Below, one piece after another: positions 1 through 64,000 of a stretch of 64,000 nucleotides of DNA (positions are counted from its first letter, which is position 1; the number at the start of each line of letters is the position of its first letter). The notes below the pieces were generated by a model. The model worked only from the letters and a program-made list of their open reading frames with translations. It searched no databases and was not told where the DNA came from. The stretch is from Acidobacteriota bacterium. Its GTDB lineage: Bacteria > Acidobacteriota > Terriglobia > Terriglobales > Acidobacteriaceae. Made by a program: the position numbers and the translations under genes. The DNA lies in contig JAJYVF010000008.1 of the NCBI GenBank assembly GCA_021792135.1, positions 1 through 64,000 on the forward strand, in the 5' to 3' direction.

Positions 1-304
1 ATCAATCGTCGTTCAAATCTGCCCAGGCTGCTGCTCGCTCTGTCCTCGGGGAAAGCAAAAACAACGACAAGTACAAAAACAACCCCATCGATTCGGCAGG
101 GTTGACACGGTCACTCCATATCAGGGCGAGCAGAGCAAAGGGACGCATGGGGGAGTCTCCGTGGAGATCGGCGATGGATTCGCTCGGACAACTGTGGTTC
201 GGAGCTACCCTGTGCCGCACCTGTGAAGGTACGATCCGCCGGTACCGGGGAGGGGAATACCGAAAAGCCGCGTGGTTGTCAGGCGATTCTGACCCAAGGG
301 TAGG
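1..304. other. No gene supported (downstream of the signalling operon)
   Basis: This stretch lies beyond the stop codon of the receiver-like protein. Short open frames exist on both strands but none has a ribosome binding site, a sensible composition or a recognisable motif. I see no tRNA, rRNA or convincing terminator. A gene entering from outside the window cannot be excluded. Confidence 0.6.
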
Positions 305-865
305 CTAGCTCTCCGGGGGCGGCAATGCCACCATCGGGGCAGTTGGGGATGCCGGAGAGAGGTGCTGGCGCAGGCGGGCGGCGATCTCCGCCAGGGTGCG
401 CAGCCGCGCCTGGAGTCGAGGAGGAACTCCATCCTCAGCCAGAGCCAGCTCGGACTCGAGGAGGAATCCAGTGACTGCATTCTTGAGTTCGGCATCCAGA
501 CGAGCCACCGCTGCGGAACTGGCCAGTTCCTGCTCGCGTTCGCGGCGGGCGAGAGCGGCGCGCACTTCACGCTCCAGCCGACTTCCCGTGGCCAGGGCGA
601 AGCTGAACTGCACGGGAACACTGAGTCCTGCGCTTTGCCAGATGAGGTCGGCGCCTTCCGGGTCGCAGTCGGCCAGCATCTGATCGAGGATGACGACCGC
701 ATACGTGCGCCGCCCGAGCAGGCGCAGAGCCGCTGCGCGGCTGCCTGCAAGCTCCACGAGCAGGTCCAGGTGCTTCGCCAGGGCGGCTGCGGCAGTTTCG
801 ATTTCCTCGATCCTGGTAATGAGCAGCACCGCTTCGCGCTGTGTCGTGTTCTGTGCGTTGCTCAC
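305..865 (-). CDS. Receiver-like (CheY-fold) protein, third gene of a two-component operon
   Basis: A 186-residue soluble protein. Residues about 10-110 read as a degenerate response-regulator receiver: a hydrophobic first strand (AVLLITRIEEIE), then AVVILDQML with a central Asp near residue 61 in the phospho-acceptor position. The acidic pair normally found at the end of strand 1 is not obvious. The C-terminal part (LDAELKNAVTGFLLESEL) is helical and resembles a dimerisation helix of histidine kinases but has no kinase core. The GTG start overlaps the TGA stop of the upstream sigma-54 activator (GTGA), so translation is probably coupled. It probably works with the kinase/activator pair as an extra phosphate sink or connector; that role is inferred. 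Family assignment is moderate. Confidence 0.62.
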   Translation of the reverse strand: MSNAQNTTQREAVLLITRIEEIETAAAALAKHLDLLVELAGSRAAALRLLGRRTYAVVILDQMLADCDPEGADLIWQSAGLSVPVQFSFALATGSRLEREVRAALARREREQELASSAAVARLDAELKNAVTGFLLESELALAEDGVPPRLQARLRTLAEIAARLRQHLSPASPTAPMVALPPPES

Positions 866-2313
866 GGTCGCACTCCATATTCCTTCAGCTTGCGATAGAG
901 AGTGGTCTTCCCGATATCGAGCAGCCGGGCCGCCAGCAGTTTGTCCCCGTGGACCTGCTGGAGCGTGGTGAGGATAGCGCGCTTTTCCATTTCCGCCAGC
1001 GTTTCCACCACGGGTTCCTGCAGCGTTTCCGCGACGCGGGTGCGCCGGGCGACATTCGCATGTTTCCATGCATCGATCACGCTGGTGTTCATGTCGCCCA
1101 TCGTGATCAGGTCGTCCGAAGAGAGATTGCAGGCGCGGTCGATGGCGTTCGACAGCTCCCGCACGTTACCAGGCCAGGAATACTGCACCAGGAAATCCAG
1201 CGTCTCCGCGCTGAGCCGGAACGAGCGCTTCATCTCCCGGCTGTTGCGTTCGAGAAACTGGGCTGCGAGGAGAGGAATGTCTTCCTTCCGATCCCGCAGC
1301 GGAGGCAGGTGCAGCTTCACCACGTTGAGCCGGTAGTAGAGATCGCGGCGGAATTTGCCCTGTTCGACCATCAGAGGCAGATCCTGGTGGGTGGCGGCCA
1401 GAATCCGCGCCCGGATGGGAACGGGGTGGCTGCCGCCGAGAGGCCGTACTTCCTTCTCCTGGAGCGCCCGCAGCAGCTTTGCCTGCAGTTCGAGCGGCAG
1501 CTCGGCGATCTCGTCCAGAAAAACCGTTCCCGAGCCTGCCGCTGCCAGCAGGCCGTCGCTGGGGCGGTGCGCGCCCGTGAAGGCGCCCTTTAGGTGCCCG
1601 AAGAGCTCACTTTCAATCAGCGTCGGAGCCAGCGACCCGCAGTCCACGGGAACGAAGGGCCTGCCGGCGCCGACGCCATTGGAATGAATGGCCCGCGCCA
1701 CCAGTTCTTTTCCCGTGCCGCTTTCTCCCAGGATCAGGACCGGATGCGCGCTCTGGGCAACGCGGGCCAGAATCCGAAAGAGCTTCTCCATCTCGGGGCT
1801 CTGGCCGAGAAGGTTCCCCATCGCATGGCCGTTGCGCAGGCGCTCGCGGAGGCCGCGGCTGGTGGTATCCAGCCTGACTCGCTGCGCCAGACGCTCCAGA
1901 ACCGCTCCGAGATCCTCGGAGGAGAACGGCTTCACCAGGTAATCACTGGCGCCGAAGCGGAGCGCTTCCACGGCGCGCTGCACGGTGGAGGCCGCCGTCA
2001 TCCATACCACGGCGATTTCGGGGCGGAGCTGCCGGATTTCCTGAAGAAGTTCGCAGCCGGGGCCGCTGGCGATTCTCTCATCCACAAGAAGAATGTCCGC
2101 GGTCTTTCCCATCAGCAGTCCCCGCGCGCGTTCCGGCAGCTCGGCTTCATGAGCCACCATTCCATGGCTTGCGGCAACTTCGCAACAGGCGCGGCGGATG
2201 GAAGAATCCCCATCAGCGACGAGAACATGCAGGGGTGCGAACTCCTGCTGAAGCGGTAGAGGCATTGCGCGTACCCAGGTCCCAGGTATTCCCGACTCCC
2301 ATCCTCGCATCAT
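862..2313 (-). CDS. NtrC-family sigma-54-dependent response regulator
   Basis: Transcription activator with three parts. The receiver has Asp in ILLVDER near residue 78 and Lys in YLVKPF near 128. The AAA+ domain has Walker A GESGTGKE near 196 and the sigma-54-contacting loop GAFTGA near 243. The C-terminal Fis-type helix-turn-helix ends in KTTLYRKLKEYGV. Family knowledge: phosphorylation drives hexamer formation and open complex formation by sigma-54 RNA polymerase. The first ATG (2311-2313) overlaps the TGA of the upstream kinase; a second in-frame ATG at 2265 starts MPLPLQQEF and gives a length closer to the family norm, so the N-terminus is uncertain. It lies between the kinase and the receiver-like gene. 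I found no convincing sigma-54 promoter in this window, so its targets are probably elsewhere. Confidence 0.93.
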   Translation of the reverse strand: MMRGWESGIPGTWVRAMPLPLQQEFAPLHVLVADGDSSIRRACCEVAASHGMVAHEAELPERARGLLMGKTADILLVDERIASGPGCELLQEIRQLRPEIAVVWMTAASTVQRAVEALRFGASDYLVKPFSSEDLGAVLERLAQRVRLDTTSRGLRERLRNGHAMGNLLGQSPEMEKLFRILARVAQSAHPVLILGESGTGKELVARAIHSNGVGAGRPFVPVDCGSLAPTLIESELFGHLKGAFTGAHRPSDGLLAAAGSGTVFLDEIAELPLELQAKLLRALQEKEVRPLGGSHPVPIRARILAATHQDLPLMVEQGKFRRDLYYRLNVVKLHLPPLRDRKEDIPLLAAQFLERNSREMKRSFRLSAETLDFLVQYSWPGNVRELSNAIDRACNLSSDDLITMGDMNTSVIDAWKHANVARRTRVAETLQEPVVETLAEMEKRAILTTLQQVHGDKLLAARLLDIGKTTLYRKLKEYGVRP

Positions 2314-3206
2314 TGCGGCTGGTCCCGGACCTCAAACGCAGGTTCCGAAGGTAAGTCCGCCGTTACCTTGGTCAGCGGCAGCTCAATCTCGAAGCGCGTG
2401 CCCGAAGGTGAGGAGGCAGCCACCCTCACCGTTCCGCCCGCTTCCCCCACGAGCTGGCGAACGATGCTCAGCCCCAGCCCGCGATGCGGTACCCGCGGCC
2501 ATATGCGGTCGCTGCGCCGCGTCGAGACACCCGGTTCGAAAACGTGCTCAACCAGTTCAGCGGGGATGCCTGGCCCATCGTCCTCGAATACGAGCAGCGC
2601 GTTGTTCCGGTCGGCTCCGGTCGCCGGTTCGGTTCCGGGCGCTAATAGCTGAGGCGTGCCGCTCCCTTTGCTCTGTACAACGAGCCGGACATTTCCTCCG
2701 CTGGGCATGGCCTCCGCGGCATTGCGGACCAGGTTCATCAGAATGCGAGTGAGCGCCTCCTCCGACAGGCGCACGTGACCGGAGCAGGCACGACAGTCCA
2801 CATCGAGAGAAATTGCCGGGCCGGCAACTGCCGCGAGCAGCGGCTGCAAGTCCCGAACGGCGCACCCCAGATCGGCAATGGGCAGCGTCTTATCCTGCGG
2901 GTGAACCGTAACGCGGGCAAGCGCAGACAGCCGGCGAACCAGCTGTCCCGCAGCTTCCGCAATGGAGCGGATCTCCTGAGCGTAGTGACCATGCCCGGCC
3001 GCCAGCACTCCAGGCTCGGCAAGCAGATCGGAGCAGAGACGCATCGCCGTCACCAGGTTGCGCGCGTCGTGGGCGATCCCGGCCAGGGCCAGTGCCTCGC
3101 CACCTTCCTGGCGCAGCGTCGGCGGCCGAGTGCCGTTCCAGGCCAGGGCGTGAGCGTGCTGGGGATTCGTACAGATTGCCGGTGCCGCCAGTGCAGATTC
3201 TTCCAT
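2310..3206 (-). CDS. Cytosolic sensor histidine kinase
   Basis: A 298-residue kinase without signal peptide or membrane segment. The phospho-acceptor His is in LAGIAHDARN near residue 46. The ATPase domain has an N box (NLVRNAAEAM, near 159-168), G1 DDGPGIP (near 209) and G2 HRGLGLS (near 241). There is no PAS or HAMP domain; only about 40 residues precede the acceptor helix, so the input signal is unknown and may come from a partner. The ATG at 3206 was chosen because AGAGGACAGAAC stands just upstream; the open frame continues a further 51 codons with no motif. It is first gene of the operon kinase - sigma-54 activator - receiver-like protein and is the likely kinase for the activator. It diverges from the RNase PH gene across 271 bases. 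Confidence 0.9.
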   Translation of the reverse strand: MEESALAAPAICTNPQHAHALAWNGTRPPTLRQEGGEALALAGIAHDARNLVTAMRLCSDLLAEPGVLAAGHGHYAQEIRSIAEAAGQLVRRLSALARVTVHPQDKTLPIADLGCAVRDLQPLLAAVAGPAISLDVDCRACSGHVRLSEEALTRILMNLVRNAAEAMPSGGNVRLVVQSKGSGTPQLLAPGTEPATGADRNNALLVFEDDGPGIPAELVEHVFEPGVSTRRSDRIWPRVPHRGLGLSIVRQLVGEAGGTVRVAASSPSGTRFEIELPLTKVTADLPSEPAFEVRDQPQ

Positions 3207-3477
3207 GTTCTGTCCTCTCTGGATACACAACCTGCACCGAAATAGAACACGCAGCATGCCAAAGACCGGAGCCTCGGGTAAATATCTGACAGAGCGATGT
3301 TTAGGTGGAGAGCTCTGGGACCTGCCCAGGCAGCCGGAGAGGTCAGAAATTTCCCGCATTGGAACCGCAGGCGCGCCGACCGGCTACCAGGCCTCCTGGA
3401 ATCAACATGATCCGGGCAAATCCCGATCCGGGCCCTGCACGGGGGCTGTTCCCGGATTGAAAAAGTACAATGAGCGG

Positions 3478-4266
3478 ATGACAGAAGCGTTTTTTCGTGC
3501 CGAGGGGCGCGCCGTCCATGAGATGCGCCCCGTTCGCCTCACCCCGGGTTATGTGCAGGTCGCAGAAGGCTCCGCGCTGATCGAGGTCGGACACACCCGT
3601 GTGCTTTGTAACGCGACGATCGAACAGGGCGTCCCCGCCTGGCTCCGCAACAGCGGCCGCGGATGGGTGACGGCCGAATACGGGATGTTGCCCCGCGCCA
3701 CCCTCACCCGTACGCCCCGCGAGGCGGAGCGCGGCAGGGTTGGCGGCCGCACGCACGAAATCCAGCGGCTGATCGGCCGTTCTCTGCGCGCCGTGGTGGA
3801 CATGAAGGCGCTGGGAGAGCGCACCGTCGTGCTGGACTGCGATGTCCTTCAGGCGGACGGCGGAACACGCACGGCGGCCATCACCGGAGCCTGCACGGCT
3901 CTGGCGATCGCCTTCGACCGCATGGTGGCGACCGGTGCGCTGAAGGCCTCTCCTCTGCGCCAGCTGGTCGCCGCCACCAGTGTCGGCATTGTCGAGGGGA
4001 CGGTGCTGCTCGATCTCTCCTATGAAGAAGACTCGCAGGCCGAGGTCGACATGAATCTTGTGATGACGGAAGAGGGTGGGCTGGTTGAAGTTCAGGCCAC
4101 GGCCGAGCGGGCATCCTTTGCGCGGCAGCGCCTGCTCGAGATGATGGACTATGCCGAGGCCGGTATCCGTCTGCTGCATGCACAGCAGCGTGGGGCGATT
4201 GCGGCGTCGGCGGAAAGTGCCGTGCGGACAGATGCGGCGGAGGGGCACGGTCTGGCCTCGGTTTGA
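3478..4266 (+). CDS. rph: Ribonuclease PH
   Basis: A 262-residue phosphorolytic 3'-5' exoribonuclease that trims tRNA 3' ends using phosphate. Family features visible: the N-terminal GRAVHEMRPVRLTPGY, the RNA-binding TRTPREAERGRVGGRT, and the phosphate/active-site stretch LDCDVLQADGGTRTAAITG. Length is a little above the usual 240 or so because of a C-terminal extension (AQQRGAIAASAES onward). Start at the ATG before TEAFF; the reading frame is open further upstream but that part has no similarity to the family. It stands alone between the divergent kinase gene and the aldolase gene, 189 bases before the latter. Confidence 0.97.
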   Translation: MTEAFFRAEGRAVHEMRPVRLTPGYVQVAEGSALIEVGHTRVLCNATIEQGVPAWLRNSGRGWVTAEYGMLPRATLTRTPREAERGRVGGRTHEIQRLIGRSLRAVVDMKALGERTVVLDCDVLQADGGTRTAAITGACTALAIAFDRMVATGALKASPLRQLVAATSVGIVEGTVLLDLSYEEDSQAEVDMNLVMTEEGGLVEVQATAERASFARQRLLEMMDYAEAGIRLLHAQQRGAIAASAESAVRTDAAEGHGLASV

Positions 4267-4455
4267 GAAGCTGAAGAGTAACGCGTTGGTTAACAGACTC
4301 CGCTGCACCTCTGCTGCGCCGGCGCCGCCGCGCTGCCCCTGGCGTGGTCTGCAGGCCATTACCTGCGCGATCTCGCCATTGCCAGTCCATGCGGGCTAGA
4401 ATTGGAGTGGAGAATTCTTTCCATACAGCTCAACTTGAGCGCAGGAGAGGCAAGG

Positions 4456-5463
4456 ATGTCCACGAACCTGACCCCCGGAAAACTAGCCGGGCTCAAAGCC
4501 GTATCGGATGCACGCGGGGTGATCGCCGCCGCCGCCATGGACCAGCGCGGATCGCTGAAAAAGTCGCTGGCAAAGGAGAAGGGAGTGGCCGAGGTTCCTG
4601 ATTCGGCGCTCATTGAATTCAAAGAACTGGTCACGGAGGTGCTGACGCGCCACGCATCGGCCATCCTGCTCGATCCCGAATACGGTCTTCCGGCCGCGAA
4701 GCGGCGCAACGGCAAGGGTCTGCTGCTGGCCTACGAGAAGACGGGCTACGATGCGGCTTTGCCGGGCCGCCTGCCGGACCTGCTCGACCTGTGGAGTGTA
4801 CGCCGCCTGAAGGAAGCCGGTGCCGACTGCATCAAGATCCTGCTGTACTACACGCCTTTCGAGCAGAGCCACATCAACGACCACAAACATGCCTGGGTCG
4901 AGCGAATCGGCGACGAGTGCCGCGCGCATGATATCCCGTTCTTCCTTGAGACCGTCGGCTACGCGGTTCACGGTGAGGACGAGAAGAGCCTGCAATATGC
5001 CAGGCGCAAGCCCGAAATCGTGACCGGTTCGATGGAGGAGTTCGGCAAGGAGCGGTACGGGGTCGATGTGCTGAAGGTCGAGGTGCCGATCCAGATGGAG
5101 TTTGTTGCCGGGACCCGCGCATTCAAGGGCGAACAGGCCTACACGCGTGCCGAGGCCCTCGAGCACTTCCGTCTCGCTGCCTCTTCCACGCACAAGCCGT
5201 TCATCTATCTCTCGGCCGGGGTTTCCAATCCGGTGTTCATCGAGACTCTCGAACTCGCCGGCGAGTCCGGGGCCAGCTTCAACGGCGTCCTCTGCGGCCG
5301 CGCCACCTGGAAGGATGGCATTGCCGTTTACGCGAAGCAGGGCGCGAAGGCCTTCGAGGACTGGCTCAACACCAGGGGTGTCGAAAACATCGAAAATGTG
5401 AACAAGGCTCTCAGGGCCGCGACGCCATGGTACGCGAAGGTCGGCGTGCCTGCGCTGGTCTGA
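4456..5463 (+). CDS. Class I aldolase of the tagatose-1,6-bisphosphate aldolase (LacD) type
   Basis: A 335-residue TIM-barrel aldolase. Family knowledge: LacD-type enzymes form a Schiff base on Lys and cleave tagatose 1,6-bisphosphate, often also other ketohexose bisphosphates, to glyceraldehyde phosphate and dihydroxyacetone phosphate. Visible hallmarks are AMDQRGSLKKSL near the N-terminus, ILLDPEYGLPA, the ADCIKILLYY strand with the likely Schiff-base Lys, the stretch around DVLKVEVPIQ, and LSAGVSNPVF in the phosphate-binding region. The ATG at 4456 follows GGAGAGGCAAGG. No other tagatose or lactose gene is nearby, so in this organism it may serve as a general fructose/tagatose bisphosphate aldolase (inference). 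A clear terminator follows. Confidence 0.88.
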   Translation: MSTNLTPGKLAGLKAVSDARGVIAAAAMDQRGSLKKSLAKEKGVAEVPDSALIEFKELVTEVLTRHASAILLDPEYGLPAAKRRNGKGLLLAYEKTGYDAALPGRLPDLLDLWSVRRLKEAGADCIKILLYYTPFEQSHINDHKHAWVERIGDECRAHDIPFFLETVGYAVHGEDEKSLQYARRKPEIVTGSMEEFGKERYGVDVLKVEVPIQMEFVAGTRAFKGEQAYTRAEALEHFRLAASSTHKPFIYLSAGVSNPVFIETLELAGESGASFNGVLCGRATWKDGIAVYAKQGAKAFEDWLNTRGVENIENVNKALRAATPWYAKVGVPALV

Positions 5464-5486
5464 GTCACATTGTTCCGGACAGAAAG

Positions 5487-5517
5487 AGCGCCGGGGGATT
5501 TGCTCTCCGGCGCTTTT
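5487..5517 (+). terminator. Rho-independent terminator after the LacD-type aldolase
   Basis: Perfect 8-base stem AGCGCCGG / CCGGCGCT (5487-5494 and 5507-5514) with a 12-base loop, followed by a short T run (TTTTCTTGTTCTTT). It starts 24 bases after the aldolase stop codon. Confidence 0.88.
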
Positions 5518-5707
5518 CTTGTTCTTTCTGCTTCTCAGCGCGCAGTACTCACTGGCAGGAGTTATTGCGCTCCGCCCGGCATTTCGGTGGATGGCGATGC
5601 AGCGCCGGGACAGCAGTCAGGCCTGCAGCCATAAGCGCGCGCTGATTTTGGGCGCAGGCTCTGTCGGAGCGGGGAATCCACGGAGGATCGGGGCGCAACT
5701 GCTGGAT

Positions 5708-6475
5708 TCAGTGGCTGCTCCAGGTCTTGTCCGGGGCATTGCACAGTGCTTCGACGGGGCAATCGACACAGCGAGGCCTGCGCGCGGCACAAATTTGCCG
5801 GCCATGGTGGATCAACTCATGCGAAAAGGCGATCCAGCGATCTCGGGGAATGATCCGGATCAGATCCTCCTCGACTTTCTTCGGGTCGTCGGCCTGAGTT
5901 AGCCCCAGCCGCTTCGAGATGCGCAGCACGTGAGTATCGACCACCACGCCTTCGGCCTTCCCAAAGGCCACACCCAGGACCACATTGGCTGTTTTCCGCG
6001 CTACGCCGGGCAACGAAAGAAGCTCCTCCATCGTGTCGGGAACCTTGCCGCCAAAATCGGCGACAATCCGTTTCGCTGCCCCGGAAACCGATCTCGCCTT
6101 GTTGTGGTAAAAGCCGGTCGAGCGGATCTCCTCTTCGATTGCGGGCAGGGAAGCCTCGGCAAAGACCGCCGGGGAAGGGAATTTGCGGAACAGCCCCGGG
6201 GTCACCATGTTCACGCGCGCATCCGTACACTGCGCCGACAGAATCGTCGCCACCAGCAGTTCCCACGCATTGCGATGGTGCAGCGCGCATTCCGCATCCG
6301 GATAGGCCGCACGCAGGCGGCGCAGGAGTTCCTCAATACGTTCCGGCGCCGGATCGTTTTTCGTGCGCTTTGCGTCTGCCCGCGATGGAGCGGGTCTGGC
6401 AGCCGCCTTCTTCGCGGGTTTTCCGGCAGCACTCCGGCTCTTCGCTTCCTTCTTCAGGGTTCTGGTCGGCGTCAT
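5708..6475 (-). CDS. nth: Endonuclease III (DNA glycosylase/AP lyase)
   Basis: Base-excision repair enzyme removing oxidised pyrimidines. The helix-hairpin-helix LPGVARKTANVVL contains the catalytic Lys, and the following VVVDTHVLR supplies the catalytic Asp. Near the C-terminus the [4Fe-4S] loop has the exact C-x6-C-x2-C-x5-C spacing (CAARRPRC, then C and C). The 255-residue protein is about 40 residues longer than typical because of an N-terminal Lys/Ala/Arg-rich tail (KKEAKSRSAAGKPAKKAAAR) before the catalytic core, which begins near PERIEELLRRL. Start at the ATG at 6475; a TTG two codons earlier is the only alternative, and no strong Shine-Dalgarno is visible for either. It is convergent with the aldolase gene, which ends 244 bases away. 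Confidence 0.96.
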   Translation of the reverse strand: MTPTRTLKKEAKSRSAAGKPAKKAAARPAPSRADAKRTKNDPAPERIEELLRRLRAAYPDAECALHHRNAWELLVATILSAQCTDARVNMVTPGLFRKFPSPAVFAEASLPAIEEEIRSTGFYHNKARSVSGAAKRIVADFGGKVPDTMEELLSLPGVARKTANVVLGVAFGKAEGVVVDTHVLRISKRLGLTQADDPKKVEEDLIRIIPRDRWIAFSHELIHHGRQICAARRPRCVDCPVEALCNAPDKTWSSH

Positions 6476-6525
6476 GGGCAAAATTGTAGCGGTTTGCTGC
6501 CAGTCACAATCCGGATAGAGTCACT

Positions 6526-7194
6526 TCAGGCGGTCCGTATCCCGCCGTTCCCGCTCCGGAAATTGGCGACAACCTCCAGGTAAGCCCGCGCCGTCTGCGT
6601 CACGGACTCCGGCCTGCCCGCCGCAATGGCCGCTGCATTGACCAGATCCGTCCCCACCCCGAGGGCCCGCGCTCCCGCCTTCAGAAAATCCGCTGCCGTC
6701 TGCAGGGTCACGCCGCCGGTGGGAATCAGGCGCAGCTCCGGGAAGGGCGCAAGCAGCGCCTTCAGATAGCTGGCTCCGCCCACGGCGGAGCAGGGAAAGA
6801 TCTTCACGTAGTCGGCCCCGGCGCGCCACGCCGCGATCGCCTCCGTCGGCGTCAGCGCGCCGGGAATCGACAGCTTGCCCAGGGATTTAGTCTTCGTCAC
6901 CACATCCGGATGAAGACTCGGGCTGACGACAAACTCGGCACCGGCATCGATGGTCGCTTCTGCCTGGGCGGCGTCCGTCACCGTGCCCGAGCCCAACAGC
7001 AGCCTGTCGCCGTACTCCTTCTTCAGCTCCCGCAGCAGATCGACGGCGCCGGGAACCGTCATGGTCACTTCCATGACGGTGATGCCGCCGGTCACCAGCG
7101 CCTCGACCAGCGCGCGTCCCTCCTGAGCGGAACGAGCCCGCAGCACCGGGACAATTCCGATTCGTTCGATGGTTTCCTGTGTCCTTGTGAACAT
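6526..7194 (-). CDS. eda: 2-dehydro-3-deoxy-phosphogluconate (KDPG) aldolase
   Basis: A 222-residue class I aldolase cleaving KDPG to pyruvate and glyceraldehyde 3-phosphate. Family residues are visible: Glu in ITVMEVTM, the phosphate loop GSGTVTDAAQA, the FVVSPSLHPDVV strand, and the Schiff-base Lys in ADYVKIFPCSAVGG. Start is the ATG at 7194 with GTTAGGAGCAGAC immediately upstream. It follows the 2-keto-3-deoxygluconate kinase gene by 8 bases on the same strand, so kinase and aldolase form one unit performing the last two steps of 2-keto-3-deoxygluconate breakdown. The diverging genes across 8301-8450 probably supply the upstream steps. Confidence 0.94.
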   Translation of the reverse strand: MFTRTQETIERIGIVPVLRARSAQEGRALVEALVTGGITVMEVTMTVPGAVDLLRELKKEYGDRLLLGSGTVTDAAQAEATIDAGAEFVVSPSLHPDVVTKTKSLGKLSIPGALTPTEAIAAWRAGADYVKIFPCSAVGGASYLKALLAPFPELRLIPTGGVTLQTAADFLKAGARALGVGTDLVNAAAIAAGRPESVTQTARAYLEVVANFRSGNGGIRTA

Positions 7195-7202
7195 GTCTGC
7201 TC

Positions 7203-8300
7203 CTAACGGGCAATGCGCGCCGATCCGCCCTTCATCACGCGTTCCACCTCGGCCAGCGTGGCCATGCTGGTGTCGCCCGGTGTCGTCATCGCCAGCGCTC
7301 CGTGAGCGACCCCGCAACGTACGGCCCAATCCACAGGCTTGCAGGCAAGAAGGCCGTAGATCAGACCCGAGGCAAATGAATCGCCGCCGCCGACGCGGTC
7401 CAGGATCTCGACTTCCCGCTGCGGCGTGTGCGCGATTTCGTCCCGGTACAGGGCCATCGCGCCCCAGGCATTCCGCGTAGCGGTATGCGCGGTGCGCAGC
7501 GTGGTCGCTACCATCTTCAGGTTCGGATAGGCTGCGGCCACATCCCGCAGCATCTTCTCGTAGCTGGCTACCGGCAGCTCGCCGAAATCCTCTGTCACAC
7601 CCTCAAGGGAAATGCCCAGCATGGCCGAAAAATCCTCTTCATTGCCCAGCAGCAGATCGACTTTCCGCACCAGGTCGCGGTTCACTTCCTGCGCCCGGGC
7701 CTTGCCGCCAATGCTCTTCCACAAAGAATCCCGGTAGTTCAGGTCATAGGAAACAGGTGTGTCGTGCCGCCGCGCAGCATCCATCGCCTCCACCGCAACT
7801 GCTGGCGTGCTCTCGGAAAGCGCCGCGAAGATGCCGCCGGTGTGGAACCAGCGTGCGCCGTTCTTCGGTCCGAAGATGCTGTCCCAGTCGAAATCCCCGG
7901 GCCTGATCTGGGATATCGCGGTATGGCCGCGATCGGAACATCCCGTCGCCGCGCGTACACCGAAGCCGCGTTCGGTGAAATTGAGACCGTTGCGGACTGT
8001 GCGGCCCACTCCATCGTAAGGAACCCAGCGCAGCAGCGAAGTGTCGACGCCACCCTGGAGCATCATGTCCTCGACCAGCCGCCCCACCGGATTGTCAGCC
8101 AGCGCAGTCACCGCCGCCGTGTGCAACCCGAAGCAGCGGCGAAGTCCCCGCGCCACGTTGTATTCTCCACCGCCCTCCCAGACGTGGAAGAAGCGCGTGG
8201 TGTGAATGCGACCTTCGGCGGGGTCGAGCCTCAGCATGACCTCTCCCAGGCTGACTTCGTCCCAGCGGGTCGCACCCTCCTTCAGAACGATGGGATCCAT
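7203..8300 (-). CDS. kdgK: PfkB-family sugar kinase, likely 2-dehydro-3-deoxygluconokinase
   Basis: A 365-residue ribokinase-fold kinase. Visible are the substrate-side GGGEYNVARGL, the SYDLNYRDSLW strand with Asn/Arg residues typical of the KdgK branch, LLGNEEDFSAML, and the PfkB signature DRVGGGDSFASGLIYGL with the catalytic Asp (the usual GAGD reads GGGD). Predicted reaction: ATP-dependent phosphorylation of 2-keto-3-deoxygluconate to KDPG, the substrate of the adjacent aldolase. The ATG at 8300 (MDPIVLKEG) was preferred over an upstream TTG at 8330. The adjacent KDPG aldolase strongly supports the substrate; PfkB enzymes for other sugars look similar, so the call rests partly on context. 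Confidence 0.88.
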   Translation of the reverse strand: MDPIVLKEGATRWDEVSLGEVMLRLDPAEGRIHTTRFFHVWEGGGEYNVARGLRRCFGLHTAAVTALADNPVGRLVEDMMLQGGVDTSLLRWVPYDGVGRTVRNGLNFTERGFGVRAATGCSDRGHTAISQIRPGDFDWDSIFGPKNGARWFHTGGIFAALSESTPAVAVEAMDAARRHDTPVSYDLNYRDSLWKSIGGKARAQEVNRDLVRKVDLLLGNEEDFSAMLGISLEGVTEDFGELPVASYEKMLRDVAAAYPNLKMVATTLRTAHTATRNAWGAMALYRDEIAHTPQREVEILDRVGGGDSFASGLIYGLLACKPVDWAVRCGVAHGALAMTTPGDTSMATLAEVERVMKGGSARIAR

Positions 8301-8450
8301 GGGTTTTATTCTCTGCGCGGCAAAGGGCAATTGTCCCGTTTGGCGAGACGGCCGTCTGGATTCTGGTACCGCGCGGCCGGCGTTCAGTTCAGGGCCTCAA
8401 TGTATGTATGATGGCTGCTTGCGGTCACGAACCGCCGGAGTCCGCGCACA

Positions 8451-9410
8451 ATGAAGGTTGGAGTCTTTACCCCGCTGCTTTCGCAGCTCCCTCTGTCCGC
8501 CGTCCTCGAAAAACTGAAGAAACTCAGCATCGACACAGTTGAGCTGGGCACAGGCAATTACCCCGGTGACGCCCACTGCAAGGCGTCGATGCTGGACGAT
8601 AGCAAGGCGCTCTCCGAGTTCCGCAATGTAATTGCCGACCACGGTTTCTCGATCAGCGCCCTCAGCTGCCACGGCAACGCTCTGCACCCCGACCCGGCGG
8701 TCGCTGCGCAGCATCGGGAGGTGAGCCGCAAAACCATTCTGCTTGCGGAAGCGCTCGGCGTTCCCACCGTCGTGGACTTCTCCGGCTGCCCCGGCGACTC
8801 GCCCGACGCCAAGGCGCCGAACTGGGTTACCTGCCCGTGGCCGCCCGATTATCTGAAAGTGCTCGAATGGCAGTGGAACGACGTGGTCGCCCCTTACTGG
8901 GAGGAGCACGGCAAATTCGCTGCCGACCATGGCATTCGGATCGCCATTGAAATGCATCCTGGCTTCGTCGTCTACAGTCCGGAGACGATGCTGAAGCTGC
9001 GCTCCATCGCCGGTCCCGCCGTTGGCTGCAACTTCGATCCCAGCCATATGTTCTGGCAGGGAATTGATCCGATCGCCGCGGTACGCGTGCTCGGGGATGC
9101 CGTCTTCCACGTTCATGCCAAGGACACGCAGATCTACAGTGCAAATCTGCCTACGACCGGCGTGCTCGATACCAAGCCCTATACCGACGAGCGCCGCCGC
9201 AGCTGGATGTTCCGGACCTGCGGCTACGGCCACGGGGCCGAGTGGTGGAAGGAGTTCGTTTCCACCCTGCGCATGTTCGGCTACGACAACGTGCTCTCCA
9301 TCGAGCACGAAGACAGCCTGCTTTCGGCGGAGGAGGGACTGACGAAAGCCGCCGCATTCCTCAACGAACTGATTGTGCGCGAGCAGCCTGGGGCTGCCTG
9401 GTGGGTATAA
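8451..9410 (+). CDS. Sugar phosphate isomerase/epimerase (xylose isomerase-like TIM barrel)
   Basis: A 319-residue protein of the AP endonuclease 2/xylose isomerase-like superfamily. The metal-site strands are seen as DTVELGTGNYPG, IAIEMHPGFVVYS, CNFDPSHMFWQGID, VFHVHAKDTQIY and LSIEHEDSL, giving the usual Glu/Asp/His ligands. Exact substrate is not readable from sequence. It is the first gene of a plus-strand group with an oxidoreductase (start 2 bases after this stop) and an MFS transporter, divergent from the KDG kinase/aldolase pair, which suggests a role in uptake and oxidation or epimerisation of a sugar or sugar acid feeding KDG metabolism (inference). Confidence 0.85.
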   Translation: MKVGVFTPLLSQLPLSAVLEKLKKLSIDTVELGTGNYPGDAHCKASMLDDSKALSEFRNVIADHGFSISALSCHGNALHPDPAVAAQHREVSRKTILLAEALGVPTVVDFSGCPGDSPDAKAPNWVTCPWPPDYLKVLEWQWNDVVAPYWEEHGKFAADHGIRIAIEMHPGFVVYSPETMLKLRSIAGPAVGCNFDPSHMFWQGIDPIAAVRVLGDAVFHVHAKDTQIYSANLPTTGVLDTKPYTDERRRSWMFRTCGYGHGAEWWKEFVSTLRMFGYDNVLSIEHEDSLLSAEEGLTKAAAFLNELIVREQPGAAWWV

Positions 9411-9412
9411 GG

Positions 9413-10558
9413 ATGAAACGGATTCGAACGGCAGTTCTGGGAACGGGATTCATGGGGCGGGTCCATCTGGAGGCGCTGCGCCGGGTGGAGCACGTCGAAA
9501 TCGCCGGCATTGCCGGACGCAATGCTGCGGCTGCAGAGAAGCTCGGATCGGCCTTCGATGTTCCGCGCCTCGATGCCGAAGCCATTCTGAGCGATGCGTC
9601 GATTGACGCCGTGCACGTCTGCACGCCGAATGCGATGCACTTCAGCATGGCGAAGGATGCGCTGCTCGCCGGCAAGCACGTGCTTTGCGAGAAACCGCTG
9701 ACGACTGGCGTGGAGGAAGCGGAGGAACTTGTCCGCCTGGCCGCTGAAAGGCAGCTGCGTAACTGTGTCTGTCACAATCTCCGCTACTATCCGATGCCCC
9801 AGCAAATACGGCGTATGCGCGAAGCGGGTGACCTGGGCGAGATTCTGGTGGTGCAGGGAACTTATTCCCAGGACTGGCTCCTGTATGCAACGGACTGGAA
9901 CTGGCGGGTGGATTCCACCGCGGGCGGCGCTTCCCGCTGCATGGCCGATATCGGCTCGCACTGGTTCGACATGGCCGAGCACATTACCGGCCTGCGCGTG
10001 AGCGCGCTGTGCGCCGACCTGCAGACGTTTCATCCTACGCGCAAGCAGCCGAAGGGACCCGTGGAAACCTTCGCCAACAAGATGCTTTCCGCAGAGGACA
10101 CTATCGATACACCGATCGAAACAGAAGACTTTGGTGCCGTGATTTTCCGCATGGGCCAGCGGGCCCGCGGCTGCATGACGGCAAGCCAGGCTTCCGCCGG
10201 ACGCAAGAACCGCCTCAGCATCGAGGTTTACGGCACGAAGGGCGGAGTCGCCTGGGATCAGGAGCGCCCCGACGAGTTGTGGGTCGGAAACCGTGACACC
10301 GGCAACCAGATCATCCTCAAGGATCCGTCGCTCCTCAAGCCCGCTGCCCGCACCTATGCCGATCTCCCCGGCGGCCACAGCGAAGGCTACGATGATACGT
10401 TCAAGCAGGTCTTCCGCCGGTTCTATGCCTCGATCAGCGATCGGGGCGCAGCCGCGGAGTATCCGCAGTTCTCCGATGGCCTGCGCCAGATGGTGCTGCT
10501 GCGCGCCGAACTGGAGAGCGGCCGCAGCCAGAAGTGGGTGGAGATTCCTGCGATCTGA
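9413..10558 (+). CDS. Gfo/Idh/MocA-family NAD(P)-dependent sugar oxidoreductase
   Basis: A 381-residue dehydrogenase. The Rossmann fold begins RTAVLGTGFMGRVHLEAL, followed by the family motif GKHVLCEKPLTT with the catalytic Lys near residue 90 and a central MADIGSHWFDMAEH with the conserved Asp/His pair. The start ATG lies 2 bases after the upstream isomerase stop, so the two are surely co-transcribed. Members oxidise or epimerise sugars, inositols and sugar acids; substrate cannot be fixed from sequence. The pairing with an isomerase/epimerase and a transporter is typical of small catabolic operons in Acidobacteriota and Bacteroidota. Confidence 0.92.
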   Translation: MKRIRTAVLGTGFMGRVHLEALRRVEHVEIAGIAGRNAAAAEKLGSAFDVPRLDAEAILSDASIDAVHVCTPNAMHFSMAKDALLAGKHVLCEKPLTTGVEEAEELVRLAAERQLRNCVCHNLRYYPMPQQIRRMREAGDLGEILVVQGTYSQDWLLYATDWNWRVDSTAGGASRCMADIGSHWFDMAEHITGLRVSALCADLQTFHPTRKQPKGPVETFANKMLSAEDTIDTPIETEDFGAVIFRMGQRARGCMTASQASAGRKNRLSIEVYGTKGGVAWDQERPDELWVGNRDTGNQIILKDPSLLKPAARTYADLPGGHSEGYDDTFKQVFRRFYASISDRGAAAEYPQFSDGLRQMVLLRAELESGRSQKWVEIPAI

Positions 10559-10610
10559 TCCGCTACCCCGGAAAACCCTGATTCGGCACGTGTGAAAGGA
10601 GAAGAACCGT

Positions 10611-11744
10611 TTGCTGATCCTCGCCGCGGTACTCGCGATCTTTGTTTACGGCATGATCGCCGCGATGTTGGGCACCATCCTGCCGGATCTCTCCAGCCGC
10701 TTCCTTCTGACTCCGCGGCAGAACGGCACCATCGCCTTCGCCCAGGCTGTGGGGCTGATGATTGCCTCGCTGGGCGTGGGGCCGCTGCTCGACGATCTCG
10801 GCAAGAAATTCGGCCTCATCCTCGGTCTGGCGCTGATCGCTGTTACGCTCCTCGCTTTGCCGCGGTCAGCGGGCTTCCGCAGCATCGTCTTCCTGCTCTT
10901 CGTGCTGGGCATGGGCGGCGGCATCGTCGTCACCGCCGCCAACGCGCTCACGAGTGCGGTGAGTCCGGAGCATCGCGCGACGGCGCTGAATCTGGTGAAC
11001 CTGTTCTTCGGGCTTGGCGGCCTGGCCACGCCTTTCATCTCCGCCAATCTCTTCAGGAGCAACTGGGTGCGACTCTGTTACACGGTCGCGCTTCTGACCA
11101 TGGGGACCCTCGCGGTTCAGGGCGCAGTGCATATGCCGCCGCCCACCGGTGCCGGCCGCTTTATCTTTGCGGACGCCGGCCCGGTGCTCGGGCGGCCTTT
11201 GCTCTTTCTCCTCGGCTTGTTCCTGTTTCTGTACGTGGGGTGCGAGGTGGATGTCTGGAACTGGCTGACACGGCACCTGATCGCGCAGGGCATTCCGGAA
11301 TCGCGGGCTCTTAACATCCTGTCGCTCGGCTTTGCCCTTGGGCTGCTGGTGGGGCGCGTCGGCGTCTCGCCGATTCTGATCCACGTCCCGGCCATTCAGG
11401 TCACGCTGGCGGCCTCTGTGGCAATGGCTGTAACAACCTTCCTGATGCTGCGCGCGAATAGCCCCGCCACCGCATGGGTCGTTGTCTTTCTGGCGGGACT
11501 CTCCATGGCCCCGGTCTTCCCCACGACGCTGGCCATCGTGGGCGGAGCGTTCCCGCGCATGACCGGCACAGCGCTGGGCTTCGTGATCACCTGCGGATGG
11601 GCAGGGCTGGCGGTCAGTTCGCGGATGATCGGCGCGATTGCCGGCGGGGATCCACGGCGGCTGCGCAAGGCGCTGCTGGTGGTCCCCGCTTCGGCGGTGC
11701 TGATGGTCGGCATCAACCTGGCCATTATGGCCGTGCTGCACTAA
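10611..11744 (+). CDS. Major facilitator superfamily transporter
   Basis: A 377-residue integral membrane protein with around 11-12 hydrophobic segments. Segment 1 begins LILAAVLAIFVYGMIAAMLG and is followed by ILPDLSSRF, as in FucP/sugar-porter-like families. The start is a TTG at 10611: an AAAGGAGAAG Shine-Dalgarno sits about 9 bases upstream and no ATG in frame gives a complete first segment. The gene lies 52 bases downstream of the oxidoreductase and is likely its uptake partner for a sugar or sugar acid (inference). It converges with the next gene with a gap of only 3 bases. Confidence 0.85.
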   Translation: MLILAAVLAIFVYGMIAAMLGTILPDLSSRFLLTPRQNGTIAFAQAVGLMIASLGVGPLLDDLGKKFGLILGLALIAVTLLALPRSAGFRSIVFLLFVLGMGGGIVVTAANALTSAVSPEHRATALNLVNLFFGLGGLATPFISANLFRSNWVRLCYTVALLTMGTLAVQGAVHMPPPTGAGRFIFADAGPVLGRPLLFLLGLFLFLYVGCEVDVWNWLTRHLIAQGIPESRALNILSLGFALGLLVGRVGVSPILIHVPAIQVTLAASVAMAVTTFLMLRANSPATAWVVVFLAGLSMAPVFPTTLAIVGGAFPRMTGTALGFVITCGWAGLAVSSRMIGAIAGGDPRRLRKALLVVPASAVLMVGINLAIMAVLH

Positions 11745-11747
11745 AGT

Positions 11748-12653
11748 TCAGCCGGGGAATGACTCGATCCAGTCCGCGTCTACCTTCAGCGCCTGCATCT
11801 CGGGCATGTCCGGGTAACCCTCCTGCTCGATGAAAATGTGCCGAATGGGCACGTTGTATTTTTTTGCAGCGGCGAAGATCTTCGTGTAATCGATGCTGCC
11901 GCGCCCCATTTCGGTCGGAACCGGCTCTGTGCCTGGCTTCCAGCCCTCGAGCTTGAATTCCTTGAGGTGGAGCATCGAGTAGCGGGTGGGATAGCGCTCG
12001 AAGTAGTGTTCCGGGCGCTGGCCGCCGACGACGACCCAGCCGCAGTCCATCTCCATCGTGACCAGGTGCGGATCGGTTTCATGCAGTAGGATGTCATAAC
12101 CCATGAAGCCATCATGCTGGTGAAATTCGAGGAAGTGGTTGTGGTAGCCCATCTGGATGCCGGCGGCCTTCGTCTTCTTTCCGATCTGGTTCAGCTGATC
12201 GGCATTCCATTTCCAGTCTTCGCGGCTCATTGACTCGATCGACTGGACCCAGTTCTTTCCCTTCGCCTTCGCCGGGTTCGGCTGCATCGGGGAAGAGCAG
12301 ACAATATAGCGAAGCCCCACACCGTTCCCGAACTGAATAATCTCCTCCGCCTGCTTCTGCAGTTGCCCCATGGAGTAGTGCGCGCTCACGCAGTCCAGGC
12401 CGGCTCGCGCCATCGCCTGCTTCACGTCCGCGGCGGAGTGCCCGAAGAATCCTGCCGCCTCAACCTGCCGATAGCCGATGGAAGCGAGTTTCCGCAGAGT
12501 CCCTTCGTAGTCGTTAGGAAGGACATCGCGGACGGAGTAGAGCTGGAGCCCCGCCGGCAGGCCCAGGGGGCTGGCGAAGAGTTCGCTCGCCTGCAGCATA
12601 GCCGCGCAGGCCGCGGCGGACTTCACAAAATTCCTTCTCGAGATGAGTGCCAT
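11748..12653 (-). CDS. Tat-exported sugar phosphate isomerase/epimerase-like protein
   Basis: A 301-residue xylose isomerase-like TIM-barrel protein with an N-terminal twin-arginine signal: SRRNFVKSAAACAAMLQ followed by ASELFASPL. Barrel strands carry the usual metal ligands: RQVEAAGFFGHS, DCVSAHYSMG, MGYHNHFLEF, VTMEMDCGWVVVGG and RHIFIEQEGYPD. Export through Tat suggests cofactor or metal loading before secretion to the periplasm (family inference). The ATG at 12653 follows AAAGGGCAGAAG. It is convergent with the MFS gene and downstream of murB on the same strand. The substrate is unknown; proximity to the sugar-acid block makes carbohydrate turnover likely. Confidence 0.88.
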   Translation of the reverse strand: MALISRRNFVKSAAACAAMLQASELFASPLGLPAGLQLYSVRDVLPNDYEGTLRKLASIGYRQVEAAGFFGHSAADVKQAMARAGLDCVSAHYSMGQLQKQAEEIIQFGNGVGLRYIVCSSPMQPNPAKAKGKNWVQSIESMSREDWKWNADQLNQIGKKTKAAGIQMGYHNHFLEFHQHDGFMGYDILLHETDPHLVTMEMDCGWVVVGGQRPEHYFERYPTRYSMLHLKEFKLEGWKPGTEPVPTEMGRGSIDYTKIFAAAKKYNVPIRHIFIEQEGYPDMPEMQALKVDADWIESFPG

Positions 12654-12732
12654 TCTTCTGCCCTTTCTGAATTTTTCTCTTCCTGGATTGTCTTCGGACT
12701 GTTGTCCGATCGTTCTGTTGAATTGCCCGGGA

Positions 12733-13767
12733 TCATCCTTCCGGACCCAGCCAGACAGGCTCTGGTTCCAGATGAATCCCGAATCGTTGCTCGACAGCAG
12801 CGACGATTCGGTCGCGCAGCGCAGCAATATCCTTCGCCGACGCACCCCCACGATTGATCAGTGCCAGCGTGTGGCGGCTGGAGATTCCCGCGGCACCCAT
12901 CCTAAAGCCTTTGTGGAACCCGCTTTGCTCGATCAGCCAGGCTGCTGAGATTTTCAGCCATCCATCCTGTGCCGACCAGGCCGGAACCGAACCGGAAGCC
13001 GCCTGGGAAGCGATTTCCTCGTAGAGGCTCCGGGGGACGACGGGATTCCTGAAGAAACTTCCGGCACTGCGGCAATCCGGTTCGCCCTCGACCAGCAGCA
13101 TGCCCTTGCGCCGGCGGATCTCACGTACGGCGGATACAACACCATCCATATCAGGAGATGTATTACTATTATTAAAGTATTGCTTTAAGTCGGGGTACGA
13201 GAGCGCCGGGGCCGCGTCCCTGCGGAGGCAATACTTCACCCCAGTCACGATATATCGGTTGCGTTCCGCAGAGTTGAAGATGCTGCGGCGGTAAGAGAAT
13301 CCACAGCCAGCGGCCGGCAGTTCGACAAAGTTCAGGCTGTGAAGATCGAGCGCCCGCACGGAGACCACGGTCTCGGCCACTTCCTGACCGTACGCTCCCA
13401 CATTCTGGACTGGTGTTCCTCCGACGGTTCCGGGAATGCCGGCAAGACATTCGATACCGCCAAAGCCCCTTTTGACAGCCAGAGACACGAACGGGTCCCA
13501 TTGCTCGCCGGCTGCCACCTGGAAAAAGCTACCCTGCTGCTCGACTCCAGTCAGCGCGATGTGCAGCACCACGCCGGGGAAGCCATCATCGGAGACCAGA
13601 AGATTGCTGCCTCCGCCCAGGACAAACAGAGGCGCCTGCCGCTCACGGGCAAATTCGACGGTTTCCACAACGCTGCCTTCATCCCCGGCCTCCGCAAACC
13701 AGCGCGCCGGGCCGCCAATTCCGAAGGTGGTGTAGGGCGCGAGCGAAATGTACTCCCGAATGAACAT
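12733..13767 (-). CDS. murB: UDP-N-acetylenolpyruvoylglucosamine reductase
   Basis: A 344-residue FAD enzyme of peptidoglycan synthesis that reduces UDP-GlcNAc-enolpyruvate to UDP-MurNAc with NADPH. Visible are the FAD-binding VLGGGSNLLVSDDGFPG and IECLAGIPGTVGGTPVQNVGAYG, the YRRSIFN substrate region, the catalytic Ser in RSAGSFFRNP, and the C-terminal Glu in IHLEPEPVWLG. This is the longer, E. coli-like form. An AT-rich stretch (13161-13190, 25 of 30 bases A/T) encodes a loop (KQYFNNSNTS) and stands out in an otherwise GC-rich gene. It diverges from the bacilliredoxin gene over 82 bases. Confidence 0.97.
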   Translation of the reverse strand: MFIREYISLAPYTTFGIGGPARWFAEAGDEGSVVETVEFARERQAPLFVLGGGSNLLVSDDGFPGVVLHIALTGVEQQGSFFQVAAGEQWDPFVSLAVKRGFGGIECLAGIPGTVGGTPVQNVGAYGQEVAETVVSVRALDLHSLNFVELPAAGCGFSYRRSIFNSAERNRYIVTGVKYCLRRDAAPALSYPDLKQYFNNSNTSPDMDGVVSAVREIRRRKGMLLVEGEPDCRSAGSFFRNPVVPRSLYEEIASQAASGSVPAWSAQDGWLKISAAWLIEQSGFHKGFRMGAAGISSRHTLALINRGGASAKDIAALRDRIVAAVEQRFGIHLEPEPVWLGPEG

Positions 13768-13849
13768 CCCAATAGAGGTATAACAGGCGATCTGCCGTTA
13801 CAATACCGACAGTGCCGACCTTCTGTCGGAACCGAGGAGACCAAGGCAA

Positions 13850-14275
13850 ATGTACCCTGAAATCATGCTCATCCCCATGCGCGAGGAACTGACGCGCGCC
13901 GGAATTGAGGAGGCGCGCACAGCCGAGGCCGTCGACGCAGCTCTGGCGAAGCCTGGCACAACCATGGTCGTGGTGAACTCAGTCTGCGGCTGCGCGGCAG
14001 GCAAGATGCGCCCCGGTGTGAGACTGGCGCTGCGCAATCCGGTGACACCGGACCGGTCGATTACGGTTTTTGCTGGCCAGGATCGCGAAGCTACCGAGCG
14101 GGCGCGTTCTTATTTCGAGGGCCATCCGCCGACTTCTCCGGCCATCGCTATCCTGCGGGACGGCAAGCTGATCTACCTGATGCAGCGCTTTATCATTGAG
14201 AACAGCGCGCCGCAGGCCATCGCCGAGGAACTGTCGCGAGCCTTCAACGAGCTTTGCGCGAAGCAGCCAGCCTAG
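13850..14275 (+). CDS. BrxA/BrxB-family bacilliredoxin (CGC motif)
   Basis: A 141-residue thioredoxin-fold protein with the family's SVCGCAAGKMRPG active site, starting with the characteristic MYPEIMLIPMREEL. In Firmicutes these proteins remove bacillithiol from oxidised proteins; the family is also common in Acidobacteriota, where the thiol partner is less certain. The ATG at 13850 follows GAGGAGACCAAGG. A hairpin in the leader (CCGACAG at 13806-13812 with CTGTCGG at 13823-13829) lies between the divergent murB start and this gene. A strong terminator follows, so it is probably monocistronic. Confidence 0.93.
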   Translation: MYPEIMLIPMREELTRAGIEEARTAEAVDAALAKPGTTMVVVNSVCGCAAGKMRPGVRLALRNPVTPDRSITVFAGQDREATERARSYFEGHPPTSPAIAILRDGKLIYLMQRFIIENSAPQAIAEELSRAFNELCAKQPA

Positions 14276-14297
14276 GAAATTCCGCTCCGGCGGCCAG

Positions 14298-14322
14298 GGC
14301 TGCGCTGGGGCGCAGCCTTTTT
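14298..14322 (+). terminator. Rho-independent terminator after the bacilliredoxin gene
   Basis: Perfect 8-base stem GGCTGCGC / GCGCAGCC (14298-14305 and 14310-14317) with a 4-base loop, directly followed by TTTTT. It begins 22 bases after the stop codon. Confidence 0.93.
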
Positions 14323-14660
14323 ACCGATTGCGTGCGCCAACCGGGAAGCCGAAAGATAAGTCCCATGGAATCAAACGTGCTATCGATCTGCTGTCGATTG
14401 AAGCAGGTACGGCGCCCAAACCGGGAAAAGCCCGCTAAGCCCCGACAAACGAGCGAGATCGAGGTTAACCCTTGCGGAATGAAGCGGATCGAGATGGGTA
14501 GCATCGGTTAAGTCGGGCAGAATCAAACGCTTACAGCAAGCCTGGCGAAAAATGAAAGGCGGTTCGGGAATGCCCCGCCCGGCAGGGACGGAACCCGGCA
14601 ACGTCCGCCACCCCTCCGTTTCCGCGGAACCTGGGTTTACGATCAAAGAACCGGCGACCG
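14323..14660 (+). other. Gene-free 338-base region with inverted repeats, leader of the DUF192 gene
   Basis: No open frame here looks coding. The region is bounded by a terminator and the DUF192 start. Within it I see GGACG/CGTCC (14586-14590 and 14602-14606) nested in GGCGG/CCGCC (14559-14563 and 14605-14609, sharing two bases, so not both at once), plus CCCGAC near 14440 pairing with GTCGGG near 14513. The string ACCCGGCAAC at 14593-14602, preceded by GGGACG, is reminiscent of the core of SAM-I riboswitches, but the other conserved SAM-I segments are not apparent. It may be a structured leader or a small RNA; I cannot assign a class. Confidence 0.3.
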
Positions 14661-15152
14661 ATGATGAAGCGTCCTGCTCTGCACGCGTTCTGCCTGACCC
14701 TGCTGCTCCCGCTCACGGTGCCCCTGCGCGCCCAGGAACCGGAAATCCCTTACGTCGCGCCCCGCCCGGCGAACACCCTGGTGATGCTCCCCGACGGTTC
14801 AACCGTCCACGTGGAACTGGCCACCACCAACGCCCAGCGCGAGTACGGCCTGATGGGCCGGACCCGCCTGCCCCAGGGCCGCGGCATGCTCTTCGTCCAC
14901 AACCGAACCGCCGACCATGCCTACTGGATGTACCACTGCAAAATCGGGCTCGATATCGTTTGGATGAATGAGGACCGCCAGATCGTCGAGATGTCGCCGG
15001 ACACTCCGCCCTGCCGGGGCGAAGCCGACACCTGCCCCAGCTACGGCGGCCAGGAGCCGTCAAAATATGTCCTGGAACTCCCGGTCGGGTCGATCCACCG
15101 ACATCATCTCGCCGTCGGCCAGACCATCGACTTCCAGCCGCCGCCTTCGTAG
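14661..15152 (+). CDS. DUF192 family exported protein
   Basis: A 163-residue protein with an N-terminal signal peptide (HAFCLTLLLPLTVPLRAQ) and one DUF192 domain. Family motifs seen are VELATTNAQREYGLMGRTRL, GMLFVHN, a YWMYHCKIGLDIVWMN strand (the family usually has FWMKNT here), and KYVLELPVGS toward the end. DUF192 proteins are small secreted or periplasmic proteins of unknown function. Two adjacent ATGs (14661, 14664) are both possible and neither has a strong Shine-Dalgarno. It is convergent with the CCA-adding enzyme gene. Confidence 0.9.
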   Translation: MMKRPALHAFCLTLLLPLTVPLRAQEPEIPYVAPRPANTLVMLPDGSTVHVELATTNAQREYGLMGRTRLPQGRGMLFVHNRTADHAYWMYHCKIGLDIVWMNEDRQIVEMSPDTPPCRGEADTCPSYGGQEPSKYVLELPVGSIHRHHLAVGQTIDFQPPPS

Positions 15153-15197
15153 AGGCACGCCTGGCGGGACGGCAGGCCGGAACCGGGAAGCAGGGGA

Positions 15198-17063
15198 TTA
15201 CCGCTTCTTCTTCGCGTCTTTCTTGTCTTTCTTCTCTTTGCCGCCGGACCTGGCCGGTTTGTCTTTCTTCGCCGCGGGCTTGGCGATCACCTTCCCGGCT
15301 TTGCTGGTCTTCCGAACGGAGGCCTGCTTCTTCGGCAATGCTTTGACGGATTTTGGCTTCGTCTCGGTTTTCCTGGCCGCCGGTTTCGGTTCTGACTTCT
15401 TTTCCGGAGCTGCCGCTTTTGCCGGTTTTGGCTCGGGCTTCGCTGGCGCCTTCGCTGCCGGTTTCGCGGCCGCCCTGGCGGGCTTCTCCTCGGGCTTCGG
15501 TTTTGCGGGCGCTCTTGCCTCGCTGCGTGGCGGCGCCACCGCCTTTGCCGGCTCCTTCGCGGCTTTGACATCCGGCTTTACCGCCGGAGGTGCCGTCCTG
15601 GTTTCCGCCACGGCAACCGGCTCAGGAAGCCGGAGTGGGATTTCCTCGTGCTCCTCTTCTTCCGCCTCTTCCTCTTCCTCGAGGTCAGAGCCTTCGGCGG
15701 GTACCGCCTCCACCTCCTCCTCTTCCTCCTCGATCCGGGGCTCGGCGCGGCGTCCGCGCGGACGCCGGATCACCACCGGCGGAGGCGGCGCGGGCGGTGA
15801 ATACGGTTCGAGGAAGATCCGCATCTCCTCCTCAGTCTGGAGGTTCCCATCCATCAGCTGAAAGAACAACTCCTCGGCGATCTTCCCGTAGCTCGGCAGA
15901 TCGGGCGTGATGCGCATCTCGGCCATCAGAGCGGTCGGAATTCTTTGTTTGGCTTCCGGCCAGACGTTAAAGAAATTATTGAACTTCTCCCGTACCTGCG
16001 GGTTCCTGGAGCTGTAAGCCAGCCAGAGCACCGGCTCCGGCTGGTGGCCGACGATCGTCTTCCAGGTCGCCGAGGGCGTCGAAGCCGCTTTGCTCAGCAG
16101 CTCCTTCGCGAACTCCTTCGCCGACTGCTCCAGATGGTTCCAGTGCTCGACGAAGCCCTGGCGCGGAAACATTTGTTTCAGCCCGGCGATTTCCTTTGGC
16201 GACATCCTCGCGGTCAGCAATTCCATGTGCGCTGCCGAGGGATCGGGATTGACGCCCAGCATCAGCAGCCGGATGAGCGTGTGATTCAGCTCCTCCAGGC
16301 CTTTCAAATCGACCTTCGCCGAAGTCCAGGCTGGGTACAGGATCTTCATCCACCCCTCGGCCTCGAGCGCATGCAGCACCTTCAGCGGATCTTCCTCGTG
16401 GGCAATCTCCTCCAGCTCGTAGCCCTGGGCATAAGCCAACATCTGCTCCCCAAGACCTTCGTCTTTCGCGTTCTGGTACCGGGTCCTGGTGCGCTCGTCC
16501 ATCTCCCACCCGGTGCGGGCGGCCAGACGGATGGCACGGACCATCCGCGCCGGATCCTCAATAAACCCGTAGTTACTGGCAAGACGCAGATGGCGCGTTT
16601 CGATATCCGCAAAGCCGTTCAGCGGATCCAGCAGCAGCCCCCACGATCCCTCGTTCAGGGAGACGGCCATGGCGTTGGCCGTGAAATCGCGGCGCCGGAG
16701 ATCTTCAAGGATCGGGGTCCAGTGATAGACAGGGTTTCCGGGCCGAGGATACTCCTCGCGCCGGGCACTGGAAACCTCCACGCGAACGCTGCCGGGAAAC
16801 CAGAAGAAGAGGGTTCTGGATGGCTCGTGCTCACCCCACAGCGTTGCGCCGGTTTTCTCCAGTGACTTCTTTAGTTTGAGGGCATTTCCCTGAACCGAAA
16901 AGTCAAGATCTCGAACGGGGAAGCCGCTCGTGAGGTCCCGTACCGCGCCTCCCGCCAGGAAAACCGTCATACCCGCTTCCCGGGCGGCCTCCCGAACCTG
17001 GTGAAGCGCATTTTGCTGGGAAGGGGAGAGCCGATTCTCGAGAAGGTAAATGTAGTCGGGCAT
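15198..17063 (-). CDS. CCA-adding/poly(A) polymerase-family nucleotidyltransferase with a long basic/acidic tail
   Basis: A 621-residue protein. Residues about 1-430 form a class II tRNA nucleotidyltransferase/poly(A) polymerase: GGAVRDLTSGFPVRDLDFSV carries the GG and DxD metal motifs, RRRDFTANAMA the second motif, and FIEDPARMVRAIRLAAR the RNA-binding motif. The last 190 or so residues are low complexity: a Pro stretch, two acidic runs (EEEEEEVEAV and EEEEEAEEEEHEE), then a long Lys/Ala/Pro segment ending KKDKKDAKKKR, like a histone H1-type tail. Usual family members stop near 400-480. The ATG at 17063 (MPDYIYLLE) was chosen; the frame is open for 32 further codons without similarity. CCA-adding or poly(A)-adding activity cannot be separated by eye. 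Confidence 0.88.
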   Translation of the reverse strand: MPDYIYLLENRLSPSQQNALHQVREAAREAGMTVFLAGGAVRDLTSGFPVRDLDFSVQGNALKLKKSLEKTGATLWGEHEPSRTLFFWFPGSVRVEVSSARREEYPRPGNPVYHWTPILEDLRRRDFTANAMAVSLNEGSWGLLLDPLNGFADIETRHLRLASNYGFIEDPARMVRAIRLAARTGWEMDERTRTRYQNAKDEGLGEQMLAYAQGYELEEIAHEEDPLKVLHALEAEGWMKILYPAWTSAKVDLKGLEELNHTLIRLLMLGVNPDPSAAHMELLTARMSPKEIAGLKQMFPRQGFVEHWNHLEQSAKEFAKELLSKAASTPSATWKTIVGHQPEPVLWLAYSSRNPQVREKFNNFFNVWPEAKQRIPTALMAEMRITPDLPSYGKIAEELFFQLMDGNLQTEEEMRIFLEPYSPPAPPPPVVIRRPRGRRAEPRIEEEEEEVEAVPAEGSDLEEEEEAEEEEHEEIPLRLPEPVAVAETRTAPPAVKPDVKAAKEPAKAVAPPRSEARAPAKPKPEEKPARAAAKPAAKAPAKPEPKPAKAAAPEKKSEPKPAARKTETKPKSVKALPKKQASVRKTSKAGKVIAKPAAKKDKPARSGGKEKKDKKDAKKKR

Positions 17064-17277
17064 GGTGCTCGTGTATTCCGATCCCCCAACGCTCCCGTCG
17101 CCCGGAAACCATCTATAACTGCCAGAAATACAGCCACTTACGGGACGGAGGAGCTGCAATTCAAACTAACAATGTAACATATGGAAACGTAGCTGACTAC
17201 GGCTTCTGCACAATTTTTGATGCGTTGTCCCAGGATGTGCAACAATCCTGAGTTCCTTTCCCGACGGTTCTGAACGC

Positions 17278-17775
17278 ATGTCCATCACCCGAAAAAAGGC
17301 GATCCTGCGCAAGCTCTCGCGCGACTGGCTGGCCGGCTATGTGCCCGCCGGCCGCTTCATCCATGCGGGGCAGGTAGAGATGCTGGATCTGGGAGGCAAG
17401 GTCATCCAGGTCGCCGCCGAAGATCTGAAGTGGATCTGTTATGTGCGGGATTTTAATTCGGGGGAACTGAACAATCCTGAGCGCCTCCTGCGCAGGACTT
17501 TTGCCGGGCGGCCGCGGGGCGAGGGTCTCTTCGTCCGGATTCGGCTCCGGGACGGCGACCTGATCGAGGGGCTTACCGCCAATGATCTCACTCTGATCGG
17601 GGGCGACGGCCTTTTCCTGACTCCGCCGGATCTGCGATCGAATACACAAAGAATCTGGATTCCGCGCTCGGCGGTCGACGAGATGGAAGTCGTGGCGGTG
17701 GTGGGCGCGGCGAAGCGGAAAGCCATCGCGTCGGTGGCCGCGGAGGAGGCGCAGGCCCAGGAGCGCCTGTTCTGA
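17278..17775 (+). CDS. Unrecognised 165-residue soluble protein
   Basis: No family recognised with certainty. The N-terminal part is basic (SITRKKAILRKLSRDWLAGY), followed by beta-rich segments: VEMLDLGGKVIQVAAEDLKW, then FVRIRLRDGDLIEGL, GGDGLFLTPPD and QRIWIPRSAVDEMEVVAVVG. The pattern of a short N-terminal helix and two small beta-barrel-like units (LRDG..IEG; RIWIP) recalls proteins of unknown function common in Acidobacteriota. The C-terminus is an Ala/Glu helix. There is no signal peptide or membrane segment. The ATG at 17278 has no good Shine-Dalgarno. It is divergent from the nucleotidyltransferase gene and convergent with the TspO gene (3 bases between them). Confidence 0.75.
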   Translation: MSITRKKAILRKLSRDWLAGYVPAGRFIHAGQVEMLDLGGKVIQVAAEDLKWICYVRDFNSGELNNPERLLRRTFAGRPRGEGLFVRIRLRDGDLIEGLTANDLTLIGGDGLFLTPPDLRSNTQRIWIPRSAVDEMEVVAVVGAAKRKAIASVAAEEAQAQERLF

Positions 17776-17778
17776 AGA

Positions 17779-18300
17779 TCAGCCGATCGAATCCTGTGCA
17801 TCAGGTCGGGGTGGCTCGGGGTTGCGCCGGACGATCTCCGAGTTCAGCACTGCGGCAAAGCCGACCCAGGCCGCGTAGGGGACGAAGCAGGCGGCAGCCC
17901 CGCGGTCGACGGATGTCGTGACCGCGATATAACGAAGGATCAGAGCCTCCAGCAGGATCACGTCGGCGAGCGCGCGCTTCGGCTGGCGTTCGCCGAAGAA
18001 CCGCCGGGTCCAGTCCGCATTGGTCGCCAGCTGCATGGCCCAGAGGCAAAGAGCCCAGGTGCGCCGGCGTGAATTCTGGCTGCGCCAGGTTCGCCATCCC
18101 GAAACGGCAATGAGCGTATACAGGCCGGTCCATACGATGGGGAACACGGCATCCGGCGGGTTGAAGAGCGGCTTATTCAGCTCGTCGTACCAGACGCGCG
18201 TTTCCGGATGGCGTGGGCTGTAGCGCGATCCGAACCAGGCGGCGCCCGCCACAGCCGCTCCGAATCCCAGCACCGCCAGCCAGGAGCCTGATCCCTGCAT
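17779..18300 (-). CDS. tspO: TspO/MBR-family tryptophan-rich sensory protein
   Basis: A 173-residue membrane protein with about five hydrophobic helices. The family signature is seen in WYDELNKPLFNPPDAVFPIV and WTGLYTLIAVSGW, then the NADWTRRFF segment corresponding to the usual NxxWSxxFF, and the final AAWVGFAAVLNSEIVRRN. Family members bind tetrapyrroles and may act in porphyrin handling or stress signalling. The ATG at 18300 was chosen; a GTG at 18312 is four codons upstream. It converges with the unknown protein at 17775 and diverges from the dehydrogenase gene at 18472. Confidence 0.92.
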   Translation of the reverse strand: MQGSGSWLAVLGFGAAVAGAAWFGSRYSPRHPETRVWYDELNKPLFNPPDAVFPIVWTGLYTLIAVSGWRTWRSQNSRRRTWALCLWAMQLATNADWTRRFFGERQPKRALADVILLEALILRYIAVTTSVDRGAAACFVPYAAWVGFAAVLNSEIVRRNPEPPRPDAQDSIG

Positions 18301-18471
18301 GCGCTCTTTCACCGGGCGGAACCTCCGTTCTGAGAGCCTATCATGGAGTTGTCCGGGGCGGGCGCAGCGGTCTGACATGTCCGGGACAGGTTGCCTCAGC
18401 ATCGCGGCAGATGGCGAATCGGAGCGCAGCCCGGATAAATCTCACAGAGAAGATTTCTGTCTGGAGGCGCG

Positions 18472-19353
18472 ATGAAGATTGCATTTCTGGGGCTGGGCAA
18501 GATGGGGACCGCCATCACCCGCCTCCTGCTGCAGCATCAGAACGACATCACCGTATGGAACCGGACCGCCTCCCATGCGGAGCCGCTGGCCCGCGAGGGG
18601 GCAAAGGTGGCGCAATCGCCCGCCGAGGCGGCTGGGGGCGCCGAGGCCGTCTTCACCATGGTGATGGACGATCCGGCTCTTGAGGATGTGGTGTTCAGGG
18701 GCAAAGTCCTCGACAGCCTGCAGAAGGGCGCCATTCATGTGTCGCTGAGCACCCTGAGTGTGAGCCTCTCCCGCAGGCTCACGGACGAGCACGCTGTGCG
18801 CGGACAGTATTTCGTCGCCGCGCCGGTCTTTGGCCGCCCCCACGTCGCGGAGCAGGGTAAGCTGTGGATCGCTGTGGGCGGGGCCAGGGAGGCGGTTGAG
18901 AAGGTCCGGCCGCTGCTCGAGCAGTTCGGCCGCGGCATCACGGTCGTTTCAGAAAATCCCTGGAGCGCGCACGCGCTGAAGCTGACCGGGAATTTCATGA
19001 TTACGAATATGATTGCGGGGCTGACGGAGGCCTTCCTTGCAGCCGAAGCGCTGGGCATCCAGCCGGCGGTGTTCCTCGACACGGTGAACAACGCTCTCTT
19101 CCAGTCGAAGTTCTACGAGATGTACGGCCAGCTGATGCTGGAGCCGCCGGAGAAGCCCGGGGGCACCATCGCGCTGGGCGAAAAGGACACGCGTCTTTTC
19201 CGCGAGGCCGCGCACGCGCTGCAGGTGAAGACTCCGCTCGCGGATATGTTCCTCGAGAATTTCCACCGCGCCATGGAGGCCGGCATGAAGAACGAGGATT
19301 GGGCGGGCGGATATTACCGCCTCGCCCGGGGACTCGAGACGCAGGCGCGCTGA
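18472..19353 (+). CDS. NAD(P)-dependent beta-hydroxyacid dehydrogenase family oxidoreductase
   Basis: A 293-residue enzyme of the 6-phosphogluconate/3-hydroxyisobutyrate dehydrogenase superfamily. The Rossmann motif is IAFLGLGKMGTAITRLLL, and the catalytic Lys is in ALKLTGNFMITNMIAGLTEA. Helix-rich C-terminal domain with GEKDTRLFREAAHAL. The nucleotide-binding loop reads VWNRTASHAE, with Asn-Arg-Thr favouring NADPH (as in glyoxylate/succinic semialdehyde reductases), which is family knowledge rather than proof. Start ATG preceded by TGGAGGCGCG. The short-chain dehydrogenase gene begins 20 bases after its stop, so they may be co-transcribed. Confidence 0.92.
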   Translation: MKIAFLGLGKMGTAITRLLLQHQNDITVWNRTASHAEPLAREGAKVAQSPAEAAGGAEAVFTMVMDDPALEDVVFRGKVLDSLQKGAIHVSLSTLSVSLSRRLTDEHAVRGQYFVAAPVFGRPHVAEQGKLWIAVGGAREAVEKVRPLLEQFGRGITVVSENPWSAHALKLTGNFMITNMIAGLTEAFLAAEALGIQPAVFLDTVNNALFQSKFYEMYGQLMLEPPEKPGGTIALGEKDTRLFREAAHALQVKTPLADMFLENFHRAMEAGMKNEDWAGGYYRLARGLETQAR

Positions 19354-19373
19354 TCTTTTGTACGATGGAGCCT

Positions 19374-20150
19374 ATGCCAAAGAACGACCTGAGGGATCGC
19401 GTTGTCTTTATCACCGGGGCAAGCGCCGGGATCGGCGCTGCCTGCGCGCGGGCTTTTGCACGGGAAGGGGCGCGGCTGCTGCTGGCCGCGCGCCGTCTCG
19501 AACGCCTGGAATCGCTCAAAGGCGAGCTGCAGGCGGCAGGCGCGCCTGCGGTGCACAATCTGAAATTCGACGTGCAGGACCGGAAGGCGGTCGAGTCAGC
19601 CCTTCAGAGTCTTCCGAAAGAGTGGAGTGCGATCGATGTGCTGGTGAACAACGCCGGCCTCAGCCGCGGTCTGGACAAGCTGTGGGAAGGGAAGACCGAC
19701 GACTGGAACGAGATGATCGACACCAACGTGAAGGGCCTGTTGTGGGTGACGCGTGCCCTCGTTCCGGGCATGATCGAGCGGGGACGCGGGCACGTGATCA
19801 ATCTGGGATCGACGGCGCAGGAACTGGCGTATCCGGGGGGCAACGTGTACTGCGGCACCAAGGCGGCGGTGAAACTGATCAACGACGGACTGCGCCAGGA
19901 CCTGCTGGGAACGCCGGTGCGGGTGACCAGCATCGATCCGGGCATGGTGGAGACGGAGTTCAGCGAGGTGCGCTTCCGCGGCGACGCAGAACGCGCTGCC
20001 AGGGTTTACCGGGGAGTGACCCCGCTGGCTGCGGAGGATGTGGCGGATGCCATCGTCTGGGCAGCAACACGTCCTGCGCATGTGAACATCGCTCACGTGC
20101 TGATGACCACGATCGATCAGGCGAACTCCATCATGTTCAACCGCAAGTAG
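19374..20150 (+). CDS. Short-chain dehydrogenase/reductase, YdfG-like
   Basis: A 258-residue classical SDR: cofactor loop TGASAGIGAACA, structural NNAGLSRGLD, catalytic Ser in LGSTAQELAYP, and YCGTKAA with Tyr and Lys in the Y-x3-K pattern. The closest recognisable subgroup is that of YdfG-type NADP-dependent 3-hydroxy acid dehydrogenases, suggested by DPGMVETEFSEVRF and the C-terminal NIAHVLMTTIDQA. The ATG at 19374 was preferred over 19365 because GATGGAG is positioned as its Shine-Dalgarno. The preceding dehydrogenase ends 20 bases upstream. Confidence 0.92.
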   Translation: MPKNDLRDRVVFITGASAGIGAACARAFAREGARLLLAARRLERLESLKGELQAAGAPAVHNLKFDVQDRKAVESALQSLPKEWSAIDVLVNNAGLSRGLDKLWEGKTDDWNEMIDTNVKGLLWVTRALVPGMIERGRGHVINLGSTAQELAYPGGNVYCGTKAAVKLINDGLRQDLLGTPVRVTSIDPGMVETEFSEVRFRGDAERAARVYRGVTPLAAEDVADAIVWAATRPAHVNIAHVLMTTIDQANSIMFNRK

Positions 20151-20317
20151 AGGGCTCGGCAGCATGTCCCGGCTGCAGTTGGAACTTGAGCGGCGGTTGG
20201 GCCCGGTTTTGGAAGAATCCTCTGAGCCCATCCCGTCCTTTGGATTCGGCCCGGCGATCCAGCGTGAAGTGTGTTCCCACAGGCTGAGCGTAACGAAGCA
20301 ATCGATGGGGGTGAAGG

Positions 20318-20352
20318 GGAACCACAGTCCGCAAGGGGAGGGCCGTGGTTCC
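20318..20352. repeat. Inverted repeat in the intergenic space between convergent genes
   Basis: An 8-base perfect inverted repeat, GGAACCAC (20318-20325) and GTGGTTCC (20345-20352), separated by 19 bases. It lies within the 218-base gap between the convergent dehydrogenase and aldo/keto reductase genes. It lacks a T run on either strand, so it is not a standard terminator, though it could act as a transcript-end hairpin for either gene. Confidence 0.5.
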
Positions 20353-20368
20353 GGTTGGTTCTCAGGGC

Positions 20369-21358
20369 TTACGGATGCTCGGCCATCCAGCGCTCGATGC
20401 GCGCTGCTTCCTCATCGCTAAGCCGGAAGGTGGCTGCGGGAAGGATGCCGTCGACCTGGTCCGGGCGTCGCGCGCCGACAATCGCCGCGGTGATCGCCGG
20501 ATGCCGGAGGGTCCAGGCAATCGCCACGACGCCCGGCTCGACGCCATACTCGCGGCCGATCTGCCGCAGCAGTTCGGTCAGCGCCAGGTTGCGGGAGAGT
20601 TTCGGCTCGTTGAAATTGGGATTGCGTTTGCGCCAGTCATCCGCGGGAAGGTTGCGGACGCGCTCGGCGCTCATCTTGCCGGTCAGCAGGCCGGAAACCA
20701 TGGGCGAGTAGTTGATCACGCCGATGTTGTTCTGCTGGCAGAAAGGAAGGATCTCGGCTTCAATGTCGCGCCGCAGCAGCGAATAGGGCGGTTGCAGCGA
20801 GGTGATCGGGGCGATCTTCTGCGCGCGCTTCATCTGTTCCACGCTGAAGTTCGAGACCCCGATGAAGCGGACCTTGCCCTGTTCCCTGAGCTTTGCCAGC
20901 ACCTCCCAGCCCTCTTCGATTTCCTCGTCGGGATTGGGCCAGTGGATCTGGTACAGGTCGATGGTGTCGACCCCGAGGCGGCGCAGCGAATTCTCGATTT
21001 CCTCCTGGAGCGATGCGCGCCTGAGGCTGCGGTAGATGCTGCGGTCCGGATGCCATCGCATCGAGCACTTGGTGAAGATGTACGGCCTCTGCGCCCGCCC
21101 CTTCAGGGCTTTGCCGACCACTTCCTCGGAACGCCCGAGGCCGTAAATGGCCGCGGTGTCGATCCAGTTGATGCCGCTGTCGAGCGCCCGCTCGATGGTA
21201 CTCAGCGATTCGTTGTCGTCCTGTGCGCCCCAGCCGAACTCCCAGTTGCCGCCGCCGATGGCCCATGCGCCGTAGCCGATGGGCGTCAGTTGCAGATCGG
21301 AGTTGCCGAGTACACGCGTTTCGAATTTTGCAGGAGTGCTGGTTGTCGCCATGGTCAT
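20369..21358 (-). CDS. Aldo/keto reductase
   Basis: A 329-residue TIM-barrel NADPH-dependent reductase. The catalytic tetrad is visible: Asp in NWIDTAAIYG, Tyr four residues later, Lys in YIFTKCSM and His in DLYQIHWPNP. The cofactor-phosphate region IAWTLRHPAITAAIVGARRP is near the C-terminus. The pattern resembles the YajO/AKR11-type general stress reductases. Substrate unknown. Start ATG at 21358, with a second at 21352; no strong Shine-Dalgarno for either. It is 42 bases downstream of the M29 peptidase gene on the same strand. Confidence 0.94.
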   Translation of the reverse strand: MTMATTSTPAKFETRVLGNSDLQLTPIGYGAWAIGGGNWEFGWGAQDDNESLSTIERALDSGINWIDTAAIYGLGRSEEVVGKALKGRAQRPYIFTKCSMRWHPDRSIYRSLRRASLQEEIENSLRRLGVDTIDLYQIHWPNPDEEIEEGWEVLAKLREQGKVRFIGVSNFSVEQMKRAQKIAPITSLQPPYSLLRRDIEAEILPFCQQNNIGVINYSPMVSGLLTGKMSAERVRNLPADDWRKRNPNFNEPKLSRNLALTELLRQIGREYGVEPGVVAIAWTLRHPAITAAIVGARRPDQVDGILPAATFRLSDEEAARIERWMAEHP

Positions 21359-21400
21359 TTCGATGCGCCCGGGAAAGCACGGGCTTCAGAATCAGGGAGA

Positions 21401-22462
21401 TCAGGGCTCGATCAGGAATTTCCCCTCACGCATGATCGGCTCATCTTCAATCCAGATATTAAAGCGCAGCCCGACCACATCGATGTGCGTGGAGGACCGC
21501 CAGGGGGCGCCCGTGTGCTCGCCGTAGGGATTGCCAAAGGCGATATGGATGCCGGGAAACTTCTCGTCCTGGAGGATGTTGCCGATGACGTGATCCACGC
21601 CGATGTTGGTGCCGATGGCAAACTCGCCGACCCGGCTGGAGTTCTCATCGGTGTGAGTGTAGGTCTCGAAGTCCTCCTGCAGCTGGTGATTCTCAGAACG
21701 GCAGCCGGTCATGCGATTTTCGCGAATGTCAATGGTCAGCGGAGCGGCTTCCAGCAAGCCGTACTGCGCGCACAGGTAATCGCCGACGACTCCGTCCACG
21801 ACAAAGGTCCCGTTCACTTCGGCAGGCGTGGTGAAGACTTCGCCGCCGGGCAGATTGCCCCACTTGTCACGGGAGATGATGCCGGAAGTCCTGATCCACT
21901 TGTAGTCCGGGTTCAGCTCGGCGAGGATGTCGGTCCCGGCAGTGGTGGTGGCGCGAATGAACCGAGCCCGGCGCGCCTTTTCCAGCACCTTCTGCGACAG
22001 CCGATCGACCAGGTCGTAATCGGCCCGCATGCCTTCGCACATGATCTGCGGCGTGATGTTGACCATGTGGGCGTGGCGCATGCGACGGCGGTTCACGACG
22101 TCGGTCATCTGCATGCGCGAGCGCAACTCGTTCTGCTGCGCCTGCACGGCAAAGATGCTCACATCGGAGCTCTCCATGTCGGCGAGGATCTCCGGCGGCA
22201 TGCCGGTGAGCGGACGTGGAGCGAGGTCTTCCAGCACAAAGGCGTTCCAGCGGCAGCCTCTGGCCGCCAGTTCCTGAGCAAGGGATGCGGCAATGAGCAA
22301 TGTTTCGCGGTCACAGATGAGTGTGACTTTCTCCTCGCGCCGCACCCGCAGGCAGGTGATGACGGCCGTATACGCGCCTGGCCTGAGCTCATCCGGAAAC
22401 CGGGACTCCAGAAGCAGCGAGCGGGTGGAGGAATCGGGGGAAAGGAGAGTCGAACTGCTCAT
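21401..22462 (-). CDS. M29-family aminopeptidase-like metallopeptidase
   Basis: A 353-residue protein. The metal-ligand positions of M29 aminopeptidases (family knowledge) line up as Glu in NLPGGEVF, Glu in RVGEFAIGTN, His in GIHIAFGNPYG with the nearby Tyr, and His/Asp in SSTHIDVVG. Length is close to the 370-410 of the family but somewhat shorter at the N-terminus. Members are cytosolic aminopeptidases that need cobalt, zinc or manganese. The MSSSTLL start at 22462 is the only early ATG. Same strand as the ligase/ATP-grasp pair upstream (76-base gap), so a peptidase may be part of the same functional block (inference). Confidence 0.85.
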   Translation of the reverse strand: MSSSTLLSPDSSTRSLLLESRFPDELRPGAYTAVITCLRVRREEKVTLICDRETLLIAASLAQELAARGCRWNAFVLEDLAPRPLTGMPPEILADMESSDVSIFAVQAQQNELRSRMQMTDVVNRRRMRHAHMVNITPQIMCEGMRADYDLVDRLSQKVLEKARRARFIRATTTAGTDILAELNPDYKWIRTSGIISRDKWGNLPGGEVFTTPAEVNGTFVVDGVVGDYLCAQYGLLEAAPLTIDIRENRMTGCRSENHQLQEDFETYTHTDENSSRVGEFAIGTNIGVDHVIGNILQDEKFPGIHIAFGNPYGEHTGAPWRSSTHIDVVGLRFNIWIEDEPIMREGKFLIEP

Positions 22463-22538
22463 GCTGTCAGGCTACCTGAAACAGCAGCCCAATCCTAATA
22501 AATCGTAATCAAGATGGTGACAGAGCGAAGCCTGCCAT

Positions 22539-23666
22539 TTACGCCGCGGCTGGAACCAGCTCAGGAATCCCGGCTCTGGTTTCCTCGGCCATGTAGTCGA
22601 CCACCGCCTTCAGGTCGCCGGTTTCGTCGTATTTGCGCAGCTGGCGGTCGGCACCGCTCCCTGTCTCGAGAATGGTCCTGATGTACTGGATGGCGTCGCG
22701 GCTGCCGAGTTCGTCCACCACTTCGTCGACGAAGTCAAGATACTCGAGGATCAGATCGCGCTCCGCCACTTCGATTTCCTTGCCGAAGTCGATGAGCTTG
22801 CCATCGAGGCCATAGCGCACGGCACGCCATTTGTTTTCCATGATCAGTGCGCGCGAATACTGCCGGAAATCCTGGTTGCGCTCGTGCAGCCGCCACAGTT
22901 TGGCCGCCGTCGCCTGGATGAGCGCGGCGAGCGCGACGGATTCGTCGGCGCGCATGGGGATGTCGCAAACACGAACTTCGATGGTGTTGAAAAAGGGATG
23001 GGGACGAATGTCCCACCAGACCTTTTTGGCGTTGTCCAGGCAGTTGGTTTTGATCAGCAGCTTCACGAAGCCCTCGAACTCGGCATAGCTCGAAAAGGCG
23101 TCGGGTACGTTGGTTCGGGGAAACTTGTCAAAAACTTTGGATCGGTAGCTCTTCAGACCTGTTTTCATGCCGCGCCAGAAGGGGGAATTGGTGGAAAGCG
23201 CCAGGACGTGTGGCAGAAAATAGCGGATCGAGTTCATGATGCGAATGGCTTCTTCACGGTCCTCGATGCCGATGTGGACGTGCAGGCCGAAGATGAGATT
23301 GGCGCGGGCGACCAGCTGCAGGTCTTCGACCACGCGGGCATAACGTGGGTCAGGGTAAATCTCCTGGGTGCGCCAGTCGGCGAAAGGATGGGTGGCGCCG
23401 GCGACCAGCAGCAGGTTGTTTTCCGAGGCCAGATGGATGACCTCCCGGCGCAGATGGTACAGGTCGGCGCGGGCTTCGCGGATCGAGGGACAGATGGCGG
23501 TGCCGACCTCGATGACGGACTGGTGCATCTCGGCCTTGACTCGCTCCTCGAGCCGCATGCGGCCCTGGGCGAGCATCTCGGTGGCAATATGCGACCGGAG
23601 ATCGCGGGTGACGGGATCGACGGTCTGGTACTCCTCTTCAATGCCGATGGTGAAGGAAGGCCGCAT
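22539..23666 (-). CDS. GCS2-type carboxylate-amine ligase (YbdK-like)
   Basis: A 375-residue ATP-dependent ligase of the glutamate-cysteine ligase 2 family. It opens with FTIGIEEEYQTVDP (the Glu cluster that binds metal), then IEVGTAICPS, VAGATHPFADW, FGLHVHIGIED and NTIEVRVCDIPM. Family members join an amino acid to the gamma- or alpha-carboxylate of another; YbdK of E. coli has weak gamma-glutamylcysteine activity, so the physiological product is usually unknown. ATG at 23666 (MRPSFTIG) chosen over a TTG at 23705. The ATP-grasp gene ends 42 bases upstream; together they resemble a two-step peptide-bond-forming module. Confidence 0.9.
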   Translation of the reverse strand: MRPSFTIGIEEEYQTVDPVTRDLRSHIATEMLAQGRMRLEERVKAEMHQSVIEVGTAICPSIREARADLYHLRREVIHLASENNLLLVAGATHPFADWRTQEIYPDPRYARVVEDLQLVARANLIFGLHVHIGIEDREEAIRIMNSIRYFLPHVLALSTNSPFWRGMKTGLKSYRSKVFDKFPRTNVPDAFSSYAEFEGFVKLLIKTNCLDNAKKVWWDIRPHPFFNTIEVRVCDIPMRADESVALAALIQATAAKLWRLHERNQDFRQYSRALIMENKWRAVRYGLDGKLIDFGKEIEVAERDLILEYLDFVDEVVDELGSRDAIQYIRTILETGSGADRQLRKYDETGDLKAVVDYMAEETRAGIPELVPAAA

Positions 23667-23708
23667 GGTGCCTACTTTTGTATGCCGAAAGCCGGGGTTG
23701 GGCAAGCT

Positions 23709-24779
23709 CTATTCGGCGGCGGAAACGGTGGAGACGTCGTCAGCTCCGGGTGAGACTTCGACCGCTGCCGAAGCCCTGGCCGACCTCTTTGCAGGCGCCT
23801 TCTTCGCGGCGGATGTTTTCTTCGCAGGCTTCGGGGTGGGTTTGGCTCCGCCGCTCAGGTAGACGCCCCAGTGGAACTCAGGAACGTTGGGTTTGGCCGC
23901 TTTGGCCTTCTGCACGGCAAGGTCAGCGACGGCGTTCACCACCCATTCAAAATTGGCCGGGCCGACGGAGTGCAGGTCGGCATCGGGCGCAGGGTTCATG
24001 AAGTCAATGGCGTAGGGAACGCCGTCCTCAACGGCAAACTCGACAGTGTTCAGGTCGTAGCCAAGGGCGCGGCAGAGCTTCAGCGCATCGTCTTCGACGC
24101 GCTGGAGGAGCCTCGGGTCGGAGGGCGGGGCGTCGTTTACATAACGCTCGGCGTGAGCGCGGCGGGGATCGTAGGCCATGATCCGCACCTTCTCCTGGCC
24201 GACAACGTAGCAGCGGAAGTATTCCGTAAAATTGACAGCTTTCTGGAGCATCATGCAGAGGTCGCGGCTCTCGTCGTAGGCGCGGTAGAGCTCCTCGCGG
24301 TTGTGGACATGATGCACGTCGCGCCAGCCGCCGCCATTAACCGGCTTGAGGAAGGCAGGGAATCCGATGTAGCGGAAGATGCCTTCCCAGTCGAGGGGGT
24401 ATTCGAGGTTGCGCATGGAGCGGTCGGTGGTGCCCTCCGGATGCCGCTTGTGCGGCAGGATGACAGTGGGGGGCGCGGCGACTCCGAGCTTCGCGGCCAG
24501 CGAGTAGTTAAAGAACTTGTCGTCAGCCGACCACCAGAAGGGGTTGTTAATGACGGTGGTTCCGTGCAGGACCGCATGCTTCAGGAAAGCTCGGTAGAAG
24601 GGGATGTCGTGGGAGATGCGATCGACGATCACCGACCAGGCGGGCGGCTGGTCGAGGCGGATAGCGCCGATCTGTACAAATTCGGCGCTGATGCCGTCGA
24701 GGTTCTTCGAGTTGATCTTTTCGACGAGGGCGCCGGGAAAGGTATTTTCCATACCGAAAAGTACACCGATCTTTTTCAC
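23709..24779 (-). CDS. ATP-grasp ligase with a Lys/Ala-rich C-terminal tail
   Basis: A 356-residue protein. The N-terminal half (KKIGVLFGMENTFPGALVEK) is a pre-ATP-grasp domain, followed by ATP-grasp features: FPAFLKPVNGGGWRDVHHV for ATP phosphate binding, EKVRIMAYDP, and NTVEFAVEDGVPYAIDFMNPAPD with the metal-binding Glu, Asp and Asn. This matches the glutathione synthase/RimK type. The last 45 or so residues are low complexity (KPTPKPAKKTSAAKKAPAKR). Start is GTG at 24779, preceded by AAAGGCGGAATC. It precedes the GCS2 ligase on the same strand; in other genomes such pairs build short peptides or modify protein termini. Substrate unknown. Confidence 0.85.
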   Translation of the reverse strand: MKKIGVLFGMENTFPGALVEKINSKNLDGISAEFVQIGAIRLDQPPAWSVIVDRISHDIPFYRAFLKHAVLHGTTVINNPFWWSADDKFFNYSLAAKLGVAAPPTVILPHKRHPEGTTDRSMRNLEYPLDWEGIFRYIGFPAFLKPVNGGGWRDVHHVHNREELYRAYDESRDLCMMLQKAVNFTEYFRCYVVGQEKVRIMAYDPRRAHAERYVNDAPPSDPRLLQRVEDDALKLCRALGYDLNTVEFAVEDGVPYAIDFMNPAPDADLHSVGPANFEWVVNAVADLAVQKAKAAKPNVPEFHWGVYLSGGAKPTPKPAKKTSAAKKAPAKRSARASAAVEVSPGADDVSTVSAAE

Positions 24780-25061
24780 GATTCCGCCTTTCGCAGGTTC
24801 ATGGGAAAGGATTGCGCTCCGGCCGCCGGGGCGCAGGACCGCGCTTACGGATTCACATTAGACGACCTCCGGAGCGGTTGCAAAAGGCGTGAGGTGGAAA
24901 ATCGACAGGTACTTTCAGCTCATCGATTTACCTTCGTCAAGGCCTCCGGCGAAGCAGGAAGGCGCTGACGAGGCGGGTGCGCTCCAGCTTCCGGCCGGGA
25001 ATGTGCGGCTCCATCAGGAGCGGGGAAATCGGGCCCTGGCGCACCGCGCCGCTCGCGCGGC

Positions 25062-26000
25062 TCAGTGCAGGACTTCGTCGAGGAAGCGGCGGAGGGTGGC
25101 GTTGACGGCCGACACGGGAGCGAAGCGGAGGTCGTAGTACTGCTTCGGCGCCGACGAGACCGCGAAGAGCTGATAGGTGCGGCCCGGGCTCGGTGGAGCG
25201 GCTTCGGCGCCCGGCGCGAGGTCGAGGAAGAGCCGCGGGACGTGAGCGTGGGCGAGGTCGGCCGCAGGGTCGAGATATTCCTTCTGTAGCAGCCACATGG
25301 GGAGAATGCGCGCGCGGGCGTCGGCAGCAAAGATCTGGCGGGCGGGCGGGTTGGGATTCTCGAGGATCACCCCGGCGGGGGCGAACCGGAGGGCGATACG
25401 GGCGGCGAACGTGGCTCCCACACCGTCGCCGTAGACGACGATGCTGCGGGCAGGGATGTGGCGTGTGTCGGTGAGGTAGGTCCAGGCGGCGACGGAGTCG
25501 TCGGTGGCGAGGCGTTCGGTGGGATGCTGGCCGGTGCTCTGACCGAAGCCGCGGTAATCGATGGCGAAGACAGTAATGCCCAGTGTATGGAGCGCGGCGA
25601 GGGCGGGGACGCAATCGGAGAGATCGCCGCGGGCGTCGTGAAGATATAGCAGGGTGTCGCCGCCGTAGCGTGATTGGGGGGCTGCGGGAATCCACCAGCC
25701 TTCCAGCCGGGGCATGCCGGATTCGGTCACGTCGAAGCGGATGTTGTCGTACGCGAGGCTGGCGTTCGCGGGTGTGGTGGTGATGGCGCGCGAGGGGTGA
25801 AAAAGCATCTGCCACTGGCCCTGGTAGAAGAGCAGGCAGAGGGTTCCGTAGGCACAGAAGGCGGCGAGCAGAAAGGTGAGGGCGAGGGCAGTGGCCAGCC
25901 AGCGGGCGCTGACCATCGGTGGAGGTTCGGCGGCGACGCCAGGCTGCGGGTGTCTGCTCGCGGTGGAGCGAAGCTGCTTTTTCGCGGCTTTGCGAGGCAT
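25062..26000 (-). CDS. Membrane-anchored alpha/beta hydrolase
   Basis: A 312-residue protein with a basic N-terminus (PRKAAKKQLRS), one hydrophobic segment (WLATALALTFLLAAFCAYG) and a C-terminal alpha/beta-hydrolase domain facing outside. In the fold, IDYRGFGQSTGQHP is the strand/loop before the nucleophile and IVVYGDGVGATFAARIAL occupies the nucleophile elbow; the usual G-x-S-x-G reads GDGVG, so the Ser is replaced by Gly and activity is doubtful unless Asp acts instead. The later PRLFLDLAPG is where the acid would be. Related to BEM46/YqkD-like hydrolases. The ATG at 26000 is 2 bases after the zinc-ribbon gene stop, so both form an operon. Confidence 0.82.
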   Translation of the reverse strand: MPRKAAKKQLRSTASRHPQPGVAAEPPPMVSARWLATALALTFLLAAFCAYGTLCLLFYQGQWQMLFHPSRAITTTPANASLAYDNIRFDVTESGMPRLEGWWIPAAPQSRYGGDTLLYLHDARGDLSDCVPALAALHTLGITVFAIDYRGFGQSTGQHPTERLATDDSVAAWTYLTDTRHIPARSIVVYGDGVGATFAARIALRFAPAGVILENPNPPARQIFAADARARILPMWLLQKEYLDPAADLAHAHVPRLFLDLAPGAEAAPPSPGRTYQLFAVSSAPKQYYDLRFAPVSAVNATLRRFLDEVLH

Positions 26001-26002
26001 GG

Positions 26003-26173
26003 CTAACCGAAGGCGAGTTCGTCCGGATTCTCGAGAGGAGTACCGCAGCCGCGGCAGATGACGGCGGAGCAGTCGCCGCAGACCAGCGGGTCGTCGACGG
26101 AGCGGGCGCAGCTGGGGCACCATAGCTGCTGAGGGGCCGGAGGATTTTGCTGGGGTGGTGGCGCTTCAGACAT
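26003..26173 (-). CDS. Small zinc-ribbon protein
   Basis: A 56-residue protein starting MSEAPPPQQNPP. It has Cys in pairs: CPSC, then CGDC, then CRGC, giving a double zinc-ribbon-like pattern. No enzymatic domain. The stop lies 2 bases before the ATG of the membrane hydrolase gene on the same strand, so they are co-transcribed. It might be a metal-binding adaptor or chaperone for the neighbouring protein; that is inference. ATG at 26173 is the first start giving a compact protein; a longer open frame to 26332 has no recognisable content. Confidence 0.7.
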   Translation of the reverse strand: MSEAPPPQQNPPAPQQLWCPSCARSVDDPLVCGDCSAVICRGCGTPLENPDELAFG

Positions 26174-26439
26174 CCTGAGCAGAGCGTAGCACCCGCGGAG
26201 ATTTTTCGCCGGGTCCGGACAGAGCGGAACAGAAGCGGCACGGGGCACGATACTGGTGGTTACGCCGCATGGGTGCCGCAGGCGTGTCGAATCTTGTTCG
26301 CGAAGCGCTATAGTGGATGGATTTCCTTGCATTGCGCATGTTTACTATGCAGGGATAGGGAAAGAGAAAGGCTGCGCCTGACTCCGCACAATGCGAGCGC
26401 GGGCGGTCAACGGAGCGACGAAGAGCAGGGAGGTGGAGT

Positions 26440-27930
26440 TTGGCGACAGCGGGTGTGAATCGCATGATGCTGTGGACGGATCTGGAAGGGCGGGAACTGA
26501 ACGGCGGCTGGCGGCTGATGCGGCTGGTGAATCCGGAGGGGCGCGCGGCGTGGTTTGAGGGCACGGGGCCGGAAGGCCGGGCAGCGATGCTGAGCCTGAC
26601 GGAGGCGCTGAACGACGAGGATACGCTGCTGGGGCGGATGCGCGCGGCCGCGGAGATCCGCCACCCCAATGTGGTGGCGGTATGGGAGTCGCAGCTGACG
26701 TGGGTGGACGATATCCCGGTGGTGGTGGCGGCCATGGAGCCGACCGAGGAGAACCTGGGAGACGTCCTGCGGGAGCGGCTGCTGAGCGCCGAGGAGGCGC
26801 GGGTGCTCATGGATGCGCTGCTTGCGGGGCTGGCGGCGATCCATCGGAAGAGCCTGGTGCACGGGCGCATGGAAGCCGGGAGCGTGCTGGCGACCGGCGA
26901 CACGATCAAGCTGCGCAGCGACTGTCTGCGGATTCCCGGAGCGGCATTTGCAGCGCAGGCGGCGGAGGATGTGCGGGGCCTGGCGCGCGTAGTCGTGCAT
27001 GCCATGACGCGGCGGATTCCGTCCGGGGAGAACGATCCGGTGCTGCAGCTGCTGCCGGAGCCGATGGCTCGCGCGGTGCGACGGGCGCTGAGCGGCAACG
27101 CCACCGTGGAGGAAGTCGCCAATCTGGCGGGCACGCGGCTGGCCGCGGTTCCCGACAGAAAGGCACCGGGACCGAAGCCGGCGGCTCCCAGGGCTGAGGC
27201 CATCCCTGCGCCCGTTCCGGCAGCTGCTCCCAAACCGGCCCAGCCGGCGGAGAAGCCAGCCGAGGCAGCGGCGAAGGTGGAGCCCGAGCAGCGGACAGAG
27301 ACAAAAGAGCCAAGTACGCTGGAGAAGCCGGGACCGCAGGATGCGGTTGTGGAAAAGCCGGAGTCGCGGGTGTTTCCGATGAAGGCGGCCGAAGCGAGCA
27401 TGGGGAAGAGAGCCGCAATTCCCGAGGTCTCACGGCTGCTGGGGGAGGACGACGAGCCGGACTGGGAGCGACGGCGCAGCGCCCCCTGGGTCATCGGAGG
27501 CGCGGTGGCGCTGTTCGTGGTGACGATTTTCGTCCTCTATGGAATCCTGCACCGCGGGAGCGGGGCAAAGCGGGGAACGGCGCAGCCTGCGGCAACGGCA
27601 TCGCATGGAGCGGCCGCAGCTCCGGAGAAGCCTTCGCCGATGGTGGCCCGGCCGGCGGCAGGGAACGGTTCAGCCCCCGCGGTGAGTTCGGCGCCGGGAT
27701 GGCATGTGGTGGTGTACACCTACAACCGCCAGGCACAGGCGGAGCAGAAAGCGCAGATGCTGGCACGCAGGTATCCCGGGCTGCAGCCGGGCGTCTTTGC
27801 GCCACATGGACATGCTCCCTGGCTGGTGACGCTGGGCGGCACCATGGATCGCACCCAGGCGATCAACCTGCGGGCGAAGGCGCTCCGCATGGGTCTGCCC
27901 AGGGACACCTACGCGCGGAACTATCGCTGA
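26440..27930 (+). CDS. Pseudokinase - transmembrane - SPOR-domain protein
   Basis: A 496-residue protein with three parts. Residues about 15-235 resemble the protein-kinase fold (EIRHPNVVAVWE, LLAGLAAIHRKSLVHGRM), but the catalytic HRD reads HGR and no DFG or VAIK Lys is found, so it should be catalytically dead. Residues about 240-345 are a Pro/Ala/Lys-rich linker. One membrane segment (WVIGGAVALFVVTIFVLYGIL, about 350-370). After it, a 50-residue linker and a SPOR-like C-terminal domain (WHVVVYTYNRQAQAEQKAQM ... LVTLGGTMDRTQAINL). SPOR domains bind denuded peptidoglycan at division sites. TTG start at 26440 with GGGAGG six bases upstream. It lies 200 bases before the flagellar run, same strand, but co-transcription is unproven. 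Confidence 0.83.
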   Translation: MATAGVNRMMLWTDLEGRELNGGWRLMRLVNPEGRAAWFEGTGPEGRAAMLSLTEALNDEDTLLGRMRAAAEIRHPNVVAVWESQLTWVDDIPVVVAAMEPTEENLGDVLRERLLSAEEARVLMDALLAGLAAIHRKSLVHGRMEAGSVLATGDTIKLRSDCLRIPGAAFAAQAAEDVRGLARVVVHAMTRRIPSGENDPVLQLLPEPMARAVRRALSGNATVEEVANLAGTRLAAVPDRKAPGPKPAAPRAEAIPAPVPAAAPKPAQPAEKPAEAAAKVEPEQRTETKEPSTLEKPGPQDAVVEKPESRVFPMKAAEASMGKRAAIPEVSRLLGEDDEPDWERRRSAPWVIGGAVALFVVTIFVLYGILHRGSGAKRGTAQPAATASHGAAAAPEKPSPMVARPAAGNGSAPAVSSAPGWHVVVYTYNRQAQAEQKAQMLARRYPGLQPGVFAPHGHAPWLVTLGGTMDRTQAINLRAKALRMGLPRDTYARNYR

Positions 27931-28061
27931 TCGAGCGAGCGGAGGCGGGCGGGTGCCGCTTTCGGCTGTGTGAGCTGAGGGGTACAGCGTAAGCGGACCG
28001 GGTAGCCGGCGGCAGATACGCGTTCCACGGGCTGCACAGCAGCGGCAGCGGGCGAGGATTT

Positions 28062-28079
28062 CTGAGTCCTTTCTAATCT
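28062..28079 (+). promoter_or_regulatory. Candidate operon-head motif upstream of the first flagellar gene (copy 1)
   Basis: The 18-base string CTGAGTCCTTTCTAATCT recurs with two changes (CTGAGTCCCCTCTAATCT) at 38103-38120, before flgF. Both copies stand 40-55 bases upstream of the first gene of a flagellar operon and are followed by a similar CTGT(T)CC tail. It does not match sigma-28, sigma-54 or sigma-70 consensus. It could be a promoter for another sigma factor or an activator site. Chance matches of this quality are expected in 64 kb, so support comes only from position. Confidence 0.3.
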
Positions 28080-28130
28080 TTCTGTCCGGATCGAGGGCAT
28101 TGACACGCTCAGGGTAAGGCGAGCGACGAC

Positions 28131-28484
28131 ATGCCTGAGGCGGAAAACAAGCTGACAACGGGACTTCCTGTGGCCGACACCGCGCTGGTGCCGCAGCCCC
28201 TCCTGGCTCGCGGCGCCGCAGCCGATGCGGAGAAAGGCGCTGCGGCTCCGGATCAGGAACGGGACACGCGCCTGGACCGGCTGCGTATGCAGCTGGACGT
28301 GATGGTTCCGGTGGGCTCCTTTCGCGTGGGCGATCTGCTGGCGCTTTCCACGGGTGGAGTGGTGGAGACGGTTCACGACCACGGCCAGGATCTGCCGGTG
28401 CTCTGTGGCGGTGTGCTGCTGCTGTGGGGGGAGTTCGAGGTTGTGGAGCAGAAGCTCGCTGTGCGCATCACGCGGGTGGCCTAG
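28131..28484 (+). CDS. fliN: FliN/FliM-family flagellar motor switch protein (first copy)
   Basis: A 117-residue protein. Residues 1-45 are a variable Ala-rich stretch; residues about 50-117 form one SpoA (FliN C-terminal) domain: LDVMVPVGSFRVGDLLALS, followed by VETVHDHGQDLPVLCGGVLLLWGE and LAVRITRVA. FliN binds FliM in the C-ring and FliH during export. This first copy starts the export gene run (fliO begins 2 bases after its stop), while a second SpoA protein lies with fliM at 35532. The usual Gly-rich 'VILYANGRLVARGEVV' region is here CGGVLLLWGE, somewhat divergent. Confidence 0.87.
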   Translation: MPEAENKLTTGLPVADTALVPQPLLARGAAADAEKGAAAPDQERDTRLDRLRMQLDVMVPVGSFRVGDLLALSTGGVVETVHDHGQDLPVLCGGVLLLWGEFEVVEQKLAVRITRVA

Positions 28485-28486
28485 AG

Positions 28487-28786
28487 ATGGCAGGCAATGC
28501 CTGGGGGAGAGGCATGGAGGAGGTTCTCGACTTGCGGGGAGTCGCACCGACCCGGAACTGGGCGGCCAGACTGGTGGGCTGGCTGCGGCGTGTGGCGCAG
28601 CAGCCAGCGGCCGGCGCGGCTCCGCTGCGGCTGGAATCGCGGCTGAATCTGGGGCCTAAGAAGTCGCTGGTGCTGGTGAACTGCTGCGGCCGGCGCGTGC
28701 TGCTGGCGGTTGCCGGGGATGCTGTCACCCCGGTCATGGAGCTGGCCGTGGCGCGCGCAAGGACTCCGAAAGGGCCGGCGCGATGA
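28487..28786 (+). CDS. fliO: FliO-like flagellar export protein lacking a membrane segment
   Basis: A 99-residue protein between fliN and fliP, the usual fliO place. Its second half (LRLESRLNLGPKKSLVLVNC and RRVLLAVAGDAVTPVMEL) corresponds to the cytosolic FliO domain. FliO normally has one N-terminal membrane segment that helps assemble the FliP ring; here the first 45 residues (GRGMEEVLDLRGVAPTRNWA ...) contain no hydrophobic stretch long enough to span. The start ATG is 2 bases after the fliN stop and the end overlaps the fliP ATG by 4 bases (ATGA). Either the membrane part was lost, or the domain acts in the cytosol. Confidence 0.72.
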   Translation: MAGNAWGRGMEEVLDLRGVAPTRNWAARLVGWLRRVAQQPAAGAAPLRLESRLNLGPKKSLVLVNCCGRRVLLAVAGDAVTPVMELAVARARTPKGPAR

Positions 28787-29469
28787 CCGCGCTGCTGCTG
28801 GCGGCCAGGGCGCTGGCCGGCGTGCCGGGCCTGAATCTGGGCAACAACAACACGGTTCCCTGGACGATTGTTTTCACGCTGACGCTGCTCACGCTGATTC
28901 CGGCCATCCTGCTCTCGATGACGCCGATGGTGCGGCTGCTGGTGGTCTTCCACTTTCTGCGCCAGGCACTGGGGACGCAGACTGCGCCCTCGAACCAGGT
29001 CCTGCTGGGCCTCGGCCTGATGATGACCTGGTTCCTGATGCAGCCGGTGCTGGTGCAGGTGGATCAGCAGGCGGTCGAGCCCTTCCGCCAGGGGCAGATC
29101 TCCGGCTGGGATGCGATCGAGCGGGGCTCGGGCCCGCCGAAGGCTTACATGCTGCGCTATGCGCGCGAGAAGGATCTGGCGCTGTTTGCCTCGGCATCGC
29201 TGGCATCGAAGCCGGCGCAGCGCGAAGATCTGCCGCTGCGCGTCGTCATTCCGGCCTACATGCTGAGCGAGCTGAAGGCCGGCTTTGAGATCGGCGCGGT
29301 GCTGTTTCTCCCTTTTCTGCTGGTGGACATGGTGGTGGCTTCGATTACCACCTCGATCGGGATGTTCCAGCTGCCGCCGGTGGTGATCTCGACACCGCTG
29401 AAGATTTTGCTCTTCGTGATGGTGGACGGGTGGAATCTGCTGGCCGGCTCGCTGCTGAAGAGTTTTTGA
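28783..29469 (+). CDS. fliP: Flagellar type III export protein FliP
   Basis: A 228-residue membrane component of the FliPQR export gate. Family hallmarks are TVPWTIVFTLTLLTLIPAIL, then MTPMVRLLVVFHFLRQALGT, the central RVVIPAYMLSELKAGFEIG and final MVVASITTSIGMFQLPPVVIS. Length is near the family norm of about 245. Its start overlaps fliO by 4 bases and fliQ follows 11 bases after the stop, so fliN-O-P-Q-R-flhB-flhA form one unit. Confidence 0.97.
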   Translation: MTALLLAARALAGVPGLNLGNNNTVPWTIVFTLTLLTLIPAILLSMTPMVRLLVVFHFLRQALGTQTAPSNQVLLGLGLMMTWFLMQPVLVQVDQQAVEPFRQGQISGWDAIERGSGPPKAYMLRYAREKDLALFASASLASKPAQREDLPLRVVIPAYMLSELKAGFEIGAVLFLPFLLVDMVVASITTSIGMFQLPPVVISTPLKILLFVMVDGWNLLAGSLLKSF

Positions 29470-29480
29470 GGATAGCTGCC

Positions 29481-29756
29481 ATGGGACCCGACGAAGCGGC
29501 GGAACTGATGCGGCACCTGCTGCGCGAGGCGCTGATTCTGGGGCTGCCGGTGCTGGCGGCGGCCTGCCTGACGAGCTTCGTGATCAGCCTCGTGCAGACG
29601 CTGACCTCGCTCCAGGACCAGACGCTCTCGACCGTGCCGCGGATCCTGGTCGTGGCGGGGCTGCTGCTGGCCGCGCTGCCCTGGTATCTGGAGCGGCTGA
29701 TGCGCTACACGATCTCGCTCTTTTCGGACTTTCACCGCTTCCTGGGGATGGGATGA
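29481..29756 (+). CDS. fliQ: Flagellar type III export protein FliQ
   Basis: A 91-residue two-helix membrane protein of the export gate. Sequence: MGPDEAAELMRHLLREALIL followed by GLPVLAAACLTSFVISLVQT and LTSLQDQTLSTVPRILVVAG, with the TSLQDQTLS loop characteristic of FliQ. ATG at 29481; the stop overlaps the fliR ATG (ATGA). Confidence 0.96.
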   Translation: MGPDEAAELMRHLLREALILGLPVLAAACLTSFVISLVQTLTSLQDQTLSTVPRILVVAGLLLAALPWYLERLMRYTISLFSDFHRFLGMG

Positions 29757-30544
29757 CGGGGGCCATCGGGAGTGGTTCACCGGACTGGGCCAGCACACTC
29801 CCGGCCATGACTCTGGTGCTGGTGCGCGTGAGCGGGCTGATGGTCTTTGCGCCGGTCCTGTCGTCGGAGGCGATTCCGATGCGGGTGAAGGCGGTCTTCG
29901 TTCTGGCGGTCTCGTTTCTGGTGGCGCCGGTGGTGGCCGCGTTTCCGGGAGCGCACGCGGAACTGGGCGCGATGGCCGTGCTGGGGGAGCTGAGCGTGGG
30001 GCTGTTCTTCGGGCTGACGCTGTCGCTGGTCTTCGAGGCGCTGACCTTTGCCGGCCAGATTCTGGGTCTCCAGTTCAGCTTTTCGCTGGTAAACCTGCTC
30101 GATCCCAATGCGCCGGTGCAGACGCCGCTGCTGGGGCAGATGTTCGGTTTGCTGGGGACGCTGACGGTGATCGGCGCGGGGCTGGACCGGACGGTGCTGG
30201 CGGCGCTGCTGAGGACCTTCGCGGCGGCTCCGGTGGGGACGGTGGTGTTCAACGCGCGGGCGGGCCTTGCTCTGCTGCCGATGGCCGCGGGAATCTTCTC
30301 GGCGGCCCTGGAACTCTCGGCGCCGGTGATGGCCGCCACCGTGATGGCGGAGCTGGCCGTGGCGCTCGCCGGGAAGCTGTCGCCGCAGCTGCCGGTGATG
30401 GCCATTACGGTGCCGCTCAAGACGCTGCTGGGGTTCGGCGTGCTGATCGGGACCCTGGCCCTGTGGCCGCACTGGATCGAGGCGCGCTTTGCGGCGCTGC
30501 TGGCCGCGGCGGGGCGCCTGCTGGCAGGCGCGACGGGAGCGTGA
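29753..30544 (+). CDS. fliR: Flagellar type III export protein FliR
   Basis: A 263-residue membrane protein with about six hydrophobic segments. Typical FliR parts are MTLVLVRVSGLMVFAPVLSS near the N-terminus, LGELSVGLFFGLTLSLVFEA, then GQILGLQFSFSLVNLLDPNA and the C-terminal AVALAGKLSPQLPVMAITVP region. It overlaps fliQ by 4 bases, and flhB starts 3 bases after its stop. Confidence 0.95.
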   Translation: MTGAIGSGSPDWASTLPAMTLVLVRVSGLMVFAPVLSSEAIPMRVKAVFVLAVSFLVAPVVAAFPGAHAELGAMAVLGELSVGLFFGLTLSLVFEALTFAGQILGLQFSFSLVNLLDPNAPVQTPLLGQMFGLLGTLTVIGAGLDRTVLAALLRTFAAAPVGTVVFNARAGLALLPMAAGIFSAALELSAPVMAATVMAELAVALAGKLSPQLPVMAITVPLKTLLGFGVLIGTLALWPHWIEARFAALLAAAGRLLAGATGA

Positions 30545-30547
30545 CGG

Positions 30548-31639
30548 ATGCCCGGCGACCGCACCGAAAAGGCGACGCCGCGGCAGCGGCAGAAGGCAGC
30601 CGAACGCGGCGACCGGGCGCGGAGCCGCGATCTGATGGCGGCGGCGGCGATGCTGGCCGGGACCCTCGCCCTGGGGGGTGCGGCGCGAAGCTGGGCGCGG
30701 GGATGGGATGGGGCATATCGGGGCTTTCTGGCCCTGGCGGAGCCCACCGTGTGGGAGCGGGCCTCGGCCGAGGTAAACCTGATCGCACTCCGCCAGGCGG
30801 CGCTTGGGGCGCTCTCGCCGCTGCTGACGGTCTTTACCGCAGCGGTGGCCGCGGCGCTCGCCGCAGGCATCGCGCAGGGGGGCGGATGGGCGCTGAATTT
30901 CGAGGCGCTGGCCGCGAAACCGGGGAGGCTGAATCCGGCGGAGAATGCCAGGAACCTCTTCTCGCTGCGCGGGGTATCGCGGCTGGGGAAATCGCTGATC
31001 CCGGTCGTGGCGCTGGGGTTCTGCGCGGTGCGAGCCATTGCCGCGCAAACCGCGGAGCCGGGGATAACGGTGGAGCGCTACGCGGATCTGCTGGCCTCGA
31101 TCTACGACCTGTTGCTCGATGCCGGATGGATCTTCCTGGGCTGGGCGGGGATCGACTATGTCATCGAATGGAGAAGCCGCGAGAGCCGTCTGCGCATGTC
31201 GAAGCAGGACCTGCGCGACGAGTTCAAAGAGACCGAGGGCAGCCCGCAGGTGAAGGCGCGCATTCGCGGCCTGCGCCGGCAGATGCGGCGGCGGCAGCTC
31301 AGGGCGGACATGGCGCGCGCCAGGGTCGTGGTGACCAATCCGACGCACTATGCGGTGGCGCTGAGCTTCGACTTCCACACCATGGAGGCGCCGCGGGTGC
31401 TGGCGAAGGGCAGGGATCTGCTGGCGGCACAGATCCGCGAGGAGGCGCAGTGGGCAGGCGTGCCAATCGTGGAGAATCCGCCGCTGGCCCGTTCGCTCTA
31501 CCGCCAGGTGGAGCCGGGGCAGTCGATTCCCTATGAGCTGTACGCAGCGGTGGCGGCCATTCTGGCCTGGCTCTACCGGCGCGAGGTGGAGGAGCGGGTG
31601 CGGCGCCAGCGGCTGAAAGAAACGAGGACGATCGGATGA
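30548..31639 (+). CDS. flhB: Flagellar export switch protein FlhB
   Basis: A 363-residue protein: basic N-terminus (RTEKATPRQRQKAAERGDRA), four membrane segments, then a cytosolic domain with the self-cleaving motif NPTH in VVVTNPTHYAVAL near residue 260. The intact motif predicts normal auto-cleavage and substrate-specificity switching from rod/hook to filament. The C-terminal region (RREVEERVRRQRLKETRTIG) is basic. It overlaps flhA by 4 bases. Confidence 0.96.
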   Translation: MPGDRTEKATPRQRQKAAERGDRARSRDLMAAAAMLAGTLALGGAARSWARGWDGAYRGFLALAEPTVWERASAEVNLIALRQAALGALSPLLTVFTAAVAAALAAGIAQGGGWALNFEALAAKPGRLNPAENARNLFSLRGVSRLGKSLIPVVALGFCAVRAIAAQTAEPGITVERYADLLASIYDLLLDAGWIFLGWAGIDYVIEWRSRESRLRMSKQDLRDEFKETEGSPQVKARIRGLRRQMRRRQLRADMARARVVVTNPTHYAVALSFDFHTMEAPRVLAKGRDLLAAQIREEAQWAGVPIVENPPLARSLYRQVEPGQSIPYELYAAVAAILAWLYRREVEERVRRQRLKETRTIG

Positions 31640-33729
31640 GCACAGTGGCGATTCCGCTTGCGGGCGGTGGCGGGGGAGCGAAGATGCTGCGCAGCCTGGC
31701 GTTGCCGGTGGCGGCGATCAGCGTGATTTTCGTGATGCTGGTGCCGGTGCCGGCCTTTGTCATGGATATGCTGCTGGCCTGTTCGATGGCGGCATCGATT
31801 CTGGTGTTTCTGTCGGCTGTGCAGCTGCGGCGGGCGGTTGAGTTTTCCGTTTTCCCCACGCTGCTGCTGCTGCTGACCCTCTTCCGGCTCTCGCTGAACA
31901 TCGCCTCCAGCCGCCGCATCCTGCTGCACGGCAACGAGGGGACGGCGGCGGCGGGCCGGGTGATCGAGGCTTTCGGGCAGTTTGTGGTGGGCGGCAACTA
32001 CGTCGTCGGATTCGTGCTCTTTCTGGCGCTGATTGCCATCCAGTTCCTGGTGGTGAGCCACGGGGCGGTGCGCACTGCCGAAGTGACGGCGCGCTTCACG
32101 CTCGACGCACTGCCCGGCAAGCAGATGGCCATCGACGCCGACATGAACGCGGGGCTGATCGACGAGGCCACGGCGAGGAAGCGGCGCCAGGCCATCGCCC
32201 AGGAGGCGGAGTTTTACGGCGCGATGGACGGGGCCGCGCGCTTCAACCAGCGCGATGCGCTGGCGACGATCCTCATTACGGCGATCAACATCGTCGCGGG
32301 GCTGCTGATCGGGACGCTGCAGCAGGGCATCGATCTCGGCGAGGCAGTGCGGACCTACACCATTCTGACCGTAGGCGATGGCCTGGTCACGATGATTCCC
32401 TCGCTGCTGGTTTCGGTGGCCGGAGGCATGGTGCTGACGCGCGCCTCGTCGGCCGGACAGCTGACCACGGAGCTGGGCACGCAGCTGCTGGGCAAGGGCA
32501 CCACGCTCTATGTCGCAAGCGGCGTGCTCGGCGCGCTGTGCCTGATTCCAGGGCTGCCGAAGCCGGCCTTTCTGCTGCCGGCCGTTGCCCTCGGATACCT
32601 GGGCTCACAGGTGTCGAAACGGGGCGAGCTGCCGGCGGGAGAAGCCGAAATCGCGAAGAAGACCGCGGAGAAGCCGGAGAACATGGCAGCGGCGCTGCGC
32701 CTCGACGACCTGAGTCTGGAGATCGGCTTTCAGCTCATTCCGCTCGTCGACGAGAAACAGGGCGGGCAGATGCTGGGGCGGGTGCGCACGCTGCGGCGGC
32801 ATCTGGCGACAGAGCTCGGCTTCCTCATCCCGCCGGTGCACATCTCGGACAATCTGCGGCTGAAGGCGCGGGAGTATGTGGTCGCGCTGCGCGGCGTGGA
32901 AATCGGGCGCTGGCAGACGGAAAGCAACTGCCTGCTGGCGGTGAGCGCCGACCCGAAGACGCGTCCGCTGCCGGGGAGAGAGACACGGGAGCCCGCTTAC
33001 GGCACGCCCGCCCGATGGATCCAGCCGGCGCTCGAGGATGAGGCGCTGGCGGCAGGCTACTCGGTGGTGGATCAGGGGACGGTGATTGGCACGCACCTGG
33101 CGGAGATGATCCGGCGGCACGCGCACGAGCTGCTGGGCCGGGCCGAGACGAAGCGGCTGCTGGACTCGCTCGGGGAGAGTCATCCGAAGCTGGTCGAGGA
33201 GCTGGTGCCGAAGATCCTCACTCTGGGCGAGGTGCAGCGCGTGCTGCAGCAGCTGCTGCGCGAGCGGGTCTCGATCCGCGACCTGGGCACGATCCTTGAG
33301 GCGCTGGTGGAGGCGGCGGCCCAGAGCCGGGCTCTGCCGCAGATGGTGGAGGCCGCCCGTCAGGCGCTGGGGCGCCGGCTGACGCAGCCTCTGCTGGAGG
33401 CCGACGGCAGCCTGCGGGTGATCGCCATGGATTCCGCGCTCGAGGAAGAGCTGATGGCCCTGGTCGCGCCGGAGTCCGGAGCGCGGCTGCTGACCGCAGG
33501 CGGCAATACGCCGGTGCTGCGGCGGGTCACCGATTCTTTGAGGAAGCTAATCGGTCCGGCGGGGTCTTCGGTCCGGCCCGTGCTTCTCTGTCCGAGTCCG
33601 GCGCGCTACTACCTGAAGCGGTGGCTGGAGCCGGCGCTGCCGATGCTGGCCGTGATCGCGCCGCCGGAGATTCCGCCGGAGGTGCCGGTGCGGGCGGCCG
33701 GGATCGTGCGGCAGAGTCAGCAGAGTTAG
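31636..33729 (+). CDS. flhA: Flagellar export gate protein FlhA
   Basis: A 697-residue protein of normal family length. The N-terminal half has about eight membrane segments and the FHIPEP-type signature region (FSVFPTLLLLLTLFRLSLNI, then FTLDALPGKQMAIDADMNAG and GAMDGAARFNQRDAL). The C-terminal cytosolic half (from about residue 345) forms the nonameric export ring binding chaperone-substrate complexes. The next gene is fliA; the flhF and flhG genes that usually lie between flhA and fliA are absent from the window. Confidence 0.97.
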   Translation: MSTVAIPLAGGGGGAKMLRSLALPVAAISVIFVMLVPVPAFVMDMLLACSMAASILVFLSAVQLRRAVEFSVFPTLLLLLTLFRLSLNIASSRRILLHGNEGTAAAGRVIEAFGQFVVGGNYVVGFVLFLALIAIQFLVVSHGAVRTAEVTARFTLDALPGKQMAIDADMNAGLIDEATARKRRQAIAQEAEFYGAMDGAARFNQRDALATILITAINIVAGLLIGTLQQGIDLGEAVRTYTILTVGDGLVTMIPSLLVSVAGGMVLTRASSAGQLTTELGTQLLGKGTTLYVASGVLGALCLIPGLPKPAFLLPAVALGYLGSQVSKRGELPAGEAEIAKKTAEKPENMAAALRLDDLSLEIGFQLIPLVDEKQGGQMLGRVRTLRRHLATELGFLIPPVHISDNLRLKAREYVVALRGVEIGRWQTESNCLLAVSADPKTRPLPGRETREPAYGTPARWIQPALEDEALAAGYSVVDQGTVIGTHLAEMIRRHAHELLGRAETKRLLDSLGESHPKLVEELVPKILTLGEVQRVLQQLLRERVSIRDLGTILEALVEAAAQSRALPQMVEAARQALGRRLTQPLLEADGSLRVIAMDSALEEELMALVAPESGARLLTAGGNTPVLRRVTDSLRKLIGPAGSSVRPVLLCPSPARYYLKRWLEPALPMLAVIAPPEIPPEVPVRAAGIVRQSQQS

Positions 33730-33741
33730 CGGGGGAAGGCG

Positions 33742-34548
33742 ATGGAGTATGCGGGGCAGGTGAGTCCGATGTCGCAGAGCTGGCGAAGGGCGTCCATTCC
33801 GGGGCAGGAGGAAACACCGGCTGCGGAGCTGCCGGCCAGCGACCAGGAGCGCGAGCATCTGATGCTCGAGCAGATGCCGGCGGTGCGCTGGATCGCCCGG
33901 CGCATCCACGAGCGGCTGCCCCAGCACGTCGATCTCGAAGACCTGGTCAGCGCCGGTACCCTGGGGCTGCTCGATGCTTTCCGCAAATACGATCCGGCGA
34001 AGAGGGTGCGGTTCCGCAGCTATGCGCAGTTCCGCATCCGCGGAGCGATTCTCGACAGCCTGAGGACGCTGGACTGGAGCCCCCGCGAGCTGCGCCGCAG
34101 GGGCCGGGCGGTGGAGGAGGCAATTCGGCGGCTGACGGCGCAATGCGGGCGGGCGCCCTCGGAGTCCGAGATTGCCGCGGAGATGGGTCTCGAACTGGAA
34201 GAGTACCAGCAACTGCTCGGCGAGCTGAAGGGGCTCGAGATCGGAACGCTGAACCTCGAGCGGTCGGAGGATTCGGGCGAGGAGGAACTGGCCTACATTC
34301 CCGGAAGCCCCGAGGATGATCCGCTTTATCGCTGCCTCAGAGGCGAGATGCGGGAGCGGCTGGCCGCGGCCGTCGACCGGCTGCCGGAGCGGGAGCGCCT
34401 GGTCGTGACTCTTTACTACTACGAAGAGATGACCATGAAAGAGATCGGGCTGGTGCTGGGCGTGGTCGAGTCGCGGGTTTCGCAGATCCACTCCTCGGCG
34501 GTGCTGCACCTGCGGGCGCGTCTGGCGGAGTTGGGAACAGGGCGGTGA
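33742..34548 (+). CDS. fliA: Flagellar sigma factor FliA (sigma-28)
   Basis: A 268-residue group 3 sigma factor. Region 2 reads PQHVDLEDLVSAGTLGLLDA and RVRFRSYAQFRIRGAILDSL with DWSPRELRR, typical of FliA/WhiG. Region 3 is RRLTAQCGRAPSESEIAAEM, and region 4 is LPERERLVVTLYYYEEMTMK and VVESRVSQIHSSAVLHLR. Predicted to read the TAAA-N15-GCCGATAA promoters; two such sites occur in this window, before cheY and before flgM. It follows flhA by 12 bases and precedes fliM by 6, so it is made with the export genes. The FlgM encoded at 42430 is its likely anti-sigma factor. Confidence 0.95.
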   Translation: MEYAGQVSPMSQSWRRASIPGQEETPAAELPASDQEREHLMLEQMPAVRWIARRIHERLPQHVDLEDLVSAGTLGLLDAFRKYDPAKRVRFRSYAQFRIRGAILDSLRTLDWSPRELRRRGRAVEEAIRRLTAQCGRAPSESEIAAEMGLELEEYQQLLGELKGLEIGTLNLERSEDSGEEELAYIPGSPEDDPLYRCLRGEMRERLAAAVDRLPERERLVVTLYYYEEMTMKEIGLVLGVVESRVSQIHSSAVLHLRARLAELGTGR

Positions 34549-34554
34549 CAGAGC

Positions 34555-35535
34555 ATGGAAAAGGAACTGGGTCAGGAGGAGATCGATGCGCTCTTTGCCG
34601 CGGCCAGAAAGCGCAGGCAGGCGGTTCCGGGAGAGAGCCGCAGCCGTGTTCTTCCCTGGAGCTTCGCGCGCTCCGGCCAGATCAGCAACGAGCAGCTGCG
34701 GGCCATCAGCATGCTCAACGATATCTTCGCCCGCAATCTGACCCACCATCTGGCCGCGTGGTTCCGCAGCCGCGTGCAGGTGAGCCTGGTTTCGGCCGAG
34801 CAGATTCCGTTCAGCGAGTATCTGCTGCGTATTCCGGAGCTGGCCTGGGTTGGCTCGGTGCGCCTGGAGCCGCTGCGCGCGGTGGCGGTGCTCGAGATGG
34901 ATCTGACTACGGCGCCTGCCATGATCGAGCTGCTGCTGGGCGGGGAAGGCAGGGCGGGCGAGCCACGCGAGCTGACCGACATCGAGGAGTCGATTCTGTC
35001 GGGGGTGGTGGAGGCGGTTTGCCGCGAGCTGACCACCGCGTGGCAGCCGGTGGGGCTGATTTTCAGCTTCGAAAAGCGGCAGTTGCAGACGCAGATTCCG
35101 CAGCTGATTCCCGTCTCGGAGAAGACCCTCTGCCTGAGCTTTGAACTGCGGCTCGCCGAGGTCAGCGGGCTGCTGAACCTCGCGTTTCCCGCGGTGGTTT
35201 CGAATACCATCCTGCGCCGCCTGGCTGGCGAGCGGACACGGCAGAGGCGCCACACCGAGGAGATCCGGCAGCGGCTGGGCGAACTGGTGCGCCGCTGCCG
35301 CACCCGGCTCGCGCTTGACCTGCCGCCGGTGCGCGTTCCGGCGGAGACGCTGGGCGGCCTGCATCCGGGCAGCATTCTGCGCCTGAACCTGCCGGCGCGC
35401 AGCGCAGCCTGGTTCCATGCCGGAGGGCTGGTGCTGTTTGAAGGGGCCCCGGTGGGCCAGGCAGATCGTCGGGCGGCTCACCTGCTGGTTCGCAGCGAGG
35501 CCGGCGGGCCCACGGGGGCCAAGGCAAAGGCATGA
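34555..35535 (+). CDS. fliM: Flagellar motor switch protein FliM
   Basis: A 326-residue C-ring protein. The N-terminal CheY-binding motif EEIDALFAAA is at the start, then a middle CheC-like domain (ARNLTHHLAAWFRSRVQVSL, IIELLLGG-like MIELLLGGEGR, LTDIEESIL), and a C-terminal SpoA domain (LVRRCRTRLALDLPPVRVPA, PGSILRLNLPARSAAWFHAG). The intact EIDALF motif predicts binding of CheY-P. It overlaps the second fliN-like gene by 4 bases. Confidence 0.95.
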   Translation: MEKELGQEEIDALFAAARKRRQAVPGESRSRVLPWSFARSGQISNEQLRAISMLNDIFARNLTHHLAAWFRSRVQVSLVSAEQIPFSEYLLRIPELAWVGSVRLEPLRAVAVLEMDLTTAPAMIELLLGGEGRAGEPRELTDIEESILSGVVEAVCRELTTAWQPVGLIFSFEKRQLQTQIPQLIPVSEKTLCLSFELRLAEVSGLLNLAFPAVVSNTILRRLAGERTRQRRHTEEIRQRLGELVRRCRTRLALDLPPVRVPAETLGGLHPGSILRLNLPARSAAWFHAGGLVLFEGAPVGQADRRAAHLLVRSEAGGPTGAKAKA

Positions 35536-36203
35536 ACGAGACGGCACGCTGGGTGGGCAGGCTGGAGGTGGAAATCGGCCGCGAGCTGGGGCAGGCGGTG
35601 GGTGTGTCTCCCGGCGGGGAACTGCCCGGGGAGGAGCGGAGTCTCGTCGATGCGCTCGAGCTTCCGGGGGCACGTCTTGCTCTGGCCGTCGACCGCGAGC
35701 AGCTGGCGGCTGTTCTGGTGGAAGGGCGGCTGATCGAGACGGCGCAGGGCGATGCCGAGACCGTGCGCGAGCTGTGGGCGGGGATCCTCTCGAGCGTGTG
35801 CGCGCGGCTGGGAGGACGGCTGGCGGATGACGGGGACTGGTCGGAGAACATGCAGCCCTGTTCTCTGCGCATGGGTACGGCGTCGATGCGGATGGGCGTG
35901 GCCGTGGACTCCGCAGCGCTGAGCGAGGAGCCTGGCCTGCCGGGCGGGAATTACGATCTGCTGCTCGACGTGGAGCTGGACACCTCGGTGCGCTTCGGAT
36001 CGCGGGAGATGGAGCTGGGCGAGCTGCTCGATCTGGGGCCGGGGGACGTGGTGGAGCTGGACCGGCAGGTCTCGGATCCGGTGGATCTGATCGTCGGGGA
36101 CAAGATCATCGCCCGGGGCGAGGTGGTGCTGGTGGACGGCAATTTCGGGCTGCGGGTGACCGAGGTGGCGGAGCCGATGCGGCGGCTGGAGAGCATTCGA
36201 TGA
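35532..36203 (+). CDS. FliN-like motor switch protein with N-terminal extension (second SpoA protein)
   Basis: A 223-residue protein. Residues about 1-145 are a mixed segment resembling a degenerate CheC/FliM middle domain (DALELPGARLALAVDREQLA, ETVRELWAGILSSVC). Residues about 146-223 form a SpoA domain (LLDVELDTSVRFGSREMELG, LLDLGPGDVVELDRQVSDPV, GDKIIARGEVVLVDGNFGLR), closer to classical FliN than the first copy at 28131. This larger protein probably is the true C-ring FliN, or acts with it. It overlaps fliM by 4 bases and the zinc/MshEN protein by 4 bases, so all three are coupled. Confidence 0.85.
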   Translation: MNETARWVGRLEVEIGRELGQAVGVSPGGELPGEERSLVDALELPGARLALAVDREQLAAVLVEGRLIETAQGDAETVRELWAGILSSVCARLGGRLADDGDWSENMQPCSLRMGTASMRMGVAVDSAALSEEPGLPGGNYDLLLDVELDTSVRFGSREMELGELLDLGPGDVVELDRQVSDPVDLIVGDKIIARGEVVLVDGNFGLRVTEVAEPMRRLESIR

Positions 36204-37114
36204 ACGCTTCCGTGCGGCCGGCGGCCGGCCCGGATCAGGAGAAGGCGCTGCATGCGGGCCGCCGTGTCATTTCGACCTGCGCGAATCCCCGCTGCGCGAC
36301 CGGATGGATCCGACTGTGGCGGAGCCGTCGCGTTCCGGCCTTCGAGGGGCGCTGGGCCTGTTCGGCCGGGTGCATGGAACAGGTGGTGGCGGCGGCGGTG
36401 CGCCGCGAACTGGAGGGCCGCGATGCCGGCGCGCATCTTCATCGCGTGCCTCTGGGGCTGCTGCTGGTCGAACAGGGGCGGATCTCCCCGGAACAGCTGC
36501 GGCAGGCACTGGCCGAGCAGCGGGATGCCGCCAGGAGGCAGGACGGCGCGGCTCTGCCGCTGGGGCAGTGGCTGGTGCGCAGCGGGGTGCTGAGTGAGAC
36601 GGCGCTGACCCGCGCGCTGGGCGCGCAGTGGAGCGCTCCCGTCTTTGCCCTCGGTGACAGCCGGCCGGAAGAGCTGGCCTCGGCGCTGCCGGCATTCTTT
36701 TCCGAGACGCTGGGCGCGCTGCCGGTGCGGCTCGCCGGCGACAGCATGCTGTATGTGGCGTGGCCGGGACGGATTGACCGCACCCTGGCCTATGCACTCG
36801 AGGGGATCTGCGGGCTGCGGGTCAGCTCGGGCATCGCGCGCGATTCCGAGTTGCGGGTGGCGCAGACGCGGTATCTGGCCGCGAAGGCCCCACGCACACG
36901 GCTGCTGGAGGCAGCGAGTGCGAGCGTGCTGGCGCGGGCTCTGGCGCGGCTCATCGAAACCGAAAAGCCGGCCGAGGCGCGGCTGCGGCGCATTCACCGC
37001 TGGTGGTGGCTGCGCCTCTGGCGCCGCCTGCCGGCCCCCTCCGGACTGCCCCTGCCGGGCGAGGTGGAAGATGTGCTCTGCACCGAGGGCCACGAATTCC
37101 GCCGGCCGGATTAG
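36200..37114 (+). CDS. Zinc-cluster/MshEN-domain protein in the motor switch operon
   Basis: A 304-residue protein. Residues 27-58 hold four Cys (27, 32, 54, 58) likely to bind zinc (CANPRC and CSAGC). Residues about 82-230 match the N-terminal domain of GspE/PilB/MshE ATPases (MshEN) without any ATPase: two copies of the LG-x2-L-V-x2-G-x5-L-x3-L-x2-Q pattern lie at about 85-107 (LGLLLVEQGRISPEQLRQAL) and 121-143 (LGQWLVRSGVLSETALTRAL). In c-di-GMP-binding MshEN the residue before each LG is Arg; here it is Pro, so binding is doubtful. The gene overlaps the upstream fliN-like gene by 4 bases; a sigma-28 promoter for cheY begins at its stop. I do not know it as a standard flagellar protein. 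Confidence 0.78.
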   Translation: MNASVRPAAGPDQEKALHAGRRVISTCANPRCATGWIRLWRSRRVPAFEGRWACSAGCMEQVVAAAVRRELEGRDAGAHLHRVPLGLLLVEQGRISPEQLRQALAEQRDAARRQDGAALPLGQWLVRSGVLSETALTRALGAQWSAPVFALGDSRPEELASALPAFFSETLGALPVRLAGDSMLYVAWPGRIDRTLAYALEGICGLRVSSGIARDSELRVAQTRYLAAKAPRTRLLEAASASVLARALARLIETEKPAEARLRRIHRWWWLRLWRRLPAPSGLPLPGEVEDVLCTEGHEFRRPD

Positions 37115-37138
37115 AGAGAATTCCGCATCCGCCGATAA
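37112..37138 (+). promoter_or_regulatory. Sigma-28 (FliA) promoter before cheY-cheX
   Basis: TAGA (37112-37115), a 15-base spacer, then GCCGATAA (37131-37138). The classical sigma-28 consensus is TAAA-N15-GCCGATAA, so the -10 box is perfect and the -35 has one change. It overlaps the stop codon of the upstream MshEN gene and lies 23 bases before the cheY ATG. A FliA gene in the same cluster supports it. Confidence 0.82.
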
Positions 37139-37161
37139 GGAACTCAGCAGATGGAGGCGCG

Positions 37162-37545
37162 ATGTCCGGAATCAGGGTACTGATCGTCGATGACTCGTCG
37201 GTGATGCGCAAGATTGTCGAGCGGGCTCTGCGCCAGGCGGGGCTGAATCTGGTCAAAGTGCTGGAGGCGGGCAGCGGCTGCGAAGGACTGGCGGCGCTGG
37301 GCCGGGAGTGCGTCGACCTGATCGTTTCCGATATCAATATGCCGGCCATGGACGGCCTCGAATTGCTGCGCCAGATTCAGGCGCAGTCGCTGGCGCCCGG
37401 CGTGCCCGTGGTCATGATCACCACCGAAAGCGGAGAGGAGCACGTGCGCGAGGCGCTGGCGGCCGGCGCTCAGGGGTATATCCGCAAGCCGTTTACCCCG
37501 GATCAGGTGCGGGACCGCGTGCTGCCCCTGCTGGTTCCGGCGTAG
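37162..37545 (+). CDS. cheY: Stand-alone CheY-type response regulator
   Basis: A 127-residue single-domain receiver: acidic pair in VLIVDDSSVMRKIV, phospho-acceptor Asp in LIVSDINMPAMDGLELL, Thr in VVMITTESGEEHV and Lys in YIRKPFTPDQ. No output domain. ATG preceded by ATGGAGGCGCG. A sigma-28 promoter stands 23 bases upstream, so it is expected to be a late flagellar gene. CheY-P should bind the EIDALF motif of the nearby FliM, and cheX follows by 75 bases. Confidence 0.95.
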   Translation: MSGIRVLIVDDSSVMRKIVERALRQAGLNLVKVLEAGSGCEGLAALGRECVDLIVSDINMPAMDGLELLRQIQAQSLAPGVPVVMITTESGEEHVREALAAGAQGYIRKPFTPDQVRDRVLPLLVPA

Positions 37546-37620
37546 GCGCACGGGAACAGGCATAAGCCGCAGCGCAAACCATGGCTCGGTCACCGGGCAG
37601 GGCCGGAGGAGAGATCCTGT

Positions 37621-38106
37621 ATGACGGCAGTTGCAGCAACGCCCGCGCGGATGGCGCGGCTCGAGGAGAATCTGGACCGGGCGGCGGATGAAGTCTTCAG
37701 CACCATGATGGGTGTCCGCTGCCTGCCGGTGCCGGATTCGGCAGACGCCGAGCGCGAGGTGCTCTCCGCGGTCATTGGACTGGCCGGCGCCATGAGCGGA
37801 TCCATGGTGCTGCACAGCGGAAGCCGTGCTGCGATGCGGATTGCGGAGCGGCTGACGGGCATCGAGCCCGGGGAAGTGGATGCCGTGGTGCGCGATGCGA
37901 TGGGCGAAGTCTGCAACATGGTGGCCGGAGCCTGGAAAGGTTTCGACGGGACGCTGGCCTGCGGGTGTCTGCTCTCAACGCCAACCGTGGTCTCCGGCAG
38001 CAGCTACGAGCTGTTCACGCAGCGCGCGCCGATCCGCATAGAACGCACCTACCGCTTCGAGGAGCGGACCATCACCTTCAGCATCTGCTGCGAGTTCTCT
38101 TCCTGA
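37621..38106 (+). CDS. cheX: CheX-type CheY-P phosphatase
   Basis: A 161-residue protein of the CheC/CheX/FliY phosphatase family. The family's E-x2-N active site is in DAMGEVCNMVAGAWKG. It resembles CheX: one copy of the motif, a leading long helix (MARLEENLDRAADEVFSTMM) and ending in YRFEERTITFSICCEF. Predicted to remove phosphate from CheY. ATG at 37621 preceded by GGAGGAGAG. It is downstream of cheY, likely in the same transcript; a repeated candidate operon-head motif overlaps its stop and precedes flgF. Confidence 0.86.
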   Translation: MTAVAATPARMARLEENLDRAADEVFSTMMGVRCLPVPDSADAEREVLSAVIGLAGAMSGSMVLHSGSRAAMRIAERLTGIEPGEVDAVVRDAMGEVCNMVAGAWKGFDGTLACGCLLSTPTVVSGSSYELFTQRAPIRIERTYRFEERTITFSICCEFSS

Positions 38107-38120
38107 GTCCCCTCTAATCT
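38103..38120 (+). promoter_or_regulatory. Candidate operon-head motif before flgF (copy 2)
   Basis: CTGAGTCCCCTCTAATCT, matching 16 of 18 bases of the copy at 28062-28079. It overlaps the last codon and stop of cheX and lies 57 bases before the GTG start of flgF. It is offered as a possible shared promoter or activator site, not established. Confidence 0.3.
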
Positions 38121-38177
38121 CTGTTCCTCTTTCCTGGCTCTTCTTCTGCACACGGTTCCATGGCAGGAGGCGGAGCG

Positions 38178-38915
38178 GTGGACAGCGGTTATTACGCGGC
38201 GTTTTCCGGATTGCTGGCGCGCAGTCAGGCGCTGGATATTGCCGCGGGCAATCTGGCCAATGCGGGCACGGCGGGTTATCGGGCGGAGCGCGACTACTTC
38301 CGCTCGGCGATTGTGGGGCCGGAGGCGCTTGCTTCGCAGCTCAACACCACAGTGAATGACTTCGGCGTCCTCGGCGGCAGCCGCCTCGATCTCGGTGAGG
38401 GGGCGCTGACGCCGACAGGCAATCCGCTCGATCTGGCGATCGAGGGTGACGGATTCTTCGCAGTCCAGACAAAGCAGGGCGTCCGCTACACGCGCGACGG
38501 GCAGTTCGAGCGCGCGCAGGACGGGACGCTGACCACCCAGGCCGGGGAGCCGGTGCTGGACGCGCGAAAGCAGCCGATCCGCGTACCCGCGGGCGAAATG
38601 GTCATCGGGTCGGACGGGGCCGTCTCCGTCAACGGTGCTCTGGCCGGCAAGATCGCCCTCTTCGGATTTGCCGCGGGTGCGGCGCTGAGCGCCGAAGGGG
38701 CCAACCGCTACGCGGCGGCGGCTGGGGCGCAGCCGGCTGCGGCATCGGGCACCATCCGTCAGGGAGCGATCGAGTCGTCGAATCAGGACGTGATCGGAGG
38801 CAGTCTGCAGCTCGTCCTCATGCAGCGCCAGGCGGAGATGATGCAGAAGGCGGTTTCCATCTTCTCGAACGATTTCGACAGGACAGCCAGCGAGGATCTG
38901 CCGCGCGTGCAGTAG
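38178..38915 (+). CDS. flgF: Flagellar basal-body rod protein FlgF
   Basis: A 245-residue rod protein. The N-terminal rod signature is ALDIAAGNLANAGTAGYRAER and the C-terminal helix is SNQDVIGGSLQLVLMQRQAE. FlgF forms the proximal rod with FlgB and FlgC. The start is placed at GTG 38178 (DSGYYAAFSGL), because AGGAGG at 38165-38170 is correctly spaced and the protein then begins like other FlgF proteins; the ATG at 38160 would add six residues and has no Shine-Dalgarno. flgG follows after 19 bases. Confidence 0.92.
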   Translation: MDSGYYAAFSGLLARSQALDIAAGNLANAGTAGYRAERDYFRSAIVGPEALASQLNTTVNDFGVLGGSRLDLGEGALTPTGNPLDLAIEGDGFFAVQTKQGVRYTRDGQFERAQDGTLTTQAGEPVLDARKQPIRVPAGEMVIGSDGAVSVNGALAGKIALFGFAAGAALSAEGANRYAAAAGAQPAAASGTIRQGAIESSNQDVIGGSLQLVLMQRQAEMMQKAVSIFSNDFDRTASEDLPRVQ

Positions 38916-38934
38916 GGCGGCCGAAGGAGGAGAC

Positions 38935-39723
38935 GTGATTCGAGCTTTGTATACGGCGGCCAGCGGCATGAGCGCGCAGCAGCTGAACCTGGACACGATT
39001 GCCAACAACCTGGCGAATTCCTCGACCGTGGGCTTTCGCCAGCGGCAGCTGCAGTTTCAGGACATGATTTACCAGAACCTGGTAACCCCGGGCGCGGCGC
39101 AGAGCCAGGAAACCGTCTCCGCCGGTTTGCAGATCGGTCTGGGAACCAAATCGGCGGCGACCGAGCTGATCATGACCCAGGGTGATCTGAACCAGACCAA
39201 TAACCCGCTCGATCTGGCCATCCAGGGCACCGGCTTCTTTCAGGTGTCGCGGCCGGACGGCACGCTGGCCTATACCCGGGCGGGAAACTTCTACCTTAAC
39301 AATCAGGGGACGCTGGTAGATGCGCAGGGCGATCCGCTGGTGCCGAACATCACCATACCGGCCAACGCCACGGCGGTGACCATTACGCAGTACGGCGTCG
39401 TCAATGCCACGCTGCCCGGGCAGCAAAACCCGGCGCAGCTGGGGCAGATCCAGCTGGCGACCTTCGTCAATCCCGGGGGCCTCGAAAGCGTGGGCTCGAA
39501 TCTGTACACCGCTACGCTTTCGTCGGGGGATCCGGTGCTGGGGAATCCCGGTGGGACCGAAGGTCTGGGCACGCTGCAGCAGGGTTACCTCGAGAACTCC
39601 AACGTGGATGTGGTTGGCGCCTTTGTGCAGATGGTGCTGGCGCAGCGCGCCTACGAGAGCAACTCGAAGGTCATCCGCGCCGCCGACGACATGTACAGCC
39701 AGGTCAACAATATGGCCCGGTAA
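38935..39723 (+). CDS. flgG: Flagellar distal rod protein FlgG
   Basis: A 262-residue protein: MIRALYTAASGMSAQQLNLD then TIANNLANSSTVGFRQRQLQ with the family rod motif, a middle domain with NPLDLAIQGTGFFQVSRPDG, and C-terminal ENSNVDVVGAFVQMVLAQRA plus YESNSKVIRAADDMYSQVNN. GTG start with AAGGAGGAGAC before it. Length is typical. The flgA-like gene follows after 8 bases. Confidence 0.97.
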   Translation: MIRALYTAASGMSAQQLNLDTIANNLANSSTVGFRQRQLQFQDMIYQNLVTPGAAQSQETVSAGLQIGLGTKSAATELIMTQGDLNQTNNPLDLAIQGTGFFQVSRPDGTLAYTRAGNFYLNNQGTLVDAQGDPLVPNITIPANATAVTITQYGVVNATLPGQQNPAQLGQIQLATFVNPGGLESVGSNLYTATLSSGDPVLGNPGGTEGLGTLQQGYLENSNVDVVGAFVQMVLAQRAYESNSKVIRAADDMYSQVNNMAR

Positions 39724-39731
39724 GGAGCCGC

Positions 39732-40169
39732 ATGATGGGCAGGATCCCGATCTGCGTAACGCTTTCCGTAGTTCTGGCCCTGGCGGCTGCGCCCGCCTGG
39801 GGCGCCTGCACCGGCGCGCAGGGGACCGTGGTCGACCGCGGGCTGCATCGAGTGTGGCGGATCGAGCGCGACTGCACGCACCCGGAGCGGCCCGCGCGAC
39901 TCGTGGAGACTCCCTGGAGAGACATGGCGGCTCAGGCGCCAGCCGGTTCGTCCAGGGCCGCGGCTGCGCCCGTGATCCGGCCCGGCATGCGGGTCACAGT
40001 GTTTCGGGAGGATGCAGGAGCCGAAGTTTGTCTCGCGGGCGTAGCGCTGGAAGGGGGACGGCTGGGCGACACCATCCTGGTGAAAGCCGGGCTGAGCCGG
40101 GCAACACTGCGGGGCGTGGTGCGCAGCCCGGGCGCGGTGGAACTGGGGTCCGGGAAGAGGTGGCACTGA
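39732..40169 (+). CDS. flgA: FlgA-like P-ring assembly protein (short)
   Basis: A 145-residue protein with an N-terminal signal peptide (GRIPICVTLSVVLALAAAPA then WGACTG). Its C-terminal half (VIRPGMRVTVFREDAGAEVC and GDTILVKAGLSRATLRGVVR) matches the SAF/FlgA C-terminal domain, which acts as a P-ring chaperone. It is much shorter than usual FlgA (200 or more), so only the terminal domain is left after a short spacer. Two ATGs overlap (39732 and 39735). It lies between flgG and flgH as in many flagellar operons, supporting the call. Confidence 0.72.
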   Translation: MMGRIPICVTLSVVLALAAAPAWGACTGAQGTVVDRGLHRVWRIERDCTHPERPARLVETPWRDMAAQAPAGSSRAAAAPVIRPGMRVTVFREDAGAEVCLAGVALEGGRLGDTILVKAGLSRATLRGVVRSPGAVELGSGKRWH

Positions 40170-40880
40170 ATGCGTTTTGCAGCGAGAACGATCCTGCTGG
40201 TCATCCTGGCGGCGGCCAGCGCGGGCGCCGGGCCGAAGCAGCAAAGGCCGCAGCAGGGCAACACGCCTCCCGATGTGGCGCTGAACCAGTACATCGCGCG
40301 GGTGAGGGCGGAGAAGGCTGCGGAGTTCCTGACGGCGGGCTCCATCTGGACATCCACCGGGCGCCTGGTCGATCTGGTCAGCGATGTGAAAGCGGCGCAC
40401 CCGCACGATCCCATTGCCGTGGTGGTCTCGGAAAGCCTGGCAGCCTCGACCGACGGGACGGTCAAGAACTCGCGGGCTTCGGGCGCGAATTCGCAGGTTT
40501 CGGCGCTGCTGGGGAAGCTGGCCGCCGGAAACGCGCTGAACAATCTGCTCAGCCAGAGCTCGGCCTCTTCGCTCAATGCGCAGGGGCAGAGCGTGACGAA
40601 TTCCAGCATCACGACGACGCTTGGCGGCGAGGTGGCCGATGTGCTCCCGAACGGCATGCTGGTCATCCAGGTCGTGCGGCAGCTGACCTTCAACCAGCAG
40701 ACCCAGCTCATCCGGCTGCGCGGCCTGGTGCGTCCCGAGGACGTGAACGCCCTGAACCAGGTGCTTTCGACTTCGGTGAGCGACATGGAGCTGGAAGTGG
40801 TCGGCAAGGGCATCGTGAACGACGCAACCTACCGCCAGAACGCCGTCGTGCGCTTTCTGGAGAAACTGCTGGTCTTCTGA
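40170..40880 (+). CDS. flgH: Flagellar L-ring protein FlgH
   Basis: A 236-residue L-ring protein: SIWTSTGRLVDLVSDVKAAH, then the family core HDPIAVVVSESLAASTDG and SSITTTLGGEVADVLPNGML followed by EVVGKGIVNDATYRQNAVVR. FlgH is normally an outer-membrane lipoprotein; here the signal peptide (RTILLVILAAASAGAGPKQQ) contains no Cys, so lipidation is not expected. The start ATG follows the flgA stop directly (TGAATG). Confidence 0.93.
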   Translation: MRFAARTILLVILAAASAGAGPKQQRPQQGNTPPDVALNQYIARVRAEKAAEFLTAGSIWTSTGRLVDLVSDVKAAHPHDPIAVVVSESLAASTDGTVKNSRASGANSQVSALLGKLAAGNALNNLLSQSSASSLNAQGQSVTNSSITTTLGGEVADVLPNGMLVIQVVRQLTFNQQTQLIRLRGLVRPEDVNALNQVLSTSVSDMELEVVGKGIVNDATYRQNAVVRFLEKLLVF

Positions 40881-40895
40881 CCTGGGGGTACGGAA

Positions 40896-42023
40896 ATGAC
40901 GGTGAAACGGGCGATCATGGTGGCAGGGCTGGCGATGCTGCTGTCCGGGCAGGCAGGAGCCGAGGAACCTCCGCGCATGAAGCTGGCCCGCGTGAAAGAC
41001 GTGGCCACGGTCGAGGGCGTACGCGACAACCAGCTGGTGGGGTACGGCATGGTCGTGGGGCTGCACGGCACCGGCGACAGCTCGCAGACCGTGTTTCCCC
41101 TGCAGACGCTCGAGTCGGCGCTGGAGCGGATGGGCGTGAACCTGCAGGGGAACGCCATGGCTTCGATGATGCAGACCCGGAATATGGCGGCGGTTTTTCT
41201 CGCCGGCACCCTCCCGCCCTTTGCGCGTCCCGGCAACAAGGTGGATGTGACGGTTTCCTCGGCGGGCGATGCGCGCAGCCTCGAAGGCGGGCTGCTGCTG
41301 CTCACCCCGCTCTATGGGCCGGACGGCCAGATCTACGCGGAGGCGCAGGGACCGCTGGTGATCGGGGGCTATGCTGTCTCGGCGAACGGGAACAGCAAAA
41401 CGGTGAATTATCCGACCACGGCGCGAATCCCTTCGGGCGCCATTGTGGAGCGCGCGGTGCCTCTCGACCTTTCGCAGATGCGGAGCCTTTCGCTGCTGCT
41501 TGAGGATGCGGATTTCCGCACCGCGGAGACCGTGGCGGGCGCAGTCAATCGAGCGCTGGGGCGCACGCTGGCTCACGCGAGGGACAGCCGCAGGATCGAG
41601 ATCGAGTCCACGGCCGGCGAAGACATCCCGGCGCTGCTGGCGCGGGTCGAGGAGGTCGAGGTGGAGGTGTATCCGCGCGCGCGAGTGGTGGTGAATGAGC
41701 GCACCGGAACCGTGGTGATCGGGGGCGATGTGCGGCTGCAGCCGGTCACGATTCTCCACGGCGGCCTGGTCGTGAACATTGTCACGCAGTTCGAGGTCTC
41801 GCAGCCCAATCCCTTCGCCAAAGGAGCAACCGAAGTGATTCCCCAGACCACCATCCAGGCACAGGACAAGCCCGCTAACCGCATCGAGCTGAAGGAGGGC
41901 GCGACCGTGGACGATCTGGTGGAAAATCTGCAGCAGATCGGAGCGACGGCGCGGGACATCATCTCGATTCTGCAGGCCATGAAGGCAGCTGGGGCGCTGG
42001 ATGCCGAACTGGAGGTGCTGTGA
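40896..42023 (+). CDS. flgI: Flagellar P-ring protein FlgI
   Basis: A 375-residue periplasmic P-ring protein with a signal peptide (VKRAIMVAGLAMLLSGQAGA). The mature part has RVKDVATVEGVRDNQLVGYG then MVVGLHGTGDSSQTVFPLQT, and MQTRNMAAVFLAGTLPPFAR, all characteristic. It follows flgH by 15 bases and overlaps the flgJ start. Confidence 0.97.
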   Translation: MTVKRAIMVAGLAMLLSGQAGAEEPPRMKLARVKDVATVEGVRDNQLVGYGMVVGLHGTGDSSQTVFPLQTLESALERMGVNLQGNAMASMMQTRNMAAVFLAGTLPPFARPGNKVDVTVSSAGDARSLEGGLLLLTPLYGPDGQIYAEAQGPLVIGGYAVSANGNSKTVNYPTTARIPSGAIVERAVPLDLSQMRSLSLLLEDADFRTAETVAGAVNRALGRTLAHARDSRRIEIESTAGEDIPALLARVEEVEVEVYPRARVVVNERTGTVVIGGDVRLQPVTILHGGLVVNIVTQFEVSQPNPFAKGATEVIPQTTIQAQDKPANRIELKEGATVDDLVENLQQIGATARDIISILQAMKAAGALDAELEVL

Positions 42024-42349
42024 TGACGGGGAGCACAATCGCGGGATTGGAAGCCACGGCCCGGACGGGCGCGCCGCACGCACCTGATCCGCGTCTGCGA
42101 CCTGCAGCGCACGAATTCGAAGCCTGCCTGATGAAGGAATTCCTCCAGCCGCTGCAGCACGATGCGCTGTTCGATGACGGGACGGATGAGAACAGCGGCG
42201 AAGGCAGCGGCAGTGCGCTGATGAGCTTCGGCTCCGAGGCGCTGGCAAAGGCCATCTCCGAACGCGGCGGGTTCGGTATCGCGGAAAAAATCATCGGCCA
42301 TCTTGAGAAGAGCACAAGCGGCTCGGCCAGCGCGGCAGGCCGTTTCTGA
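42023..42349 (+). CDS. flgJ: Rod-binding protein FlgJ (N-terminal domain only)
   Basis: A 108-residue protein with only the rod-capping domain: AAHEFEACLMKEFLQPLQHD and MSFGSEALAKAISERGGFGI. It lacks the muramidase domain found in many proteobacterial FlgJ proteins, so another lytic enzyme must open the peptidoglycan. Start at ATG 42023, overlapping the flgI TGA by 1 base, with GGAGGTGC just upstream; a GTG one codon earlier is also open. Confidence 0.9.
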   Translation: MTGSTIAGLEATARTGAPHAPDPRLRPAAHEFEACLMKEFLQPLQHDALFDDGTDENSGEGSGSALMSFGSEALAKAISERGGFGIAEKIIGHLEKSTSGSASAAGRF

Positions 42350-42381
42350 GACGTTTCTCAGAATGGGCCGCGAAGAGCAGC

Positions 42382-42408
42382 TAAAGTCCTGAAATCTGCC
42401 GCCGATGA
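42382..42408 (+). promoter_or_regulatory. Sigma-28 (FliA) promoter before flgM
   Basis: TAAA (42382-42385), exactly 15 bases, then GCCGATGA (42401-42408). Compared with TAAA-N15-GCCGATAA the -35 is perfect and the -10 has one change. It stands 21 bases before the flgM start, between flgJ and flgM. It would drive flgM, the FlgN-like gene, flgK and flgL as late genes and create an FliA-FlgM feedback loop. Confidence 0.85.
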
Positions 42409-42429
42409 CTGAGGAGAAGGAGACGGTGC

Positions 42430-42717
42430 ATGAACGTAAAGAACGACCTTCAGGGCCTGCAGCAGATCATGGCAGGCCAGGAGGTAAGCAGGCCGGAGTC
42501 TTCGGCCAGGATGGAGAGCACGGCGGCCGGGGCTGCAACAGGGGCGGATGAAGCAACGCTGAGCCCGGCAGCCAGCCTCGCAGCGCAGACGGCCGCGGAT
42601 TCTGACGTGCGGATGGACAGGGTCGCCGGGGTGCGGCAGGCGCTGGCGGCCGGGACCTACAACGTGCCGTCCTCGGCAGTGGCCGGCAAAATCATCGAAT
42701 CCATGCTGGGCCAGTGA
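42430..42717 (+). CDS. flgM: Anti-sigma-28 factor FlgM
   Basis: A 95-residue protein. The first two thirds are disordered (Ala/Ser/Gln-rich), and the C-terminal segment (RMDRVAGVRQALAAGTYNVP then SSAVAGKIIESML) matches the FlgM sigma-binding region. It holds FliA inactive until secreted through the completed hook. Its own sigma-28 promoter lies upstream. The FlgN-like gene starts 1 base after its stop codon. Confidence 0.9.
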   Translation: MNVKNDLQGLQQIMAGQEVSRPESSARMESTAAGAATGADEATLSPAASLAAQTAADSDVRMDRVAGVRQALAAGTYNVPSSAVAGKIIESMLGQ

Positions 42718-42718
42718 G

Positions 42719-42961
42719 ATGACGGAGTCGATGCTGCCGCTGATCGATGCCGGTCTGAGGGCGCTGACCCGGGCCGATGCCGCCGAACTCCAGCGCCTGG
42801 TTGAGGCGGCCCAGAAGGCCCGCGCCCCCGAAGGGGCGGTCGAGCGCGTCCTGCTTCTGCGGCAGATGCGGGTCTTCGGCCACCTGCTGGGGCTGACCCG
42901 CCGCAACCTGCAGTTGCTGCACGCAGGCTGCGGCCGGCCGCAGAGTTATTCGGAAAACTGA
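42719..42961 (+). CDS. Short FlgN-like protein (export chaperone candidate)
   Basis: An 80-residue all-helical protein (ELQRLVEAAQKARAPEGAVE then RVLLLRQMRVFGHLLGLTRR). It occupies the flgN position between flgM and flgK, 1 base after flgM. FlgN is usually around 140 residues and chaperones FlgK and FlgL. Sequence similarity is weak, so the call rests on position; the short length would be a shortened version of the coiled bundle. Confidence 0.55.
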   Translation: MTESMLPLIDAGLRALTRADAAELQRLVEAAQKARAPEGAVERVLLLRQMRVFGHLLGLTRRNLQLLHAGCGRPQSYSEN

Positions 42962-42977
42962 AAGGACCAGGGCTGCC

Positions 42978-44432
42978 ATGGGGACGATCAGCGCGGCATT
43001 CAATATTGCGACGGGGGCGCTGGAGGCCGATGAGTCGGCTCTGAATATCGTTGCCAACAATACCGCGAACGCCGGCACGCCGGGCTATACGCTGGAAACG
43101 CCGATCTGGCAGCAGAACGATTCGGTTTCACTCAACGGCATCCGCTATGGCACGGGCGCTTCGGTGAGCGGAGCCGAGTCCCAGCGCAGCCTGGTGCTGG
43201 AGCGGGCGATGCAGCAGCAGACGCAGACGGTGAGCGCGTCCAGCGCGCGGCTGACGGCCCTCAATCAGATCCAGGCACTGTTCAGCGGGGCGGCCGGCGC
43301 GGGGACCGATGCGAATGCGGCCAGCGGCATTGGGACCGATCTGACGGGCTTCTTCACCGCGCTCTCGTCGCTGGAGGCCAGCCCTGCGGATCAGGCGGAG
43401 CGCGAGCAGGTGCTGAGCGCGGCGGGAACGCTGGCGTCGGACTTCAACGGTGCTGCGTCACAGCTTGCAGGACAGCGGCAGTCGCTCGATGACCAGAGCA
43501 CGAGTATTGTGGCCCAGGCCAACACGCTGCTGCGCAGCATTGCCGCGCTGAATGTGCAGATTGAGTCGACCAGCCCCGATGCCGACGCGGGAACTCTCGA
43601 AGACCAGCGTCAGCAGGACCTCACGCAGCTCTCGCAGCTGATGGGCATCAATGTGATTACAACCGAGAACAACGGGCTGACGGTGACCACAGCCGGCGGG
43701 GCGCTGCTCGTTTCCCAGGGGAAGGCGTACTCGATGACCGCCGGCGAGAATGGCGGGGTAACCGACTTCTATGATTCGCAGGGCCACGATATCACCGCGG
43801 ACCTGACCGCGGGCGGCGGGCAGCTGGGAGGAACCCTCACGGCGCGGGACCAGGACATCCCGCAGACGGAGGATTCCCTGGACACGCTGGCCTTTGCGGT
43901 GGCTTCGAGCATCAATGCCCAGAACGAAGCTGGCTGGGATCTCAACGGCAGTTCCGGGGCGGCTGTCTTCAGCCTGCCCGGCACGGTGACCGCGGCTAAC
44001 GTGACAGGGGCAGCATCCGGCATTCAGCTGGCGATGACGGACCCGGCGGGGATCGCCGCGGCGGGAACGGTGGCGGGCTCCTCGCCGCCGGTGAGCGAGG
44101 GTTCGTCGGGCAACGGGAACCTCACCGCGATGGCGGATCTTGCCGATCAGGACATTGTCGAGGGAACGACGCCAACGGCATACTTCTCCGATTTTGTGAC
44201 CGAACTGGGAGGCCTGGTCTCGGAGGTTTCCGGCGAGAACACTGCGCAGCAGGCGGCTCTGACCCAGCTGCAGAATCAGATCGGCTCGCTCTCCGGCGTC
44301 AACCTCAACGATGAAGCAGCGCAGCTGGAAACACTGGAGCAGTCCTATGAGGCGGCTTCGAAGCTGTTCACCGTGCTGGACCAGGCGATGACATCGGCGC
44401 TGAACCTCGGAGTGGAGACGGCCTACACGTAA
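42978..44432 (+). CDS. flgK: Hook-filament junction protein FlgK
   Basis: A 484-residue hook-associated protein 1. It begins with ISAAFNIATGALEADESALN and IVANNTANAGTPGYT, the rod/hook signature, and ends in a helical region (AAQLETLEQSYEAASKLFTV) that packs in the junction. Middle is variable and rich in Ser, Thr and Ala. Likely transcribed from the sigma-28 promoter at 42382. Confidence 0.94.
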   Translation: MGTISAAFNIATGALEADESALNIVANNTANAGTPGYTLETPIWQQNDSVSLNGIRYGTGASVSGAESQRSLVLERAMQQQTQTVSASSARLTALNQIQALFSGAAGAGTDANAASGIGTDLTGFFTALSSLEASPADQAEREQVLSAAGTLASDFNGAASQLAGQRQSLDDQSTSIVAQANTLLRSIAALNVQIESTSPDADAGTLEDQRQQDLTQLSQLMGINVITTENNGLTVTTAGGALLVSQGKAYSMTAGENGGVTDFYDSQGHDITADLTAGGGQLGGTLTARDQDIPQTEDSLDTLAFAVASSINAQNEAGWDLNGSSGAAVFSLPGTVTAANVTGAASGIQLAMTDPAGIAAAGTVAGSSPPVSEGSSGNGNLTAMADLADQDIVEGTTPTAYFSDFVTELGGLVSEVSGENTAQQAALTQLQNQIGSLSGVNLNDEAAQLETLEQSYEAASKLFTVLDQAMTSALNLGVETAYT

Positions 44433-44444
44433 GGAGCCTGACGG

Positions 44445-45341
44445 ATGCGGGTGAATCCACTGTATATGACGAATCTGGTCAGCTCGCTCGATGCGACCTC
44501 CTCGGCGGAGCAGACGCTGACCGAGGAGCTGGCAAGCGGCTCCGCGGTGAACGCGCTGAGCGACAACCCGGTGGCCGCGGGCGAGAATGTGCTGCTCAGC
44601 GCTCAGATTCAGAGCGATGATTCCTTTTCAAAGACGGCGTCGTCCACGTCCAGCATGCTTCAGGTCAGCGATTCGGCCCTCAGTTCGGTGGTCAGTCAGC
44701 TGACCACGGCTATTTCGCTGGCGACCGAGGCTAACAACGGCACGCTGAACGGGAGCAATCTGCAGTCGATCTCCGATCAGATCGCGGGCATTCGCGACGA
44801 AGTCGTCTCGCTGGCGAACACCACCTACCTCGGCCACTACATCTTTGCGGGCAGCCGGAGCATTGCGGCGCCATATTCGCTCGATACCAGTACCGTTCCG
44901 GCCGCAGCGACCTATAACGGCGACAGCGATGTGACCTTTTTGAAAACCCCGAACGGACAGTCCATTCAGCTGAACCTGCCCGGAAGCCAGATCTTCTCCG
45001 CCGCCGGCAGCGACGTGCTGGGTACGCTGAACAAGCTGGTCGCGGACTTCTCGTCCGGGACTCCTTCAGCGACGGCACAGCAGGATACGGAGGCGCTGAA
45101 TACGGCCCTCGGTTACGTGAGCCAGCAGCGCGTGCTGATCGACAACTCCATCACGCGGCTGACTGCGGCGGAGAACTACACGCAGGTCGAGTCAACGCAG
45201 CTGACCGCGGCACAGACCACCCTGCTGCAGGCCGATGTGGGGCAGATTGCAACGCAGCTGAGCACGGCGGAGACGCAGCAGACAGCACTGAGCCAGGTCA
45301 TTGCGACGCTGGGCAGACAGACCTTGTTCAATGATCTGTAA
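44445..45341 (+). CDS. flgL: Hook-filament junction protein FlgL
   Basis: A 298-residue flagellin-like protein. The N-terminal helix region (LYMTNLVSSLDATSSAEQTL, ELASGSAVNALSDNPVAAGE) has the FlgL/flagellin pattern, and the C-terminal helix ends ALSQVIATLGRQTLFNDL. Central region VSLANTTYLGHYIFAGSRSI is typical of FlgL. Starts 12 bases after the flgK stop. Confidence 0.94.
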   Translation: MRVNPLYMTNLVSSLDATSSAEQTLTEELASGSAVNALSDNPVAAGENVLLSAQIQSDDSFSKTASSTSSMLQVSDSALSSVVSQLTTAISLATEANNGTLNGSNLQSISDQIAGIRDEVVSLANTTYLGHYIFAGSRSIAAPYSLDTSTVPAAATYNGDSDVTFLKTPNGQSIQLNLPGSQIFSAAGSDVLGTLNKLVADFSSGTPSATAQQDTEALNTALGYVSQQRVLIDNSITRLTAAENYTQVESTQLTAAQTTLLQADVGQIATQLSTAETQQTALSQVIATLGRQTLFNDL

Positions 45342-45353
45342 CTGAGCTGGACA

Positions 45354-45388
45354 CAAAAACCGCGGGCAATCGGCCTCTTCCTGCGGTT
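45354..45388 (-). terminator. Terminator of the sdh operon (minus strand)
   Basis: Nine-base stem AACCGCGGG (45358-45366) with CCTGCGGTT (45380-45388), 8 pairs plus a G-T pair, and a 13-base loop. On the minus strand the hairpin is followed by TTT then GTG, and the two final stem bases are also T. It lies 9 bases past the sdhB stop. On the plus strand, after flgL, there is no T run, so it is mainly a minus-strand terminator but could be bidirectional. Confidence 0.68.
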
Positions 45389-45396
45389 GCTTCGCT

Positions 45397-46197
45397 CTAC
45401 TTTGTGACCAGGTCCCAGTCGGTGACGGGAGCGATGGTGGTTACCAGCTGGTGACGCTCCTTCCAGATGCCACGCAGGTAGTCGCGGTTCATCCGCGCGA
45501 TCACCTCCAGCGGAATCTCCTTGGGGCAGACACCGGTGCATTCGCCGATATTGGTGCAGCTGCCGAAGCCTTCGGCATTCATCTGTGCGACCATGCGCAC
45601 GGCGCGGCGATCCCGTTCCGGCTGCCCCTGCGGCAGGATGCCGAGGTGGGCGATCTTCGCGCCCGTAAACAGCGCCGCCGAGCCGTTGGGGCAGGCGGCT
45701 ACGCAGGCGCCGCAGCCGATGCAGGCGGCTGCGTCCATGGCCCGGTCCGCCTCTTCCTTGCCGACGGGGATGGCGTTACCGTCCGGGGCATTGCCGGTCG
45801 AGACCGAGATGTAGCCTCCGGCCTGGACAATGCGGTCGAAGGCGCGCCGGTCGACGACCAGGTCCTTCACGAAGGGGAAGGGGCGCGAACGCCACGGTTC
45901 GAGCACCAGCTCATCGCCGTCCTTGAAGTGGCGCATGGTGAGCTGGCAAACGGTGGTTGCCGCCTGCGGCCCATGCGCGATGCCGCTGATCATGAATCCG
46001 CAGGAGCCGCAGATGCCTTCGCGGCAGTCGTGCTCGAAGGCGACGGGCTCCTCACCGCGTTCGATCAGCGATTCGTTGAGGACATCGAGGCATTCCAGCA
46101 TCGACATTTCCGGATTCACATTGTCGACCGGATAGCTGACAAATTTCCCCGGGGCCTCAGGGCCCTTCTGCCGCCAGATTTTCAGCGTCAGTTTCAT
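45397..46197 (-). CDS. sdhB: Succinate dehydrogenase iron-sulfur subunit
   Basis: A 266-residue subunit with three iron-sulfur centres: [2Fe-2S] ([10 protein letters not shown] plus a distal Cys in [10 protein letters not shown]), then [19 protein letters not shown] and [12 protein letters not shown] for the [4Fe-4S] and [3Fe-4S] centres. It transfers electrons from SdhA to the quinone site. The ATG at 46197 overlaps the sdhA stop by one base (TAATG). Confidence 0.97.
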
Positions 46198-48110
46198 TAT
46201 TTGTAGCTCCTCTGGCTGGGATGCACGTAGGCGAATTCCAGCGGTTCCTGGGTCAGTTCCGGCGGTTTGCCCGGCCCCGTGTAGCCCCACGCGGCCACAT
46301 AGCTGAAGTGTTCGTCGTCGCGCTGCGCTTCTCCGTCAGGCGTCTGGTACTCTTCGCGGAAATGGCCGCCGCAGGACTCGTTGCGCTCGAGCGCATCGAT
46401 GCACATCAGCTCCCCCAGTTCGAAAAAGTCGGCGACGCGCCCCGCTTTTTCAAGGCTCTGGTTCAGGTCGTCGCCGGAGCCGGGCACCGTGACGTTCTGC
46501 CAGTACTCCTCACGCAGAGCCCGGATCTTCTCGATTGCGGTGCGCAGCCCCTGGGCGTTGCGCGACATGCCACAGTCGTCCCACACGATCTTGCCCAGCT
46601 CCCGATGGAAGGAATCGACGGTGCGGCGGCCGCGGATGGCCAGCAGCTTGTCGATGCCCGTGCGCACGCAGCTCAGGGCCGCCTGCGCGTCAGGATGCGA
46701 TTCGCTCACCTTGCCCAGCTTCGAACTCGCGAGGTAATTTCCGACGGTGTAGGGGATGATGAAGTAGCCGTCGGAGAGGCCCTGCATCAGCGCGCTGGCT
46801 CCCAGGCGGTTGGCACCGTGGTCGGAGAAATTGGCTTCGCCCAGCACGAAGAGCCCGGGGATGGTGCTCTGCAGCTGGTAGTCGACCCAGAGGCCGCCCA
46901 TGGTGTAGTGGATCGCCGGATAGATGCGCATCGGCACTTTGTACGGGTTCTCGTCGGTGATCCGCTGGTACATGTCGAAGAGGTTGCCGTAGCGCTCACG
47001 GATGGTATGCTCGCCGAGGCGCGCGATGGCATCGGCAAAATCGAGATAGACGCCGAGCCCGGTCTCGCCCACGCCACGTCCCTCATCGCAGACGGCCTTG
47101 GCATTGCGCGAGGCCACGTCGCGCGGCACGAGATTGCCGAAGCTCGGGTAACGCCGCTCAAGGTAGTAGTCGCGCTCCTCTTCGGAAATCTCGTTGGGCG
47201 TCCGCTTGTCGCCCTTGTTCATCGGCACCCAGATGCGCCCGTCGTTGCGCAGCGATTCGCTCATCAGCGTCAGCTTGGACTGGTAATCGCCGGAAACCGG
47301 AATGCAGGTGGGGTGAATCTGGGTGTAGCAGGGATTGGCGAAGAGCGCGCCGCGCTTGTGAGCGCGCCAGATCGCGGTGGCGTTCGAGCCCTTGGCGTTG
47401 GTCGAGAGATAGTAGACGTTCCCGTAGCCACCGGTGGCCAGGATGACGGCCTCAGCCAGATGGACGCTCAGCTTGCCGGTGATCAGGTTGCGGGCCACAA
47501 TTCCGCGCGCCCGACCGTCGATTACGATCAGGTCCAGCATCTCGGTGCGGGGAATCATGGTGACAGTGCCCGCATCGACCTGGCGCTCCAGAGCCTGGTA
47601 GGCGCCGAGCAGCAGTTGCTGGCCTGTCTGCCCGCGGGCATAGAAGGTGCGGGACACTTGTGCGCCGCCGAAAGAGCGGTTGGTCAGCGCGCCGCCGTAT
47701 TCACGGGCAAAGGGAACGCCCTGGGCCACAGCCTGGTCGATAATGCTGAGGCTGTTCTGGGCCAGGCGGTAGACATTGGCCTCGCGCGCGCGAAAGTCAC
47801 CGCCCTTCACCGTATCGTAGAAGAGCCGGTAAACGCTGTCGCCGTCATTCTGATAATTCTTGGCGGCGTTGATGCCCCCCTGGGCGGCAATGGAGTGGGC
47901 CCGGCGAGGCGAGTCCTGAAAGCAGAAACACGTGACGTTGTAGCCCAGCTCACCGAGGGTCGCGGCCGCCGAGGCGCCGGCGAGGCCCGAGCCGATCACC
48001 AGCAGGTGATGCCGCCGCTTGTTGGCCGGGTTCACCAGCTTCATCTCGAATCTTGCGTTGTCCCATGCCTGTTCAATGGGGCCGGAAGGAATTCTTGCAT
48101 CGAGTTTCAT
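46197..48110 (-). CDS. sdhA: Succinate dehydrogenase/fumarate reductase flavoprotein subunit
   Basis: A 637-residue subunit. It has the FAD-binding [23 protein letters not shown]-attachment region [15 protein letters not shown] with His, active-site residues in [20 protein letters not shown] and [16 protein letters not shown]. The long form with a b558-type partner is found in Bacteroidetes, Chlorobi and Acidobacteriota (family knowledge). It starts directly after the sdhC stop; sdhC-A-B order. Confidence 0.97.
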
Positions 48111-48800
48111 CTATCGCACCCAACCCGCCAGGACGCTGACCGGAATCGAAATGTAGCCAAGGGTAATGAGAAGCGCGATCCAGAACGCCGCCCGCTGCAG
48201 CACCGGAGTGTGCCGCGGATGATTCAGGCCCACGGACTGGAACATGCTCCACAGGCCATGGCGCAGATGGAAGCCCAGCAGGATCATCGAGAAGATGTAC
48301 CACGCCGAGACCCACCATACACGGAAGCCCGCCACCACGTTGTGGTACACGTCACCGTCGATAAAGCGCGACTCGGGGTGAATCACGCCCGCGGTGAACT
48401 CGAGCAGATGAAAGATGATGAAGGCCAGCACGATGGGGCCGCTCCAGTACATCGTGCGGTCGGCGTAAGAGGAGTTGACCGACTTCTTGTGCGAGTAGCC
48501 CACTGGGCGTGCTCTGCGATTGCGCGCCCAGAGCTGCACCGATGCCAGGATGTGCAGGCCGACGCAGGTCAGCAGCACAAAGCGCACGATCCACAGCAGC
48601 TCGCCGGTATTCTTCAGGAAGCGCCCGTAGGCATTGAGCCTCGCCGCACCATCGTATATCTGCAGGTTGCCCAGCATATGACCGAGAACGAACAGGAACA
48701 GCACCACTCCTGTCACGGCCATCACTGCTTTTTTGCCATTGGTGGACTGCCAGAAATTCGGCGCCCGATTCTCCTGCACCGTAACCGCGGTGGCGCTCAT
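48111..48800 (-). CDS. sdhC: Succinate dehydrogenase cytochrome b558 subunit
   Basis: A 229-residue membrane anchor with about five hydrophobic segments and His residues for two hemes (LGHMLGNLQIY, CVGLHILASVQ, AFIIFHLLEF, LLGFHLRHGLWSMFQ). This single-subunit anchor (as in B. subtilis and W. succinogenes types) needs no SdhD. The ATG at 48800 was chosen; the frame is open further upstream with a basic, unconvincing sequence. A sigma-70-type promoter stands upstream at 48914-48943. Confidence 0.95.
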   Translation of the reverse strand: MSATAVTVQENRAPNFWQSTNGKKAVMAVTGVVLFLFVLGHMLGNLQIYDGAARLNAYGRFLKNTGELLWIVRFVLLTCVGLHILASVQLWARNRRARPVGYSHKKSVNSSYADRTMYWSGPIVLAFIIFHLLEFTAGVIHPESRFIDGDVYHNVVAGFRVWWVSAWYIFSMILLGFHLRHGLWSMFQSVGLNHPRHTPVLQRAAFWIALLITLGYISIPVSVLAGWVR

Positions 48801-48913
48801 CGTGCCTGCCCAGCCTTCTTCGGATTGATCACGTTCGGCATTCCTTTTCCGGTTAAGTCCCGGCTGGCGCCGGGGTCCCAACAGCGTCTGCCTCGATGAA
48901 AGGGCGAATCTCT

Positions 48914-48943
48914 ATTATTCGGTTTCACGACAAGCAGCGTCAA
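48914..48943 (-). promoter_or_regulatory. Sigma-70-type promoter for sdhCAB
   Basis: On the minus strand TTGACG (48943-48938), an 18-base spacer and AATAAT (48919-48914). Each box has 5 of 6 matches to consensus. The expected start is near 48907, leaving a leader of around 107 bases to sdhC. It lies between the stop codon of ackA and sdhC. Confidence 0.6.
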
Positions 48944-48963
48944 CCTGCGCTACGGCACTAAAG

Positions 48964-50127
48964 TCATCGCTGCGCCGGAAGTTCTGTGTGCATCCGGCAG
49001 GTGATGCGGGCGATCTGCAGCTCTTCCTCGCTGGTAAATGCCCGCACCGCGGAGCACCGGGCCGGATCGCCGCTGGTGATTCCCAGGAACTCCAGCCCCT
49101 CGCAGATGCGATTGCGAACGAACCCGCTGTGCTCGCCAATGCCGCCGGTGAAGATCAGCATGTCGAGGCCGCCGAGTTCCGCCGCATAAGCGCCGATCTG
49201 CTTGCGCACCGCCAGCGAGAAGACCTCAATGGCCAGCTGCGCCTTCTCGTCGCCGCGAGCAGCGCATTCCTCCAGCAGACGCATATCCGACTCGCCGCCG
49301 GAAAGCGCGCCCAGACCGGAGTCGCGATTCAGCAGCGACTCCAGTTCGTCGGCTGTCAGGTGCTCGGTGCGCATGAGAAAGAGCAGGATCCCCGGATCGA
49401 AATCACCGCTGCGGGTGGCCATGGGAATGCCGCCCACCGGAGTCATGCCCATGCTGGTATCGATGGAGCGCCCCTGGCGCAGAGCGACGAGGCTGGCGCC
49501 CGCGCCCAGATGGGCACAGACCACCCGCTCCGGCAGTTCGGATCCCATCCTGTGCACGATGGATTCGTAGGAAAGGCCGTGGAATCCGAAGCGCTCCACG
49601 CCCATGTCGTAGAGACGCTGGGGTAACGCGAAATGCCGCGCCGCTTCCGGCATGGTGCGGTGAAAGGCCGTATCGAAGCAGGCATACTGCGGGATGCCGG
49701 GCAAAAGCCCTTCGGTTTCGCGGACCAGCCTGACCGCTGCCGGGATGTGTACCGGCGCAAAATGGACCGCAGCCAGCAGCTTCTCAATCAGTGCTTCCGT
49801 GATTGGCTGATGCTCGCGTACGTGCGGCCCGCCATGGACCATGCGGTGGCCGATGGCTCCCGGCCGGTAGCCCCCAAGGCGAGCCATGGCGTCCAGGATC
49901 TCCCGGAGGGCGTGCCCCTGCGAGCTGAGGGCATAGGCCTCGTCCAGCAGCACGGCTCCGGCGGCATCCCTGAGCTGCAATCGCCCATTCGCGTGTCCGA
50001 TCCCGCTGGCCCCGCCGGCCAACAGCATCTGAGGATCGCATTCGCCAGCCGGATGCCGGTACAGGCCGAACTTCAGCGAGGACGACCCGCTGTTGACGGC
50101 GAGGATCAGTTCGTCTGAGCCGCTCAC
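48964..50127 (-). CDS. ackA: Acetate kinase
   Basis: A 387-residue enzyme converting acetyl phosphate and ADP to acetate and ATP. Visible are the N-terminal [29 protein letters not shown], active-site [27 protein letters not shown] and [13 protein letters not shown]. The GTG at 50127 overlaps the phosphoketolase TGA (GTGA); a GTG three codons upstream (50136) is also possible. Gene pairing with phosphoketolase explains its role. Confidence 0.96.
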
Positions 50128-52538
50128 TCCGGCCACGTCCAGTCGCGGATTTCCTGCCGGTCGATGCCGTGGTCATGCGCGTACTCAAGGCTCTGGGTGA
50201 TCTGGTCGCGCAGCCACTCCTGCGCGTGCGACCCGATATTCCGCAGCCGCGGCACCCGGTCGATGACGTCGATCGCCAGGTTGAAGCGGCTTACGTTGTT
50301 CACAATCGCCAGTTCCAGCGGCGTATTGATGTTGCCCTGCTCCTTGTATCCGCGTACGTGGATGCTGTCGTGATTGCGCCGCCGGTACGTGAGCCGGTGA
50401 ATGAGCAGCGGATAGCCGTGAAAGTTGAAAATCACCGGCTTATCGCGCGTAAAGAGCGAGTCGAAATCGGCGTCCGACAGCCCGTGCGGATGCTCGCTTG
50501 CGGGCTGCAGCCGGAAAAGATCGACCACGTTGACGAATCGCAGCTTCAGATCGGGGAAGCGCTCCCGCAGAATGGCTGCGGCCGCGAGCGCCTCCATGGT
50601 GGCGATGTCCCCGGCACAGGCCAGCACCACATCCGGATCGGCACTGTTGTCCGTGCTCGCCCAATTCCAGATGCCGATCCCCTTCGTGCAGTGCAGGACC
50701 GCTTCGTCCATGCTGAGGTACTGGAGGTGCGGCTGCTTGTCAGAGACGATGACGTTGACGTAGTCGCTGCTGCGCAGGCAGTGGTCGACCACGCTGAGCA
50801 GGCAGTTGGCGTCCGGCGGCAGATAGATGCGCGTGACCTCGGCGCTCTTGTTGGCCACCACGTCCAGGAAGCCGGGATCCTGATGCGAAAAGCCGTTGTG
50901 ATCCTGCCGCCACACGACTGAAGTAATGAGCAGATTGATGGAGGAAACAGCAGCGCGCCAGCGAAGCTCCTTCTTGGACTTCTCCAGCCACTTTGCGTGC
51001 TGGTTGAACATGGAGTCGATGACGTGGACGAAGGCCTCGTAGGTCGAAAAGAATCCGTGGCGCCCGGTCAGCACGTAGCCTTCGAACCAGCCCTCCAGCG
51101 TGTGCTCGCTCAGCATCTCCATCACGCGGCCTGTGGGCGCGATCTGCGTCCCGTCGGCGTCTTCGGGTTTGATTTCTTCCATCCAGGTCTTCGGGCTGGC
51201 CTCGTAGATCGCCTGCAGGTGGTTGGAGGCCGTCTCATCTGGTCCGAAGACGCGGAAGTTATCCGGGTTATTCTTCATCACATCGCGCAGGAACTTCCCC
51301 GTAATCTCCGCCGACCCCGCATACTCCGCACCCGGCCTCTTCACCTTGTACGCGTAGTCACGAAAATCCGGCATGCGCAGCGGACGCCGCAGCACGCCGC
51401 CGTTGGCATGCGGGTTGGCCGTCATGCGCCGTTGCCCTTTGGGCGCCAGAGCGCGCAGCTCCGCAACCGGCGTGCCCTTCTCGTCGAACAGATCCTCGGG
51501 TCTATAGCTGCGCAGCCAATCTTCCAGCTGGCGGAGGTGGCTGGGATTCTCCGCCACGTCGAGGATCGGCACCTGGTGCGCCCGCCAGAAGCCCTCGACT
51601 TTGTGACCGTCCACTTCCTTGGGTCCCGTCCAGCCCTTTGGGGTCCGCAGCACGATCATCGGCCAGCGTGGATAACCGTGCGGCCCGCCCGTGAGCTTGC
51701 CTTCCTGCCGGGCTTCGCGCTGAATGGTGCGAATCTCGCCGATGCATCTCTCCAGCGTTGCCGCCATCAGCTGATGCATGGTGTGCGGATCGTTGCCTTC
51801 GACAAAATGCGGATTCCACCCGTAGCCGCCAAAAAGCCATTCGAGTTCCCGGTGCGGAATGCGTCCGAGGATCGTGGGGTTCGCGATCTTGTATCCGTTC
51901 AGGTGGAGCACCGGCAGCACCGCACCGTCGTGGACCGGGTTGAGAAATTTGTTGCTGTGCCACGATGTCGCCATCGGCCCGGTTTCCGCTTCGCCGTCGC
52001 CGACCACGCAGGTCACAATCAGATCCGGATTGTCGAAGGCCGCGCCAAAGGCGTGCGAAAGGCTGTAGCCCAGCTCCCCGCCTTCGTGAATCGAGCCGGG
52101 TGTTTCCGGCGTGCAGTGGCTGCCGATCCCGCCCGGAAAGGAAAATTCCCGGAAGAACCTGCGCATTCCCTCCAGGTCCTGGCTCTTGTCCGGATAAATC
52201 TCCGAGTAGGTCCCCTCCATCCACGCATGCGACAACATGGAGGGCGCGCCATGCCCTGGCCCGGCAACGTAGATCATGTTCAGGTCGTGTTTGCGGATCA
52301 GCCGGTTCAGATGTACCCAGAGGAAGGTCTGCCCCGGATCCGAGCCCCAGTGCCCGAGCAGCCGCTTCTTGATGTGCTCCGGCTTGAGCGGCTCGCGCAG
52401 CAGAGGATTGTCGTAGAGGTAAATCATGCCGGCGCACAGGTAGTTGCATGCGCGCCAGTAGGCATTCATCAGATGGAGTTCTTCAGGGTTCAGAGCCTCG
52501 GCAGGGACGTGACGCGGGGCAGCGAGGGAAGCGGCCAT
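50124..52538 (-). CDS. xfp: Xylulose-5-phosphate/fructose-6-phosphate phosphoketolase
   Basis: An 804-residue thiamine-diphosphate enzyme that splits xylulose 5-phosphate (and often fructose 6-phosphate) to acetyl phosphate and glyceraldehyde 3- or erythrose 4-phosphate. Visible are [20 protein letters not shown], the TPP motif [20 protein letters not shown], the catalytic-region [20 protein letters not shown] and [16 protein letters not shown]. Length typical. ATG at 52538 with CGAGGTGCC upstream. The stop overlaps the acetate kinase start, so sugar phosphates are converted to acetate with ATP. Confidence 0.97.
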
Positions 52539-52624
52539 AAGGCACCTCGATTCTCCGTTGGGAGAAAAAAACTTCTGGATAAAGGGTAGGATGCGCGCGG
52601 GGGTGTGTCCAGGCGAGAGGCCGA

Positions 52625-54418
52625 TCAGAAATTTTCGACAGGCGAAAGGTCTGCGATTTCCAGCTCGATCCCTCCGAACTCAGGATGATCGTTGTACCGA
52701 AGCCGATAGGCGAGGTCCACGACGGAATCGATGCCAATCTGCAGTTCGCGAATGCGCGCGGCCAGATTCCACCCCACAGCGGAGATGGTTAATCCCTGCG
52801 CTACGCGCAGACGCACGTGGATGCCCTTCATGAATCGAGGCGGCGCTGCGATGCGAACTCTGCGTGCAATGAACACTGGCTCTTCGTTGCCCATGCCAAA
52901 GGGCTCCAGCCGGCGCAGCCAGGAAAACAGCGCCGGCGTGACGCGGTCGAGCGGCAGCTCGGCATGGCACTCGAGCGGTACGCCGAGGTCCTCTTCCGGC
53001 AAATGATCGACGGCCCAGGCGCAGAGCCGCGATCGCAGCTCCTCCACGCGCTCCGAAGGCAGAGAGAACCCGACCGCATGCGCATGCCCGCCGAAGCGCG
53101 TGAAAATCTCGTGACAGCTCTCGATGGCTTCGAGCAGATGAAACCCGGCAATCGACCGGCCCGATCCGTGCGCCTCGCCATTCTCCCGCGTGACCACTAC
53201 CGCGGGCTTGCCCGTCTGGTCGACGATGCGCGAGGCCACAATTCCAATGACACCGCGATGCCAGCCGTCGCCGTCCATCACGATGCAGCGTGCTTCCTGG
53301 AAGCAGGGCTCTTCCAGCCGCTCGGCAACGGTTGTGAGGATCGCCGCTTCCGCGTCACGGCGCTCCTGGTTCAGACGCTCCAGCTTCTGCGCAAGCTCGC
53401 GGGCTCGCTCGGCATCGCGCGTGGTGAAAAGCTCGATCACCTCCGAGGCCACATCCATGCGCCCCGCGGCGTTGATCCGCGGAGCCAGACGAAAGGCCAC
53501 ATCGACAGGAGTGAGCGGCCGCTGCGCCGTATCGATCTGCGCTTCGAGCATCAGAGCGCGCAACCCCAGCCCCACCGGCCTCCGCAGCTCGGCCAGCCCC
53601 AGCGCCACAAAGGCGCGATTCTCGCCCAGCAGCGGGACAGCATCCGCAACGGTGGCGATGGCCAGCATCTTCAGGAATGACGGCAGAATCTTTTTCCGGG
53701 CGCGCTCGTAATCCCACGCCTCCAGCAGCGCCTGCGAAAGCTTGAACGCCACGCCAGCGCCACAAAGATACCGGCACGCATACTCGCAGCCCTCCTGATT
53801 GGGATTGAGAACGGCCAGCGCACGCGGTACGCCCAGCTCCGGCGCGGGCAGATGGTGATCGGTGACGATCAGATCCAGCCCCAGCTCCGCCGCAGCCTCG
53901 GCCGCGGCAAAGGCGCGGATCCCCGTATCGACACTGATCACCAGGCGAACGCCTTCGCGGGCAGCGATTTCCAGATTCTCACGCTGCATGCCGTAGCCTT
54001 CGCGCACACGGTGTGGGATGTGGAAGCGAACGGTGCCGCCCATCATCTCGATGGCGGTCTTCAGCAGAACCGTCGCCGTGGTGCCGTCGACGTCATAATC
54101 CCCATAGATCAGGACCGGCTCCCGCACCGCGATCGCCTGTCGAATGCGCGCCACGGCGCGATCCATGTCCAGCATCGTGAAGGGATCGAGCAGGTGTTCA
54201 ATTGCAGGGCTCAGAAACCGGTCAGCGTCGGCAGCGCTCCGGATCCCGCGTGCCGCCAGCAGCTCGGCGACCAGCAGGGGGACCGCGGCTTCGCGGGCGA
54301 GAGACGCGGCTTCTTCAACCCTCGGGGGAGCGAGCAGCCAGTGTGTGGCGGGGGCAGATCGTTTCGGAGGTGATTTCAGCGTTGTCGCCAGGGGTTTGGC
54401 GGCTTCGGGTGCACTCAC
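52625..54418 (-). CDS. recJ: Single-stranded-DNA-specific exonuclease RecJ
   Basis: A 597-residue 5'-3' exonuclease of recombination and mismatch repair. DHH phosphoesterase motifs are visible: [42 protein letters not shown]. Then DHHA1-like [20 protein letters not shown] and [17 protein letters not shown] followed by [12 protein letters not shown]. The GTG start at 54418 overlaps the stop (TGA) of the upstream unknown gene by 3 bases. Confidence 0.97.
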
Positions 54419-54912
54419 GGCTCCTCGTCTTCATCCTCATCTTCGAAGACAATATCGCCGAGGCCCTCGACCGAGTCGAGAAGCTGCTCGTAATGCTGGT
54501 ACCACTCCGTCGAGGCCTCATAGAGAAACATGACGCCCTGATGGGGAAAGCCGAGCTGAAGGTGACCAACCTTGCCAATGTGCGCCACCAGCGCCTGAGC
54601 CTCATCCACCTCCGAGGAGCCGCTGTCGATTTCCAGCGTGTACTCCTGCTCCTGCACCTCCTCCATGAGCACCTCGAGGTCCTCCTTCTCGAGGACCACT
54701 TCGCTCATGGTGATAAAGGCCGCGCCCGCGGCCTTGGCGGTCTCGACGAAGTCCTTCCAGCTCTCCGGGTTGGCCTCGTCTTCCCAAAGGATCGACGGCA
54801 CATCCTCGCCGGCATGCCCGGGTATGCGACGCATGCCATGCCCCGCGATGAAGGCGATCATATCGTCCTTGGTGGAAGCCAGATTGTCCGGATGCATCGA
54901 GAGTGAGTTCAT
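54415..54912 (-). CDS. Acidic protein of unknown function, coupled to recJ
   Basis: A 165-residue soluble protein with a very acidic C-terminus ([12 protein letters not shown]). The body has alpha/beta content (IPSILWEDEANPESWKDFVE; YTLEIDSGSSEVDEAQALVA; LQLGFPHQGVMFLYEASTEW). I recognise no family. The stop overlaps the recJ GTG start (GTGA), and the start has a strong GGAGGTCGCCC. Coupling suggests a partner or regulator of RecJ, but this is inference; it could equally be a chance neighbour. Confidence 0.78.
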   Translation of the reverse strand: MNSLSMHPDNLASTKDDMIAFIAGHGMRRIPGHAGEDVPSILWEDEANPESWKDFVETAKAAGAAFITMSEVVLEKEDLEVLMEEVQEQEYTLEIDSGSSEVDEAQALVAHIGKVGHLQLGFPHQGVMFLYEASTEWYQHYEQLLDSVEGLGDIVFEDEDEDEEP

Positions 54913-54972
54913 GGGCGACCTCCAGTGTATCCGAACCTGGCCGCAACGCAGCGCGAGCTTCTCCCTGCTCGT

Positions 54973-57129
54973 CTATGGACCTGCCGGACGGCGCAGCTGC
55001 GCGGACTGCCGCGAAGAACCGGTCAGGGAATTGAGTGCGTCGATGACGACGCCGGGCGTCAGCACCTCCGGCAGCACCTGCGGTGCCGCCGCCGGATCTG
55101 CCGGATAGATGGCATAGGTGGGTACGCCGCTGCGCCCGAGCGCGGCCAGAGCATGCGTGATATCCGGATCCTCATTGGTCCAGTCCGCGCGCAGCAGCGC
55201 CGCCCCGCTGTCGCGCAGGCGTTGCTGCACATCGGCCCGGTCCAGGATGAGCCGTTCGTTCACCTGGCAGCTCAGGCACCAGCTTGCGGTAAAGTCCACG
55301 AACACCGGCTTCCCCTCGGCCCGATCCTGGGAAAGCAACTGCGGGCTGAAGGGCTGCCACATCGTTGCATGCCCTGAGCCCTGTTCCTCCGCACCCTTCC
55401 CTGCCGTTGCCGTCGCGGGTCTGTTCCCGCCCAGGGTTTGCACGGTCACCGCCGAGAGTGCCACGGCCGCTGCGATCACCGCCACCGCCACCACACCGGC
55501 CGCGTTGCGGCCCGGCCAGCGGCCCAGCACCCAGCCCGCGACCGCCAGCAGCAGGAAAGCAGCAAGCAGCCCCATCAGCGCGTTGGCCCCGGCGACCCGT
55601 GTAAACACCCACACCAGCCAAATCACGGTGAGGAAGATGGGAATCGACACCGCCTGCTTCAGCACCTCCATCCAGGCTCCCGGCTTCGGCAGCAGCCGTA
55701 TCCAGCCCGGCCTGTACGCCAGCAGCAGATACGGCACAGCCAACCCCAGTGCCAGGGCTGTAAATACCGCAAAGCTCACCGCGGCGGAATGCGCGAGAGC
55801 ATAGCCCACCGCCGCTCCCATGAATGGCGCGGTGCATGGCGTAGCTACCACCACCGCCAGCACACCCGTGAAGAAGCTGCCCGCGAAGCCATGCTTTTCG
55901 GCCAGCGATCCGCCTGCGCTGGTCAGCGACAGGCCCATCTCAAACTGACCGGCCAGCGTGAGACCCAGGAAGAAAAGCAGCATGGTAATGAGCGCGAGGA
56001 AAATGGGCGACTGGAACTGGAATCCCCAGCCCAGTTGCTGCCCCGCGGCCCGCAGCGCCAGCAGCACTGCCACCACGGCCCAGAACGAAACCAGAATTCC
56101 CAGTGTGTAAACCCAGCCGTGCGCGCGCAGCCGCCCACGCCTCTGCTGCGACGACTGCACCAGCGCCAGCCCCTTGATGAAGAGCACCGGGAAGACGCAG
56201 GGCATCAGGTTCAGCAGCATCCCGCCCAGAAACGCGAACCCCGCCGCCGTGGCAATCCCGCGCCATGCGGAGTCACTGGCGGCCAGCCTGCCTGGCGTCG
56301 CGTGAATCTCGTATGCCGCGCCATCCGGCAGCTCGAGCACCCCGTTCAGCTGCCCTGGCAAGCCCTGGATGTTCTCGTCTTTCGTGAGCGTAAGCTGCAC
56401 ACCATTCGCGAGCGGCCTGACCGGCTGTGGTGCGGCGTTGGCAACAACCGTCTGATCCAGGGGGAAAAACTGTGCTCCCGTCTCTTTGATCCCGGTCTGC
56501 ACATCGAGCACAAAGCCCTTGCGGCTTTGCTGGAAATGCGCCGCATCGGCGGCAGGGAGCGGCTTCGGCAGCCTGGACTCAAAGGCCGCGATCCGGCTCT
56601 GAGCGGCGGCATCGGTTCCGGGGGCTGGCGGCGCGCTCGCAAGGGCCTGACGCGTTAGACCCAGGTCGGCTTTACCGGGAAGACACACGGCGCGGCAAAC
56701 CAGCCAGCGCAGATGCGCGCCGATGACGGCCTGGGCCTGCGCGGGGTGGAAATCCGCCGCCACTTTCATCGGGACGGGCAAAACTACCTCATTCTCGTAG
56801 CCGAAGTCCATCAGCGGCCCGAGCGGCAGCCTCTGCGGGGCAGGGAACTGCATCGGGCCCGCGCTCACGCCCGCCGGCAGCTCCCATTTCGCCGTAGGCG
56901 GCTCGCCGGAATCTCCCGCGTTAATCCAGTAGACATGCCAGCCCGGCTCCATGCGGAAGTCGAGCCCGGCGGTGAAGTTCTGATTCGGATAAATCTGCGC
57001 AGGCGGAACAAGCAGCGAGACGGTGACGTGCGGCGCCGCGACCTCGGCCGGTGCCGGTGCCTGCGCCCAGGTCGCGGCGCCGCAACCGAAGGCGACCAGA
57101 AACGCCCATACTCGGAAGAATCTGCCCAT
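54973..57129 (-). CDS. DsbD/ScsB-like thiol:disulfide interchange protein
   Basis: A 718-residue protein with a signal peptide (VWAFLVAFGCGAATWAQAPA). Periplasmic N-terminal domain with CRAVCLPG (two Cys), then eight or so membrane segments holding the electron-carrying Cys in NLMPCVFPV and VATPCTAPF, and a C-terminal thioredoxin domain with CLSC in FTASWCLSCQVNE. It carries reducing power from the cytosol to periplasmic thiol proteins or to metal-stress partners. Nothing in the neighbourhood gives its client. Start ATG with AGGAGGAGAGCCTGAG. Confidence 0.95.
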   Translation of the reverse strand: MGRFFRVWAFLVAFGCGAATWAQAPAPAEVAAPHVTVSLLVPPAQIYPNQNFTAGLDFRMEPGWHVYWINAGDSGEPPTAKWELPAGVSAGPMQFPAPQRLPLGPLMDFGYENEVVLPVPMKVAADFHPAQAQAVIGAHLRWLVCRAVCLPGKADLGLTRQALASAPPAPGTDAAAQSRIAAFESRLPKPLPAADAAHFQQSRKGFVLDVQTGIKETGAQFFPLDQTVVANAAPQPVRPLANGVQLTLTKDENIQGLPGQLNGVLELPDGAAYEIHATPGRLAASDSAWRGIATAAGFAFLGGMLLNLMPCVFPVLFIKGLALVQSSQQRRGRLRAHGWVYTLGILVSFWAVVAVLLALRAAGQQLGWGFQFQSPIFLALITMLLFFLGLTLAGQFEMGLSLTSAGGSLAEKHGFAGSFFTGVLAVVVATPCTAPFMGAAVGYALAHSAAVSFAVFTALALGLAVPYLLLAYRPGWIRLLPKPGAWMEVLKQAVSIPIFLTVIWLVWVFTRVAGANALMGLLAAFLLLAVAGWVLGRWPGRNAAGVVAVAVIAAAVALSAVTVQTLGGNRPATATAGKGAEEQGSGHATMWQPFSPQLLSQDRAEGKPVFVDFTASWCLSCQVNERLILDRADVQQRLRDSGAALLRADWTNEDPDITHALAALGRSGVPTYAIYPADPAAAPQVLPEVLTPGVVIDALNSLTGSSRQSAQLRRPAGP

Positions 57130-57266
57130 TCTCAGGCTCTCCTCCTATTGTAGCCGCAACCAGAACCGGCCTCGGGCAAACATCCGGTGAACAGCCTCCA
57201 CATCCGCGGCCGTTTATAGGAGAATAGAGACGACACACACCCCGAAAAGACATAAGGACAGCCAAC

Positions 57267-58148
57267 TTGAGCGCCTCCACTCCCTCCCCTGCGGAATTAT
57301 CTGCCTCGCCTGCGATACGCGAAGTCGCCATCGCCCACAGCCCCGACTCCGACGACGCCTTCATGTTCTACGGCCTGGCCACGAACAAGGTTCGGGTCCC
57401 GGGATACAAGTTCAGCCACGTTCTCTCCGATATCGAGACGCTGAACCAGCGCGCCATCCGCGAGGCTTTCTACGACGTCACTGCAGTCTCGTTCCACGCC
57501 TATCCGTATATGCAGGACAACTACGCGCTGATGGCCTGCGGAGGCTCGGTCGGCGAAGGCTATGGGCCGATGATCATCGCGACGCGGCAGTACGATCTCC
57601 AGGAAATTCGCAGAGTTCGCATCGCCGTGCCGGGAACGCTGACCACCGCGTATCTGGCGCTGAAGCTGTTTGCGCCGGAAATCGAGACAGCCGTCCTCCC
57701 CTTCGATCAGATCATTCCCCAGGTGCTGGCGGGCAATTTCCATGCGGGCCTGATCATCCACGAAGGCCAGCTCACCTGGGCGCGCAGCGGGCTGTGCCGG
57801 ATTCTCGATCTGGGCGAGTGGTGGCGCGAACAGACGCGTCTGCCCCTGCCGCTCGGCGGCAATGCGATTCGCCGCTCCCTGGGTGACCAGGTGATGCTCA
57901 CCGTGACCCGCGCCCTCCGCGACAGCATCCAGCACGGACTCGACCACCGCGGCGAAGCGCTGGCCTATGCCATGCAATTTGCCCGTGACCTCGACACCAG
58001 CCTCGCCGACAAATTCGTCGGCATGTATGTGAACGAGCGCACGCTGAACTATGGCGACGACGGGCGCGAGGCGATTCGCCGTCTGCTCGAAATGGGACAC
58101 GAGCGCGGCATCATTCCGCACCCCATCCGCGTCGATTTTGTCGGTTGA
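57267..58148 (+). CDS. mqnD: 1,4-dihydroxy-6-naphthoate synthase
   Basis: A 293-residue enzyme of the futalosine menaquinone pathway. Signature IAHSPDSDDAFMFYGLATNK at the N-terminus, then FSHVLSDIETLNQRA, VSFHAYPYMQDNYALMACGG, and FHAGLIIHEGQLTW. The substrate-binding fold resembles a periplasmic binding protein. TTG start at 57267 is preferred because AAGGAC lies at the right distance; no ATG stands before the conserved N-terminus. It implies menaquinone is made by this route. Confidence 0.93.
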   Translation: MSASTPSPAELSASPAIREVAIAHSPDSDDAFMFYGLATNKVRVPGYKFSHVLSDIETLNQRAIREAFYDVTAVSFHAYPYMQDNYALMACGGSVGEGYGPMIIATRQYDLQEIRRVRIAVPGTLTTAYLALKLFAPEIETAVLPFDQIIPQVLAGNFHAGLIIHEGQLTWARSGLCRILDLGEWWREQTRLPLPLGGNAIRRSLGDQVMLTVTRALRDSIQHGLDHRGEALAYAMQFARDLDTSLADKFVGMYVNERTLNYGDDGREAIRRLLEMGHERGIIPHPIRVDFVG

Positions 58149-58161
58149 AGAGCGGCGGTTC

Positions 58162-59004
58162 TTATTGGGGCGGCGACGGGAGCGGCGGGTTCGTTGCCGC
58201 CGGCAGGGGCTTCTCGGGAGGAGCTTCCGGATTCACGATGTGCACGCGGTAGTCGGCGAAGGTGCTGGCTGTGGCCGCCGTCACCCGTCCCTTGTCGTTC
58301 ATCAGCACCGTCCAGACCATGTATTGCGCCGGGTTGTTGCGGTCGGCGAACGTGACTTCGCGGGTGTGATGCTCTTCCGAGATGCGAAGATTGGGCGCCG
58401 GAGCACGCACCAGCGCCGGTTCGGCGTTCTCCCGGTTGGGGACCTGGGGCTCGGCGCCCACAATCTCCGCGTAGCACATGGCCAGCTGCAGCCACGGCCC
58501 GTCGGGCTGGACCGCCCTCCCGGCGATCTGCTCCGGAACGCTCGTATTGAAAACCGTCATGCTTCTCGGGCTTCCGGCCGCCGACTGAAACGGAATGGCG
58601 TTGTGGTAGAGCACCGGAACCACGCGCACCCGGCCCTTTCCGCGCGGTACCACCGCGGTAAAGAGCGATTCCGCGCCATTGCGTGACCGGCTGCGATAAT
58701 GCAGCAGCAGATGGTCGGGCATGTCGGGACAGAGGACCTGATCGTAGTCCCAGCGTCCGGTACCGAGATCGTAGCCAAAGAAGTCTGCCTCGCGTGCGAT
58801 CTCCTGCCGTTTGGCGCGCAGCAGCGCTTTGTCCGCGGGGTCCATTTGCTCGGCGGAACGCGTGGCGGCGCTGACGAACCCTGCGCCGGAGTCGCCTGTT
58901 GTCTGCGCAACGGCGGGCATGCAGCCCGCAGCCACCACCGCCAGGCAGCAGACGCCGGGCGCCGCCTTCCTCATCGTCTCAAAGCAGCCCCTGAACCATC
59001 CCAT
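58162..59004 (-). CDS. Secreted protein of unknown function
   Basis: A 280-residue protein with a signal peptide (MRKAAPGVCCLAVVAAGCMP). No recognised domain. Residues about 50-110 (RAKRQEIAREADFFGYDLGT; WDYDQVLCPDMPDHLLLHYR) and a later mixed region (PAQYMVWTVLMNDKGRVTAA) suggest a small alpha/beta domain; the Pro-rich end (PLPAATNPPLPSPPQ) is low complexity. Start could be 59004 or the ATG at 58974 (MRKAAPG). It is convergent with mqnD and follows a terminator of the upstream gene. Confidence 0.75.
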   Translation of the reverse strand: MGWFRGCFETMRKAAPGVCCLAVVAAGCMPAVAQTTGDSGAGFVSAATRSAEQMDPADKALLRAKRQEIAREADFFGYDLGTGRWDYDQVLCPDMPDHLLLHYRSRSRNGAESLFTAVVPRGKGRVRVVPVLYHNAIPFQSAAGSPRSMTVFNTSVPEQIAGRAVQPDGPWLQLAMCYAEIVGAEPQVPNRENAEPALVRAPAPNLRISEEHHTREVTFADRNNPAQYMVWTVLMNDKGRVTAATASTFADYRVHIVNPEAPPEKPLPAATNPPLPSPPQ

Positions 59005-59024
59005 TCGATTTTCACTCTAGCAGT

Positions 59025-59054
59025 AAAAACGGGCAGCCGTTTGGGGCTGCCCGT
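59025..59054 (-). terminator. Rho-independent terminator of the TPR-like gene
   Basis: Perfect 10-base stem ACGGGCAGCC (59029-59038) with GGCTGCCCGT (59045-59054) and a 6-base loop, followed on the minus strand by TTTTTAC. It stands 20 bases after the stop codon of the gene ending at 59075. Confidence 0.9.
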
Positions 59055-59074
59055 CCGTTGTGCGGGAGAAGTTC

Positions 59075-60574
59075 TCAGCGGGAATGATGGACCGGCCGGT
59101 GGGACGGAGTTCTCTTCGGTGGGGCCGGCGGCGCTCCATCCTTCATGATGATCATCAGGGGCTTCGGCGTAAAGGAATCGAATGTGGCAATGTAAGTCAC
59201 CTTCGCACCCGCCGTCGGAGCCGTCTTGAGTGCCGGTTTCATGTTGATCGTGAAATCGGCGGTATTCGACTGCTGCGCATCCTGCGAAACCGCAAGCTGC
59301 ACGGAATCCGTAGCCCCCGAAATCACGGTACCCGGCACCTGAGCCGTTATCCCGTTCATCACGCTCCAGATCACCTGCTGATCAGCCGGGGTGCCGTTCT
59401 GCAGGATGAACTCCTTATCCGACAACGCCATGTTCTTCAGGCTGTCGGAGCAGGCCGACGGCACTGAAACCGGAGCAGCCGGAGCAGCCGGAGCAGCCGC
59501 GGTTTCAGGCGCCGGAGCCGCGGCTGCGGCTGCCGGAGCTGATGCGCCCGCTGCGGGCTGTGGCGGCGGGGCTGGCGTCACGCCCGCACAGCCGGCACTG
59601 CTGACAATGGCCTGGTGGGCCAGCTGAGCAGGAGAGGGCGGCGGAGGAGCGGGCGTCGGATTGTAGCTCGCCGGCGGCAGGACGTTGGCCGGTGCCGCCG
59701 CCAGCTGCTGGATATCCGAGAAGCCCGGGGGTGGATTTCCGTTCATGCAGGTCGCATCGGTCGTAGAGCAGTGGTATTTCCTGTACCAGTACTCGGCCGC
59801 GGTCTGAATCTGCAGCTGATAAGGGGGTTTCGAGAACTGTGCAGCTCGGGTCAGGAACCAGACGGCGTTCTTCAGGTCCTTGGGTTCTTCCTGCAGGTAG
59901 GCCTGGCCCAGGTAATAGGTGTCGAGCAGCGCCGGAACCACCGTGGTCTGCTCCGGATTCTTGAAGGACTGCAGCTCCTTCGTATACGCGTCGATGGCGC
60001 CCTTGTAGTCCTTTTTGGCCGCGGCCGCCGCGCCGATCGCGCTGTAGAAGATGGGCGTCGCCGCCTCCTTGACCTTCTCGTAATCGGCCTGCGTCATGCA
60101 GGGATCCTTGGGGGCGGCCAGGCCCTTTTGGGCCGCAGCCGCGGCATCGCTCAGCTTCTGCTGGTTGCCGTTTGCCTGTGCATGTTCCAGATAAACCACC
60201 ACCAGCAGCGCGCGGAGGTTGTTGGCGTCCACCTGAAGGAGCCGTTTGGCCGAATCCAGCGTCTTGTCGGCGTTGCCGGCCTGCTGGTAAGCCACCATCA
60301 GCTGCTGCAACAGATCCTGTTTCGCCACACTGTTCGGATACTGCTGCAGGAAGGCCTCAATGGCAGACGCTTTCGCCACGGGTGTCGACTGGCTGGTTGC
60401 GTTTGCGTAAGCGTTGTATTCGGCGGCGTCCTTAATGGTGATCTGGCCACAGTTGGAGGCACCCTGGCCCGACGCCGCCTGGCCCTCAGTGGTCTGAGCC
60501 AAGCCAGGCAGAGAGGTGACCGCGCCAGAGCACACAAAGGCCAGCACGATCGAGGCGGAAACGAGCTTCTTCAT
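59075..60574 (-). CDS. Exported TPR-like protein with Pro/Ala-rich linker
   Basis: A 499-residue protein with a signal peptide (KKLVSASIVLAFVCSGAVTS). Residues about 50-280 are helical repeats resembling tetratricopeptides (AIEAFLQQYPNSVAKQDLLQ; AAKKDYKGAIDAYTKELQSF; LLDTYYLGQAYLQEEPKDLK). A Pro/Ala-rich linker follows, then a C-terminal region (about 375-499) rich in beta strands. Start ATG with CCAGGAGCGTTGA. It has its own sigma-70 promoter and terminator, so it is monocistronic. Function unknown; the repeats suggest a protein-binding scaffold at the periplasm or outer membrane. Confidence 0.84.
   Translation of the reverse strand: MKKLVSASIVLAFVCSGAVTSLPGLAQTTEGQAASGQGASNCGQITIKDAAEYNAYANATSQSTPVAKASAIEAFLQQYPNSVAKQDLLQQLMVAYQQAGNADKTLDSAKRLLQVDANNLRALLVVVYLEHAQANGNQQKLSDAAAAAQKGLAAPKDPCMTQADYEKVKEAATPIFYSAIGAAAAAKKDYKGAIDAYTKELQSFKNPEQTTVVPALLDTYYLGQAYLQEEPKDLKNAVWFLTRAAQFSKPPYQLQIQTAAEYWYRKYHCSTTDATCMNGNPPPGFSDIQQLAAAPANVLPPASYNPTPAPPPPSPAQLAHQAIVSSAGCAGVTPAPPPQPAAGASAPAAAAAAPAPETAAAPAAPAAPVSVPSACSDSLKNMALSDKEFILQNGTPADQQVIWSVMNGITAQVPGTVISGATDSVQLAVSQDAQQSNTADFTINMKPALKTAPTAGAKVTYIATFDSFTPKPLMIIMKDGAPPAPPKRTPSHRPVHHSR
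59472..59498. repeat. Three tandem 9-base repeats inside the TPR-like gene
   Basis: GGAGCAGCC is repeated three times without change at 59472-59480, 59481-59489 and 59490-59498. On the coding strand it gives GGCTGCTCC, encoding Ala-Ala-Pro units of the linker. Perfect conservation points to recent slippage. Confidence 0.85.
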
Positions 60575-60919
60575 TCAACGCTCCTGGGAGAATTCTTGTG
60601 ATGCGAGTCTAAGCTTCCGAGGTGGTTGCGCTGTCCAGCCGCACAGCCCGAGCGACGCTCGCCGATTGGCCACACTCAGCGTACAGTGGATTACCCAGCC
60701 ATGATGCTGGATTATAAAAAGCAATCGCGCGCTCTGACAAGCGCGGCCGGCAGCCGCGACCAGGTTTCGACAGTCCCGCCCAGGATGACGCAGCTGGACG
60801 CTCCGGTTGTTGACCACCTGCCGCAAGCAGCCAGCTTACACGAGGCCGGCGAAACAGTGCGTACAAATTTGCCCTGAGCCGTTCGATTTCCCATTCCCGC
60901 AGGCCTGGCCCCCGCTTGC
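60575..60919. other. Gene-free region holding the promoter of the TPR-like gene
   Basis: A 345-base space between the start of the TPR-like gene and the stop of the TonB-dependent receptor. It holds a sigma-70 promoter at 60711-60740 (minus), a leader of about 130 bases, and nothing else I can support; no terminator is visible for the receptor. Confidence 0.6.
60711..60740 (-). promoter_or_regulatory. Sigma-70-type promoter for the TPR-like gene
   Basis: On the minus strand TTGTCA (60740-60735), 18-base spacer, then a perfect TATAAT (60716-60711). Start expected near 60704, giving a leader of about 130 bases to the ATG at 60574. Confidence 0.78.
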
Positions 60920-63457
60920 CTACCTCGACGACTGGATGAGGCGGATGCGCGCGGTGAAGGCGCGGCCGAGGGGCTGAGCGAAGGTTCCATATTGCGGCGA
61001 ATCGACATTGTTGAACACGACGTAATCGTTCGCGCTGCCGGTCGCGTTCAGCATGATTCCCCGCAGCCCAATGTATTTGCCGCGCAGCGGGCCAAAGTAC
61101 TTGCCGCGGACGTGAAAGCGCCACTCGAGAGCCGGGTCGAAGGACAAATAATGGGGGAAGCGCCGCGATCCGGCCGGCCCCACGAGCTGCTCGTTGGCAT
61201 TGATGGAGTTCCAGGGAAAGCCGGTGTGCCAGTCCATGGAGTAGGCGAAATCCCAGTGTTTGCGGACCGAAGGAAAGAACGGCATCCATGCCGGCAACCA
61301 TCCCCAGGACAGGATGCGGTTGGGCACATCGAAGTAGAGCGGTCCGCTCTGCTGAGGGCCGAGCGTCGGAATCGTGGGGACATAATCCAGGGCGGAATTC
61401 GTGGTGGCGGAGGAGTGGGTATAGGCACCAAAGAGCGTATAAGAGCCATGGAACGTCCGGCGCGCGTCCACTTCGATGGAGTGGTAGCGGTCCTCGCGGT
61501 TATTGGTCAGGACGTAATGCCCCGAAAGCGCGCCCGAGCCGTTCTGATTGGCGTAGACGAACAGATTCGACGTCATCTTCTGCATGTAATTCGCGCCGAA
61601 ATAAACCTGCCCAGGTAGTCTGTGCTGTACGCCAACACTCCAGTTCAGAGCGTGGGGCTCGTTGAGCGTGTCGTCGTTGGCGGTGAACATAGTCTCCGCC
61701 GGCGGACCGGCGGGAGTTGTGCCGTCGGCGGCATAGTACGTGTCGTAGCGGATGCCGGCCAGCGCGCGCGACAGGTATTCCAGCTGGGTGTGCTCGTAAT
61801 ACATGCCGATGCCGGCCGAGAACGTCGTGTCCCTGATGCCGGGAGGGGTGTAGTTGAACGCGAGGCGCGGCGACCAAAGGGGTTTGCGGATGATCTCGTC
61901 CCAGTCGAAGCGCAGACCGGGGTTCAGCAGGAACCCAGGGTGCGGCTTCCAGCGGTCTTCAACATAGGTCCCAAACTCCAGATTGTTGCGGGTGAACGGA
62001 GCGAAGGCGGGGAAGGTGCTCAGTCGCTCGAGTGTGCCGTTCTGGCGCAGATAATGCACCGGTGCGTAGGTCGCATTTTCGGTGAAGCGGATGTGATCGA
62101 GGTCGACCCCGGCGAGGAACTGATGGCTTCCCAGCCAGTGGCGCACAGGGAACCAGGCGTTCGCATAGCCTTCAAAGCGCTGCGAGCGCGTCGTGTAGTT
62201 CGCGAAGTTGCTGCCGCTGGGAAACTCTGGAGTCAGGTCGTAGGAAACCGTGCCGTGCGGTTCGAAGCCTTCCCGGTAGCGCATGTCGCCGAAGCCCGTT
62301 TCCAGCACCACGCCGTTCCTGAAGCTGTGCTGATCCTGGACATACGGCAGATACGCCAGGATGTCGTGGTTAACGGTGCTCGCCTCCGGGTTGATGGCGG
62401 AGAGACCTTCGTACGGCGCATGGTAGACATTCCAGAGCAGAGCGGTCGTCAGGCTGTTGCGGGAGCCGAGGTTGAACTGGAACTTCAGCAGATTAGTCGC
62501 GCGCCTGATGGGATCCATATCGGCATTGAGGGGTAGCCCGCTGATGTAGTTGTCCTCGTAAGACGGGTCGATGCCGTCGAAAAACCAGATGCGATTGCGG
62601 CGGATGGGCCCCGAGCAGGTGATGAGCGGGTTTTCCTTGGAGAAGCGGACGCCGACGCCGGGCGTGTTATTGAACCCCGGGAAAAAGTTCGTCGCGCCGC
62701 AGGCGAACGTGTTAGTCCCCGTACCGGAGGTGAAGGCGATCACGCCGCCCGTGGCCCGGCCGTATTGTACCGGGTACCGCGTCGTCTCCGTGTCGATGGA
62801 ACGCACGGCATCGGTGCTGATGCGGATGTCGAGAGTGCCGTAGACGGGGTCGCGGATGTCGAAGCCGTCCAGCGTGTCCAGCGTCATATAGGTTTCACCG
62901 CCGGCAACGTGCATCTGGCCGCCCAAATCACCGATCACCCCGGGCGTGTAGGGCAGGAGCTTCCGGATATCGCTGTAGGTGGGATACGGCGTGTTGACGA
63001 TCTCCGGAACGTTCAACTCCATCGTGTCGGAGAGTTCATCCGGGTCGATGCCCGGCGTGGACGCGTGCACACTGACCTGCTGCTCGAGTACCTCCTGCTG
63101 GCTCAGAACCACCTGCACGGTTTTCTCCTGCGGGGAAATGCCGTTCTCGGTGGTCTCATAGTAGCCGCCCCGCTGGATACTCAGCCTGTAGGGAGATGTC
63201 TCATGCGGAGTAAAGCTGACGCGCCCGGCGTAGTCGGTAATGAGGCGCAGCGGCGTCTGGCCCGGCTCCTCGATTATGACCCTCGCCCCCGGAACCGTAA
63301 CCCCGTTCTGGTTGACGACGGTAATCGTGATGGCATTCGAACCTGCTGCAGGCTGTGGTGCGGAAAGTTTCGGGGTGTCTACTTTCGCTGCCGACGCGGC
63401 GATACTGCACGCAATCAGCAGCAGGATTACGCATTTGCTATATCGGAGGCAGCGCAT
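60920..63457 (-). CDS. TonB-dependent receptor with N-terminal carboxypeptidase-like regulatory domain
   Basis: An 845-residue outer-membrane protein. Signal peptide SKCVILLLIACSIAASAAK; then a carboxypeptidase-like regulatory domain (ITITVVNQNGVTVPGARVII; LITDYAGRVSFTPHETSPYR), a plug domain (TPYPTYSDIRKLLPYTPGV, with GGETYMTLDTLDGFDIRDP) and a long beta-barrel rich in aromatic strands. This layout is abundant in Acidobacteriota and is thought to import oligosaccharides or other polymers (family knowledge). The ATG at 63457 (MRCLRYSK) was preferred; the next upstream ATG (63511) would lengthen the signal unusually. No terminal Phe at the C-terminus (ends IQSSR). No partner lipoprotein or enzyme is adjacent. 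Confidence 0.9.
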   Translation of the reverse strand: MRCLRYSKCVILLLIACSIAASAAKVDTPKLSAPQPAAGSNAITITVVNQNGVTVPGARVIIEEPGQTPLRLITDYAGRVSFTPHETSPYRLSIQRGGYYETTENGISPQEKTVQVVLSQQEVLEQQVSVHASTPGIDPDELSDTMELNVPEIVNTPYPTYSDIRKLLPYTPGVIGDLGGQMHVAGGETYMTLDTLDGFDIRDPVYGTLDIRISTDAVRSIDTETTRYPVQYGRATGGVIAFTSGTGTNTFACGATNFFPGFNNTPGVGVRFSKENPLITCSGPIRRNRIWFFDGIDPSYEDNYISGLPLNADMDPIRRATNLLKFQFNLGSRNSLTTALLWNVYHAPYEGLSAINPEASTVNHDILAYLPYVQDQHSFRNGVVLETGFGDMRYREGFEPHGTVSYDLTPEFPSGSNFANYTTRSQRFEGYANAWFPVRHWLGSHQFLAGVDLDHIRFTENATYAPVHYLRQNGTLERLSTFPAFAPFTRNNLEFGTYVEDRWKPHPGFLLNPGLRFDWDEIIRKPLWSPRLAFNYTPPGIRDTTFSAGIGMYYEHTQLEYLSRALAGIRYDTYYAADGTTPAGPPAETMFTANDDTLNEPHALNWSVGVQHRLPGQVYFGANYMQKMTSNLFVYANQNGSGALSGHYVLTNNREDRYHSIEVDARRTFHGSYTLFGAYTHSSATTNSALDYVPTIPTLGPQQSGPLYFDVPNRILSWGWLPAWMPFFPSVRKHWDFAYSMDWHTGFPWNSINANEQLVGPAGSRRFPHYLSFDPALEWRFHVRGKYFGPLRGKYIGLRGIMLNATGSANDYVVFNNVDSPQYGTFAQPLGRAFTARIRLIQSSR

Positions 63458-64000
63458 CAGGTAAATCCGGCAGTACTTCTTTGGATGCAAGCTTACAGCG
63501 GTCGCCAACATGCGTGGCCGCTCTTTAATCCGCCCGTCATGCAGCGCCGACGTGATGGAGTCTGCGCGTGCCGGTCGCGGTTCCCATTGCCGACAGCAAT
63601 CGCGATAGCCTCATCTGCGATGAGCTTCCCGGGTGGGAGATCAGCGGCAGCAGTTCGCCCCGGCCGCACGTCTCAGCCAGTGCGCCCCGGACAGACAGAG
63701 CCGTTTTCAATATGGTTCATAACCAGGAAGGAAACATTTTCCTTGAACGTACGGCGCGACGATCGGTTTTGTGCCTCCGCCGCGGAGAACTGTCCGACCG
63801 CGCGGGTATCACAGATGGTTCCTCTCCAGCCAGTTTGGGCTTGCTCATCGAGACCGCCGGGCCTACCGTTGATATGCCTGCCGATGCTCCGCCGAGCGCG
63901 CCGAAACCAGCCAAAGAGGTCCGTCAAACCGCGGGCATGACCTAATAGTGGGGTTTGGGACTCCTTATCCACAAAATGTTGGGGTACACAGGTTGATTCC
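63458..64000. other. No supported gene at the window's right end
   Basis: 543 bases. A 125-codon plus-strand frame (63568-63945) begins at a GTG-like site without a Shine-Dalgarno and has no recognisable motif; minus-strand frames overlap it. I would not call any of them. A single exact DnaA-box-like TTATCCACA lies at 63965-63973, but one such 9-mer is expected roughly every two windows by chance. Confidence 0.5.

Follow-up and report, generated by a model that had tools for sequence, protein, structure and literature searches.

The window, which is the whole stretch of 64,000 nucleotides that was analysed, comes from an Acidobacteriaceae genome of 5.1 Mb in 77 contigs and contains a flagellar gene cluster in the order fliN1, fliP, fliR, flhB, flhA, fliA, fliM, fliN2, the gene under study (hereafter the MshEN-type gene), cheY and cheX, followed by flgF, flgG, flgA, flgH, flgI, flgK and flgL (Table 1). 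Here flgF and flgG were named from reading and gene order, and flgL from its Flagellin_N match together with its place. The MshEN-type gene is taken from the ORF list and its translation, and its ATG overlaps the TGA of fliN2 by 4 bp. Across the whole genome there are three FliMN_C matches, namely fliN1, fliN2 and the C-terminus of fliM, and fliN2 is the second of two fliN genes. Moreover, the genome carries 14 GGDEF and 6 PilZ matches, so that c-di-GMP signalling is likely in this organism. As a side observation, a 496-aa ORF before fliN1 (26440-27930 of the window) reads by eye as having a domain like that of protein kinases, a membrane segment and perhaps an end of the SPOR type.

Table 1. 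Coordinates of the flagellar genes around the MshEN-type gene and of the features within it
Feature	Position in window	Strand	Basis
fliN1, first fliN, 117 aa, before fliP	28131..28484	+	PF01052 44.2 bits, whole-genome search
fliM	34555..35535	+	PF02154 122.7 bits
fliN2, second fliN, 223 aa	35532..36203	+	PF01052 82.9 bits; TIGR02480 85.6 bits, cut-off 84.05
GGAGAG, ribosome-binding-like site	36188..36193	+	read inside the end of fliN2, 5' of the ATG of the MshEN-type gene
MshEN-type gene, ATG start, 304 aa	36200..37114	+	four-Cys cluster, MshEN domain, C-terminal domain; NF053729 45.9 bits
four-Cys cluster, residues 27-58, C-x4-C-x21-C-x3-C	36278..36373	+	Cys conservation in relatives
MshEN motif I, residues 84-107, PLG start	36449..36520	+	NF053729 match 36449-36628; contacts 2, 3, 17, 21, 24 kept
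MshEN motif II, residues 120-143, PLG start	36557..36628	+	alignment, contact positions kept
MshEN C-terminal subdomain, about residues 155-228	36662..36883	+	fold match 9gl5_A, model residues 82-228
C-terminal beta-alpha-beta-beta-beta domain, about residues 229-298	36884..37093	+	AlphaFold2 model of the domain alone
cheY-like response regulator	37162..37545	+	PF00072 104.2 bits; top NCBIfam match CheY, under cut-off
cheX-like phosphatase	37621..38106	+	PF13690 59.5 bits

Domains of the protein

The protein scores above the cut-off of 38 bits with the NCBIfam model NF053729 (c-di-GMP_motif, MshE-related), which also matches 27 of 28 family members at E <= 0.001, and the gene is the sole NF053729 match of the genome at this threshold. 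A phmmer search of the protein against the PDB recovered PilF, PilB and MshE, and an AlphaFold2 model built on 28 sequences (pLDDT 88.5, pTM 0.84) has the MshEN fold, with its closest matches tied between 9gl5_A, the GSPII-B domain of PilF with c-di-GMP (Z 12.0, rmsd 2.5, 134 residues aligned), and 5htl_B, MshE with c-di-GMP (Z 11.7, rmsd 2.5, 135 aligned). The NF053729 score, the PDB matches and the fold match at Z about 12 together place the MshEN likeness above chance. With the Pfam model PF05157 the window protein has no match at E <= 1 and the gathering score is not reached, though at E <= 0.1 this model finds 18 of the 28 family members. PF05157 has a single match in the genome (G000:C64:159323-159583), found elsewhere, in a pilus-type ATPase of 559 aa whose frame contains a Walker A motif; as NF053729 does not match there, the c-di-GMP motif with its two repeats may be lost in this ATPase.

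The whole MshEN domain covers residues 82-228, and no N2D or ATPase domain follows it, as the ORF stops at 304 aa and the match of the PilB profile spans the MshEN part alone. A truncated pilus ATPase was considered and rejected by sequence, where the comparison of profiles gave the C-terminal domain a probability of 0.2% of corresponding to the N2D of PilB. Searched with Pfam at E <= 1, the protein has neither a PilZ nor a receiver (Response_reg) match; Pfam likewise gives no FliMN_C (SpoA) match, the three of the genome lying in other ORFs, and no DNA-binding family is among its Pfam or NCBIfam matches. DUF4388 scores 23.3 bits, under the curated cut-off of 25, and matches 8 of the 28 members at E <= 0.1.

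In front of the MshEN domain are four Cys, read from the sequence at residues 27, 32, 54 and 58, and alignments show that they are retained in nearly all relatives, including those of other families of the phylum. This cluster is probably a zinc site, the metal being suggested by the Cys pattern. Both LG-x2-LV-x2-G repeats are present within 24-residue motifs led by Pro84 and Pro120, and the spacer between them has 12 residues in the window, 5-7 in most relatives and 11 in eight rows. The preliminary description of this DNA had named an ORF overlapping the second fliN, a four-Cys cluster in front, an MshEN domain without an ATPase, both repeats kept, and Pro for the leading Arg in each of them, and every one of these points was borne out, as was the MshEN identity of the domain when it was modelled.

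A third domain, absent from that description, occupies the C-terminal end. Modelled alone, it reaches a pLDDT of 92.7 in AlphaFold2, and its W270 and R272 are invariant in both the 28-row and the 33-row alignments; in the former, C54, C58 and W144 are invariant as well. Foldseek gave no structural relative for it at E <= 0.001 and none with confidence. The best VIA match is 2p25 of the glyoxalase family (Z 6.3, rmsd 2.5, 56 aligned), a resemblance that may reflect in the model a mere common arrangement.

Distribution and gene neighbourhood

Herein 60 genomes of the family to which the window belongs were searched with the window protein, and 38 of them match it at E <= 0.001. In 27 of the 60 the best match extends over most of the protein, at E <= 2.6e-12, and these were counted as relatives; in the other 11 of the 38 it has 4.3e-6 or worse and in 10 of these 11 lies in frames of 572-634 aa, which by size alone correspond to pilus-type ATPases. 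FliM is found in 28 of the 60 genomes, and a relative is present in 27 of the 28 FliM-positive and in none of the 32 FliM-negative ones (Fisher p 3e-16, phylogeny ignored). With the family members of a phylum sample added, in most genomes of which 7 candidates per genome were scored, relatives are found in 43 of 46 FliM-positive against 0 of 36 FliM-negative genomes. The three FliM-positive family genomes where the gene was not found are G058, which is 83% complete and has a contig end beside fliM (L062), and G184 and G301, both confirmed with all candidates scored; in G184, flgF follows fliN after about 130 bases. In G301 a 228-aa ORF (L119:7786-8472), HDOD-like by eye, stands after fliN where the MshEN gene would be expected, and at L093 (1616-2497) another HDOD-like ORF separates fliN from the MshEN gene.

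A search for orthologues next to fliM/fliN, suggested in the preliminary description, found them beside fliN across many Acidobacteriota. In family loci of up to 20 kb, compared by tblastn with the window's own copy excluded, the gene lies directly 3' of fliN in 26 of 28; of the two exceptions, L047 has no fliN match, and L057 has fliN matched with the gene placed there by the family search only. In four genomes (G010, G021, G040 and G047) the gene is directly behind fliN though fliM is elsewhere in the genome, and tblastn found no cheY or cheX match beside it. Two genomes with two fliM genes each, G028 and G045, have two relatives, one adjoining each fliM. At L050 (G028) and L055 (G051) sets of fliM, fliN and the MshEN gene stand without other window flagellar genes in 18-20 kb, a weak CheY match at L055 being the sole exception, as if these three genes formed a unit. 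The phylum sample adds 22 family loci, five of which repeat earlier genomes or the window itself; 21 of the 22 have fliN directly before the gene, and L077 shows fliM only.

Named records were scanned as well. With the single protein the scan of their contigs gave no relatives, and with a 10-row alignment as the query, which reaches close relatives only, it gave 72 loci, partly redundant since, for example, L150 and L217 belong to one genome and L175 and L211 to another, and several may repeat genomes already counted, such as L149 and G033. In 70 of the 72, fliN is directly before the gene, one of the others starting at a contig edge and one being a non-member. By title all are from Acidobacteriota (71/72), mostly Acidobacteriaceae or Acidobacteria, except L218 from Nitrospirota, which was rejected as a member because by reading it is a GspE-type ATPase. 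Named strains that are not metagenome-assembled and have the gene include Paracidobacterium acidisoli, Terracidiphilus gabretensis and Acidipila rosea.

The overlap with fliN is common in these relatives. Counting an in-frame predicted start within fliN behind a four-base purine core (GGAG, GAGG or AGGA), 82 of 110 relatives examined have such a start, of which 76 with a 13-bp overlap; they comprise 19 of 27 family loci and 63 of 69 named loci. The 14 other-family loci have no such start, further genes or gaps separating fliN from the gene. The next gene in most close relatives is cheY or flgF.

In the wider phylum, 297 genomes were sampled and FliM is above the cut-off in 71. A flagellum-linked relative is present in at least 38 of these 71, 22 from this family and 16 from other families; 14 of the 16 other-family loci have fliN before the gene, and the remaining two, L095 and L104, begin at or near it. 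The other 33 of the 71 have no flagellum-linked copy among the candidates scored; a recheck of 21 of the 33 scored every candidate, or 88 of 92 in the case of G342. For example, in family f23 none of 17 FliM-positive genomes has a copy among the candidates scored, five of them rechecked in full. As FliM-positive genomes lacking a copy exist, such flagella can do without the gene. Moreover, a four-Cys/MshEN protein with the domain order of the window protein, and with R and K leading its motifs, is encoded in G300 at L109:9745-10569; by reading, its gene sits between secDF-like and tatD-like genes, with no match to a window flagellar gene in 20 kb, so that not every protein of this layout belongs to a flagellar cluster.

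Predicted ligand site and possible role at the switch

According to PMC5013675, each motif of MshE contacts c-di-GMP through Arg (stacking) at position 1, Leu at 2, Gly at 3, Leu at 17, Leu at 21 and Gln at 24. Both motifs of the window keep all of these apart from position 1, and the contacts are likewise kept in both motifs in 19 of 28 family loci, 67 of 69 named loci and 13 of 15 other-family loci. In the nine family loci that lost a contact in one motif, the loss is in motif I for seven, and the Gln of motif I is replaced in seven rows of the family alignment; the Gln of motif II is kept in 28/28, 21/21, 70/70 and 16/16 rows, sets that partly overlap.

As for position 1, motif I has Pro in 27 of 28 family loci (the exception, L047, has unread bases), in all 21 rows of another set, which contains the window and some genomes a second time, and in all 69 named loci covered, and in other families it has K in 6, R in 6, L in 2 and T in 1 of 15. 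Motif II starts with R or K in almost every relative, Pro being found there only in the window and L107; the relative at L102, for example, has the canonical Arg in both motifs. Read from the alignments, the double Pro is thus real, with motif I a lineage trait and motif II a near-private change. The preliminary description took it as a possible sign of altered ligand binding, which follows only weakly, for the Pro of motif I is lineage-wide and an MshEN domain without the Arg binds tightly: GSPII-B of PilF has Lys and Leu in place of Arg and binds c-di-GMP at 6 nM, as given in PMC11731258. In the same paper, P335 starts one motif of GSPII-C, whose affinity near 0.5 uM is about that of MshE, although this is a weaker precedent for Pro because GSPII-C has three motif copies (PMC11731258). 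A relaxed search motif used in PMC5013675 admits [RKPN] at position 1. By analogy with GSPII-B, and given this relaxed motif, Arg loss does not equal binding loss, and neither Pro excludes c-di-GMP binding. When the relaxed 24-residue motif is applied, motif II of the window fits it and motif I does not, the misfit being, by reading, at the core position Arg94. There is no full match to it in 16 of 28 family loci, 7 of 16 other-family loci and 14 of 70 named loci, and only 2 of the 70 named loci match it twice.

A receptor-like domain whose gene overlaps fliN2 and stands before cheY and cheX in the window is best understood as feeding c-di-GMP signals into the switch complex. We consider the chances about even that the protein is a flagellum-dedicated MshEN receptor of c-di-GMP which works on the switch complex from its FliN side and alters the motor. 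The analysis establishes the gene, the order of its domains, its linkage to fliN and to flagellated genomes, the predicted fold and the retained contact residues, and from these we infer that the protein binds the ligand, carries zinc, docks on FliN and affects rotation. In favour of the receptor we count the co-occurrence with FliM, the second copy in the genomes with two fliM genes, the constant place behind fliN, the starts within fliN, the predicted fold, the retained contacts, the R or K at motif I in 12 of 15 other-family loci, the GGDEF genes and the sole NF053729 match of the genome; against it stand the contacts lost at nine family loci, the incomplete fit to the relaxed motif, the 12-residue spacer of the window and the FliM-positive genomes lacking the gene. 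In such a mechanism the overlapping genes would give synthesis in step with the second FliN, probably by translational coupling, and the protein would bind the switch complex from the FliN side, the Cys cluster and/or the C-terminal domain probably making the contact. Upon a rise in c-di-GMP the MshEN domain would bind the ligand and change shape, and the bound protein would alter the motor by slowing, by a direction bias, or by interference with CheY-P at the switch. The broader proposal, that the switch of many Acidobacteriota has a built-in c-di-GMP sensor, a zinc/MshEN subunit made with the second FliN and carried on the C-ring, the signal then being read by the rotor and not by a separate brake protein, is offered tentatively, and we think it rather doubtful. 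A c-di-GMP receptor at this place would be a new route tying c-di-GMP to the flagellar motor in many swimming Acidobacteriota. In this large phylum of soil bacteria it would be a third link, built on MshEN, with another receptor fold recruited to the rotor, and the switch between swimming and settling in such bacteria would become directly testable.

The preliminary description had left the choice between a c-di-GMP sensor and a structural switch part, and the sequence does not settle it, though we lean to the sensor. As a structural or assembly part of the switch or C-ring, the protein would use the MshEN fold as a ligand-free module for protein binding, which agrees with the Pro at motif I family-wide and at both motifs in the window, with the contact lost in one motif at 9 of 28 family loci, and with five invariant residues (C54, C58, W144, W270 and R272) that lie outside the named ligand contacts; there is even a precedent in the N-domain of Xanthomonas XpsE, an MshEN fold in which, according to PMC5013675, binding was lost. 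However, the retention of contacts in both motifs of the window and nearly all named loci, the R or K at motif I in most other-family relatives (12/15) and the Gln of motif II in every set of rows speak against a module that has given up its ligand, and we hold such a part to be unlikely.

FliN is a docking site of the flagellar export apparatus, and fliP, fliR, flhB and flhA are in the same cluster, so that the protein might instead control flagellar export or assembly in response to c-di-GMP, acting where FliN meets the export ATPase complex and not on rotation. Such a role would suit a domain best known, from PMC5013675, in proteins where it precedes secretion and pilus ATPases, on which it acts elsewhere, but the gene that follows in most close relatives is not an export gene, and this reading seems to us quite improbable. 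Least of all do we expect a zinc-finger regulator of transcription or translation responding to c-di-GMP from within the flagellar operon: the four-Cys cluster preceding a ligand domain would fit it, whereas the matches of the protein include no DNA-binding family and its fixed site behind fliN suggests a protein partner, which makes such a regulator very improbable indeed.

Comparison with known systems

The MshEN domain is already known, and so is its occurrence outside ATPases. The view of the preliminary description that it normally precedes a type II/IV ATPase is right in that it is best known there, but the domain is not confined to that place: PMC5013675 lists MshEN in PA3740, FrgA and the response regulator Bd2402, and the name of an NCBIfam model also places it in the glycosyltransferase NfrB. 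As to a family linked to the flagellar switch, our search of the literature, by titles and abstracts of mostly openly accessible papers, found no prior description.

With the receptor domains of MshE and PilF GSPII the window protein has in common the fold, as predicted, at Z about 12, the two 24-residue motifs with their contacts, and NF053729; it differs from them in having no ATPase, four Cys ahead and an extra domain behind, Pro for Arg twice, and a place in a flagellar operon. NfrB, a glycosyltransferase activated by c-di-GMP, has in its C-terminal part an MshEN domain outside an ATPase, as in the window protein, and its model matches residues 82-230 far under the cut-off and 28 of the 28 members at E <= 0.001. 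In contrast to NfrB, the window protein has no glycosyltransferase and lies in a flagellar context.

The closest functional analogues known to us are the Cle proteins of Caulobacter, c-di-GMP receptors acting at the flagellar switch according to PMC5677366. By this analogy c-di-GMP would be linked to the switch in both, as proposed here, but Cle proteins are CheY-like with a c-di-GMP-binding C-terminal extension, whereas the window protein has no receiver-domain match. YcgR and MotI are flagellar brakes of the PilZ type. Brake and clutch proteins of the flagellum are mentioned in the abstract of PMC8203827, and the role proposed for the window protein, coupling c-di-GMP to motor output, would be shared with YcgR and MotI. 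In contrast to them, the window protein, which has no PilZ match, is encoded by a gene tied to fliN.
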